Assembly (NCBI GenBank): GCA_016794525.1
Contig: JAEUJY010000175.1
Span: 1-39,718 of the forward strand
Source of the DNA: Myxococcales bacterium
Lineage (GTDB): Bacteria; Myxococcota_A; Polyangia; Haliangiales; Haliangiaceae
Direction: 5' to 3'
Length of the DNA: 39,718 nucleotides
Positions 1-39,718 of this stretch are shown here, in pieces. The notes beneath the pieces were generated by a model. It saw only the letters and a list, made by a program, of their open reading frames with translations. It was not told the origin of the DNA and did no database searches. Numbering within the stretch: the first letter of the stretch is position 1; each line of letters begins with the position of its first letter. The position numbers were made by a program, and so were the translations under genes.

Positions 1-134
1 CCGCGCAGCTGCGCCACTTCCTCGCGTGCATCCTCGACGGCGTTCCCCCGCGCACCGATGCGGCCAGCGGGCTCCGGGTCGTGCGTGCCCTGGCCGCCGC
101 ACAGGCGTCGCTCGACGCGAGCCGGGCGCGATAG
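1..134 (+). CDS. Gfo/Idh/MocA-type oxidoreductase, C-terminal end (5' partial)
   Basis: Only the last 43 codons are inside the window, in frame from base 3, stopping at TAG 132-134. The tail reads AQLRHFLACILDGVPPRTDA and then a GLRVVRALAAAQASL-type helix. This is the usual ending of Gfo/Idh/MocA sugar dehydrogenases, where 'HFLxCIxxGxxPxTD..xGLxVVxVLxAAxxSL' closes the C-terminal domain. The N-terminal NAD-binding fold is outside the window, so substrate and cofactor cannot be judged. It faces the minus-strand polysaccharide genes tail to tail with 15 bases between stops. A role in nucleotide-sugar synthesis for that locus is plausible but inferred. Confidence 0.7.
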   Translation, partial: AQLRHFLACILDGVPPRTDAASGLRVVRALAAAQASLDASRAR

Positions 135-149
135 CGGGCGGGGGGTACG

Positions 150-1292
150 TCAGCGGGTGGTCGCGCCGGGTGGAGCCGCCGGTGCGCGACGAACCAGCCA
201 GTGCCGTGCGGGTTCCTCTACGAGGTGGTAGACGGCTGCGGCGATCAGCGGCATCGGCAGCGCGTGCGCAGCGATCCACGCGAGGCGCATCGGCAGGCCG
301 TGGGTGGCGAGCGTGGCGAGCGGGAACTTGTGATGCATGACCCAGAGCCAGAGGTAGTGGGTCATGTACAGCGCGAACGAGATCTTGCCACCGTAGACCA
401 TAGCCCGATGCGCAAACCAACGCGAGATCCGGCCCTCCCCATAGGCGAGGCCGAGCAACAACGGCGGCACCAACGGCACCGCGCACGCCGCCGGGACGCC
501 GACGTGGTTCATCACGGAGGCAACGACTACGAGCGCCAGCAACAGCCACCCTGGGTGCGCCGCCAACGACGTCCGACCGCGTTGTTGGCGGAATAACTGG
601 TACGTCACGCAGCCGGCAAGAAACTCGCTAATGATCTGGAGGGGTGGAAGGCTTGGCGTACCCGGGACGAGGCGCTCCATCACAGCACGCGATCCAGGCA
701 CCGCAGTGATCGCGACCAGGGTCAGAGCCAGCCCGACCGGGCCAAGGCGACCGACGCGCCGCGCGACCCAGACCATCGCCGGGAACAGAAGGTACGCCAG
801 CCATTCGAGGCTGATCGACCACGACACCGCGTTCCAAACGTCGGTGTGTCCGAGCCACGCTTGGATGAGCACCAGGCTCTCAATGAGCCGGACCGTCGAC
901 CAGCGCGCTGGATCGGTCGCGGCGCCTGCGTCGATCCCCAGCCCGCGCACGGCACCGACCAGAGCGACCAGCAGCACCAGATGGACCGGGTAGATCCGCG
1001 CCAGGCGGGCCCGCTGGAACTGGAGGTACCGACGCCATTCCACGCGCTCCACGAACCATGCCTCGTAGTTGTACGAGATGATGAACCCCGAGAGCACGAA
1101 GAACAGGTCGACGCCGAGGAATCCCGGCAACGCGACAAAGCCGAACAACTTGGCCGCGGTCGGCGGTAGAAGCACTGCGGTCACGGCGGTCAAATGCAAC
1201 ACCATCACCCAACCGGCGGCGAAGGCGCGTACGCCGGTCAGCGCCGGCACAAACGGCGGACGTACCGCCGGCGCGGGCGCGGGCGCGGTCAT
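150..1292 (-). CDS. acyltransferase family 3 membrane protein (O-acyltransferase)
   Basis: A 380-residue multi-spanning membrane protein. Visible family marks are LTGVRAFAAGWVMVLH near the N-terminus (the Arg...His pair of acyltransferase_3 proteins), GVDLFFVLSGFI, SWSISLEW and a terminal EEPAR motif. Such proteins O-acetylate or otherwise acylate extracellular polysaccharides or lipids at the inner membrane. The reading frame is open 117 codons further upstream, but that part lies antisense-like inside the polymerase gene and lacks family features. The ATG at 1292 overlaps the polymerase stop by four bases (ATGA), which indicates translational coupling and fixes the start. It is the last gene of the minus-strand block, so a polysaccharide-decorating role is likely; the acyl group is unknown. 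Confidence 0.85.
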   Translation of the reverse strand: MTAPAPAPAVRPPFVPALTGVRAFAAGWVMVLHLTAVTAVLLPPTAAKLFGFVALPGFLGVDLFFVLSGFIISYNYEAWFVERVEWRRYLQFQRARLARIYPVHLVLLVALVGAVRGLGIDAGAATDPARWSTVRLIESLVLIQAWLGHTDVWNAVSWSISLEWLAYLLFPAMVWVARRVGRLGPVGLALTLVAITAVPGSRAVMERLVPGTPSLPPLQIISEFLAGCVTYQLFRQQRGRTSLAAHPGWLLLALVVVASVMNHVGVPAACAVPLVPPLLLGLAYGEGRISRWFAHRAMVYGGKISFALYMTHYLWLWVMHHKFPLATLATHGLPMRLAWIAAHALPMPLIAAAVYHLVEEPARHWLVRRAPAAPPGATTR

Positions 1293-2710
1293 CGTGACAC
1301 CGTCCGACGCTGGCGTTCGGATCTCGCCCGGGCCACGACCACGATCGCCGCGATCAACGCGAAGCCCATCGCGAGTTGGAGGGGGACCGGCGTGAACACG
1401 TTCCGCACGTGCGCCAGCATCGCCGCCAGCACGATCCCACTGATGCACTGCGCGACCCGCGTGTCTGGCCACCGCGAGATGCGCGCGAGCAGCCAGCCCA
1501 CGAGGCCGAGGACCAACGCCACCCCGACGGCCGCGAAGTTCCGGTAGGCCTCGGCGATCATCGAGAACCCGATCGGACCGGCGCGGTCCATCACGACGTT
1601 GCTCAGGATGCGCTGGTCCTCCTCGGCAGGCAGGCGGGTCCACCCCGGAATCACGTAGTACAGCGAGCGATCGATCGGGGCCCAGTAGGTCGCGCCGTTG
1701 TCGAAGGCGTCACCCATGTCGTGCCAGAAGACGACCTCCTCGACGGGCCGCAACGACGTGCCCATCTCGGCCATACCGTCGAGCGGATCGAACGAGACCT
1801 GGGCCTCGGAGACGCGGGCGATGCCGACGGCCCGGACGTTGCGCACGACTGCCATCGCCGCCAACACCGCCACGGCGATCACCAACGTCCGCACCGGTCT
1901 GATCGGAATGCGGCGATATGAGATCACGGCGAGCGCGGTGACGACGGGGAACATCACCTCTCCACGGATGCCCAGCGGCAACGCGATCAACGCCCAGACC
2001 GCGTACACGGCGACGGACACCCGATGGGCGCGGCGCGGTGGCGACGCCGCCAGCAGGACCGCGCCGTAGTCGGTCGTGCGGTAGATGTGCGGGATCGTCG
2101 AGCCGAACGTCGCGTCGAGAAAGCGATCGTAGGAGCCGAACAACAAGCCGACGCCGCCGGACTGTAGTGCCAGCGCGAACCACATTGCGATCGAGCCGAT
2201 GAGCAAGACCGCCCCGACGACGCCGAGGATGCCATCGAGTTCCGCATCCGCCGGTCCCGGCCGACCGATCCGTATCCGGCCCAGCGAGCCCAAGCGTGAC
2301 CCCAGGAAGAACGACACGAAGGCGAGGTCGACCAGCCACAACGCAGACACGGTGCTCGGCCGGAAGAACCACAACTCCATTGGGTCGCGGATGGCCTCGC
2401 CGGGATTACGACCGAGCGCCCACGGCACGACCAAGCCACAATGGAACAGCACCAGCACCAAGAAGAACACCGACGACGGTGACCACAGCCCCCGCGGCGC
2501 GTTGCGAACCACCGAGATCGAGCACAGGATCGCGATCAGCGACGTGAACTCGCACGCGTCTTTCAGATCCAGTGACTCGAGATCGGCGCGGAAGACAAGC
2601 AACAGCGCCCCCAGCAGCAGGTAGGCGATGATCTCGATCGTCTCGAGCGACGAACGCCGCAGCGGCGCGGGCACTGGCGTCAGACTGGGGATGGCGGCGG
2701 GACGGCCCAT
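1289..2710 (-). CDS. Wzy-type O-antigen/exopolysaccharide polymerase-like membrane protein
   Basis: A 473-residue protein with about ten to twelve hydrophobic helices and a large polar loop in the second half (roughly residues 265-360, including WHDMGDAFDNGATYWAPIDR). Topology, length and position fit oligosaccharide repeat-unit polymerases, which join lipid-linked repeat units on the periplasmic face of the inner membrane. These proteins share little sequence, so the call rests on topology and context: flippase, glycosyltransferase, asparagine synthase and acyltransferase on the same strand. The start is ATG at 2710. A 109-base gap separates it from the upstream asparagine synthase stop. Other polytopic polysaccharide proteins remain possible. 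Confidence 0.7.
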   Translation of the reverse strand: MGRPAAIPSLTPVPAPLRRSSLETIEIIAYLLLGALLLVFRADLESLDLKDACEFTSLIAILCSISVVRNAPRGLWSPSSVFFLVLVLFHCGLVVPWALGRNPGEAIRDPMELWFFRPSTVSALWLVDLAFVSFFLGSRLGSLGRIRIGRPGPADAELDGILGVVGAVLLIGSIAMWFALALQSGGVGLLFGSYDRFLDATFGSTIPHIYRTTDYGAVLLAASPPRRAHRVSVAVYAVWALIALPLGIRGEVMFPVVTALAVISYRRIPIRPVRTLVIAVAVLAAMAVVRNVRAVGIARVSEAQVSFDPLDGMAEMGTSLRPVEEVVFWHDMGDAFDNGATYWAPIDRSLYYVIPGWTRLPAEEDQRILSNVVMDRAGPIGFSMIAEAYRNFAAVGVALVLGLVGWLLARISRWPDTRVAQCISGIVLAAMLAHVRNVFTPVPLQLAMGFALIAAIVVVARARSERQRRTVSR

Positions 2711-2819
2711 GAGGTTTGCGTCGACGACGTGTTCAACCTTGCCACAGGCGGATCATCGATGCCAAGCCGTGCTCGTCGACGATCCACGATGAACGGATCA
2801 CGACGCGACGGTCACTAAC

Positions 2820-4736
2820 TCACACGCGTGCCGTGGCCTCGCGCCAGGCCTGCCACATCAGCACGACCCAGAGGGACGACTGCCAGTCGCGGCGGCCCGC
2901 GAGGTGCTCGTCCCAACGGGCGCGGATCGGCGCGGGGTCGAGGTAGCCGTCGGCGCGCAGCCGGCGCTCCGCGAGGAGGGCCTCGGCCCAATCGCGCAGC
3001 GGGCCGCGCAGCCACGCACCCAGCGGAACGCCGAACCCGCGTTTGGGCCGCTCGAACAAGCGGCGCGGCACGTGGCGGGCAAGCACGTCGCGCACGACGC
3101 GCTTGCCGCGGTCGCCCTCGACCTTGTGGGCCAACGGCAGCGACCAGGCCAGCTCGACCACGCCGGGATCCAGGAATGGCACGCGGCTCTCGAGCGCGGT
3201 CGACATCGTGGCACGGTCGACCTTCACCAGGACGTCGTCGGGCAGGTACAGCAGCGCGTCGGCCAGCATCGCGCGTTCGGTCGGCGAGCCCTCCAGGAAG
3301 TCCCGCGACAGCGGCAGCAGGCCGGTTGGCTCCCGCCCGCCGCGCACGACCGCCGCCGGATCGATCCAGGTCGAGAGGTAGGCCTGGTAAAAGGCGTCGA
3401 GATCGCGCTCGCCCGCGAACGCCACGCGCCGACGCAGGAAGTCGATCGCCTGGCGCCCACGGGACCGTGGCGCGGTGGCGCCGACGAGGCGATCGAGTGC
3501 GCCGCCGGCGAACCCGGCCGCGGCGCGGCGCCCGGGGACCGCGTACAGCCGCGCGACCCGACGCAAGAGCGCGTAGCGGGTGTAGCCGCCGAACAGCTCG
3601 TCGCCGGCGTCGCCCGAGAGCGCGACGGTCACGTGCGCCCGGGTCAGGCGCGCGAGCAGCGTTGTCGGAAGCTGCGATGAATCCGCGAACGGCTCGTCGT
3701 AGATCCGCGCCAGGTCGGGCACGATCGGCAGGCAGGCCTCGGGCGTGGCGGTGAGCTCGGTGTGCGCGGTGCCGAGGTGGCGCGCGACGTCGGCCGCGAA
3801 GGCCGACTCGTCGTAGCCGCGCTCTGCGAAGCCGATGCAGTAGGTGTGCACCGGACGGGTGGCACAGGCCTGCATGAGAGCGACGACGGTCGACGAGTCG
3901 ATGCCGCCCGACAGGAACGCGCCGAGCGGCACGTCGGCCACCATCTGCCGCCGGACCGCGGTCGTCAGCGCCGCCTCGACTCGATCGGCGGCCTCGCCCG
4001 CGTCGACGCGCAGCGGGTTCGCGAGGCCGCGCATCGCGACCGCGCGCAGGTCATAGTAGGCGACCGGCTCACCGACCCGGCCGTTGGCCAGATCGATCGT
4101 CACGGACGTACCGGCCGGCAGCTTCCCGATGCCGACGTAGATCGACCGCGGCGCCGGGACCCAGCCGTGGCGCAGGTACTGCACGAGCGCGCCGCGATCG
4201 ACCGTGGGGGTGAACGCCGGGTGGACACGCACCGCCTTCAGCTCCGAGCCGAACACCACGCTGTCACCTTGCTGCCCCCAGTACAGCGGCTTCTCGCCGA
4301 AGCGATCGCGCGCGAGCGTGAGCTCACGCGTGCGGGTGTCGTAGACCGCCAGCGCCAGCATGCCGATCAACCGCGGCAGCGTGGCGGCCACCCCATCGCG
4401 GTCGAAGCACGCGAGCATCACCTCGGTGTCCGACGTGCCGCGCAGGCGCGTCGCGGCGAGGTCGCGCCGGAGCTCGCCGTGGTTGTAGATCTCGCCGTTG
4501 AACGTCGCGACGTAGCGGCCCGATGGCGACACCATCGGCTGCGCCCCGGTCGGAGAGAGGTCGACGATGGCGAGGCGGCGGTGGGCGAGGGCCACCGCGC
4601 CGTCCGGCGAGACCCATACCCCGGCGCCGTCGGGACCGCGGTGGGCGATCGCCGTCGCCATCGCCCCGACGATCGCCGCCGCCTCGGCCCGGGGCCGCGG
4701 GGCGCGCCACTCGACGAACCCAGCGATCCCGCACAT
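2820..4736 (-). CDS. asnB: asparagine synthase (glutamine-hydrolysing), AsnB type
   Basis: A 638-residue class II glutamine amidotransferase. The start is set at 4736 because it gives MCGIAGF, leaving Cys2 as the N-terminal nucleophile; an in-frame start seven codons earlier would block it. The glutaminase domain covers about residues 1-200 (AHRGPDG, FNGEIYN, GDRFGEKPLY-like). The synthetase domain follows, with the ATP-pyrophosphatase loop SGGIDSS at 276-282 and further motifs SGDAGDELFGGY and DDVLVKVDRATM. The C-terminal region has ESRVPFLDPGVVELAWSLP, typical of AsnB. The enzyme transfers glutamine ammonia to an adenylated carboxylate. In polysaccharide loci, AsnB paralogs often amidate a sugar uronate rather than aspartate, so either substrate is possible. 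Confidence 0.93.
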   Translation of the reverse strand: MCGIAGFVEWRAPRPRAEAAAIVGAMATAIAHRGPDGAGVWVSPDGAVALAHRRLAIVDLSPTGAQPMVSPSGRYVATFNGEIYNHGELRRDLAATRLRGTSDTEVMLACFDRDGVAATLPRLIGMLALAVYDTRTRELTLARDRFGEKPLYWGQQGDSVVFGSELKAVRVHPAFTPTVDRGALVQYLRHGWVPAPRSIYVGIGKLPAGTSVTIDLANGRVGEPVAYYDLRAVAMRGLANPLRVDAGEAADRVEAALTTAVRRQMVADVPLGAFLSGGIDSSTVVALMQACATRPVHTYCIGFAERGYDESAFAADVARHLGTAHTELTATPEACLPIVPDLARIYDEPFADSSQLPTTLLARLTRAHVTVALSGDAGDELFGGYTRYALLRRVARLYAVPGRRAAAGFAGGALDRLVGATAPRSRGRQAIDFLRRRVAFAGERDLDAFYQAYLSTWIDPAAVVRGGREPTGLLPLSRDFLEGSPTERAMLADALLYLPDDVLVKVDRATMSTALESRVPFLDPGVVELAWSLPLAHKVEGDRGKRVVRDVLARHVPRRLFERPKRGFGVPLGAWLRGPLRDWAEALLAERRLRADGYLDPAPIRARWDEHLAGRRDWQSSLWVVLMWQAWREATARV

Positions 4737-4833
4737 CAGCGACACCCCCGGCGCCACCGGCGCCGCGCCGCGCCGCCGGCGCGCGCGATCGCGTCGATCA
4801 CGGGATGCGCACGGCGTCGCACGGCACCCAAGC

Positions 4834-6090
4834 CTACACCGAATCGTCGGGCGACGCGGCCCGGAGCTTGGCGCGGAGCGGCAACGCCACGACGACCACG
4901 AACATCGTGCACTCGACGGCGTAGCCGATCATCATCGACCACGTCGCCCCGTAGAGCCCATGCCCCGGAACCAGCCGCCAGCACGCCACGGCGATCACGA
5001 TCGCGGTGGTGCCGTGGATCCACGGCTGGACTCGGTAGCTGCGCATGGCGTCGAGCGCGGTGCCGAGGAACAGGTACATCCACAACAGTGCCGACGTCGC
5101 CGCGAGCCAGACCAGCACGCCGCTGTGGCGCGCGAACTCCTCCGAGAACGCCATCCGCAGGACCGGCCGGCCGAGGCCGGCGGCTAGTAGCACGGCCGAC
5201 ACGCCGAGCGCGGCGCCGATGAGGATCGACGTCCGTAGCGTCCGAGCGAAGGGCCGCCACTCGTCGGCGGCGACGTGGCGGGCCAGCCGCGCCATCACCG
5301 CGTTGGTCATCGCGTTGATGATCAGGCCGCCGAGCATGAGCAGCGTCTGCATCATCCCGAACACGCCGAGCTCGCTGCGCGAGACGTGGTGCTCGAGGAA
5401 GTACCGCGGGATGTTGATCTGCAACGAGCCGATCGCGGTCACCAGGCCGAGCTGGCCGTACTGCCGCAACAAGCGCCCGATCGCCGCCGCGTCGCTGCGC
5501 GGCATCGCCGTCGTGTCGTGCGTGGACCACGCGTCCCAGAGGAGGCCGCCGGCGTAGACCGCCGCGGTGGCCCACGCGACCGCCGCGACCGAGTCGGTCG
5601 CCACCAGCACGCCGATGCCGGCGAGCACCGCCACCGCGCCGCGGGCGATCTGCGACCGCGCGACGCGGTCGAGCCGATCGCGGCGTTGCTGGTAGCCGTA
5701 GATGACGTCGCTGCCGCCCTCGCAGGCCTTGGCCAGGGCCACCGCCGCGATGATCCACGCCACCGGCTCGCGGTAGCGCAGGGCGATCACGCCCGCCGTG
5801 ACCGCGAGCGCGGCGAGCATGGCCCAGCCGCGGGTGCTGGCGTAGACCGGCCACGGGTGCTCGTCGCGGGTGTCGGTGGTGACGACGACGCGCAGCTTGA
5901 AGAAGAAGAAGACGAAGATCGGGCCGGTGATCGCGTTGGCCAGCGTCCAGTCACCGACGCGCCGCGAGCCCTCGACCGCCGACGGCGCGAGCTTGGCGAT
6001 CGCGATCTGGATCGCGAACTGGCTGGCCGCCAGCACCGCGCTGCCGAGGAACGCCCACGCGAAGTTGCGGCGGAGCGAGGGACCAGTCAT
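4834..6090 (-). CDS. Wzx-type polysaccharide flippase / lipopolysaccharide transporter (MATE-like)
   Basis: A 418-residue polytopic membrane protein of the oligosaccharide flippase type. The N-terminus SLRRNFAWAFLGSAVLAASQ followed by alternating long hydrophobic helices and short basic loops is characteristic. About ten to twelve membrane segments can be counted. It would move lipid-linked repeat units across the inner membrane for the polymerase encoded two genes downstream. The start is ATG at 6090. The stop is followed by a 97-base gap before asnB. A diverged, truncated copy of its first 75 residues lies immediately upstream (6116-6539), so this gene may have replaced or duplicated an older flippase. 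Confidence 0.83.
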   Translation of the reverse strand: MTGPSLRRNFAWAFLGSAVLAASQFAIQIAIAKLAPSAVEGSRRVGDWTLANAITGPIFVFFFFKLRVVVTTDTRDEHPWPVYASTRGWAMLAALAVTAGVIALRYREPVAWIIAAVALAKACEGGSDVIYGYQQRRDRLDRVARSQIARGAVAVLAGIGVLVATDSVAAVAWATAAVYAGGLLWDAWSTHDTTAMPRSDAAAIGRLLRQYGQLGLVTAIGSLQINIPRYFLEHHVSRSELGVFGMMQTLLMLGGLIINAMTNAVMARLARHVAADEWRPFARTLRTSILIGAALGVSAVLLAAGLGRPVLRMAFSEEFARHSGVLVWLAATSALLWMYLFLGTALDAMRSYRVQPWIHGTTAIVIAVACWRLVPGHGLYGATWSMMIGYAVECTMFVVVVALPLRAKLRAASPDDSV

Positions 6091-6115
6091 CGGGCGTCAC
6101 CGACCATGAGCACCG

Positions 6116-6539
6116 TCACCCGCCCCGCGTGGGCTCGTGCTGGAACACGAAGCCGTGGAACTCGCCGATGGGCTGCAAGACGCCGAACGACGTCGCGCGC
6201 ACCCGCCGGGTGATCTCGGCCTGCCTCATGTCCGGCGTGACGCGCCCCAGCGCGTCGAACTGCTTGCGAATGAGCGGGGGGCGCGTCCACCGCTCGGCGC
6301 AAGGAGTGCTCGCCGCGGGCGTCGGTGGTCTCCAGCGATCGCAGCTTGAGCAACCCGAACACGAAGATCGGCCCGGTCACCGCCAGCGCCCAGGTCCAGG
6401 TGGCGTTGCGCAGGGCGCCGGCCTTCCCGCCGCCACCGAGCTTCGCCAGCGCGATCGTTATCGCCAGCTGCGACATCGACAAGACCGCGCTCCCCGCCAG
6501 CGACCACGCCACGTTCTTGCGGAGGGACGGCGCGCTCAT
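6116..6539 (-). pseudogene. chimeric remnant: flippase N-terminus joined to the C-terminal tail of an unrelated gene
   Basis: From ATG 6539 the frame reads SLRKNVAWSLAGSAVLSMSQ and ends its similarity at LETTDARGEH, about base 6305. This matches the first ~75 residues of the adjacent intact flippase at roughly half of positions. Beyond that point the same frame turns into Arg/Ala-rich nonsense. A different minus frame instead becomes strongly coding-like, with nearly every third codon base G or C. It gives a tail of about 60 residues including RPPLIRKQFDALGRV, EITRRVRATSFGVLQPIGEF and FHGFVFQHEP, ending at TGA 6116-6118. I read this as a deletion or recombination junction fusing two gene ends. 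The tail loosely resembles formyltransferase-type C-termini, but I cannot identify it. The first frame stays open to 6087, where an ATGA overlap with the next start is probably fortuitous. Confidence 0.6.
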
Positions 6540-6609
6540 GCTCGCCGGCGAGCATAGTCGCTGGCGTCGCGCGGCGCGCGTGTCGCGGCCGAGCACGTAC
6601 GCGTGCGCA

Positions 6610-7770
6610 TCATGAGTCTCCCCGACGTGAGGGACGCGTCCACAGCGCGACGTGCGCGGCGACGGCCGCGTCGATCGTGAACGGACTCGCCGCGAGGACC
6701 GCGCGGCGGCGCGCGCGCGCGGCCGGGGTCGGCGACGACATCGCCTGCAGGGCATCGGCCCATGGCCGCGGCGACGTGGTCGTGACCACGGTCACGCCCT
6801 CGACACGCTCGGCGATCTCATGGACGCCGGGCAGGTCGGCGGCCACCACCGGCGTCCCGCAGGCCAGCGATTCGAGCACGACCCCAGGGAGCCCCTCGAT
6901 CACCGATGGCAAGATCGACGCGTCGGCGGCGACCAACCACCGCCCGACGTCGGGGCGCTCGCCGACGAAGTGGGCGCGATCCAGACACCCGGACGCCGCC
7001 AGCCGACGCCGGGTCTCGGCCTCGAGCGCGGTGCCGCCGCGCCCGACGAAGACGACGTGCGCGTGCGGCAGCAGCGGCAGCAGCGTCGCGGTGAACAGGT
7101 GGTTCTTGGGCGGGTCGAAGCGGCCGACCTGCACGAGCAACGGTGTGCCTGGCGGCACGCCAAGCTCGGCACGCACGCTGCCATCATCCACGGCGTCGGC
7201 GAAGCGCGCTGGATCGACGCCGTTGTAGATGACCTGGCAGCGCGGGTCGCGCTGCCACTCCGGCGACCATCCTTCCGCCAGGCTCGCGGCCGAGACGCCG
7301 AGCAGGTCGGTCGCCGTGAAGTCGAGCATGCGGCGCATGCCCAGGCGGTAGGCGCGGCGGCGCACGGTCGACGGCTGGCCGTCGGAGGTCGACCGGAAGT
7401 GGGCGATGCGCTGCGGGACCCCGACCGCGAACGCCAGGGCCAACATCAGCCCAGACGTCAGGAAGACGTGGGAATGCACGACGTCGATCCCCCGCTCACG
7501 GATGAGGCGCATGAACCGGGGCGCGAAGCCTGCGTCGAGGCGACACGGGTGGACCGCGCCGCCGAGCTGGCGGATCTCGTCATCGAGGGTCCCGGGCGCG
7601 CCCGACAGCGCCGCGAACTCCTGCACGACCAGCGCCGGGTCCGTGCGCCGCATGATCTCGACGGTCCGGAGCTCCGCGCCGCCGCGGTGCATCGTCCCGA
7701 AGACGTGGAGCACGCGGCGAGCGCGCCCGCGGCGCGTCGGCTGGTCGAATCGTCGGGCGGGGGCGCTCAT
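6610..7770 (-). CDS. glycosyltransferase family 4 (GT-B)
   Basis: A 386-residue GT-B glycosyltransferase. The N-terminal half begins VLHVFGTMHRGGAELRTVEI, the donor/acceptor-domain opening typical of GT4 enzymes. VVHSHVFLTSGLMLALA is the usual 'HxH' strand-helix. The C-terminal domain shows VIYNGVD, LVQVGRFDPPKNH and the EX7E motif (E292 to E300 in IEGLPGVVLESLACGTPVVA), which binds the nucleotide-sugar donor. The start is ATG at 7770; an open extension of 22 codons lacks features. It is the first gene of the minus-strand polysaccharide block and probably adds a sugar to the lipid-linked repeat unit on the cytoplasmic side. Donor and linkage cannot be told from sequence. Confidence 0.9.
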   Translation of the reverse strand: MSAPARRFDQPTRRGRARRVLHVFGTMHRGGAELRTVEIMRRTDPALVVQEFAALSGAPGTLDDEIRQLGGAVHPCRLDAGFAPRFMRLIRERGIDVVHSHVFLTSGLMLALAFAVGVPQRIAHFRSTSDGQPSTVRRRAYRLGMRRMLDFTATDLLGVSAASLAEGWSPEWQRDPRCQVIYNGVDPARFADAVDDGSVRAELGVPPGTPLLVQVGRFDPPKNHLFTATLLPLLPHAHVVFVGRGGTALEAETRRRLAASGCLDRAHFVGERPDVGRWLVAADASILPSVIEGLPGVVLESLACGTPVVAADLPGVHEIAERVEGVTVVTTTSPRPWADALQAMSSPTPAARARRRAVLAASPFTIDAAVAAHVALWTRPSRRGDS

Positions 7771-7881
7771 GGTGAGGCCCGCGCGCGAGGCTTCGGGCAC
7801 TTGCAGCACATAGCGTATCGCGGACGCCGCGCCCACGCGAGGCTACCGACGCGGATCTACGCGGGGCGCGACGCCGCGTCG

Positions 7882-9126
7882 CTAGTCCTTCCGCTTCGCG
7901 CCGGCGATCAGCCGCGCGTAGCCCGACGCCGCCGCGGCGCTGACCGCGGTCAGCTCGGCGAGCTCGTCGGGAGCCAGCGGCGGGCGGCCGACGCGGTGGC
8001 CGTAGAGCAGGTTGACGGCGCGCTTGCGGATCGAGACCGCGGCGATCGTGGCGTCGCTGGGCGCGGTGACCCGCAGCACCTTGTACCAGTAAGAGACGAT
8101 CGCCGATGGCGTGGGCTGGCCGTGGTAGACGCCGTCGGGCGCGGCGACGGCCTGCTGGAAGATCGACGTGGCCTCGAGCGGGATCAGCGCGCACTCGACG
8201 CGGCCGAGGTCGACGCCGTCGCCGACCGCCTTCCAGCCGAACGCGAAGCTGTCGCGGACGATGAACAGCACCGCGACGTCGAACAACGTCGTCGCGAAGC
8301 CGAGCAGCGCGTCGGCGATCGCGCTGCGATCGGTGGCGGCCTCGATCGCCTCGATCGCGCGCGTCGCCGGGATCGGCACCCAGATGCGCTGCGTGGTCGA
8401 GCCCTCGGGCACCGGCTGGCCCTCGGGCCGCGGCGCGGTCACCGGCGCGGTCTCGGCGACCGCGGTGCCGTCGGAGGTGATCTCCTCGAGCATGTCCGAC
8501 GCCTCGAGCGTCAGATCCTCGGCGAGGTCGACCGGCAGCGGCGTCGGCGCGCGGCCGTAGCGCAGCGGCTGGGCCGGGCGCGGCGCGACCACCGGCCGGG
8601 CCGACACCGGCGGCAGGCCCGGCAGCGGCGGCGCCGGCAGGCTGGCCGACGGCGGCGCGTCGCCACGCGGGGTGTCGCCCAGCGCGCGGAACCGCGCCGG
8701 CCGCTCGATGCCGTAGAACCGCTCGATGTAGTAGTAGATGCGGACCTCGGCGGCGACCCGCGGGATGATCCGGTAGCCGGTCAGGTGGCTCAGCGCGTCG
8801 AGCGTGTCGAGGTCGTGGGGCTCGTCGATCGCCGCGATCAGCTGGCGGTGCTGGACGATCAGCGGCACGCACTTGTAGCGGAACGCCTGCTCGGGGGTCA
8901 GCAGCTGCACCGCGGCCCGCTTGGCGCGCTCGAGCATCGCGCCGGTGGCGATCGGGATCGCCAGCTCGAGGCCGAGGTACACCGTCAGCGCGTCGAGATC
9001 GATGTAGCCCATCTCGAACAGCACGGTGCCGAAGCGGCCGCCGGTGCGCTGCTGCTGGGCCACGGCGCCGGCCAGCTGGGCCTCGGTCAAGCGACCGTCG
9101 CGGACCAGCATCTCGCCGAGCTTCAT
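7882..9126 (-). CDS. GspE/PilB N-terminal (MshEN) domain protein without ATPase domain
   Basis: A 414-residue protein. Residues 1-~150 match the MshEN/T2SSE-N fold of type II secretion and type IV pilus ATPases: KLGEMLVRDGRLTEAQLAGA, FGTVLFEMGYIDLDALTVYL, then a second repeat around LLTPEQAFRYKCVPL. In the ATPases this domain can bind cyclic di-GMP. No Walker A/B ATPase follows. After a Pro/Ala-rich linker (~165-225), the C-terminal ~190 residues contain a GAF-like mixed alpha/beta region (AIADALLGFATTLFDVAVLFIVRDSF) and may be a small-molecule or protein interaction domain; that part is inferred. The start is ATG at 9126, supported by SLGEML-type openings in the family and a TAGGAT hexamer eight bases upstream. 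Confidence 0.8.
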   Translation of the reverse strand: MKLGEMLVRDGRLTEAQLAGAVAQQQRTGGRFGTVLFEMGYIDLDALTVYLGLELAIPIATGAMLERAKRAAVQLLTPEQAFRYKCVPLIVQHRQLIAAIDEPHDLDTLDALSHLTGYRIIPRVAAEVRIYYYIERFYGIERPARFRALGDTPRGDAPPSASLPAPPLPGLPPVSARPVVAPRPAQPLRYGRAPTPLPVDLAEDLTLEASDMLEEITSDGTAVAETAPVTAPRPEGQPVPEGSTTQRIWVPIPATRAIEAIEAATDRSAIADALLGFATTLFDVAVLFIVRDSFAFGWKAVGDGVDLGRVECALIPLEATSIFQQAVAAPDGVYHGQPTPSAIVSYWYKVLRVTAPSDATIAAVSIRKRAVNLLYGHRVGRPPLAPDELAELTAVSAAAASGYARLIAGAKRKD

Positions 9127-9134
9127 CGTCGAGG

Positions 9135-9140
9135 ATCCTA
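9135..9140 (-). promoter_or_regulatory. putative -10 box (TAGGAT) of the MshEN gene
   Basis: TAGGAT on the minus strand ends 8 bases before ATG 9126. Transcription would begin at or next to the start codon. No -35 element is evident. Confidence 0.5.
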
Positions 9141-9170
9141 CCACGAGGCGCGCGGGCGCCGCCCTTGTGC

Positions 9171-9176
9171 TACCAC
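9171..9176 (+). promoter_or_regulatory. putative -10 box (TACCAC) of the L,D-transpeptidase gene
   Basis: TACCAC, preceded by GTGC, ends 6 bases before GTG 9183. The last base departs from TAnnnT. The position fits a leaderless transcript and supports the GTG start. Confidence 0.4.
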
Positions 9177-9182
9177 CAAGGG

Positions 9183-10640
9183 GTGCGTCGCTTCCTCGCC
9201 CTGGTCGCGTGCGCCGCGTGCGGGAGCAGCGGCGGCGGCGGCAGCAAGTCCGCCGGCCCCGACGCCAGCGGCCCCGCGGTCGCCGTCACCCCGCCACCGC
9301 CGGCCCGCCCCGAGCTGCCCCCCGACACCCGGTCGCTGCGGCTGATCCGGACGGTCGCCGCCCGGCTGGGCCCCGACGAGGCCGCCAAGCGCATCGGCAC
9401 GGTCGCCGGCGACACCCGCGTCGCCTGGCGCGACGCCAAGGCCGGGCCCGGCTGCGAGAAGAGCTGGTACGCGATCGATCCCCAGGGCTGGGTGTGCGGC
9501 GACTTCCTCGAGCCGTCGCCCAAGGCGCCGAGCGGCGTCGAGCTGCCCCGCCTCGAGCGCGGCGAGGTGGTGCCGGGCTTCTACGGCAAGGTCATCGACG
9601 CCGGCAGCTACGTCTACACCAAGGCCAAGGCCGGCAAGAAGCCGACCGCGCCGCCGCCCGCCGACGAGCCGCCCACCGACCCCGACGACGAGTTCGCCGA
9701 CGAGCGGGCCGCCGCCGCCGAGGCCGCCGCCGCCGCCGGGCTGGTCAAGGGCCGGCCGCTGCTCGGCTCGGTCAACGTCCGCAAGTACGGCGAGCTCAAC
9801 GCCGGCGGCAAGCTGTTCTGGAAGATCAGCAAGACCGCCGACGAGTACCTGCCGACCAGCGCGATCCGCCAGCACGATCCCAGCCGCTACCAGGGCGTGC
9901 GGCTGGGCGACGACACCGGCCTGACCTTGCCGCTGGCGATCGTGTGGCCGCGCGGCGACGCCACGACCACCTGGACCCACGGCGCCCCGCGCGGCGGCGG
10001 CTCGCGGCGCCAGCTCAAGGAGCGCATGGCGGTGCCGGTGCTCGAGACCGCGCAGGACGCCGGCGCGGTCATCGCCTACCGCATCGGCGACGGCGAGTGG
10101 ATCGACGCCGGCCAGGTGCGCGTCGCGATGCCGATGCCGCTGCCGGCCGGGGTCAAGCCGGGCGAGCGCTGGATCGACATCGACCTCGATCAGCAGCTGC
10201 TGGTGGCGTACGAGGGCGACCTGCCGGTCTACGCGACCTTGGTGTCGACCGGCCTCAAGGACACGCCGACCGAGACCGGCATCTACCGCATCTGGAAGAA
10301 GGTCTCGGAGACCGACATGAAGGGCCTCACCGGCGAGGACCCGTACTCGGTCGCGACCGTGCCGTGGACGCAGTTCTTCAGCCCCGAGAAGGGCCTCGCG
10401 CTGCACACCTCGTACTGGCACGACCGGTTCGGGTTCCAGAAGAGCCACGGCTGCGTGAACCTGTCGCCGCGCGACGCCCGCTGGCTCTACTTCTTCACCG
10501 ACCCGCAGGTGCCGCCGGGTTGGTCGATGGCAGCCGGCGTCGTCGAGGCGCCCGGCTCGGTCGTGCGGGTGCGGTCCAAGGCCGACCCCAACCCACCGGT
10601 CCGCGGCTACGCGCAGAAGGTCGACGACACCGATCGCTGA
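9183..10640 (+). CDS. L,D-transpeptidase (YkuD family) lipoprotein
   Basis: A 485-residue exported protein. The GTG start at 9183 gives MRRFLALVACAACGSSGGGG, a signal peptide with a lipobox-like LVAC (Cys10). A Pro/Asp/Ala linker and an SH3-like region (about residues 50-140, with CEKSWYAIDPQGWVCGDFL) follow. The catalytic YkuD domain is at about 327-430, with HTSYWH (His408, His413) and the signature SHGCVNLS containing the nucleophile Cys424. L,D-transpeptidases form 3-3 peptidoglycan cross-links or attach lipoproteins to peptidoglycan, in the periplasm. The gene diverges from the MshEN gene with only 56 bases between starts. Its last 22 bases are repeated exactly at 11301-11322. Confidence 0.9.
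   Translation: MRRFLALVACAACGSSGGGGSKSAGPDASGPAVAVTPPPPARPELPPDTRSLRLIRTVAARLGPDEAAKRIGTVAGDTRVAWRDAKAGPGCEKSWYAIDPQGWVCGDFLEPSPKAPSGVELPRLERGEVVPGFYGKVIDAGSYVYTKAKAGKKPTAPPPADEPPTDPDDEFADERAAAAEAAAAAGLVKGRPLLGSVNVRKYGELNAGGKLFWKISKTADEYLPTSAIRQHDPSRYQGVRLGDDTGLTLPLAIVWPRGDATTTWTHGAPRGGGSRRQLKERMAVPVLETAQDAGAVIAYRIGDGEWIDAGQVRVAMPMPLPAGVKPGERWIDIDLDQQLLVAYEGDLPVYATLVSTGLKDTPTETGIYRIWKKVSETDMKGLTGEDPYSVATVPWTQFFSPEKGLALHTSYWHDRFGFQKSHGCVNLSPRDARWLYFFTDPQVPPGWSMAAGVVEAPGSVVRVRSKADPNPPVRGYAQKVDDTDR
10619..10640 (+). repeat. 22-bp direct repeat, copy 1 (3' end of L,D-transpeptidase)
   Basis: These bases encode the final VDDTDR-stop of the transpeptidase and are identical to 11301-11322. The two copies bracket the Uma2 gene. 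The identity ends sharply at both sides, as in a target-site duplication or a microhomology-mediated insertion. Confidence 0.85.
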
Positions 10641-10659
10641 CACCTTGGAGGACGGGTGG

Positions 10660-11223
10660 CTACCGCGCCCACAAGGTCGCGAGCGACAGCGCGACGGCGT
10701 CGAACGGCTCGGCCGCGACCGCGGCGTCGCCCGTGGCCACCAGCACGACGCGGTAGGTCGGCCCGTCGAGGCGCAGCACCTCGAGCGTGGCCGCCGCCGG
10801 GTCGATCAGCCACACGTGCGCGACTTGCTCACGCGCGTAGACGGCGAGCTTGTGCCCGCGATCGAAGCCGGCGGTCGAGCGCGACAGCACCTCGCACGCC
10901 CAGTCGGGCGCCAGCGTGGTGAACGCGTCGTCGACGGGGACCTCGGGCATCCGGGCGCGACGCCACCCCGCCAGATCGGGCACCACGACGTCGCGGGCCA
11001 GGTGCAGCTCCGGCTCGTCGAGGATGACCCAGCCGCCGGGCCCACCACGGCCGCGCCGGAACGGCGGCCCCAGCTCCTCTCCGAGCGCGCTCGCGACGTT
11101 GGCGTGGCCGAGCCCGGGGCGCGGCGAGACGTACAAGCGCCCATCGACGATCTCGCCGACCACATGGGGCGGCAACGCCTGCAGATCCGCGTAGGTCGCG
11201 ATGGCGGGGACGGGCTGCGCCAC
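10660..11223 (-). CDS. Uma2 family protein (DUF820, PD-(D/E)XK-like putative endonuclease fold)
   Basis: A 187-residue protein with the Uma2 pattern: YADLQALPPHVVGEIVDGRLYVSPRPG at the start, VVPDLAGWRRARMP in the middle (the P-D of the PD-(D/E)XK-like core), then WACEVLSRSTAGFDRGHKL and YAREQVAHVWLIDP. Uma2 proteins have a restriction-endonuclease-like fold, but their biological role is not established. The start is GTG at 11223, with TAGACT six bases upstream. The gene sits between exact 22-bp repeats at 10619-10640 and 11301-11322. It separates two otherwise convergent genes, so it looks like an inserted cassette carrying its own promoter. Confidence 0.88.
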   Translation of the reverse strand: MAQPVPAIATYADLQALPPHVVGEIVDGRLYVSPRPGLGHANVASALGEELGPPFRRGRGGPGGWVILDEPELHLARDVVVPDLAGWRRARMPEVPVDDAFTTLAPDWACEVLSRSTAGFDRGHKLAVYAREQVAHVWLIDPAAATLEVLRLDGPTYRVVLVATGDAAVAAEPFDAVALSLATLWAR

Positions 11224-11229
11224 GGCTCC

Positions 11230-11235
11230 AGTCTA
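11230..11235 (-). promoter_or_regulatory. putative -10 box (TAGACT) of the first Uma2 gene
   Basis: TAGACT on the minus strand ends 6 bases before GTG 11223. It lies inside the segment bounded by the 22-bp repeats. Confidence 0.5.
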
Positions 11236-11300
11236 GCACTGCGTCAGGCCATCGCCGGCTGCGACCGCCGCGGACGTGGGTGCCTCGCAGGGCCGGCCGC

Positions 11301-11322
11301 GGTCGACGACACCGATCGCTGA
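11301..11322 (+). repeat. 22-bp direct repeat, copy 2
   Basis: Exact copy of 10619-10640, ending four bases before the carbonic anhydrase stop codon (11326-11328 on the minus strand). On the plus strand it still spells VDDTDR-stop, but no gene leads into it. It therefore looks like a duplicated relic of the transpeptidase 3' end. Confidence 0.85.
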
Positions 11323-11325
11323 GCG

Positions 11326-12426
11326 CTACTGCAGCTCGCGCTCGCCCATCGACTGCGTCGGGCGGGCGTTGGCGCCGAAGCGCGCGCGGAACGCGGCGAT
11401 GCGCTTCTCGGCGTCGGTGCCGGTGCGGCGCAGGACGATCCACTTCACGCCCTCGCTGCACGGCGGCGTGGTCAGCGAGCCCGCGTAGCGATAGGCGCCG
11501 GTCTCGGACGGCAACAGCGCGCTGGGATCGAACGGCTTCTTGAGGGCGCCGCTGCCGCCAGCCTTGGGCAGCTGCTTCCACACCGGGGCCAGCGCCGCGG
11601 ACGGCGCGCCATCGGCGAACAGCACGCCGACGACCGCCAGCTTGCCGGCCTTGTTCTTGTGCACGAGGTGCACCTCCATCGCGTAGGGCTCGCCCGCGAT
11701 CGTGTGCTCGCTGGGCGTGTGGAAGTGGAACTGCACCAGCTCGTAGCGCGCGCCGTCGACCACCGCGTAGCTGCCCGGCTGCAGGTCGACCTGCAGCGTG
11801 TGGCCGTTGTCGGTCACCTTGCCTGGCGTCGGCTTGTAGACGAAGAACACCGACTCGTCCTGGGCCGCGCGCCGCTTCGGCAGGATGTCGATCGGCGACT
11901 GCTCGTGGCCATCGCCGCACGCCGCGTACTGCTCGTCGAGCTCGCCCCAGTGGCTGGGCCCCTCGGCGCCGGTGTAGGCCCAGTGCGGCCCGGGGCCGTG
12001 ATCCGCGGGCGGCGGCGCGGGCTCGTCGGCGTCGTCCTCGGGCGGATCGGCGTCGGCGGGCGTGTCGGCCGGCTCCTCGGCCGGCTCGTCGTGGCTGGCC
12101 TTGGCGGACGCCGGGCGGCGCTCGGCGGCGTCGGCCTTGGCGGTCCGATCACCCCGGTCGCGGCCGGCGCGGGCCTCGGTCTTGGGCCGCCGGGCCTTGC
12201 GGGCCTTCGGGTCGGCGTCGGCGTCCTCGCCGTCGGCCTCGTCGTCGTGGGCCTTGGCCTTGGGCTTGGGCCGCTGCGCCACCGGCTCGCCCACCAGCTT
12301 GGACACCGCGTCGGCGAGCTCGTCGACGCGCTGCTCCAACCCATCGACACGCTTGGGCTGGTCGAACACCTTGCACCCAGGGGCGAGGGCGATGAGGGCC
12401 ATCAAGAGGAGGTGCCGCACAGCCAC
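11326..12426 (-). CDS. alpha-carbonic anhydrase lipoprotein with long charged linker
   Basis: A 366-residue protein. A short signal peptide ends in LIALAPGC (Cys18). A possible coiled coil follows (VDGLEQRVDELADAVSKLV), then about 100 residues very rich in Lys, Asp, Ala and Pro. The catalytic domain spans about 148-366: HWAYTGAEGPSHWGEL, QSPIDI, and zinc ligands His234 and His236 in QFHFHTPSEH and His253 in EVHLVH. The spacing matches bacterial alpha-class enzymes. LTTPPCSEGVKW is the usual substrate-pocket segment. It hydrates CO2 to bicarbonate outside the cytoplasm, anchored to a membrane. The start is GTG at 12426 (a second GTG is two codons later). TACGAT at 12464-12469 suggests a short leader. 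Confidence 0.92.
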   Translation of the reverse strand: MAVRHLLLMALIALAPGCKVFDQPKRVDGLEQRVDELADAVSKLVGEPVAQRPKPKAKAHDDEADGEDADADPKARKARRPKTEARAGRDRGDRTAKADAAERRPASAKASHDEPAEEPADTPADADPPEDDADEPAPPPADHGPGPHWAYTGAEGPSHWGELDEQYAACGDGHEQSPIDILPKRRAAQDESVFFVYKPTPGKVTDNGHTLQVDLQPGSYAVVDGARYELVQFHFHTPSEHTIAGEPYAMEVHLVHKNKAGKLAVVGVLFADGAPSAALAPVWKQLPKAGGSGALKKPFDPSALLPSETGAYRYAGSLTTPPCSEGVKWIVLRRTGTDAEKRIAAFRARFGANARPTQSMGERELQ

Positions 12427-12463
12427 CGAATCGGCCGGCCGCGGGGCTCGTCCAGAGCGAAAA

Positions 12464-12469
12464 ATCGTA
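12464..12469 (-). promoter_or_regulatory. possible -10 box (TACGAT) of the carbonic anhydrase gene
   Basis: TACGAT on the minus strand lies 37 bases before GTG 12426, so this unit would carry a leader of about 30 bases, unlike its neighbours. Confidence 0.3.
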
Positions 12470-12554
12470 GGCAGGGTCGGTCACAGCCCGGCCAGGCCGT
12501 CTCTACCTGGCATGCCCCTCACGCACGTGTTCGACGGGATCGCCCTGTCGTAGC

Positions 12555-14054
12555 TCACGGCTGGCAGCTGCCGGTGACCGCCGCGGTGTCCTTGGTGTCG
12601 TGCCAGGGCCGTGGGTCGGCGCCGTCGACCGCCATCCGGCAGTCTTCGAAGGTCACGCCGGTGGCGTGGCGCAGCAACAGGCCGTAGCCCGGGCCGTGGT
12701 AGGCGGTGTTCTCGCGGCCGTCGACGCCGGTGATGAACTTCGCGTCCGGGTAGCGGTTGTAGTAGACGCCCGGCCGCCCCGGCACCGGCCCCTGGTACTC
12801 GGGGAAGTTGTCGTCGGTGAACGGCGTCGGGTTGGGGTTGGCGCCGGCGCCCTTGAACGTCAGGTCGATGCGGCGGAACGCCAGGTCGCGGATCGTGAAG
12901 GTCGCGCCGTCGAGGAGCGTGCCGGTGACGATCGAGCCCCACGCGTAGCGCATCGCGCTGCCGCGGATGTCCTCGAACGTGACCCGCGCCAGGCTGCCGA
13001 CCTGCGCCGGATCGCGATCGCGGCTGCCGAGCAGCACGAAGAACGGCGTGCCGACGTCGCGCACGGTGATGCGGCGGAACGTGACGTCGGCGATCGCGGC
13101 GCCGTCGACCGACTCGACCGCCATCGCCGCGGCCTGGGCGCGCTCGATCGTGACGTCCTCGATCAGGATCCGGCGGAAGCTGCCGACCGAGGCGGTGCCG
13201 AACTTGACGCCGTTGGCGACGCCCGACTGCCGGGTGCGGCTGCGGCGGACGATCACGTCCTCGGTGCCGGTGGCGCTGCCGCTCTTGAGGCAGATCGAGT
13301 CGTCGCCGCTGGTCACGTCGACGTCCTCGATCAACACGTCGTGGCCGTCGACCACGTCGATGCCGTCGTGGGTCGGGCCGAGGTTGGTGTCGACAGTGAT
13401 GCCGCGGATCACCAGCCCGCGGACCTCGAGGTGGACCACCGCCCAGGTGGCGGCGTCCTTGACCGTGACGCCCTCGACGAGGACGTCGCGCGACAGCGTC
13501 GTGAAGATCGCCATCGGCCGCAGCGCCTCGCGGACGCGGTTGCCGTTCCAGTCGGGGACGCCGCGGGCGTTGCCGTCGATCGTGCCGGCGCCGACGATGC
13601 GTACGCCGGTCGCGCCCTCGGCGTAGATCAGCGCCTTCTTGCAGTTGGCGAGCTGGGTGTTGGCGATCGGCGGCACCAGGTCGGGGTAGTCGGCGATCGC
13701 CTGGCTGCCGCGCAGCGTCGCGCCGGCGGCGATCTCGAGCGTGATCCCGCTGGCCAGCCGGATCGTGCCGCTCAGGAACACGCCGCCGGCGAGGCGCACC
13801 GTGCCGCCGGTGGAGGCGCACGCGTCGATCGCCGCCTGGATCGCCGCGGTGTCCTTGTGCGCGCCGTCGCCGGCGGCGCCGTACGCCCGCGGGTCGCACA
13901 CCCGGGCCGGGGCCGCGTCGACGGGGAGCCCCGGCGCGTCGGGGGCGGTGGTCGCGGCGTCGACGTCGGCGGGCGCGACCGCCTGGCTGTCGGGACACGC
14001 CGCGAGCGACGCGAGCCACACCGCGGCGAGGACGAGCGGCGACCGGGGAGCCAT
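12555..14054 (-). CDS. glycoside hydrolase family 28 (polygalacturonase-like) lipoprotein
   Basis: A 499-residue secreted lipoprotein. The signal peptide MAPRSPLVLAAVWLASLAAC has an LAAC lipobox (Cys20), then an Asp/Ala linker. The opening CDPRAYGAAGDGAHKDTAAIQAAI is the usual start of pectin-lyase-fold hydrolases. GH28 motifs are THDGIDVVDG (acidic residue Asp230 in place of the NTD motif) and SGDDSICLKSG (Asp251, Asp252), with GVKFGT where an RIK-type motif normally sits. GH28 enzymes hydrolyse alpha-1,4-galacturonan or related rhamno- or xylogalacturonan outside the cell. The THD variation means the exact substrate is uncertain. It lies 80 bases downstream of, and on the same strand as, an AraC regulator that may control it. 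Confidence 0.87.
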   Translation of the reverse strand: MAPRSPLVLAAVWLASLAACPDSQAVAPADVDAATTAPDAPGLPVDAAPARVCDPRAYGAAGDGAHKDTAAIQAAIDACASTGGTVRLAGGVFLSGTIRLASGITLEIAAGATLRGSQAIADYPDLVPPIANTQLANCKKALIYAEGATGVRIVGAGTIDGNARGVPDWNGNRVREALRPMAIFTTLSRDVLVEGVTVKDAATWAVVHLEVRGLVIRGITVDTNLGPTHDGIDVVDGHDVLIEDVDVTSGDDSICLKSGSATGTEDVIVRRSRTRQSGVANGVKFGTASVGSFRRILIEDVTIERAQAAAMAVESVDGAAIADVTFRRITVRDVGTPFFVLLGSRDRDPAQVGSLARVTFEDIRGSAMRYAWGSIVTGTLLDGATFTIRDLAFRRIDLTFKGAGANPNPTPFTDDNFPEYQGPVPGRPGVYYNRYPDAKFITGVDGRENTAYHGPGYGLLLRHATGVTFEDCRMAVDGADPRPWHDTKDTAAVTGSCQP

Positions 14055-14134
14055 GCCGGTGATGAAGCCACGGCGGCGGCCGCGCGGTTGTCGCGAGACC
14101 GGCGACCGTGGTCGCGGGACCGTCACCGCGCCCG

Positions 14135-15031
14135 TCACCGCGCTGGGCGCGGCGCCCGCACCGGGGGCCGGCCGTGGGGCGCCAGCGGCGGCGCGCCGGG
14201 CTTGGGCCGCACGCTCGACGGCGCGACGTGGAACTTGCGCTGGAACGCCGCCGCGAACGCCGCCTGCCGCGCGTAGCCGACCCGGGTCGCCACCTCGCCG
14301 ACGCTGTAGCGCCCCGACTCGAGCAGCGGCATCGCCTCGTCGAGCCGGCGCTCGCGCACGTAGGCCCCCGGCGTGATGCCCAGCGCCTGCTTGAACGCGC
14401 GGGTCAGGCTGGACTCGCTGGCGTGGCAGGCGCGGGCCAGCGCCGCCATCGCGAACGGCGCGAACAGCGACGCCTCGATCGCCGCCCGCGCCCGCTCGAC
14501 CAGCGCGCTGCCCTCGCCCACCACCGGCGCCCGGGCCCGGCCGGCGCGCTGCTCGTCGGCGAGGAAGTACAGCTCCTTGATCAGCTCGGTCTCGAGGAAG
14601 CGGGTGGCCAGCGAGCCGTGGCGCGCGCACACGTCGCGCTCGAACAGGTAGCGGTGGACCAGCTCGTCGACCCAGCGGGTGCGCGGCAGCACGCGGGCCT
14701 CGCGGAGCAGCGCCGCGAACGTCGCGGGCACGACGTGCGGCGCGTAGGTGCGCTCGACCTCGACGCGGGCCGCCGCGCCCACCACCAGCGTCACCACCTG
14801 CGGCGCCGGGCTGGTCGACGCCAGCCGGTAGCGGGCCCGGGCCGGCACCAGCGCGATGGTCGTGCGATCGAGCCGCTCGCGGCGCGCCCCCACCGCCAGC
14901 GCGACCGTCGTCGACGCCAGCGGCGCGATCAGCGTCGGCGCCGCCGCCACCCGCGGCCGCGCCATCGCCGCCGCGTCGCGATCGACGATCAGCTCCAGGG
15001 TCGGTGTCCAGTCGATCACACCGGCGGGCAT
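14135..15031 (-). CDS. AraC family transcriptional regulator
   Basis: A 298-residue protein with a C-terminal double helix-turn-helix (about 190-285): ALARACHASESSLTRAFKQALGITPGAYVRERRLDEAMPLL, then SVGEVATRVGYARQAAFAAAFQRKF, the classic AraC/XylS signature. The N-terminal ~170 residues are probably a cupin-type effector domain, but I see no diagnostic residues. The start is ATG at 15031. It diverges from the esterase gene with 41 bases between starts. That gap contains a 23-bp near-palindrome whose arms are candidate -10 boxes for both genes. The GH28 gene follows on the same strand, so carbohydrate-responsive control of GH28 and esterase is a reasonable inference. Confidence 0.9.
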   Translation of the reverse strand: MPAGVIDWTPTLELIVDRDAAAMARPRVAAAPTLIAPLASTTVALAVGARRERLDRTTIALVPARARYRLASTSPAPQVVTLVVGAAARVEVERTYAPHVVPATFAALLREARVLPRTRWVDELVHRYLFERDVCARHGSLATRFLETELIKELYFLADEQRAGRARAPVVGEGSALVERARAAIEASLFAPFAMAALARACHASESSLTRAFKQALGITPGAYVRERRLDEAMPLLESGRYSVGEVATRVGYARQAAFAAAFQRKFHVAPSSVRPKPGAPPLAPHGRPPVRAPRPAR

Positions 15032-15042
15032 CGCGGCCCCGG

Positions 15043-15065
15043 AGCCTAGCGCGATCGCGTAGGCT
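15043..15065. promoter_or_regulatory. dyad in divergent promoter: arms AGCCTA / TAGGCT
   Basis: A 23-base element with outer arms AGCCTA and TAGGCT around an inner CGCGATCGCG palindrome; only one base pair between them is broken. The left arm read on the minus strand and the right arm read on the plus strand are the same hexamer, TAGGCT. They lie 11 bases from the AraC start and 7 from the esterase start. It may act as a bidirectional promoter and as an operator. Confidence 0.55.
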
Positions 15066-15072
15066 GCCGCGC

Positions 15073-16065
15073 GTGAACCGCCCCGCCGGCGTCGTCGAAC
15101 GCATCACCGTCACCAGCCAGCTCCTGCACGCCAACCTGGTCGGCGCGTCGCCGGCGCGCACCGTCGACGTCTACCTGCCGCCCGGCGGCGCCGCGGGCTG
15201 CCCGCTCTTGGTCGACCTGGTCGGCTTCACCGGCGGCGGGCTCAGCCACACCCGGTGGAAGGCGTTCGGCGAGAACGTCCCGGCGCGGCTCGATCGGCTG
15301 ATCGCCAGCGGCGCGATGCCGCCGGTCGCGGTCGCGTTCCCCGACTGCTTCGTCCGCCTCGGCGGCAACCAGTACATCGACAGCGTCGCGATGGGGCCCT
15401 GGGAGCGGTTCCTGTGCGACGAGCTGGTGCCCGCCGTCGAGGGCCGCTACGGCTGCGGCGGCGTCGGCCGGCGCGGCGTCTTCGGCAAGAGCTCGGGCGG
15501 CTACGGCGCGCTGGTCCACGCGATGCGCCGCGCCGACGTGTGGGCCGCGGCGGCCTGCCACTCCGGCGACGTCGCCTTCGAGTGGTGCTACCTGCCCGAC
15601 CTGCCGCCGGCGCTGCGCGTCCTCGAGCCGCTCGGCGGGTCGGTCGCGGCGCTGCTCGCGGCGATCGAGGCCACCGACAAGCCCGGCGAGGAGCGGCTCG
15701 AGGCGCTGATGATGTGCGCGATGGCGGCCAGCTACGATCCCGACCCGACCGCGCCGTTCGGCGTGCGGCTGCCGGTCGATCCGCTGACCTGCGAGCTCGA
15801 TCCCGAGCGCTGGCAGCGCTGGCTGGCCTGGGATCCGCTGCGGATGGTCGACGCCTGCGCCGCCAACCTGCGCACGCTGCGCGGCCTGTACATCGACTGC
15901 GGGCGTCGCGATCAGTACAACCTGGTCTACGGCGCGCGGCAGCTGCACCGCGCCCTCGACCGGCTGGCGGTGCCGCACCGCTACGACGAGTTCGACGACG
16001 ACCACAACGCGATCGACTACCGGATGGACGACAGCCTGCCGTTCCTGGCCCGCGCGCTGGCGTGA
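15073..16065 (+). CDS. alpha/beta-hydrolase esterase (esterase D / PHB depolymerase-like)
   Basis: A 330-residue cytoplasmic-looking protein with no signal peptide. Strand 1 leads into RTVDVYLPPGG and PLLVDLVGFTGGG (oxyanion-hole region). The nucleophile elbow is GKSSGGYG with Ser140, and the C-terminal HRYDEFDDDHNAIDYR supplies a likely catalytic His. The sequence resembles the esterase-D-like group acting on acyl esters of small molecules; the natural substrate is not visible. The GTG start at 15073 is chosen because the frame upstream is featureless and TAGGCT lies seven bases before it. It diverges from the AraC gene and is 37 bases from the beta-helix lipoprotein, suggesting a shared carbohydrate-ester function (inference). 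Confidence 0.82.
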   Translation: MNRPAGVVERITVTSQLLHANLVGASPARTVDVYLPPGGAAGCPLLVDLVGFTGGGLSHTRWKAFGENVPARLDRLIASGAMPPVAVAFPDCFVRLGGNQYIDSVAMGPWERFLCDELVPAVEGRYGCGGVGRRGVFGKSSGGYGALVHAMRRADVWAAAACHSGDVAFEWCYLPDLPPALRVLEPLGGSVAALLAAIEATDKPGEERLEALMMCAMAASYDPDPTAPFGVRLPVDPLTCELDPERWQRWLAWDPLRMVDACAANLRTLRGLYIDCGRRDQYNLVYGARQLHRALDRLAVPHRYDEFDDDHNAIDYRMDDSLPFLARALA

Positions 16066-16089
16066 TCGACGGCCCGCGGCGAAGCGCGG

Positions 16090-16095
16090 TACCCT
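16090..16095 (+). promoter_or_regulatory. putative -10 box (TACCCT) of the beta-helix lipoprotein gene
   Basis: TACCCT, preceded by GG, ends 7 bases before ATG 16103. It suggests the gene has its own leaderless promoter as well as any readthrough from the esterase gene. Confidence 0.45.
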
Positions 16096-16102
16096 CGCCG
16101 CC

Positions 16103-17848
16103 ATGCGGGGACCCACGCGCGCGTTCGCGATCGTGCTCACCGGCGCGCTGGCCGCCTGCGGCGGCGACGACGCCACCTCGACGCCCCCCGACGCGGCCGA
16201 CGCCGACGCCACGCCGCCGCCGCCGAGCTGCCCCGACCCGCCGATCGCGCCCGGCCCCGACGCCGTGGTGCCCGGCGCGCCCAGCCTGCCCTACCCGACC
16301 CTGCGCCACCTGACGATCGTCTGGCCCTACGCCGGCGATCCCGACGGCGACGCCACCACCACCGTGCGCTACCGCGTCGTCGACGGCACCTGGCGCGCCG
16401 CGATGCCGCTGTTCCGTGCGCCGGCGGCCACCCTCGAGGGCGTGAGCTGGGACGCCCGGTTCGCGGGGACGATCTTCGGGCTCGAGCCCGACACCGCCTA
16501 CGAGGTCGAGGTCACGCTGCGCGATCCCGACGGCGGGTGCGCGGCGCAGACGCTGACCGCCCGCACCCGGCCGGTGCCGGCGCCGATGCCGGGCGCGCCG
16601 ATCGTCGCGGTCACGCCGGCGACGCTGGCCGGCGCGCTGGGCGCCGCGCAGCCCGGGCAGATCCTCGAGCTGGCCGGCGGCAGCTACCCCGGCTTCACCG
16701 TCACCCGCGACGGCGCCGCCGGCCAGCCGATCGTCATCCGCGCCGCCGCCGGCGCCACCGTCAGCGTCGGCGGCGACGTCCGCCTCGACGGCCGCCGCTT
16801 CGTCCACGTCGTCGGCCTGACGATCGCCGGCAAGATCAAGTTCAACGACGCCGCCGACCTCGCGATCGTCGGCAACCACGTCACCACTACGGAGGACGGC
16901 ATCGTCACCAAGACCCGCGGCGAGCGCCACTACATCGCCGACAACGACGTCGTCGGCGCGACGGTGTGGGCCGAGGCGTCGCTCGGCGTCGACGGCGCCA
17001 ACGTCGGCGAGGGCATCGAGGTCACCGGCCCCGGCCACGTCATCGAGCACAACCACGTCCGCGGCTTCCGCGACTGCGTGTCGTTGATCGAGGACGCCGG
17101 CGCCATCGAGCAGGTCGCGATCGACATCGTCGGCAACGACCTCGAGCAGTGCGCCGACGACGCGATCGAGGCCGACTTCTGCGCCCACGACTGCCGGATC
17201 GTCGGCAACCGCATGCGCGACGTGTTCATGGCGATGAGCTCGCAGCCGGGCCTGGGCGGGCCCACCTACTTCGTGCGCAACGTCGCGTGGAACGTCGTCC
17301 TGTCGCCGTTCAAGCTGCAGCGCGGCTCGATCGGCGACGTGCTGGTCAACAACACCGTCGTCAAGCGCGGCGACGCGTTCGGCATCTTCACCACCGACGT
17401 GTTCGCGCGGCAGTGGATCCGCAACAACCTGTTCCTCGGCGGCGCCGGCGGCACGTACAACGGCTACGACATCGGCGCCGGCGCGGTGATCGAGCTGCGC
17501 GCCGCCGACACCGCCACGCTCGACATGGACCACGACGGCTTCGGCTCGAGCGCCGGCTTCACCGGTCGCATCGGCGCCACCGCGTTCGCTAGCCTCGCCG
17601 AGCTGCGCGCCCGCACCACCGAGGTCCACGCCGTCGAGGTCGGGCCCGCCGTGTTCGCGACGCCGACCTCGCCGCCGGCGTCGCCGTTCCCCGCCGCGCC
17701 GATGCCCCCGCTCACCCTCGCGCCCGGCGGCGCCGCCATCGACGTCGGCGTCGCGCTGCCCAACCTCGCCGACGCCTACGCCGGCGCCGCCCCCGACCTC
17801 GGCGCCTACGAGCTGGGCTCGCCGCCGCCGGCCTACGGCCCGCGCTGA
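16103..17848 (+). CDS. right-handed parallel beta-helix lipoprotein
   Basis: A 581-residue secreted lipoprotein. The signal peptide ends in LTGALAAC (Cys19), followed by GGDD and an Asp/Ala/Pro linker. A fibronectin-type III-like segment is at about 70-155 (FGLEPDTAYEVEVTLRD). From about 165 onward are repeated short strands with Asn, Asp and Gly turns (AIVGNHVTTTEDGI, HVIEHNHVRGF, DIVGNDLEQCADDAIE, RIVGNRMRDVFM, DVLVNNTVVKRGD, WIRNNLFLGG), typical of pectate-lyase-like beta-helices. It ends DLGAYELG, a common terminus of these proteins. Many family members bind or cleave acidic polysaccharides, but I cannot see an assured catalytic set. It is near the GH28 gene and AraC regulator and converges on a protease gene. 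Confidence 0.85.
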   Translation: MRGPTRAFAIVLTGALAACGGDDATSTPPDAADADATPPPPSCPDPPIAPGPDAVVPGAPSLPYPTLRHLTIVWPYAGDPDGDATTTVRYRVVDGTWRAAMPLFRAPAATLEGVSWDARFAGTIFGLEPDTAYEVEVTLRDPDGGCAAQTLTARTRPVPAPMPGAPIVAVTPATLAGALGAAQPGQILELAGGSYPGFTVTRDGAAGQPIVIRAAAGATVSVGGDVRLDGRRFVHVVGLTIAGKIKFNDAADLAIVGNHVTTTEDGIVTKTRGERHYIADNDVVGATVWAEASLGVDGANVGEGIEVTGPGHVIEHNHVRGFRDCVSLIEDAGAIEQVAIDIVGNDLEQCADDAIEADFCAHDCRIVGNRMRDVFMAMSSQPGLGGPTYFVRNVAWNVVLSPFKLQRGSIGDVLVNNTVVKRGDAFGIFTTDVFARQWIRNNLFLGGAGGTYNGYDIGAGAVIELRAADTATLDMDHDGFGSSAGFTGRIGATAFASLAELRARTTEVHAVEVGPAVFATPTSPPASPFPAAPMPPLTLAPGGAAIDVGVALPNLADAYAGAAPDLGAYELGSPPPAYGPR

Positions 17849-17865
17849 CCGGCGCGCGACCGCGG

Positions 17866-18942
17866 TCAGATCCGGCAGAAGCCGCCCGAGGTCGGGCACC
17901 AGCCGGTCGGCGCGATCACGCCCGACACCATCCCGCCGTTCCCCATCGCGGTCCCGGTGGCGCTCTTCAGCCAGCACGCGCCGAACCCGTCGAGCTGGCC
18001 GGCGTAGTAGGGCACGTGGGTGTAGGCCTTGCACCGCGCGTCTTGCGCGCAGCGCGCGGCGCACTCGGTGGGCGAGCCGGCCCAGTCGGCGGCGTAGTCG
18101 TTGCCGGGGAGGTCGTAGCCGCGCAGCTCGACGTTGCCGATCGCCGCGACGATGCGCTTCAGATGGAACTGGGTGCTGGCGTACTTGGCGTGGGCGGCCC
18201 ACTCGAAGCGCACGCCGCTGAGCGCGCCGTGGACCACCAGCCGCCAGTCCGCGTCGAAGGTGTAGAACGGGCCGCCCGAGTCGCCGCCATCGACGTCGGA
18301 CGAGTCGACCAGCATGTGGCCATCGGCGTTGTTGGACGAGTACGGCTTCGAGGACAGGTAGCGCAGGACGCGCGCTCCGGGCGTGGTCGGCGCGACGCCG
18401 TCGTGATCGCCGTTGCCCACCATGTAGCCGTAGGCGCTGTCGCCGTTGCCGAGGTAGGTCGCCGGCAGGCGCGCGACCTGGTAGCCAGCCGGGATCCCCG
18501 CCGGCAGGTACAGCACCATCAGGTCGGCGAACTTGTCGGCGGTGTCGCGCAGGCCTTGATCCTGGTTGAGCCCTGCGCTGGCGTGCGCCACCGGATCGAC
18601 GCCCCACGGGACGTAGGCCCGGCTCGCGCGCTGCGTGGTGGCCATCGCGGGCGAGGCACCGACGTAGAACGTCACGTCGTAGGTCTCGGCGCCAGGCGCG
18701 ATCGAGCAGTGCGCCGCGGTCAGCACGTGGCGCGGGCCGATGATCGTGCCGGTGCACGTGTTGCGCTTGCCGCCACCGACGACCTGCACCAGCACCGTCG
18801 AGCGATCGAAGACGCCGGGATCGTCGTAGGCGTGCTTGAGCTCGCCCTCGTCCTCGCCGAGCGCCAGCTCGTCGTCGGGCTCGACGCACCCAACCGCGGC
18901 CAGGACCGCGCCAGTGAACAACACGACAGACATGCGCGACAT
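17866..18942 (-). CDS. trypsin-like serine protease (S1) with C-terminal PAN/apple-like domain
   Basis: A 358-residue exported protease. The N-terminus MSRMSVVLFTGAVLAAVGC is a signal peptide with a lipobox-like end (Cys19), followed by an acidic stretch. Catalytic residues: His78 in TAAHC, Asp140 in ADLMVLYL and Ser222 in GGDSGGPF. The C-terminal ~75 residues (LRGYDLPGNDYAADWAGSP, CAARCAQDARCKAYTH, ACWLK) have the Cys spacing and the 'C..CaaxxxCkAytyv' pattern of PAN/apple domains, which bind proteins or carbohydrates. The start is ATG 18942, which has a GAGG five bases upstream; ATG 18933 is possible. TAGGTG further upstream is a weak promoter candidate, so this gene probably has a leader with a ribosome-binding site. 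Confidence 0.88.
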   Translation of the reverse strand: MSRMSVVLFTGAVLAAVGCVEPDDELALGEDEGELKHAYDDPGVFDRSTVLVQVVGGGKRNTCTGTIIGPRHVLTAAHCSIAPGAETYDVTFYVGASPAMATTQRASRAYVPWGVDPVAHASAGLNQDQGLRDTADKFADLMVLYLPAGIPAGYQVARLPATYLGNGDSAYGYMVGNGDHDGVAPTTPGARVLRYLSSKPYSSNNADGHMLVDSSDVDGGDSGGPFYTFDADWRLVVHGALSGVRFEWAAHAKYASTQFHLKRIVAAIGNVELRGYDLPGNDYAADWAGSPTECAARCAQDARCKAYTHVPYYAGQLDGFGACWLKSATGTAMGNGGMVSGVIAPTGWCPTSGGFCRI

Positions 18943-19029
18943 GAGCACCTCGCGCGCCGGGCCGACCGCCATGGTCGCGCCGCCGACGCACCTACCCAGG
19001 CGCACCCGCCACCGGTTATTCGCGCCGCG

Positions 19030-20082
19030 CTACCGCGTCGCGGCGCGCGGCACGACGACGTTCAGGCAGCGCGGCAGCACGTCGATCAGGTAGCGGCGGC
19101 CGTGCGGGATCTCCTCGCCGTCGACCTGCGCCGCCGGGTAGCCGGCCTGGCCGGGCTGGGTCACGGTCAGCGCGAACCGGCGGCCGGGGATCGGCTCGCT
19201 GTGCTCGATGCCCAGGTCGCGCAGCGTGTCGCCGTCGACCGGCAGGTGGCGCAGCGACGCGAACAGCTTCGAGGTCAGGTCGCGCCGGCCGTAGATCGGG
19301 ATCAGCTCGAAGACGCCGTCGTCGGCGCGGGTGTCGGGATCGAGCACCCACTCGCCGCCGAACACCGCCGTGTTCTTGACGATCACGTCGAGCAGCGAGT
19401 CGAAGCTGTGGTGGTGGCCGTCGATCTCGGCGTCGAGATCGAACTTCACGTCGCTGACGTAGCTCTCGGCGAACTTGCGCACCACCGCGCCGGCGTAGAC
19501 CAGCATGTCCCGGTAGAACAGCCGGGCCAGCGGGATCTTGCCGACCAGCTCGCGGTCGCGGTTGCGCGCGACCAGCGCGTCGGCGCCGAAGCCCACCGAC
19601 GCCGAGTCGAAGAACAGGTCGCGGTGGATCACCCGCTCCTGGCCGGCGATCACCTCGATGCGCCCGGCGTCGATCGCCGCCACCCGCCCCGCCGCGATCA
19701 CCGCGACGTTGTCGGCCAGCGCGCCCGCGCCCGCCGCCAGCCCGAACGACTTGCCCTGATCGTTGGCGGTGCCGGTCGGCAGCATGCCCATCGCGACCTT
19801 CGCCGCGTGGGCCGACGCCAGCACGCCCTTCGCCACCTCGGCGAACGTGCCGTCGCCGCCCATCGCGATCACCACCCGCGCGCCGTCGTCGTCGATCGCC
19901 TGGCGCACCACCTCGACCGTGCCGCCCGCCGGCGCCGTCGGCACGAACCGGTGCGGCACGCCCGCCCGCGCCAGCAGGCCCTCGGCGGTGCGGATCGCGT
20001 CGGCCGCCTTGCCGCTCTGCGCGGTCGGGTTGGCGAACAGGACCACCGGCGCGTCGCCACGCCACGCATCGATCGACGGCAT
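19030..20082 (-). CDS. diacylglycerol kinase / sphingosine kinase-like lipid kinase
   Basis: A 350-residue protein with a DAGK catalytic domain: VVLFANPTAQSGKAADAI near the N-terminus, the nucleotide-binding signature GGDGTFAEV at 75-83, and LPTGTANDQGKSFGL for the following loop. The C-terminal beta-rich half has DGVFELIPIY and AQVDGEEIP, as in YegS/BmrU-like kinases. It would phosphorylate a lipid hydroxyl at the inner membrane; the actual lipid is unknown. The start is ATG 20082, with TAAGCT nine bases upstream. It diverges from the Ser/Thr kinase gene with 63 bases between starts, and both have their own -10-like hexamer. Confidence 0.9.
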   Translation of the reverse strand: MPSIDAWRGDAPVVLFANPTAQSGKAADAIRTAEGLLARAGVPHRFVPTAPAGGTVEVVRQAIDDDGARVVIAMGGDGTFAEVAKGVLASAHAAKVAMGMLPTGTANDQGKSFGLAAGAGALADNVAVIAAGRVAAIDAGRIEVIAGQERVIHRDLFFDSASVGFGADALVARNRDRELVGKIPLARLFYRDMLVYAGAVVRKFAESYVSDVKFDLDAEIDGHHHSFDSLLDVIVKNTAVFGGEWVLDPDTRADDGVFELIPIYGRRDLTSKLFASLRHLPVDGDTLRDLGIEHSEPIPGRRFALTVTQPGQAGYPAAQVDGEEIPHGRRYLIDVLPRCLNVVVPRAATR

Positions 20083-20091
20083 CGCCGGACG

Positions 20092-20097
20092 AGCTTA
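20092..20097 (-). promoter_or_regulatory. putative -10 box (TAAGCT) of the lipid kinase gene
   Basis: TAAGCT on the minus strand, preceded by GGGG, ends 9 bases before ATG 20082. Confidence 0.45.
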
Positions 20098-20134
20098 CCC
20101 CATCGCCGGGACCGTGCCGTCGCGCGCGGCGCGG

Positions 20135-20140
20135 TACGAT
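20135..20140 (+). promoter_or_regulatory. putative -10 box (TACGAT) of the Ser/Thr kinase gene
   Basis: TACGAT, preceded by GG, ends 5 bases before GTG 20146. It supports that GTG within a frame that stays open for 2 kb upstream. Confidence 0.5.
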
Positions 20141-20145
20141 GGGCC

Positions 20146-21771
<1,626 letters not shown>

Positions 21772-21775
21772 TCGT

Positions 21776-22297
21776 TCAGCGACGCGGCGGCGGCGCGATC
21801 AGCTCGTAGGCCGTGCGCACCAGCGCCGCCACCATCTCCCAGTCGGGCGCGGTGTCGAGCACGACCGCCACCCAGCCCTTGCTGCCCACGTACGGCGGCC
21901 GGAAGAACCGCGCCGGATCGGCGTCGATCAGCGCCGCCTGCGCGCCCGGTGGCGCCGGCAGGTGCACCGAGAGGTGCGCGCTGCCGTGATGGTACGTGTC
22001 GCACATCGCGAACATCTTGCCGCCCACGCGCCACGTCGGCTCCGCCCACGCCACCTGCTCGGTCACGTCGGGCAGCGCCACGAAGATCGCGCGCAGCCGA
22101 TCGATCAGCGCCAGCGTCGCCGGGGTGCGCACCTTCGGCGGATGCGTCGACACGCGCACCGGCTTGGCCGGCCTCGGCTTCGCCTTCGTGGCCGGCCTGG
22201 CCTTCGCGGCGGGCTTACCCTTCACGACCGGCTTGGCCTTCGCGGCGCGCGTCTTCACGACCGGCCTCGACGATCCACGCGTGCGCCCTGCGGTCAT
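21776..22297 (-). CDS. MmcQ/YjbR family protein with basic N-terminal tail
   Basis: A 173-residue protein. Residues ~1-55 are a low-complexity Lys/Ala/Pro/Arg tail with AKPVVKGKPAAKARPATKAK-type repeats, resembling histone-H1-like tails. The C-terminal ~115 residues match the MmcQ/YjbR fold (CyaY-like): FVALPDVTEQVAWAEPTWRV, KMFAMCDTYHHG, LSVHLPAPPG, VGSKGWVAVVLDTAPDW. Family members are described as DNA-binding-like, but function is not established. The basic tail makes nucleic-acid binding plausible here (inference). The start is ATG 22297 with TAGGCT six bases upstream. Its stop is four bases from the convergent kinase stop. Confidence 0.85.
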   Translation of the reverse strand: MTAGRTRGSSRPVVKTRAAKAKPVVKGKPAAKARPATKAKPRPAKPVRVSTHPPKVRTPATLALIDRLRAIFVALPDVTEQVAWAEPTWRVGGKMFAMCDTYHHGSAHLSVHLPAPPGAQAALIDADPARFFRPPYVGSKGWVAVVLDTAPDWEMVAALVRTAYELIAPPPRR

Positions 22298-22303
22298 GGC
22301 GCC

Positions 22304-22309
22304 AGCCTA
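22304..22309 (-). promoter_or_regulatory. putative -10 box (TAGGCT) of the MmcQ/YjbR gene
   Basis: TAGGCT on the minus strand, preceded by GT, ends 6 bases before ATG 22297. Confidence 0.5.
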
Positions 22310-22406
22310 ACCCAGCCGAGCCGTGTCACTGCACCCGCCACCGCGCCGTCGCGCTTGCGGCTCGCCGCGCGCTCGGTGCAGACGCACACCAGACCGCCGG
22401 CGCGAC

Positions 22407-22904
22407 TCATCGGGGGAGCCTCAGCTGCGGGATGATGTCCTCGCGCAGCAACTGGATCCGACCGTCGAGCATCTCCGCGTGCTGCAGCGTCGGCGCCGCC
22501 GCGACCGGCACGCACCCGACGCCGCCCTCGCCGGCGCGCACGCTCGCGACCCACCGCTCCATCTCCTGGCAGTAGCGCTCCAGCACGTCCACCGGCGTGT
22601 CCTGCCGGCCCGTGCACGGCAGCAGCAGCGAGGGGAGGTCGCCGACGACGCACCACGCGGGCGCTGCGAGCGAGCCGTCGGCGGCGTCCGCCTCGAACAC
22701 GAACAGGAACACCGCCACGACCCCGCCGATGCCATCGCCCCAGTAGATCTCCGTGATGCGCCGACACCACGCCTGCTGGGCCAGGTGGTCGATCGCGTCC
22801 TGCTTCATCTCGCGCAGGAGCGCCGTGTCCTCGTCGTCATCGCCGACGAGCGCAGCGATCTCCCGCACCGCATCAACCGGGAGCTGAGTGGCCCGCGACG
22901 CCAT
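22407..22904 (-). CDS. conserved hypothetical protein
   Basis: A 165-residue soluble protein I cannot name. It has an acidic N-terminal helix (ALVGDDDEDTALLREMKQDA), a central beta-rich part (GVVAVFLFVFEAD, PAWCVVGDLPSLLLPC), a helix with VDVLERYCQEMERWVASVRAG, and an ending HAEMLDGRIQLLREDIIPQL. The layout 'VVGDLP...VLERYxxEMxxWV...HAEMLxGRIxxLRxxIIP' looks like a conserved family of unknown function found beside unrelated genes. No signal peptide or membrane segment is seen. The start is ATG 22904 with TAGCAT six bases upstream. It stands alone between the MmcQ and MOSC genes, each of which has its own promoter-like hexamer. Confidence 0.75.
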   Translation of the reverse strand: MASRATQLPVDAVREIAALVGDDDEDTALLREMKQDAIDHLAQQAWCRRITEIYWGDGIGGVVAVFLFVFEADAADGSLAAPAWCVVGDLPSLLLPCTGRQDTPVDVLERYCQEMERWVASVRAGEGGVGCVPVAAAPTLQHAEMLDGRIQLLREDIIPQLRLPR

Positions 22905-22910
22905 CGCCAG

Positions 22911-22916
22911 ATGCTA
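22911..22916 (-). promoter_or_regulatory. putative -10 box (TAGCAT) of the hypothetical gene at 22407-22904
   Basis: TAGCAT on the minus strand ends 6 bases before ATG 22904. Confidence 0.5.
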
Positions 22917-22967
22917 CGCGTCGTCGTCGTCGTCGCCAAGGCGCCCGCGAACGGTCGCCGCCGCGCG

Positions 22968-23930
22968 CTACTTCTTCGGCATCGCGGCGCGCAGCATCAG
23001 GCGCTTGGCGCCGGCGCCGCGCGCCTGCAGCCAGCCGCCGAGCGCCGAGCGCGACGGTCGCGCGAGGTCGACCGCGTCGCCCACCTGCAGCTGACCGGCG
23101 GCGACGACCGAGCCGTAGGCGCCCAGGCAGCGCGCCGCGTGCGCGGCGATGGCCTTCAGCACCGCCGGATCGGCGCCCAGGCCGGGCTGCGGCCGGGTCG
23201 GCATCGAGCAGCGCGGCGTCGGGCTGTCGATCGCGGCGGTCACCGTCCCCGCGCGCAGCGTCGCGCCGGTCCAGCTCGCCTCGTCGAAGCCGGCCGGTCC
23301 GCGGCTGGCGATGACCAGGTTGGCGCGGAACCGCCGCGCGTCGGGGTCGCAGGCCGGCGCGGCGTCGCGCAGCGCGTCCAGGCTCGCGGTGGTGACGACG
23401 TGCAGCGCCGCGGCGTCGAAGTATGTGCCGCGCGGCGTCGCGAAGCGCCCCAGCTCCATCAGCGTCGACAGCTTCATCATCGAGAAGTCGGGCAGCGGCT
23501 CGTCGTCGGCCAGCGCGAAGTCGGCGCGCATCTCGGCCGCCGAAGGCTTGGCGGCGCGGTAGTGGTCGGCGGCGTCGGCCGGCTGCAACCGGCACAGCGA
23601 CACCTTGCGTCCGACCAGCGCCGAGAGCCGCGCGTCGACCGCCGGATCGTCGCTGGTGATGGTGGCGCCGTCTGGCAGCTCGATGGCCACCGCCGGGATC
23701 GCGGCCGGGTGGCGCTCGGAGCCCGGCGGCGCCAGGTACCTGGCCGAGCACTGCAACAGCACCGGGAGCTTCTTGGCGCTGGTGATCACCGCCCGCTCGT
23801 CGTCGCGCACCGCCCACAGCCGATCGCCGCGCACCCCGCACGCGTCGACGTCGACCCGGTCGAGGCGCTCGCCGCCCATCGACTTGACCGGGAAGCGCCA
23901 CAGCTCACGGACCGTGCCGATCACCGCCAT
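22968..23930 (-). CDS. MOSC domain protein with N-terminal beta-barrel domain
   Basis: A 320-residue protein. The N-terminal MOSC beta-barrel domain is marked by ELWRFPVKSMGGERLDRVDVDACGVRGDRLWAV. The MOSC core follows, with RRFRANLVIAS, a conserved Cys (SPTPRCSMPT) typical for molybdenum-cofactor sulfuration or binding, and LGAYGSVVAAGQLQVGDAV near the end. MOSC proteins carry sulfur or Moco, as in YcbX or mARC; the partner is not evident. The RFRPN-like motif appears as RFRANLV. The start is ATG 23930, six bases after TAGACT. It is monocistronic by spacing: 63 bases to the next gene, which has its own promoter-like hexamer. Confidence 0.9.
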   Translation of the reverse strand: MAVIGTVRELWRFPVKSMGGERLDRVDVDACGVRGDRLWAVRDDERAVITSAKKLPVLLQCSARYLAPPGSERHPAAIPAVAIELPDGATITSDDPAVDARLSALVGRKVSLCRLQPADAADHYRAAKPSAAEMRADFALADDEPLPDFSMMKLSTLMELGRFATPRGTYFDAAALHVVTTASLDALRDAAPACDPDARRFRANLVIASRGPAGFDEASWTGATLRAGTVTAAIDSPTPRCSMPTRPQPGLGADPAVLKAIAAHAARCLGAYGSVVAAGQLQVGDAVDLARPSRSALGGWLQARGAGAKRLMLRAAMPKK

Positions 23931-23936
23931 CCGACG

Positions 23937-23942
23937 AGTCTA
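23937..23942 (-). promoter_or_regulatory. putative -10 box (TAGACT) of the MOSC gene
   Basis: TAGACT on the minus strand, preceded by GT, ends 6 bases before ATG 23930. Confidence 0.5.
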
Positions 23943-23989
23943 ACGCGGGCCGCTGCCCGCAGGTCTCGCGTCGCCGACGAGGCGCTGTC

Positions 23990-24060
23990 GACCGTGGGTC
24001 GCGGCCCGCCGTGGGGTCGCAGCCAAACGGTCGCCAGGCCGTGGGGGCGCTGCCAACCGG
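23990..24060. repeat. short degenerate direct repeats (GCCGTGGGG type)
   Basis: Two 23-base copies, 24008-24030 and 24038-24060, share GCCGTGGGG, CGC and GCCAA at a 30-base period. A shorter relative begins at 23991. They lie between the MOSC start and the second Uma2 stop, in a 145-base gap with no gene visible. Confidence 0.4.
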
Positions 24061-24075
24061 ATCCGGGCCACCTGG

Positions 24076-24675
24076 TCAGCCGGCCAGCTCGTCGCGATAC
24101 ACCTCGTCGACGTCGAGCGCGCAGCCGATGGCATCGAGCGCGATGACGCCGCTACGGGCCTCGCGCCGCGTCCACACGTCGGCCTGGTCGCGGTGCCAGA
24201 CCTCCACCAGCCGCTCGTCGTGCGCGACCAGCACGACCTCGCGCAGCGACGGGATGCGTTGGTAGTTGGCCAGCTTCTCGCCGCGATCGTACGCCGCCGT
24301 GCTCGGGCTCAAGACCTCCACGATCGCCGTCGGGTTGACGACCGTCACCCGACTTTCGGGATCGAGCTCGGCGCGGGCGCAGACGACGCTGACGTCGGGA
24401 TAGGTCACGAGCCCGGTCGCGAGCACCCGGATGCGGAGGTCCGAGGCATGGACCCGGCAGCCCTTGCCACGCAGCTGCAGGTTGAGCGCCGTGCTCACGT
24501 TGGCGCAGATCGCCGCGTGCTCCGGCGTACCGCCTGCTATCGCGTAGATCTCGCCGTCGAAGAACTCGTGGCGGACGTTGGCGCCGTCCTCGAGCGCCAG
24601 GTACTCGCGGTAGGTGTAGCGATGGAGCCGGATCGGCGCGACCTCGAGCTCGGGTCCTAGCACGCGCCTCGCCAC
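24076..24675 (-). CDS. Uma2 family protein (DUF820, PD-(D/E)XK-like)
   Basis: A 199-residue Uma2 protein, better matching the common form than the one at 10660. It shows YTYREYLALEDGANVRHEFF with DGEIYAIAGGTPEHAAI, VTYPDVSVVC (P-D core), AIVEVLSPSTAAYDRGEKL (E-x-L...K) and a C-terminal LREVVLVAHDERLVEVWHR. The PD...EVL...K arrangement is the nuclease-like active site, so the site looks intact. The frame runs open far upstream, so the start is a choice: GTG 24675 has a GGAGG ten bases before it, while GTG 24663 is an alternative. Biological role is unknown. Next to it is a DUF4291 gene on the same strand, 71 bases upstream. Confidence 0.85.
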   Translation of the reverse strand: MARRVLGPELEVAPIRLHRYTYREYLALEDGANVRHEFFDGEIYAIAGGTPEHAAICANVSTALNLQLRGKGCRVHASDLRIRVLATGLVTYPDVSVVCARAELDPESRVTVVNPTAIVEVLSPSTAAYDRGEKLANYQRIPSLREVVLVAHDERLVEVWHRDQADVWTRREARSGVIALDAIGCALDVDEVYRDELAG

Positions 24676-24746
24676 ATCGTTCCATCCTCCCACGCTCAGC
24701 TCGAGGGGCCTTGGGCTCTGGCGTCGCAGCCACGCGGCCCGGCGGG

Positions 24747-25346
24747 CTACGCGCGGTCGATCATCAAGCGGCGGGCGAGCTCCGGCGCGACCGGGTACAC
24801 GCGCTCGCGCGGCAACAGGCGCCGGGCCTGGTCCGCGTGCCCCGACCGCAGCTGCTCGCGCATCTTCGCGACGCGCGGGGTCAGGTCCTCGATCGACGCG
24901 ATCCACGTCGCCGCGAACTCGGCGATGACGGTCCGGCCGAGCCCGACCTGGATGCTGTCGTGGTTCAGCGACGCGCCGCGCAGATCGCGCTCGGGATCCC
25001 ACTGCACGTGGACCGCGGCGTCGCGAAACTGCCGGTCCCACTCGTCGGCGTCCCGGAACACCGCGGGTTCGGGCGACGTCAGGACACCCAGCGCCAGCGC
25101 GCGCTCCCAGGCCGCGCGGTAGATCCGGACGCCGAGCGTCCGTTCCTGGCCGGCCTTCTGCCCCCAGTTGCTGCGGTGCATGAGCCAGCAGAAGGACGGC
25201 TTGATCCACGTCATCCGCGTCAGCGAGAACGGCGCCACGAACCGCTGGGCGGCGATCGCGGGCTCGGCGATCGCGGCCGGGTAGGCCTGGTAGACGACGA
25301 TCGTGTCCCGATCGTAGTCGGCCCGGATCTCGCGACGCGCCGCCAT
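24747..25346 (-). CDS. DUF4291 family protein
   Basis: A 199-residue protein with the clear DUF4291 signature: [22 protein letters not shown] at the start, [43 protein letters not shown], and [23 protein letters not shown]. Members occur widely in bacteria and some fungi, and have no established function. The start ATG 25346 matches the family N-terminus and has TACGCT nine bases upstream; the longer open frame before it is excluded by that match. No toxin-antitoxin partner is visible beside it. Confidence 0.92.
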
Positions 25347-25355
25347 GGCGCTCCC

Positions 25356-25361
25356 AGCGTA
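25356..25361 (-). promoter_or_regulatory. putative -10 box (TACGCT) of the DUF4291 gene
   Basis: TACGCT on the minus strand, preceded by GGGG, ends 9 bases before ATG 25346. Confidence 0.45.
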
Positions 25362-25497
25362 CCCCGCGATCGGGCGCGGCACCGGGCTACGCCGGATTGG
25401 ATGCCGCCGCCGCCGCCGACGTTGCACCCGACGGCGCGGCCGACCGGATACCTGCGGCCATGCCGCACCGCGGCTTTCCGCCCGACGCGGGGCGCGG

Positions 25498-25503
25498 TAG
25501 AAC
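25498..25503 (+). promoter_or_regulatory. putative -10 box (TAGAAC) of the acyl-CoA dehydrogenase gene
   Basis: TAGAAC, preceded by GG, ends 6 bases before ATG 25510. The final base departs from TAnnnT. Confidence 0.35.
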
Positions 25504-25509
25504 GCGGCC

Positions 25510-26655
<1,146 letters not shown>

Positions 26656-26702
26656 CGGTGCGCGGCCGGCGGCCGACCACCGCGGGCGGGTGACGGCTGG
26701 GG

Positions 26703-26708
26703 TAAGAT
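26703..26708 (+). promoter_or_regulatory. putative -10 box (TAAGAT) of the small membrane protein gene
   Basis: TAAGAT, preceded by GGGG, ends 6 bases before ATG 26715. Confidence 0.5.
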
Positions 26709-26714
26709 CGCCCC

Positions 26715-27116
26715 ATGGCCGAAGAGAAAGAGTTCCTGGGCACCGGCAAGGGCCGGATGTGGACGTACCTCATCATGCTGGGGCTGCTGATCGTCGGCGC
26801 CCTGGTGGCCAACCTGGTGTTCTCGAACCCGGGCGCGGCCAAGCACGGGGTCAAGACGTTCCTCGGCCTGCCGTCGTACGCGCTGGTGGCCGTGACCTTC
26901 CTGATCGGCACGATCGTCTTCTGGCTCGGGCTCAAGATGGAGACCGACTGGCCCGAGGCGATCGGCGCGTTCCTGATCGCCGGCTCGGTGGCGGCGCTGG
27001 AGATCATCATCGGCTGGAACCACTTCCAGGTCGCGGGGCTGTTCGTCGTGCCGTACCTGCTGCCGGTCGCGGTGTTCTTGATCCTGCTCGTCTACGGCGT
27101 GAAGAAGAGCGTGTGA
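26715..27116 (+). CDS. small four-helix membrane protein, unknown function
   Basis: A 133-residue protein. After a charged start (MAEEKEFLGTGKGRMW) there are four hydrophobic segments, at roughly 15-38, 52-72, 80-101 and 104-128, ending in a basic GVKKSV. The third segment carries acidic and His residues (LEIIIGWNHFQ), unusual within a membrane. I do not recognise the family. Its frame is real by codon pattern, by the hydrophobic periodicity and by TAAGAT six bases before the ATG. It could be co-transcribed with the acyl-CoA dehydrogenase 59 bases upstream, but the separate hexamer argues for its own promoter. Confidence 0.75.
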   Translation: MAEEKEFLGTGKGRMWTYLIMLGLLIVGALVANLVFSNPGAAKHGVKTFLGLPSYALVAVTFLIGTIVFWLGLKMETDWPEAIGAFLIAGSVAALEIIIGWNHFQVAGLFVVPYLLPVAVFLILLVYGVKKSV

Positions 27117-27194
27117 GCGGCGGGCGCCGCGCGTGACGGTGTGACCGCGCCGACAGCCGGCGCGCGTCGGCGATGGCGGCAACGCGGCCGGTGC

Positions 27195-27200
27195 TACGAT
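27195..27200 (+). promoter_or_regulatory. putative -10 box (TACGAT) of the lipoprotein / Tgt-MnmD unit
   Basis: TACGAT, preceded by GTGC, ends 8 bases before ATG 27209. Confidence 0.45.
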
Positions 27201-27208
27201 GCGCGGCC

Positions 27209-28528
27209 ATGCGCCGTACGCTTCCGTTGCTCCCGCTCCTGATCCTCGCCGCCTGTGACGACGGCGGTGGTGCGATCGTCGATGCCGCCACGATCGACAC
27301 GCCGATGAACGACTGCGGCTGTGTCGGCGACACCCCCGATCCGATGGTGACGGTGCAGGTGGTCGACACCGACGGGCCGCTGGCCGGCGTGCCGGTGTAC
27401 TTCCTCGACGGCCTGGGCGCGCAGGTGGCGATGACGGCGACCGACGCGCTGGGCCTGGCCCACGCGGCGATGCCCACCGGCGGCTCGGTGACCGCGGTGA
27501 TGGCCGACGGCGGCTTCGGCGAGCGCCTGGCCACGGCGCTGGGGGTGCTGCCCGGTGACACGATCTACGTGCGCGCCCGCGGCGGCGGCAACGACATGCT
27601 GATCGACCTGACGATCCCCGCCAACGGCACCAACGGCCACTACATGGTCGACACGCCCTGCGGCTCGGCCGACGTGCTCACCGAGGTCGGCACGACGGCG
27701 ACGTTCCAGGTGCAGCTGTTCGGCTGCGGCGCCACCACCGACTTCAAGGTCAGCGCCGACAACGGCGATGGCGGCCCGGTGTCGACGTTCATCGCCACCA
27801 ACGTGGCGGTCGCCGACGCCGCCGCGGTGACGCTGACCGGCACCTACGCGGCCGACGCCACCGTCACGCAGAGCTACACCAACCTGCCGCCGCCGGTGTC
27901 GTTCGTCAACGGCGAGCGCGCCGTGGTCGCGGCGCGCGGCTCGCTGTGGAAGACCGGCGTCGGCCTCGACGTGGTCGCCGGCGCGGCCAGCGGCACCTTC
28001 GGCGTCCCGGTGCTGGGCGCGACCGGGCCATCGCTGGTCGCGATCACGACCCTCAACCGCAACCTCGGCCCGAGCGAGTCGCGGGTGCTCGCCCACCCGG
28101 CCGACGGCGACTACGCCCTCGACGCCACCGGCGTGCTGCTGCCGCCGTTCATCGCCGGCGCGCAGTTCGACATCGCGACCCACACGCTGGCCTGGACCGA
28201 GGACACCACCGGCGCGACGCCCGACCTGAGCTTCGCGTCGCTGCAGGTCAACCGCCCGCAGCTCAAGCAGTCGTGGACCTGGGACGTCGTCGCGCCGCAC
28301 ACGGCGACCGCGATCGTGCTGCCGGTGCTGCCCGGGACCGCCGCCGACTACAACCCGATCGCCACCGACGACGTCTTCGTCAACGACCACCTGACGGCGG
28401 CCCTGCCGGGCGGCTACGCCGTGGGACGCTCGTACGCCCACCTGGCGACCAGCTTCGAGCACTTCGCCAGCGTGCTCACCGGTCGCCTGGTGATCGAGCG
28501 CCAGCTCATCCTGACCAAGCGCCGCTAG
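27209..28528 (+). CDS. large secreted lipoprotein, unknown function
   Basis: A 439-residue protein starting MRRTLPLLPLLILAACDDGG, a signal peptide with an LAAC lipobox (Cys16). It continues through an Asp-rich spacer (IVDAATIDTPMNDCGCVGD) into VTVQVVDTDGPLAGVPVYFL, which looks like a carboxypeptidase-regulatory/Ig-like beta domain. The rest is beta-rich with no catalytic motif I can name. ATG 27209 is preferred over an in-frame start 12 codons earlier because it gives the signal peptide directly and follows TACGAT. Five bases separate its stop from the GTG of the Tgt-MnmD gene, so the two are probably co-transcribed, although a cell-surface lipoprotein and a tRNA enzyme share no obvious task. 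Confidence 0.8.
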   Translation: MRRTLPLLPLLILAACDDGGGAIVDAATIDTPMNDCGCVGDTPDPMVTVQVVDTDGPLAGVPVYFLDGLGAQVAMTATDALGLAHAAMPTGGSVTAVMADGGFGERLATALGVLPGDTIYVRARGGGNDMLIDLTIPANGTNGHYMVDTPCGSADVLTEVGTTATFQVQLFGCGATTDFKVSADNGDGGPVSTFIATNVAVADAAAVTLTGTYAADATVTQSYTNLPPPVSFVNGERAVVAARGSLWKTGVGLDVVAGAASGTFGVPVLGATGPSLVAITTLNRNLGPSESRVLAHPADGDYALDATGVLLPPFIAGAQFDIATHTLAWTEDTTGATPDLSFASLQVNRPQLKQSWTWDVVAPHTATAIVLPVLPGTAADYNPIATDDVFVNDHLTAALPGGYAVGRSYAHLATSFEHFASVLTGRLVIERQLILTKRR

Positions 28529-28533
28529 CGCGC

Positions 28534-30534
28534 GTGCGCTTCACGATCGACGCGATCGACGCCGGCTCGGCGGCGCGGGCGGCGACGCTGCGCACGGCCA
28601 CGACGACGGTGGCGACGCCGGCGTTCATGCCGGTCGGCACCCGCGGCTCGGTGCGCACGCAGGCGCCGTCGCAGGTGGCCGCGCTGGGCGCGCGCATGCT
28701 GCTGGCCAACACGTACCACCTGGTGCAGCGCCCCGGGCTCGACGTGCTGCGCCGGGTCGGCGGGCTGGCGCGATGGATCGGCTGGGACGGCGCGATCCTC
28801 ACCGACTCGGGCGGCTTCCAGGTGTACTCGCTGGCCCACGCCTGCACGATCGACGACGCCGGCGCGCGGTTCCGGCCGCACCGCGACGGGCCGATCGTGA
28901 CGCTGACGCCCGAGTCGGCGATCGCCGCGCAGGAGGTGATCGGCAGCGACGTGATGATGGTGCTCGATCAGTGCGTCGCGACCACCAGCGACCGCGCGAC
29001 GACCGCGGCGGCGATGGCGCGCACCCACGCGTGGGCGCGGCGCTCGCTGGCGGCGCGCACCGGCGATCGCGCGCTGTTCGCGATCGTCCAGGGCGGCGGC
29101 TTCGCGGACCTGCGTCGCGAGAGCGCCGACGCGCTGGTGGCGATCGCGGGCTTCGACGGCTACGCGATCGGCGGGCTGGCGGTGGGCGAGCCGCGGGCCG
29201 AGCGCGAGGCGCTGACCGCCGAGGTGACCGGGCGGCTGCCCATCGATCGCCCGCGCTACCTGATGGGCGTCGGCACGCCGATCGACCTGCTCGAGGGCGT
29301 GCGCCGCGGCGTCGACCTGTTCGACTGCATCTTGCCGACGGCGCTGGCGCAGCAAGGCGTCGCGTTCACGTCGCTGGGCAAGGTCGAGCTGCGGCGCGCC
29401 GCGCACCAGGTCGACGACGGGCCGCTCGATCCGGCGTGCGGCTGCGAGGCGTGCGCGCGCCTGCCGCGGTCGTACCTGCACCACCTGATCAAGGCCGCCG
29501 AGCCCACCGGTTGGGCGTTGATCGCCGGCCACAACCTGCGGTTCTACGTCGGCCTGATGGCGACGATCCGCGCGGCGATCGTCGCCGGGCGCTTCGCGGC
29601 GCTGTACGACGAGCTGGCGCCGCGGCTGGCCGCCGAGGATCCGACCCACCCGCCGGGGCCGCCGCCGCAGCCGCGCCGCGCGCGCGCGACGACCCGCGGC
29701 GGGTTCGCGATCGACGCCGACGCCGACGGGCGTGGGCGGATGCGCCACGTCGCGTCGGGCGAGGTGATGCACTCGGTCAACGATCCCGACGCCGAGGCGG
29801 CGGCGCTGTACGTCGCGCAGCCGCGGGCGATCGCGCGCGCACTCGACGGCGCGCAGGCCGGCGCGCCGCTGGTGGTGTGGGACGTCGGGCTGGGCGCGGC
29901 GCACAACGCGATGGCGCTGGTGCGAGCGCTCGACGACGCCACGGCCGGTCACGGCGCCGTCGAGCTGGTGAGCTTCGAGCGCGACCTCGACGCGCTGGCG
30001 CTGGCGCTGGCCCACCCGCGCGCGTTCCCGCACCTGCGCCACCCGGCGCCGCACCGGCTGCTGGCGCGCGATCGCTTCGAGCGCGCCGGGCTGACCTGGA
30101 CGCTGGTGCGTGGCGACCTGCTCGAGCGGCTGGCCGACGCGCCGGCGCCCGACGTGATCTGGTGGGATCCGTTCTCGGCCAAGGTCGACGGTGGGCTGTG
30201 GACCCGCGCGGCGTTCGCAGCGGTGGCGGCCCGGCTGACGCGGCCGTGCGAGCTGGTGACGTACTCGCGCTCGACCGCGGTGCGCGCGGCGCTGCTCGCG
30301 GCTGGCTTCCACGTGGCGCGCGGCGTGGCGTCGGGCCCCAAGCCCGAGACCACGCTGGCGCTGCACGGCGTGGCGGCCGCCGCGCTCGCGGGCTACGCGT
30401 TGCTCGACGCCGGGTGGCTCGCGCAGCGCGCGCGATCGACGGCCGCGTACCCGAGCGACGTCGTCGTCGCCGATCGCGCGGCGTTCGACGCGCGGATCGC
30501 CGCGCACCCGCAGTTCGCGCGCCCGGACGGCTGA
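28534..30534 (+). CDS. fusion of queuine/preQ1 tRNA-guanine transglycosylase (Tgt) and MnmD-like tRNA methyltransferase
   Basis: A 666-residue two-domain protein. Residues 1-~365 are a complete bacterial-type Tgt: DSGGFQV with Asp91, LDQC 144-147 (the Cys associated with preQ1 use), Gln186 in IVQGGG, GG213-214, nucleophile Asp264 in LFDCILPT, and zinc ligands Cys302, Cys304, Cys307 and His333. These positions nearly coincide with those known for E. coli Tgt. After a Pro/Arg linker (~370-385), residues ~390-650 match the MnmC N-terminal/MnmD methyltransferase: GEVMHSVND, DVGLGAAHNAMAL (450-462, SAM loop), WWDPFSAK (543-550), YSRSTAVRAALLAAGF and GPKPETTLAL. No FAD oxidoreductase half of MnmC follows. 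Both activities act on tRNA base 34. The start is GTG 28534. Confidence 0.88.
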   Translation: MRFTIDAIDAGSAARAATLRTATTTVATPAFMPVGTRGSVRTQAPSQVAALGARMLLANTYHLVQRPGLDVLRRVGGLARWIGWDGAILTDSGGFQVYSLAHACTIDDAGARFRPHRDGPIVTLTPESAIAAQEVIGSDVMMVLDQCVATTSDRATTAAAMARTHAWARRSLAARTGDRALFAIVQGGGFADLRRESADALVAIAGFDGYAIGGLAVGEPRAEREALTAEVTGRLPIDRPRYLMGVGTPIDLLEGVRRGVDLFDCILPTALAQQGVAFTSLGKVELRRAAHQVDDGPLDPACGCEACARLPRSYLHHLIKAAEPTGWALIAGHNLRFYVGLMATIRAAIVAGRFAALYDELAPRLAAEDPTHPPGPPPQPRRARATTRGGFAIDADADGRGRMRHVASGEVMHSVNDPDAEAAALYVAQPRAIARALDGAQAGAPLVVWDVGLGAAHNAMALVRALDDATAGHGAVELVSFERDLDALALALAHPRAFPHLRHPAPHRLLARDRFERAGLTWTLVRGDLLERLADAPAPDVIWWDPFSAKVDGGLWTRAAFAAVAARLTRPCELVTYSRSTAVRAALLAAGFHVARGVASGPKPETTLALHGVAAAALAGYALLDAGWLAQRARSTAAYPSDVVVADRAAFDARIAAHPQFARPDG

Positions 30535-30556
30535 GGGCGGCCGAGCGCGCCGCGCG

Positions 30557-31309
30557 TCACGCCGCGAGGGCGACGGCGCCGTCGGCGATCGGCTGATCGA
30601 GCGCCCGCGCGGTGGCCGCGCGCGCCGCCACCAGCGCCGCGCGCCCGGCCTCGAGCTTGAACGGCCCCGAGCGCGGCAGGCCGTCGATCACCAGGCTGAC
30701 CAGCGCGGGGCGCGACGGCAGCGCCAGCGCCGCGCTGCCGCGGCGGCGCCACGGCGAGCGCGACGCGATGTGGTGGAACAACGTGCGCCCCGCCGGCATG
30801 CCCACCAGGCCGGGGCGATCGAGGATGCCGCCGTCCCAGCACCGGCGGCCGTCGACGACCACCGGGTGGAACATGCCCGGCACCGCGCACGACGCGCGGA
30901 TCGCGGTGGGCAGATCGCCGTCGGTGACCACCCGCGTCGCGCGCCGGCCGATGTCGAAGACGCTGATGAACACCGGCTGCGCGCACGCGGCGAACGTGGT
31001 CACCGGCAGCACGCGGCGCAGCAGCGCATCGAACTTGCGGCCGCGCAGCAGGCCCAGGCCCGGCGCCGGATCCCAGAAGTCCTTGCGGTCGAGGCCGAGC
31101 AGCACGTCGGCCAGCGCGGTCGGCGCGACGCCCGCCGCGAACGCGCCAGCCACCAGCGCGCCGGCGCTCGAGCCCCCGACGTGCGCGGGGCGCAGGCCGC
31201 GCTCGACCAGCGCGGTCAGCATGCCGGTGTGCGCGAAGAACGAGAAGAAGCCGCTCGACATGCCGAGGCCGAACGGCGCCTCGGCGAGCCAATCGCCCAG
31301 CGTGATCAT
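30557..31309 (-). CDS. patatin-like phospholipase family protein
   Basis: A 250-residue patatin-fold hydrolase. The serine elbow is GGSSAGAL and the catalytic Asp is in CWDGGILD, together giving the Ser-Asp dyad. The oxyanion stretch normally written GGGxRG is replaced by [18 protein letters not shown], so the usual Arg is missing; the small Gly pattern is kept. Members cleave fatty acids from membrane phospholipids. There is no signal peptide, so it is probably cytoplasmic or secreted by a dedicated system. The ATG at 31309 is five bases from the stop of the exported protein upstream on the same strand, so the two probably form an operon. Confidence 0.83.
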
Positions 31310-31314
31310 CGGCG

Positions 31315-32139
31315 CTACTTGACCACGATCGAGGTCGTCGCGGTGAGGGTCAGATCCCAGACCTCGGCGCCGCGATCGGGCCACGCGGGGCCCTGGGTCC
31401 CGGGCACCAGCGACGTGCGGTACTCGCATCCGACCTGGTGGCGGCCGGGCTTGGTCGGCTTGATCCAGGCGGTCAGCTCGGCCGCGAGCTGGATCTTCTG
31501 CCCCGGCGCGATCGGCTTGTACTGGAACCCGCCGCCGCCGGCCGCCGGGCCGAGCGGGATCACCGGCAACGCGACGTTGCCGCGGGTCGCGGTGAACGCG
31601 AACTGCTCGTCGCGCCCGAACTGACGGCCGCCATCCTGGAACCCGACGGTGGTCGTGCCGGTGTTGACCAGCTCGAGCACCATCCGCATCGGCTTGCCGC
31701 GGCGGAACGACGCCTGCTTCGGGCGACAGCGCAGCGTCAGGCCGGGATCGAGCGAGACGCGATCTTGCCGGGTCACCTGCCAGGCGGCGGCGATCGCGTC
31801 CGCGGTGGCGCGATCGACCTCCCAGTGCGCCGCACCTTTGCCCTGGCCGAAGCCGCTGCCCCAGCTGCGCGCGACCAGCCGCTGCGCGCCGAGGACGAGC
31901 GCCGGGCCGGAGGTCGGCAGCACGGTCAGCTCGACGACCGCCACGTAGGCGTCGTTGGCGTTGCTGGTCGAGAGGACGCCGCGGCGGACGACCGTGAGCG
32001 GCTGGCCGGAGGTCGCGTCGACCACCTTGCTGACGGGCGCGGGCGGCGCCGGTGGACGCGCCGGCTTGGCGCTTGCCGTGGACGCGAGCGCGAGCGTCAG
32101 CGCGACGAGCGCGGCGCGGATCGAGCGAAGGGCAGGCAT
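31315..32139 (-). CDS. exported protein, unknown function
   Basis: A 274-residue protein with a signal peptide ([20 protein letters not shown], then TASA before the cut), no lipobox, and a Lys/Pro linker. The rest is beta-rich: [40 protein letters not shown] (resembling intracellular proteinase-inhibitor or cohesin-like Ig folds), [18 protein letters not shown] and a terminal [12 protein letters not shown] cannot assign a function; it looks like a periplasmic or surface protein. The start ATG 32139 follows TACACT by six bases, rejecting a longer frame of 22 codons. It is the first gene of a probable two-gene unit with the patatin. Confidence 0.75.
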
Positions 32140-32145
32140 CGGCGA

Positions 32146-32151
32146 AGTGTA
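32146..32151 (-). promoter_or_regulatory. putative -10 box (TACACT) of the exported-protein/patatin unit
   Basis: TACACT on the minus strand, preceded by GCG, ends 6 bases before ATG 32139. Confidence 0.5.
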
Positions 32152-32191
32152 CGCCGCCGCGGCCGCGGTTGACGCCAGCGGTCGCGCGCGG

Positions 32192-32197
32192 TCGAAT
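32192..32197 (+). promoter_or_regulatory. possible -10 box (TCGAAT) of the hypothetical gene at 32204
   Basis: TCGAAT ends 6 bases before ATG 32204. The second base is not A, so this is weaker than most. Confidence 0.3.
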
Positions 32198-32203
32198 CGC
32201 GGC

Positions 32204-32680
32204 ATGTCCGACGCGCTGCGCGGAGCGATGCGGCGCGCTCACCACGGGGCGAACCTGGGGTGGGCCGAGGCGTGGGAGCGCGTCGCGCGCGGGCTCGACG
32301 CGAGCGGACACGCGGCGTCGGCGCGGCTGGCGTGGCGCTGCGCGTGGGACGGCTACGCGGCGTACCGCGAGGAATACCAGCGCAACCTGCCGGCCGCGCG
32401 CTGGGACCACGACTTCGGCCCGGAGTGCGCTCACGCGCGCGACCGCGCGACCGCGCGCGCCGCCGCGGTCGATGGCGGCGTGCCGCTGGCGGCGTGGATC
32501 GTGGCGGCGCTGGCCGGGCGGCTCGAGGACGCGGTGGCCGCGGTGCCGACCGGCGTCGACGATCCGACCGCCCGCGAGGTGGTGCGAGCGCTGACCATCG
32601 CGCTCGGTGCAGCGAAGCGCGACGACGAGGCCCGGCGGCTCGCGATCGCCGCGGGCCTGGTCGCGCCCACCGACGCCTGA
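32204..32680 (+). CDS. small helical hypothetical protein
   Basis: A 158-residue Ala/Arg-rich, mostly helical protein with no signal peptide. [21 protein letters not shown] and [24 protein letters not shown] suggest a TPR-like or alpha-alpha repeat arrangement, but no family is recognised. The start ATG 32204 is used rather than longer open extensions, since TCGAAT lies six bases before it and the frame upstream is antisense to the exported protein gene. It is followed 19 bases later by the acetyltransferase start and may share its transcript. Confidence 0.6.
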
Positions 32681-32687
32681 CCTGTGG

Positions 32688-32693
32688 TTTAGT
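32688..32693 (+). promoter_or_regulatory. possible -10 box (TTTAGT) of the Eis-like gene
   Basis: TTTAGT, preceded by GTGG, ends 6 bases before GTG 32700. The match to TAnnnT is partial. Confidence 0.3.
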
Positions 32694-32699
32694 CGCGCG

Positions 32700-33950
32700 G
32701 TGTCCGAGCTGACCGTCCGCCCGATCACCGACGCCGAGTTGCCCCTGGTCATGGGCTGCGTCATGGACGTGTTCGGCAACGACCCGGCCGCCGACCCGCA
32801 GGTGCTCGAGCGCATGCGCGCGCTGGTGCCGGTGCCGCGCACGTTCGCGGCGTTCGACGGGTCGGCGCTGGTCGCGACCGCGTCCGCGTACAGCCTGGCG
32901 CTCACGGTGTGCGGCGGCGCCGTGGTGCCGACCGGCGGTCTGACGATCGTGACTGTGCGACCGACCCACCGGCGGCGGGGCCTGTTGCGGCGGCTGATCA
33001 CCGCGCACCTGGATGACTGCCGCGCGCGCGGCGAGGCGCTGTCGGGGCTCTACGCATCCGAGGGCGGCATCTACGGCCGGTTCGGCTATGGCGTCGCGGT
33101 CGAGAGCGACGAGCTAGCGGTGGTCGCGGGCGACGGGCTGATCGAATCGGACGCCGGCCCGGTCGGCGGCGTCTCGCCGGTGGGGCTCAGCGACGACGAG
33201 GCGCTGGCGACCCTGCCGGCGATCTACGCGGCGGCGTGCGCGCAGCGGCCGGGCATGTACGCGCGCTCGCTCGATTGGTGGCGCTGGCGGCGTATCGCCG
33301 ATCGGCCGTTCGCGCGGCGCGGTCGCAGCCCGCGGCGCCACGTGGTGGTGCGCAAGGCCGGCGCCGATCGCGGGTACGTCGTCTACCGGCAGCAGCTCGC
33401 GTTCGACGACGGGCGGCCGGCCGGGGCGGTCGACGTCGAGGAGCTGGTCGCGCTGGACGCCGACGCCGAGGCCGCGCTGTGGCAGCACGTCACGACGCTG
33501 GATCTGTTCCCGCGGGTGAGCGTCGCCAACGCGGCGGTCGACTGCCCGCTGCCGTGGCTGGCCAGCGACTACCGACGGGTCGTCCGGCGGCGGCGGTTCG
33601 ACACGCTGTGGCTGCGGATCGACGACGTCGCCGCGGCGCTGAGCGCGCGGCGGTACGCGGCCGATGGCGCGGTGACGTTCGTGATGGAGGTCGGCGGGTC
33701 GCCGCACGACGTCGAGCCGCCGTCGCGGTGGCGGCTGGTCGTCGAGGATGGCGTCGGGACCTGCGTGCCCGCGGTCGGCGACGCCGAGGTCATGCTCGAT
33801 CGCGCGACGCTGAGCTCGCTGTACCTGGGCGGCGTGCGCGCGGCGGCGCTGGGCCAGGGCGGGCGGATCACCGGCAAGGCCGAGGCGATCGCGCGGCTCG
33901 ATCGCATGTTCGCGTGGCCGGTGGCGCCGTGGTGCGCCGAGCAGTTCTGA
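32700..33950 (+). CDS. Eis-like GNAT N-acetyltransferase
   Basis: A 416-residue protein with the double-GNAT plus sterol-carrier-like layout of Eis ('enhanced intracellular survival') acetyltransferases. The acetyl-CoA loop is [15 protein letters not shown]. The following [17 protein letters not shown] carries the Tyr that serves as general acid in Eis. The protein ends in EQF; in Eis the C-terminal carboxylate, often of Phe, acts as the base. Eis enzymes acetylate amines on aminoglycosides, peptides or polyamines, but the true substrate here is unknown. The start is GTG 32700, giving [14 protein letters not shown], the typical first GNAT strand. Its stop converges on the XRE-cupin gene. Confidence 0.88.
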
Positions 33951-34002
33951 GCGCGCGGCGCGCGGCGCAGCGCGCGCGTGGCGACGGGGCGCCCCGTGCG
34001 GC

Positions 34003-34563
34003 TCACGACGCGATCGGCACGAACGCGATGACGCTGTAGGCGACGGCCTCGTCGCGGCCGGGGTTGTAGTAGCCGTGGCGCTGATCGCCGCGAAAGACGA
34101 CCAGGTCGCCGACCTCGAGGCGGAAGGTCTCGCCGGACGCGAACAGCTCGACGACGCCGCGCTCGCAGGCGAGGTACTCGCGGGTGCCGGGCGCGTGCGG
34201 CACGCCGGCCATGCGCGCGCCCGCCGGCAGCACGAGGCGCTCGAGGTCGAGGCCGGGTAGCGGCTCGGGCAGGAGCTTGCGGATCCGCACCGTGCCCTTC
34301 TGCCGACTCGGCAGCTCCGAGGCGCGCACGTGGCGGACCGGCGACCGCGGCGAGGCGAGCAGCTCGTCGAGGCGTACCTGCAGCGCGTCGGCGACGCGGG
34401 TGAGCACGGCGAGCGTCGGGTTGGCCATGCCCGACTCCAGGTGCGACCAGGTCGCGCGCGGGATGCCGGCCAGCGCCGCGATCTGCTGCTGCGACATGCC
34501 GCGTGCCTCGCGGATCGCGCGGACGTTGGCGGCGAGGTGATCGCTGGCGGCGCGCTCGGTCAT
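34003..34563 (-). CDS. XRE family transcriptional regulator with cupin domain
   Basis: A 186-residue regulator. The N-terminal helix-turn-helix (about 10-65) reads AANVRAIREARGMSQQQIAALAGIPRATWSHLESGMANPTLAVL, a classic XRE/Cro-type domain. The C-terminal cupin (about 105-183) reads GVPHAPGTREYLACERGVVEL, then LEVGDLVVFRGDQRHGYYNPG, with His and Glu/Gly positions of a small beta-barrel effector pocket. Such regulators usually repress nearby transport or metabolism genes. The start is ATG 34563; a much longer open frame upstream crosses the divergent region and is not coding. It diverges from the M1 peptidase gene across 178 bases in which I see no gene. Confidence 0.87.
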   Translation of the reverse strand: MTERAASDHLAANVRAIREARGMSQQQIAALAGIPRATWSHLESGMANPTLAVLTRVADALQVRLDELLASPRSPVRHVRASELPSRQKGTVRIRKLLPEPLPGLDLERLVLPAGARMAGVPHAPGTREYLACERGVVELFASGETFRLEVGDLVVFRGDQRHGYYNPGRDEAVAYSVIAFVPIAS

Positions 34564-34741
34564 GGCGTCGCCACGATCGCACGGTCGCCGCGATGCGTCG
34601 ATCGGCGCTGCGCGCCGCGGATCGCCTCGCGACACCCCACCAGCCGGGCCGCCGGCCACCCGAGTCGCCACCCGCGCGCGAGCGTAACTCCGCGGGATCC
34701 GGCGGTTGGACGCTGGCCGCTGCCTTGCTCTATCGGCCCGG

Positions 34742-36046
34742 ATGTTGCGCCGGACCGCCTCGCTCGCGCTGGTCGTCACCGCCTGGGCCGTCACCTGCGC
34801 CGCGGGCTGCGCGACCGACGACCTGGTCGACGACCCGGCCGATGACGCGTGGCTGGACGGCAAGGCCGACGGCGCGACGGCGGTCGACCTGGCGGCCATC
34901 GACCTCGACGTCGACCTGAGCGACCTCGACGCCACGGCCACCATCGCGCTCGAGAAGAACGGCAACGTGGCGCTCGAGGTCGGCGGGCTGACCATCGACG
35001 ACGTGGTCGACGGCCGCGGCCACCGCCGGTACAAGCTGGTCGGCGGGCAGCTGCGAGTCGCCAACGTCCGTGGCCCGCTGGTCGTGCGCTACCGCTTCAG
35101 CACGCACGCGATGGCCGACGGCCTCTTGCCAGGCGGCTCGACCGTGGTCTGGCCGTACTTCTGCGGCAACCTGTTCCCTTGCCACTCGCGCCCCGCCGAT
35201 GGCGTGCGCTTCGCGCTGCACCTCGACGGCGTGCCCGCGGGCAAGCAAGCGATCTATCCACCGACGATCGACAGCGACGCGCCACCGTACATGATCGCCT
35301 GGGCCGTCGGCAGCTACACCCGCACCGAGCTGGGCACGACCACTGCGGGCACGAAGGTCGCGGTCTACTCGCTGCCCGGCGGGCTGACCGCGGCACGCAC
35401 CGGCACCAAGCACCTGCGGGCGGTGTTCGACTGGTACGAGCGCGTGCTCGGACCGTACGCGTTCGGCAAGGACGTCGCGTCGGTGTCGGTCGTGTGGGGC
35501 GAGGGACTGTACGGCGGCATGGAGCACCACCCGTACTGGCACGTCGCCAAGGACGCGATGGCCGACGAGGTCACCCACGCCCACGAGGCCGCCCATGGCT
35601 GGTTCGGCGACGGCGTGCGGCTGAAGTGCTGGGAAGACTTCGTGCTCTCGGAGGGCACCGTCAGCTACCTCGCGGCGCGTGCGCTGGCGGTCACCGGCGG
35701 CGCGACCCTCGAGCGGCAGGTGTGGGCCGAGTACCAGCGCGAGCTCGACGACGCCATCGCCACCGGCGGTGCGCCGGCGTGGCCGACGGGCTGCAACCAG
35801 ATCGACATCATCCGCGACGACCTGTTCACCAACCTGCCGTACATGCAGGGCGCGTTCTTCTACAAGGACGTCGCCGCGGCGGTGGGCGTGGATGCGCTCG
35901 ACGGCGTGATCGGACGCTTCTACCGCGCGCACAAGAACCAGCCCGCGTCGATGCAAGAGATGATCGACGCCATCAAGCGGGACACCGGCTTTGATCCCAC
36001 GCCGATCGCGAACGCTCGCCTGCGCGCACGGTTTGGGCCGCGCTGA
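34742..36046 (+). CDS. M1-family-like metallopeptidase lipoprotein (gluzincin)
   Basis: A 434-residue secreted protein. MLRRTASLALVVTAWAVTC leads to AAGC (Cys23), probably lipidated, then an acidic linker. The catalytic core shows GGMEHH (counterpart of the aminopeptidase GxMEN motif, with Asn replaced by His) and the zinc site HEAAHGWFGDG: His281, Glu282, His285, with the third ligand Glu304 in VLSEGTVSYLA exactly 18 residues later. This is the HExxH-x18-E arrangement of M1 peptidases. At 434 residues it lacks the C-terminal helical domain of full aminopeptidases. It should be an envelope or extracellular peptidase. ATG 34742 is chosen because it begins the signal peptide; an in-frame start 12 codons earlier adds nothing. 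Confidence 0.87.
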   Translation: MLRRTASLALVVTAWAVTCAAGCATDDLVDDPADDAWLDGKADGATAVDLAAIDLDVDLSDLDATATIALEKNGNVALEVGGLTIDDVVDGRGHRRYKLVGGQLRVANVRGPLVVRYRFSTHAMADGLLPGGSTVVWPYFCGNLFPCHSRPADGVRFALHLDGVPAGKQAIYPPTIDSDAPPYMIAWAVGSYTRTELGTTTAGTKVAVYSLPGGLTAARTGTKHLRAVFDWYERVLGPYAFGKDVASVSVVWGEGLYGGMEHHPYWHVAKDAMADEVTHAHEAAHGWFGDGVRLKCWEDFVLSEGTVSYLAARALAVTGGATLERQVWAEYQRELDDAIATGGAPAWPTGCNQIDIIRDDLFTNLPYMQGAFFYKDVAAAVGVDALDGVIGRFYRAHKNQPASMQEMIDAIKRDTGFDPTPIANARLRARFGPR

Positions 36047-36064
36047 ACATCGGCGGGGCCCGCG

Positions 36065-36076
36065 TCCCACGTGGGA
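36065..36076. repeat. isolated copy of the 12-bp palindrome TCCCACGTGGGA
   Basis: One perfect copy of the array's palindrome, 69 bases upstream of the first tandem unit and without the array spacer. It shows the palindrome kept on its own. Confidence 0.85.
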
Positions 36077-36133
36077 TATCCCGGGCGGATCCGTCGGGCA
36101 GGTTTCCACCTCGCGCGAGACGCGTTGGCCGTA

Positions 36134-36419
36134 TCCCACGTGGGACGCCCCGCGATCTCCCACGTGGGACGCCCCGCGATCTCCCACGTGGGACGGCCCG
36201 CGACCTTCCACGTGGGACGCCCCGCGATCTCCACGTTGGACGTCCGCAATCTCCCCCGTGGGGCGGCCCGCGATCTCCCACGTGGGACGGCCCGAAATCT
36301 CCCACGTGGGACGCCCCGCGATCTCCCACGTGGGACGCCCCGCGATCTCCCACGTGGGACGCCCCGCGATCTCCCACGTGGAACGCCCCGCGATCTCCCA
36401 CGTGGGACATTCCCTGGCC
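36134..36419. repeat. tandem array of 12 units of about 24 bp, most carrying the palindrome TCCCACGTGGGA
   Basis: Units begin at 36134, 36158, 36182, 36206, 36230, 36252, 36276, 36300, 36324, 36348, 36372 and 36396. Each is a 12-bp palindrome (centre CACGTG) plus a spacer of CGCCCCGCGATC type. Eight units have a perfect palindrome. Unit 5 is 22 bp with two deletions. Unit 6 reads TCCCCCGTGGGG. Units 4 and 11 have one change each. Unit 12 keeps the palindrome but has lost the spacer. The whole 36047-36458 region holds no convincing gene. The period is a multiple of three and has no stop in any frame, so long false reading frames run through it. Confidence 0.95.
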
Positions 36420-36430
36420 GGCGCCTACCT

Positions 36431-36446
36431 CGGCCCGGTTGATGCA
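36431..36446 (+). promoter_or_regulatory. weak sigma-54-like -24/-12 element before uspA
   Basis: CGGCCCGGTTGATGCA fits the GG-N10-GC rule and agrees at most positions with the sigma-54 consensus TGGCACRNNNNTTGCW. It lies only 12 bases before ATG 36459, which would leave almost no leader. Low confidence. Confidence 0.2.
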
Positions 36447-36458
36447 ATACCGCGAGGC

Positions 36459-36896
36459 ATGCGGATCAAGCGGATCATGCTCGCCACCGACTTCTCCACC
36501 CAAGCGCGGCACGCCCTCGACTACGCGGTCGAGCTGTCCGCGCGATTGCACGCGCCGCTGCTGATGGTGTCGGCGTTCCAGATCCCGATGTACCCGTTGC
36601 CGGAAGGCGCATTCGTTGCGGGCGGGCCGGCGATCGCCGAGATCCTCGACCGCGTGAGCAGCGACCTGGCGGCCGAGAAGAAGCTCGCCATCGAGAAGGG
36701 CGCGCAGGGGGTCGAGTCCCTGGTCGTGGAAGGTGCGCCAGCAAACGAGATCGTGCGGGTGGCAAAGGAGCATCACGTCGACCTCATCGTGATCGGCTCC
36801 CACGGGCGTGGCGGCCTGTCCCGCGCCATCCTCGGCTCGGTCGCCGACCGCGTGATGCGTACGGCGCATTGCCCGGTGATGGTCGTCGCGCACTAG
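36459..36896 (+). CDS. universal stress protein (UspA family, ATP-binding type)
   Basis: A 145-residue single-domain Usp. It starts MRIKRIMLATDFSTQARHAL, the usual first strand with the 'ATDFS' turn, and carries the ATP-binding signature GSHGRGGLSRAILGS (G-x2-G-x9-G-S) near the C-terminus, followed by RTAHCPVMVV. The ATP-binding form is therefore expected. The frame is open upstream through the palindrome array, but that part is non-coding; ATG 36459 matches the family start. The array ends 40 bases before this ATG, so the gene is the most likely target of any protein bound there. Confidence 0.92.
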   Translation: MRIKRIMLATDFSTQARHALDYAVELSARLHAPLLMVSAFQIPMYPLPEGAFVAGGPAIAEILDRVSSDLAAEKKLAIEKGAQGVESLVVEGAPANEIVRVAKEHHVDLIVIGSHGRGGLSRAILGSVADRVMRTAHCPVMVVAH

Positions 36897-36923
36897 TTGC
36901 ACCGATCACCTCGCTGGACGCAA

Positions 36924-37223
36924 TCACTGCGTCCAGCACGCCGCGAGCACTTCGTCGAGACACTCTCTCCGGAGCTCGCACGGTCCGAGCAGGCACCCCG
37001 CCGCCGCATCGAGCCCCTTCGCCGGCAACCGCCGCCAGCCAGGATCCGCGCACTCGATGACAGCCGCGCACGGTGGAGCGTGCGCACACGCCCAGCGAAA
37101 GCCGTCGTAGGCCGCGGGCGCTTCGCCGCTCTCCCGCGCCCCGACCCCGTCTCCGCACGTCGGCGACGCCGCGTCCACGCACGCCGCCGCCACCACCATC
37201 ACCCCGGCCACCGCCCATCGCAT
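36924..37223 (-). CDS. small Cys-rich lipoprotein, unknown function
   Basis: A 99-residue protein: MRWAVAGVMVVAAACVDAAS is a signal peptide with a lipobox-like AAAC (Cys15), then PTCGDGVGARESGEAP. The CGDGV segment is a motif often seen in myxobacterial Cys-rich surface proteins. The remaining Cys residues are spread through WACAHAPPCAAVIECADPGW, CLLGPCELRRECLDEV and LAACWTQ, suggesting several disulfides. The frame is short and the DNA is GC-rich, so it could be spurious. The signal peptide, the even Cys pattern and the intergenic spacing on both sides make it more likely real. No function can be assigned. Confidence 0.6.
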   Translation of the reverse strand: MRWAVAGVMVVAAACVDAASPTCGDGVGARESGEAPAAYDGFRWACAHAPPCAAVIECADPGWRRLPAKGLDAAAGCLLGPCELRRECLDEVLAACWTQ

Positions 37224-37276
37224 GGCGGCGGGCAATGCACCCCGCGCGCCATCGCCAACCCCGCGGAACGCCACCA

Positions 37277-37315
37277 CCACGCTGTCCGGTTTTGTCCGGA
37301 TCCCGGACAGCGTGG
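37277..37315. promoter_or_regulatory. 13-bp inverted repeat with nested dyad
   Basis: CCACGCTGTCCGG (37277-37289) is perfectly complementary to 37303-37315. The 13-base loop contains a second TGTCCGG (37294-37300) that can pair with the same right arm (37304-37310). It lies in the gap between the divergent Cys-rich lipoprotein and ferredoxin genes, about 50 bases upstream of the ferredoxin -10 candidate. Confidence 0.55.
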
Positions 37316-37364
37316 CCGAGATCCGGCCACTCCCGGACGGCGCCGCGGGTCCGGCCGCGCGTGT

Positions 37365-37370
37365 TACGCT
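37365..37370 (+). promoter_or_regulatory. putative -10 box (TACGCT) of the ferredoxin unit
   Basis: TACGCT, preceded by GTGT, ends 8 bases before ATG 37379. Confidence 0.45.
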
Positions 37371-37378
37371 GGCCGCGG

Positions 37379-37717
37379 ATGCCCCACTTCGATCGTCACG
37401 TGTTCGTCTGCGTCAACGAGCGCGCCGCCGACCATCCGCGCGGCTGCTGCAAGGCCAAGGGCGGCAACGAGGTGCGCGACGCGCTCAAGAAGGAGCTCAC
37501 CGCGCGCGGCCTGGGCAAGGCGATCCGCGCCAACAACGCCGGCTGCCTCGATCAGTGCGAGCACGGCGTGACGATCGTCGTCTACCCGGAGCAGGTCTGG
37601 TACGGCGGCGTGACGGTCGACGACGTCAAGGAGATCGTCGATCGCCACCTGATCGGCGGCGAGCCGGTCGCGCGCCTCGTGCTGGCGGATCCACCGACCT
37701 CCGAGCCCACCGGCTGA
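37379..37717 (+). CDS. thioredoxin-like [2Fe-2S] ferredoxin (Shethna type)
   Basis: A 112-residue protein with FVCVNERAADHPRGCCKAKG at the start and NNAGCLDQCEHGVTIVVYPE in the middle. Cys11, Cys24, Cys56 and Cys60 give the C-x12-C...C-x3-C spacing that binds the cluster in thioredoxin-like [2Fe-2S] ferredoxins; Cys23 is extra. WYGGVTVDDVKEIVDRHL closes the fold. It transfers electrons in the cytoplasm; its redox partner is not nearby. The start ATG 37379 has TACGCT eight bases upstream. Its stop overlaps the next gene's ATG by one base, so it is the first gene of a two-gene unit with an outer-membrane barrel, an unexpected pairing. Confidence 0.92.
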   Translation: MPHFDRHVFVCVNERAADHPRGCCKAKGGNEVRDALKKELTARGLGKAIRANNAGCLDQCEHGVTIVVYPEQVWYGGVTVDDVKEIVDRHLIGGEPVARLVLADPPTSEPTG

Positions 37718-38301
37718 TGCGCGCCGCGCTGGCCATCGCGCTGGCGCTGGCGCCGACCGCGGCCCGCGCCCAGGACGAGCGCCCGATCAAGCCCGACCCG
37801 CGCGCGGTCGCGGCCGCCCGCGAGGCCAACCTCGAGCCGGAGTCGGTGCGCGAGGGCTTCGCGATCGGCGTCGCCGTCGGGCCGGCGGTGCAGCTGGCGT
37901 ATGGCATCGGCACGGCCACGGGCAGCGGCGCCGGCTTCAACCTCCGGCTCGGCACGGTCGCGTCGCCGCGCTGGGTGTGGCTGCTCGAGCTCGGCACGAC
38001 CGCGTTCCCCCACGGCGGCACCGCGAACCAGAGCGCGGTGGTCACGTTCGGCGGCCAGCTCTACGTCCGCGAGGCGTTCTGGCTGCGCGGCGGCGCGGGC
38101 TTCTCGTCGTTCACCCGCCGCGCGGGCAACACCGAGACCGAGCAGTTCGGCGGGCTGGGGGCGCTGGGCGCGGGCGGGTTCGACCTGTTCCGCCGACGCG
38201 GCCTCGCGATCTCGGCGGAGGGCGCCACCACGCTGGCGCTCTATCGGGGTGGTTCGACGGTGATCGGCGTGTCGCTGCAGCTCGGCGTGTCCTGGTACTG
38301 A
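37717..38301 (+). CDS. outer-membrane beta-barrel protein
   Basis: A 194-residue protein. A signal peptide (MRAALAIALALAPTAARA) is followed by a polar region and then alternating beta strands: EGFAIGVAVGPAVQLAYGI, FNLRLGTVASPRWVWLLELG, SAVVTFGGQLYVREAFWLRG, GAGFSSF and a final VSLQLGVSWY. The terminal aromatic residue is the usual outer-membrane barrel signal. Eight strands is my estimate, as in OmpA/OmpW-sized barrels. Function is unknown. It is coupled to the ferredoxin gene through the one-base TGATG overlap. Confidence 0.78.
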   Translation: MRAALAIALALAPTAARAQDERPIKPDPRAVAAAREANLEPESVREGFAIGVAVGPAVQLAYGIGTATGSGAGFNLRLGTVASPRWVWLLELGTTAFPHGGTANQSAVVTFGGQLYVREAFWLRGGAGFSSFTRRAGNTETEQFGGLGALGAGGFDLFRRRGLAISAEGATTLALYRGGSTVIGVSLQLGVSWY

Positions 38302-38391
38302 CGCGCGGCCTCACCCCGCAGCGGTGAGCGGCGTGACTTTCGTCGTTCACGCCGTCACACGGCGTCCCCTGGGCGCTCTACCAGCGTGGGC

Positions 38392-39582
38392 ATGTTCGGG
38401 CTCGCTGACATCCTGTACCGCCAGATCCGCGCCGGCGAGGAAGAGGCGAACCGCGTCTACGAACCGGTGATCGGCGTGGTCACCAGCATCGATGACCCGT
38501 CGAAGCTGTGTCGGGTCCGCGTGCAGTTCCCGTCCTTGTCGACGACGGACGACGCGTGGTGGGCGACGGTGGTCAGCCCGGGCGCCGGCAAGGACCGCGG
38601 CTGGTTCAGCTTACCCGAGGTCGGCGACGAGGTGCTGTGCGTGTTCGAGCACGGCGAGATCCACCGGCCGGTGATCATCGGCCAGCTGTGGAACGGCAAG
38701 GACAAGGCGATCGACAAGAACGACGGCGCCAACGAGCGCCGCGTGATCACGTCGAAGTCGGGCTCCAAGCTGATCCTCGACGACAAGGAGCAGGAGCTGA
38801 CGATCAGCGACGGCGGCGGCATCGGATCGATCAAGATGTCCAAGGACGGGGTCACCTTCACCTCCAAGCAGGGCGACGTGGCCCTGCAGGCCAAAGGCGA
38901 CCTCGACATCTACGCCGGCGAGATCCAGATCAAGGGAACCACCGTCGACCTGATGGGCAAGTCGACGGGCGTCGACGGGACCGCGGCCGCCGCCCTCAAG
39001 ATCAACGGCAACATCGTCGCGCTCAAGGGCGCGACGATCGACATCAACCCGGGCGGCGTGCCCAAGGCCGCGAAGTGCAGCGGCGAGGTGTCGGGTGACG
39101 GCGAGAATCCGGGCGCGGGCGGCGGGACCGCGGGCGGCGGCAGCGGCAGCGGCAGCGGCAGCGGCGGCGGTGGCGGCAGCGGCAGCGGTGGCAGCGGCGG
39201 TGGAGGAGGCAACGGCAGCGGCGGCCCCAGCGGCGGCGGCACCAGCCCGGGCAGCAACGGCGGCGCCGGCGGCGGCAGCGGCACCGACGCGCCGCAGAAC
39301 CAGCCGGTCGAGGAGCGCCCGCCGCTCGACGTGCACCAGATCGAGATCAAGGTGATCAACGCGCTCGACCAGCCCGCGGTCGGCGTCTTCTACCAGCTGG
39401 TCCAGCCCGACGGCCGCACGCGCACCGGCACCACCGACGGCGACGGCATGATCAAGATCGACGACATCGAGAAGCCGGGCGACTGCCAGCTCACGTTCCC
39501 CGACGTCGACCAGCAGGTGCCCGAAGGCGACAAGCCCCCGCCGGCGAGCGCCCCGCCCTCCTCCACGACGACCGCCACATGA
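38392..39582 (+). CDS. contractile-injection spike protein (gpV/VgrG OB-domain type) with Gly/Ser-rich linker
   Basis: A 396-residue protein. Residues ~22-105 form the phage baseplate V/VgrG OB-fold: YEPVIGVVTSIDDPSKLCRVRVQFP, DDAWWATVVSPGAGKDRGWF, LPEVGDEVLCVFEHGEIHRPVIIGQL. Residues ~120-220 are the beta-prism spike (GSKLILDDKEQELTISDGGG, then repeated short strands). A ~75-residue linker of almost only Gly and Ser follows (DNA about 39110-39285), then a C-terminal Ig/carboxypeptidase-regulatory-like domain (IKVINALDQPAVGVFYQLV). The gp27-like N-terminal part of full VgrG is absent. It would form the tip of a contractile injection (T6SS-like or phage-tail-like) device and carry cargo through its C-terminus (inference). 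ATG 38392 is used; GTG 38386 is possible. Confidence 0.83.
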   Translation: MFGLADILYRQIRAGEEEANRVYEPVIGVVTSIDDPSKLCRVRVQFPSLSTTDDAWWATVVSPGAGKDRGWFSLPEVGDEVLCVFEHGEIHRPVIIGQLWNGKDKAIDKNDGANERRVITSKSGSKLILDDKEQELTISDGGGIGSIKMSKDGVTFTSKQGDVALQAKGDLDIYAGEIQIKGTTVDLMGKSTGVDGTAAAALKINGNIVALKGATIDINPGGVPKAAKCSGEVSGDGENPGAGGGTAGGGSGSGSGSGGGGGSGSGGSGGGGGNGSGGPSGGGTSPGSNGGAGGGSGTDAPQNQPVEERPPLDVHQIEIKVINALDQPAVGVFYQLVQPDGRTRTGTTDGDGMIKIDDIEKPGDCQLTFPDVDQQVPEGDKPPPASAPPSSTTTAT

Positions 39583-39718
39583 CCGAGCACGCGTACGAGC
39601 GCACGCCGCTGACGCTGGCCACCGGCGCCGCCCACACGGTCAAGCTGCCGCCGCGGGTCATGCGCGGCCGCCTGACCGGCTTCCTCTTCGACACCAACAA
39701 GACCTTCATCCTGCCCGC
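39579..39718 (+). CDS. downstream gene of the spike operon (3' partial)
   Basis: Starts at ATG 39579, overlapping the spike stop by four bases (ATGA), and runs off the window after 46 codons. The visible part, with KLPPRVMRGRLTGFLFDTNK and TFILP, resembles the start of proteins encoded next to VgrG-like genes in myxobacteria that continue into OmpA-like, peptidoglycan-related domains. This is recalled from context, not proven here. The overlap implies coupled translation and a joint task, for instance a spike-loaded effector or adaptor. Confidence 0.5.
   Translation, partial: MTEHAYERTPLTLATGAAHTVKLPPRVMRGRLTGFLFDTNKTFILP

Follow-up and report, generated by a model that had tools for sequence, protein, structure and literature searches.

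In the Salmonella O-antigen groups B1 and D1, remnants of wzy have been attributed to serial deletions, and a wzy gene elsewhere took over the function, according to the excerpted account of these clusters (PMC3715488). By analogy with that excerpt, the scar that we describe here is of the same kind, as it also consists of truncated relics of former polysaccharide-processing genes within an active cluster. It differs from the remnants in the excerpt in that the relic is the start of a flippase gene fused to the end of a formyltransferase gene, and no intact ancestral arrangement was found for it. Both pieces also have described full-length counterparts. The first piece is the N terminus of a Wzx-like flippase (Polysacc_synt_3, PF13440), with 56 to 64% identity to full-length flippases over 76 to 78 residues, but unlike these it lacks about four fifths of the protein, so it is not a full-length multi-helix transporter, and alone it has no Pfam match. 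For the second piece, an intact homologue from the same phylum (genome G217) matches the sugar N-formyltransferases WlaRD, VioF and PseJ and the N-terminal domain of ArnA, all of the PF00551 family (E 3e-6 to 4e-4), and it also matches GAR transformylase (E 3e-7). Unlike these enzymes, the remnant comprises only the C-terminal 58 residues or so. We consider it very probable that the segment from 6539 to 6116 on the minus strand is a nonfunctional deletion or recombination scar in a Wzx/Wzy-type surface-polysaccharide cluster.

The window, by which we mean the whole stretch of DNA that was analysed (39,718 bases), is contig C49 of a draft genome of 9.8 Mb, which is split into 177 contigs and has 1.71% contamination. 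On the minus strand, the genes are arranged in the order GT4 glycosyltransferase, scar open reading frame (ORF), intact Wzx-like flippase, amidotransferase, and Wzy (Table 1). The GT4, flippase, amidotransferase, and Wzy genes are also clustered in another genome of the same genus, G006, where the order is flippase-GT4-amidotransferase-Wzy; in the source genome, the flippase fragment comes after the GT4 gene. The scar ORF lies within a longer open frame (6087-6755, minus strand), and beyond the junction it is the formyltransferase remnant read in a nonnative frame. Its stop codon and the start codon of the intact flippase overlap as ATGA, and this flippase start lies 25 bases past the stop codon of the formyltransferase remnant.

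Table 1. Features of the polysaccharide locus, numbered from the first base of the window
Feature	Position	Strand	Basis
Group 4 glycosyltransferase, upstream of scar	6610..7836	-	PF13692/PF00534; 61% to G006
Mechanical chimeric ORF, 150 codons from ATG 6539, stop 6089-6087	6087..6539	-	ORF listing and alignment
5' remnant of Wzx-like polysaccharide flippase gene, ATG 6539, 78 codons	6306..6539	-	64% to G006 flippase (E 8.3e-27), 56% to neighbour
Junction: flippase homology out, formyltransferase homology in, frame change	6295..6307	-	Match edges, alignments, frame scores
3' remnant of stand-alone formyltransferase gene, last ~58-60 codons and stop TGA 6118-6116	6116..6298	-	Homology to G217 protein
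Intact Wzx-like flippase, 418 aa	4834..6090	-	PF13440, 27.3 bits (cut-off 23); 48-51% to G006 flippase
Asparagine-synthase-like amidotransferase, downstream	2820..4757	-	PF00733; 69% to G006
O-antigen polymerase Wzy	1289..2710	-	PF14296; 60% to G006

The switch of reading frame at about 6307-6295 is real. From 6539 to 6306, the flippase frame has a third-position G+C of 0.96 and a codon log-odds score of +41.5 bits, with the other two frames at -105 and -66 bits. From 6305 to 6117, it is the tail frame that carries the coding signal (third-position G+C of 0.97, +17.4 bits), with the flippase frame at -80 and the third frame at -68 bits. Twelve long ORFs of the window, treated as genes and with the intact neighbouring flippase among them, served as the training set for the codon table. 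None of 474 windows of 56 codons from these training ORFs was won by a wrong same-strand frame, an outcome that was unchanged with leave-one-gene-out training. The change in codon score coincides with the change in homology: depending on the comparison, the flippase matches end at 6306, 6303, or 6297 and the formyltransferase matches start at 6307, 6298, or 6295. The first-pass annotation had described about 75 codons matching the neighbouring flippase, an end of that homology near 6305, and coding quality passing to a frame that ends at 6116. All of this proved accurate, the matching piece being 78 residues long, and the tail motif that it quoted is present, as the frame ending at 6116 reads TRPPLIRKQFDALGRVTPDMRQAEITRRVRATSFGVLQPIGEFHGFVFQHEPTRGG up to its stop codon. 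Its overall description of a chimeric scar, in which pieces of two unrelated genes are read in different frames, is borne out by the frame scores together with the two separate homologies. Among the seven repeats listed for 5700-6700, none is convincing as a repeat able to drive a deletion; only one touches the junction, and this 22-nt pair with 82% identity (6278-6299 and 6631-6652) is probably due to chance.

The flippase fragment corresponds to about 19% of a 409-residue relative, as the homology ends at about residue 78. It is identical to the intact neighbour (4834-6090) at 44 of 78 positions (E 1.8e-19) and to the G006 flippase at 49 of 76; in the same columns, the intact neighbour and the G006 protein are 51% identical. 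In a tree of 11 flippases, the fragment groups with G006 (ultrafast bootstrap 97, SH-aLRT 94) with the intact neighbour outside. Because just 17% of the kept columns contain the fragment, this support is good but not overwhelming. The next to join are the intact flippase of the window (96/96) and then that of G004 (100/100). These comparisons suggest that the fragment belongs to a G006-type lineage and the intact flippase to a second one. A recent tandem duplication of the neighbouring flippase, as a simple story, was ruled out because the fragment is nearer to G006, with the tree again read at 17% column occupancy. The earlier description of the fragment as a diverged copy of the neighbouring flippase therefore holds as far as a piece of flippase is concerned and fails as a simple diverged tandem copy. 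At E 0.001, the fragment had a match in 9 of the 56 genomes searched (its own included), and only the source genome had two. A simple replacement of the flippase in place is not supported, because the fragment lies after the GT4 gene here and the G006 flippase lies before it.

The tail frame had been guessed to encode the C terminus of a tailoring enzyme, possibly a formyltransferase, and a protein search with it, which the first-pass annotation had proposed, confirmed this. The tail matches the end of the G217 protein (53% identity, E 2.5e-14). Against an intact relative of 221 residues it aligns with roughly the final 56, and members of this stand-alone family have around 220 residues. Two plasmid proteins annotated as "formyltransferase family protein" match weakly (44.6% identity, E 0.001, and 32%, E 0.008); three of the five plasmid records with a tail match were dropped, with E values of 1 or above. 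PF00551 (Formyl_trans_N) scored above its curated cut-off in all three intact homologues scanned, namely, the G217 protein and the two plasmid proteins. The tail, which matches no Pfam family, does not contain this domain, and neither does the flippase sequence upstream of it. As the tail lacks the N-terminal catalytic domain, it is a remnant and not an enzyme. When the tail was used by itself as a query, Pfam, NCBIfam, and solved structures gave nothing usable or significant. Across 377 genomes of the phylum, the tail matched at E values up to 0.1 in 26 non-self genomes, 25 of them at 0.004 or above, and only G217 was kept. A match in G094 (E 0.002, 33% identity, one internal stop) was dropped, as it lies antisense to a longer ORF. 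With the tail as the query, a scan of genome contigs returned 213 pattern matches, of which none was confirmed. The same kind of scan with the G217 and Azospirillum proteins yielded 79 loci (L067 to L145) with titles from many phyla, among which the G217 protein recurs as L067 in a metagenome-assembled genome (MAG) titled Deltaproteobacteria bacterium, and the tail matches 64 of these loci at E 1e-3 as computed in a database of those 79 loci only. We compared the tail with 43 intact members, hand-picked from the 79 loci for a match of at least about 56% along almost the whole length. The tail retains 15 of the 17 columns that are 90% conserved among them, and its mean identity (0.468) is below that of 42 of the 43. 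This divergence fits a decaying remnant, but it would also fit a divergent member of the family.

Compared to intact relatives of 409 and 221 residues, about 331 flippase codons and 165 formyltransferase codons are missing, or about 1.5 kb if nothing else lay between them, with one intact relative for each gene as the yardstick. In the source genome, a query with the full-length G006 flippase recovers the intact gene, the fragment, and nothing else, so no detached C-terminal half. A full-length formyltransferase query finds no detached N-terminal half; it finds the tail (58% identity) and matches on contigs C122 (32%, query residues 63-138, E 7.4e-7) and C41 (22%, residues 63-145, E 0.017), both of which were rejected as the missing half because they are too distant compared to the tail. 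The idea that the locus lost several genes, and that a relative would display the undeleted arrangement, did not gain support: any genes that may have lain between the two left no trace, and the undeleted order was seen neither in G006 nor, by tblastn with the genes of the window, in G004 or the 79 formyltransferase loci. The nearest arrangement is that of L068 (4171-7837, on a MAG contig titled Candidatus Kuenenia), where a formyltransferase gene is near genes for a Wzy_C protein and a flippase-like protein on the opposite strand. The formyltransferase gene is intact and lies about 1.4 kb from the convergent flippase-like gene, whose product is 30% identical over 411 amino acids, with a Pfam score just under the cut-off. 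The L068 locus sits downstream of ORFs that, judged by eye from the sequence, resemble tgt, carA, and ndk.

In the simplest account, an older flippase gene, whose lineage persists in G006, lost everything past about codon 78, and what was left of it became attached, in another frame, to a formyltransferase gene at about codon 166 of the latter. This formyltransferase gene would have lain directly upstream of the present intact flippase gene. A single deletion or illegitimate recombination may have made this join. What is observed is two truncated, out-of-frame gene pieces that abut within a polysaccharide cluster. With neither the formyltransferase catalytic domain nor four fifths of the flippase, the out-of-frame product is a remnant. 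The lost formyltransferase presumably modified a sugar of this polysaccharide, and the present flippase would now transport alone. The cluster would formerly have included a second flippase and an enzyme that transfers formyl groups. The lineage has therefore probably altered its sugar coat, as part of the ordinary turnover of surface-polysaccharide clusters. In practice, 6087-6755 is better annotated as a remnant than as a hypothetical protein.

A misjoin of two unrelated pieces during assembly or binning would also place two gene ends side by side, and the genome is indeed a fragmented draft with some contamination. Yet both pieces belong to a single polysaccharide cluster and share a strand, the gene set of this cluster is also found together in G006, and the closest relative found for the flippase piece is in the same genus. 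The missing halves were found on no other contig of the assembly, where a misjoin might have left them, and the only one of the listed repeats to reach the junction is the pair that we attribute to chance. We therefore regard an assembly chimera as unlikely. The notion that one intact fusion gene was broken by a single inserted or deleted base is hardly credible: the coding signal does cross between two frames of one strand, but the pieces come from unrelated families, and each aligns with only a part of an intact relative, namely, the first 78 of 409 residues in one case and roughly the final 56 of 221 in the other. Moreover, no flippase-formyltransferase fusion was noticed among the matches, which were not screened one by one for fusions.

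It is very unlikely that a new, functional short gene has arisen, with the 150-codon ORF or its overlap in use, for example, as a translationally coupled leader for the flippase. The ATGA overlap and the coding-like codon use that the flippase fragment retains would agree with this, but the overlap is what the start sequence of the flippase imposes, as ATGA forces a stop there in one frame of three, and the ORF's own frame has a score of -80 bits once the junction is passed. In addition, conservation of the same short gene in relatives, which would have spoken for a gene in use, was looked for and not found: at E 0.01, all six other genomes of the genus lack the tail, which is thus present in one of seven with the source genome included. 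More doubtful still is the specific proposal that the scar ORF was retained as a leader and that its overlap couples flippase translation to the upstream glycosyltransferase operon; if this were true, a deletion scar would have turned into an expression link. The deletion or recombination scar thus remains our preferred reading of the segment.

The surroundings of the formyltransferase genes in the 79 loci bear on what the lost enzyme may have done. Within 5 kb of the formyltransferase gene, a DegT aminotransferase is present in 14 of the 79 loci, a GT4 or sugar transferase in 13, an NAD-epimerase in 13, NeuA/NeuB in 12, and NeuC in 8, so that each type of sugar gene is near in a minority of the loci. 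Neighbouring ORFs were grouped by single linkage, and a single representative gave each cluster its name, with Pfam used for six of them and the eye for a response regulator. In G217, the two ORFs next to the gene, judged by eye from the translations, resemble ornithine carbamoyltransferase and an MBL-fold hydrolase, which are not sugar genes. From gene content, a sugar-modification role is likely for part of the family.

Other neighbours recur in the same set of loci. A GNAT acetyltransferase (PF13302 in the representative) is near the formyltransferase gene in 14 of the 79 loci, on the same strand in all 14 and within about 9 to 58 bases in 8 of them, and a response-regulator-like ORF is present within 5 kb in 20 loci. 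When 192 genomes, including the source genome, were searched with a formyltransferase profile, 45 had a match at 1e-8. The strongest non-self matches (L038 to L045, L050, and L053, from other genomes of the class) lie in open frames of about 1,540 to 2,300 codons, several of which include much of the C-terminal part of the formyltransferase profile; these frames may encode large multidomain proteins.

Elsewhere in the window, the 366-residue ORF at 11326-12426 on the minus strand has a eukaryotic-type (alpha) carbonic anhydrase domain (PF00194, E 6.6e-40, residues 156-363), and since the domain begins only at residue 156, the protein has a long N-terminal extension. At the end of the contig, 38386-39582 on the plus strand encodes a type VI secretion/phage baseplate OB-domain protein (PF04717).

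Follow-up and report, generated by a model that had tools for sequence, protein, structure and literature searches.

Between a gene for an M1-family peptidase and uspA, a contig of a Myxococcales bacterium carries a run of short CACGTG-centered palindromes, which raises the question of whether these palindromes serve uspA or belong to something that extends across the genome. The window that we analyzed covers positions 1 to 39,718 of contig JAEUJY010000175.1. The features of interest are as follows.

34742 to 36046, plus strand: M1-family peptidase gene (PF01433); the array sits past its 3' end, and the gene is context, outside the proposed system.
36065 to 36076, no strand: lone exact palindrome TCCCACGTGGGA, 18 bp past the peptidase stop codon.
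36134 to 36408, no strand: tandem array of 12 palindrome units with a 24-bp step and the unit consensus TCCCACGTGGGACGCCCCGCGATC.
36459 to 36896, plus strand: uspA, universal stress protein (PF00582), also context; its ATG is at 36459, 51 bp after the array.

There are 13 palindrome units at 36065 to 36408, 9 of them exact copies of TCCCACGTGGGA. The sequence-only reading had described 13 copies, 12 in tandem at 24 bp and 1 isolated; the counts held, but the uniform step did not, since a degenerate unit near 36229 is 2 bp short. TRF reported a period of 24, 11.5 copies, and a score of 445. Twelve units lay within two mismatches of TCCCACGTGGGA, compared with a mean of 2.4 in shuffled sequences, of which 0 of 100 reached 12; chance does not explain the unit count. 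Six units also share an extended core, with ATC on one side of TCCCACGTGGGA and CG on the other. No relative that we examined had uspA behind the peptidase gene, and none had a palindrome array there.

The sequence-only reading had called for a genome-wide search, and this search changed the picture. The 9.8-Mb genome (G000; 177 contigs) holds 348 exact copies of TCCCACGTGGGA versus 0 copies of the reversed control, and each of six congeners has 0 or 1 copy. Approximately 311 of the 348 copies fall in ~38 intergenic arrays of roughly 4 to 27 units (counts that rest on fetched regions, 40 of which were used for the arrays; 334 of the 348 copies were placed). Each array has its own spacer and its own period (24, 25, 26, 28, 33 to 37, 40 to 41, 45, 50 to 52, and up to ~95 bp); many of these periods are not divisible by three, which means that the arrays are noncoding. 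Palindromes are rarely spaced less than 23 bp apart, with a peak at 24 to 26 bp. What all arrays have in common is the palindrome with a weak asymmetric extension, the AT being found in 24 and the CG in 28 of 37 arrays, and this extended core seems to be mixed in its orientation with respect to transcription. In this genome and in two relatives (G008 and G019), many contigs break off within a palindrome array or an HNH gene, and short-read assembly has therefore probably led to underestimated copy numbers. No palindrome pairs at array spacing were found in 29 other genomes of the family, a scan of 84,980 GTDB species that left out the source genome returned no comparable clusters beyond 8 sporadic stretches, and no array was found in IMG/VR viral sequences. 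Searching the literature for the 12-mer returned a single, unrelated hit.

We then have to consider which part of these arrays is conserved. In the window array taken alone, the better preservation of the palindrome that the sequence-only reading had described is not significant, with 6 of 144 palindrome sites and 9 of 132 spacer sites changed (Fisher P = 0.43). Over 25 regular arrays, it is borne out and the palindrome emerges as the conserved element: it was changed at 133 of 3,408 positions (3.9%) versus 521 of 4,060 (12.8%) for the spacer (P = 5e-45), a 3.3-fold difference overall, and it was the less diverged part in 24 of the 25 arrays. Divergence was taken from a wrap-around alignment in which units were not picked by the palindrome, and the single array of the 25 that lies in an HNH gene (L046) does not drive the result. 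The placement of the arrays is likewise not random. With gene neighbors taken from a simple codon-model gene caller, arrays with both neighbors known were in 12 convergent, 15 tandem, and 1 divergent contexts, compared with 9 convergent, 54 tandem, and 46 divergent contexts for background intergenic regions of at least 100 bp (shortage of divergent contexts, P = 4e-5). In tandem contexts, the array was closer to the upstream stop codon in 14 of 15 cases; median distances were 34 bp to the stop and 105 bp to the start. The 67 neighboring proteins showed no functional theme.

The copies that lie outside intergenic arrays proved to be rare and informative, since 374 kb of the genome's own sequence outside arrays held no copy within one mismatch. 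Among the placed copies, 22 are in HNH genes and 1 is near parS. The latter lies in the intergenic parS cluster (L220:5891-7272; G000:C79:125.9-127.3k), which has six parS sites versus 2 to 3 in congeners and also holds the one-mismatch copies TTCCACGTGGGA and ACCCACGTGGGA. The copies in HNH genes are in frame, encode Ser-His-Val-Gly, and belong to a multicopy gene family (on contigs C6, C7, C20, C21, C50, C64, C122, C127, C134, C158, C174, and C175). They are found mainly at two sites, the middle linker and the tail right after "HADGRPYGxPP," and most carry the ATC or CG flanks seen in arrays. The genome has 36 matches to this HNH family, the highest number among 30 genomes of the family, and its copies form a single clade on the HNH tree; G003 and G005 have no HNH gene of this kind. 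The HNH domain (PF01844) scores above its cutoff (27 versus 21.4 bits) and is the only Pfam match; the N-terminal region has no assigned family, and solved structures match only weakly, in most cases through an HNH domain. In all of the genome's own copies that we read (L284, L307, L278, L279, L281 to L283, L046, L074, L241, L048, and L049), the HNH asparagine is replaced by K, T, W, R, or G, while most relatives keep it; this loss may impair cutting. We rejected the idea that loss of Asn is linked to the TCCC-type palindrome (the source genome, G019, and G009), given that HNH genes with TCCCACGTGGGA in G008 and G029 keep it. No HNH gene was found in the fetched flanks of intergenic arrays, which reached up to about 6 kb; any spread must accordingly be old or operate in trans.

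The association between HNH genes and palindromes extends to other genomes, where HNH loci were chosen by protein match and not by palindrome. A CACGTG-centered palindrome of at least 12 bp was present at 15 of 28 HNH loci versus 1 of 29 M1-peptidase loci from genomes of the same family (P = 2e-5), and in 7 of 271 random 4-kb windows. Two or more copies of one palindrome were present at 10 of the 28 HNH loci versus 1 of the 29 control loci. The remaining 13 HNH loci lacked a CACGTG palindrome of at least 12 bp, and 3 of these had another repeated palindrome core. G006 offers an unbiased case: across a 389-kb sample, 2 of the 4 CACGTG-centered palindromes of at least 14 bp lie in the only HNH gene there. 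We regard the association between the HNH gene and the palindrome as well supported. Measured from the HNH His pair, palindromes of different genera fall into the same intervals (about −927 to −846, −332 to −282, and +174 to +309 nt), which correspond to shared linker positions at the ORF start, in the middle linker, and in the tail after the HNH domain; in the G015 gene, the tail contains four units, most of them spaced at 24 bp. The outer bases differ: GCC in G001, G002, G004, G007, G012, and G020; ACC in G004 and G008; GTC in G029; GGC in G013; and TCC in G009 and G019. Cognate palindromes include GCGCCCACGTGGGCGC (G007), TACCCACGTGGGTA (G008), CGCCCACGTGGGCG (G001), and GGCCCACGTGGGCC (G020), and repeated palindromes at HNH loci include TACCCAGCTGGGTA in G017 and CGTTTCCGCGGAAACG in G028. 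On the HNH tree, the palindrome type is common to close relatives and differs between lineages. Exact TCCCACGTGGGA is itself present in a neighboring genus, g2, where a class-wide count gave 15 copies in G008, 9 each in G007 and G019, and 4 in G020; of 29 fetched loci with TCCCACGTGGGA copies from genomes other than the source, 5 hold an HNH gene, and some of the G008 and G019 copies lie at HNH genes. At three G007 loci (L259, L260, and L262), arrays with wide spacing were seen in which TCCCACGTGGGA and variants alternate with another palindrome, GATTCCGCGGAATC.

Taken together, these data lead us to favor, by a modest degree over even chances, the view that the window array is a member of a genome-wide family of palindromic repeats associated with an HNH nuclease, following a logic like that of RAYT/REP systems but with an unrelated enzyme. 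Against this view count the lack of HNH genes in the fetched flanks of intergenic arrays, the lost HNH asparagine of the genome's own copies, and the 13 HNH loci elsewhere that have no CACGTG palindrome of at least 12 bp. The sequences suggest that the HNH gene and its palindrome are linked and turn over as a pair, and that in this genome the palindrome has spread into arrays. In the mechanism that we propose, the HNH protein, which consists of the unassigned N-terminal region and the HNH domain, would bind as a probable dimer to the palindrome cognate to it, and cleavage or nicking followed by repair would spread the palindrome. Local expansion would then produce tandem arrays, with adjoining DNA taken up as spacer. 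Recognition would be limited to intact palindromes, and the palindrome would for that reason stay fixed while spacers drift. Arrays would survive mainly behind stop codons because they do the least harm there, leaving promoters and genes unbroken. It is a more tentative suggestion, to which we give somewhat less than even weight, that these genes represent an undescribed selfish class, i.e., HNH nucleases that carry their cognate palindrome in the coding sequence and disperse tandem arrays, with specificities coevolving by lineage.

Several other explanations must be weighed against the HNH-associated repeat family. The sequence-only reading had proposed a multisite operator or enhancer for uspA, and the uspA start only 51 bp past the array is what speaks for it. 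That proposal did not survive: with ~38 arrays tied to 3' ends, avoiding divergent promoter regions, and beside neighbors without a common function, and with the peptidase-uspA order absent from the relatives examined, we consider a role as a uspA control site highly improbable. The data suggest instead that this array is no uspA switch but one of the genome's resident repeat loci. ParB/parS-like centromere or nucleoid-occlusion sites are almost as improbable. The parS core is CACGTG, and one exact and two near copies of the palindrome lie within about 1.4 kb at the parS cluster, but the genome has a single ParB, as do the congeners where one was found, the ParB recognition region is alike in the sequences read, and six canonical parS sites are already present in one cluster. 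The sequence-only reading had also held that many similar arrays scattered with no gene association would point to a neutral minisatellite. Such arrays were indeed found, and unit numbers vary, adjacent units are identical, and arrays stand at the ends of many contigs, all as expected of slippage with the palindrome as a mere seed. Nevertheless, this is not the best answer and we judge it improbable, because a single palindrome is common to all arrays, is better preserved than the spacers, and has a link to HNH nuclease genes; nonrandom placement also counts against it. Degenerate hexamer-type minisatellites (CTCGGY or CCGGAG repeats) were common in the samples from G003, G006, and the source genome.

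The two remaining alternatives assign the palindrome a function in the host. In one, adjacent self-complementary units form 12-bp stems in 3' untranslated RNA and act as a terminator or stabilizer. The argument that a loopless palindrome suits a DNA-binding protein better than an RNA hairpin had overlooked this pairing between neighboring units; its conclusion still stands, in that sequence-specific reading of DNA fits best. Array RNA folds far better than shuffled sequences (z = −7.4) and the arrays lie at 3' ends, but good folding is expected of any palindrome array, structure alone needs no identical sequence across ~38 arrays, and single changes show no clear strand bias toward G-U compatibility (17 versus 12). 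Moreover, no U-tract terminator was found at the window array and no Rfam family matched, and we regard an RNA-level role as unlikely. In the other, the arrays are clusters of sites for a host DNA-binding protein (architectural, a roadblock terminator, or an insulator at gene 3' ends), and the HNH copies are secondary. We give this explanation a minor but real chance of being correct. Purifying-like conservation restricted to the palindrome, placement past stop codons and often between convergent genes, a spacing such as a protein footprint would give, and the mixed orientation of the extended core all agree with it. However, we found no candidate protein, the congeners lack the palindrome sites, and both the in-frame palindromes in HNH genes and the lineage-specific HNH palindromes elsewhere are left unexplained.

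The HNH-associated repeat family most resembles the RAYT/REP systems (REPtron, BIME, and REPIN), in which a nuclease gene is bordered by short palindromes and cognate copies are dispersed (PMC2817692, PMC3733652). In both cases, palindromes occur in excess at the nuclease gene and are lineage specific, the dispersed cognates are clustered with linkers in intergenic regions and favor convergent or tandem contexts, palindromicity is kept despite base changes, and nuclease and palindrome appear to covary. By analogy, the HNH nuclease would bind or cut its cognate palindrome. The differences are also clear: the enzyme here is HNH, whereas RAYT is an HUH/Y1 tyrosine transposase; the palindrome is 12 bp, loopless, and without a GTAG/CGTC tag, whereas REP is an imperfect hairpin of 20 to 40 nt with a tag; copies are in frame inside the nuclease gene; and the arrays are direct tandem rather than alternating. 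A strict RAYT/REP system was rejected, as the palindrome was absent within about 1 kb of the genome's own Y1_Tnp genes (0 of 17 loci, with one two-mismatch site). These Y1_Tnp (IS200-like) genes form an expanded family (L199 to L215), most copies of which are alike and apparently edged by long repeats that match in both orientations.

STAR elements of Staphylococcus are likewise lineage restricted and occupy dozens of intergenic loci, where a short conserved motif is repeated with spacers private to each locus (PMC3532100). The same arrangement of motif and spacers is found here, but the arrays do not fit the STAR consensus T(G/A/T)TGTTG(G/T)GGCCC(C/A), their motif is a perfect palindrome, there are ~4 times more copies, the arrays are longer, and a nuclease partner is found. 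HNH homing endonucleases and REP13E12/DUF222-HNH repeats (mentioned in PMC10589994) share the presence of multicopy HNH genes in one genome; here, no intron or intein context was seen and DUF222 was unmatched (PF01844 only), and the cited literature describes no palindromic arrays for these genes. Sites of parS are likewise clustered CACGTG-centered palindromes but have the sequence TGTTYCACGTGRAACA, bound by ParB; the arrays lack the parS outer bases, and ordinary parS and ParB are present separately in the genome. Overall, the HNH-repeat reading did better than the ParB/parS, RAYT, RNA-hairpin, and plain-minisatellite readings.

The genome also holds a second lineage-specific array family, GACGATC-GGATGGG-GATCGTC, with a 7-bp stem, a conserved 7-nt loop, and locus-specific spacers. 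Its pattern has 49 matches in this genome versus 1 to 7, with unrelated loops, in congeners (sites: L172:11707-12217 [G000:C48], C37:66.5-71.2k, C39:63k, C79:37.8k/113k/166k, C86:54.6k, C89:21.1k, C113:109.8k, and C162:9.3-10.2k). This family was not found at HNH genes, and no partner gene was found for it.

Many bacteria carry short palindromic repeats, and the enzyme family that the cited literature connects with such repeats is that of the RAYT transposases (PMC2817692, PMC3733652). A second, unrelated nuclease family with lineage-specific palindromes would, if confirmed, point to more than one origin of nuclease-plus-palindrome repeats. Such a family would also provide HNH proteins whose recognition sites are readable from their own genes, and the origin of STAR-like arrays with a conserved core and private spacers would become testable.
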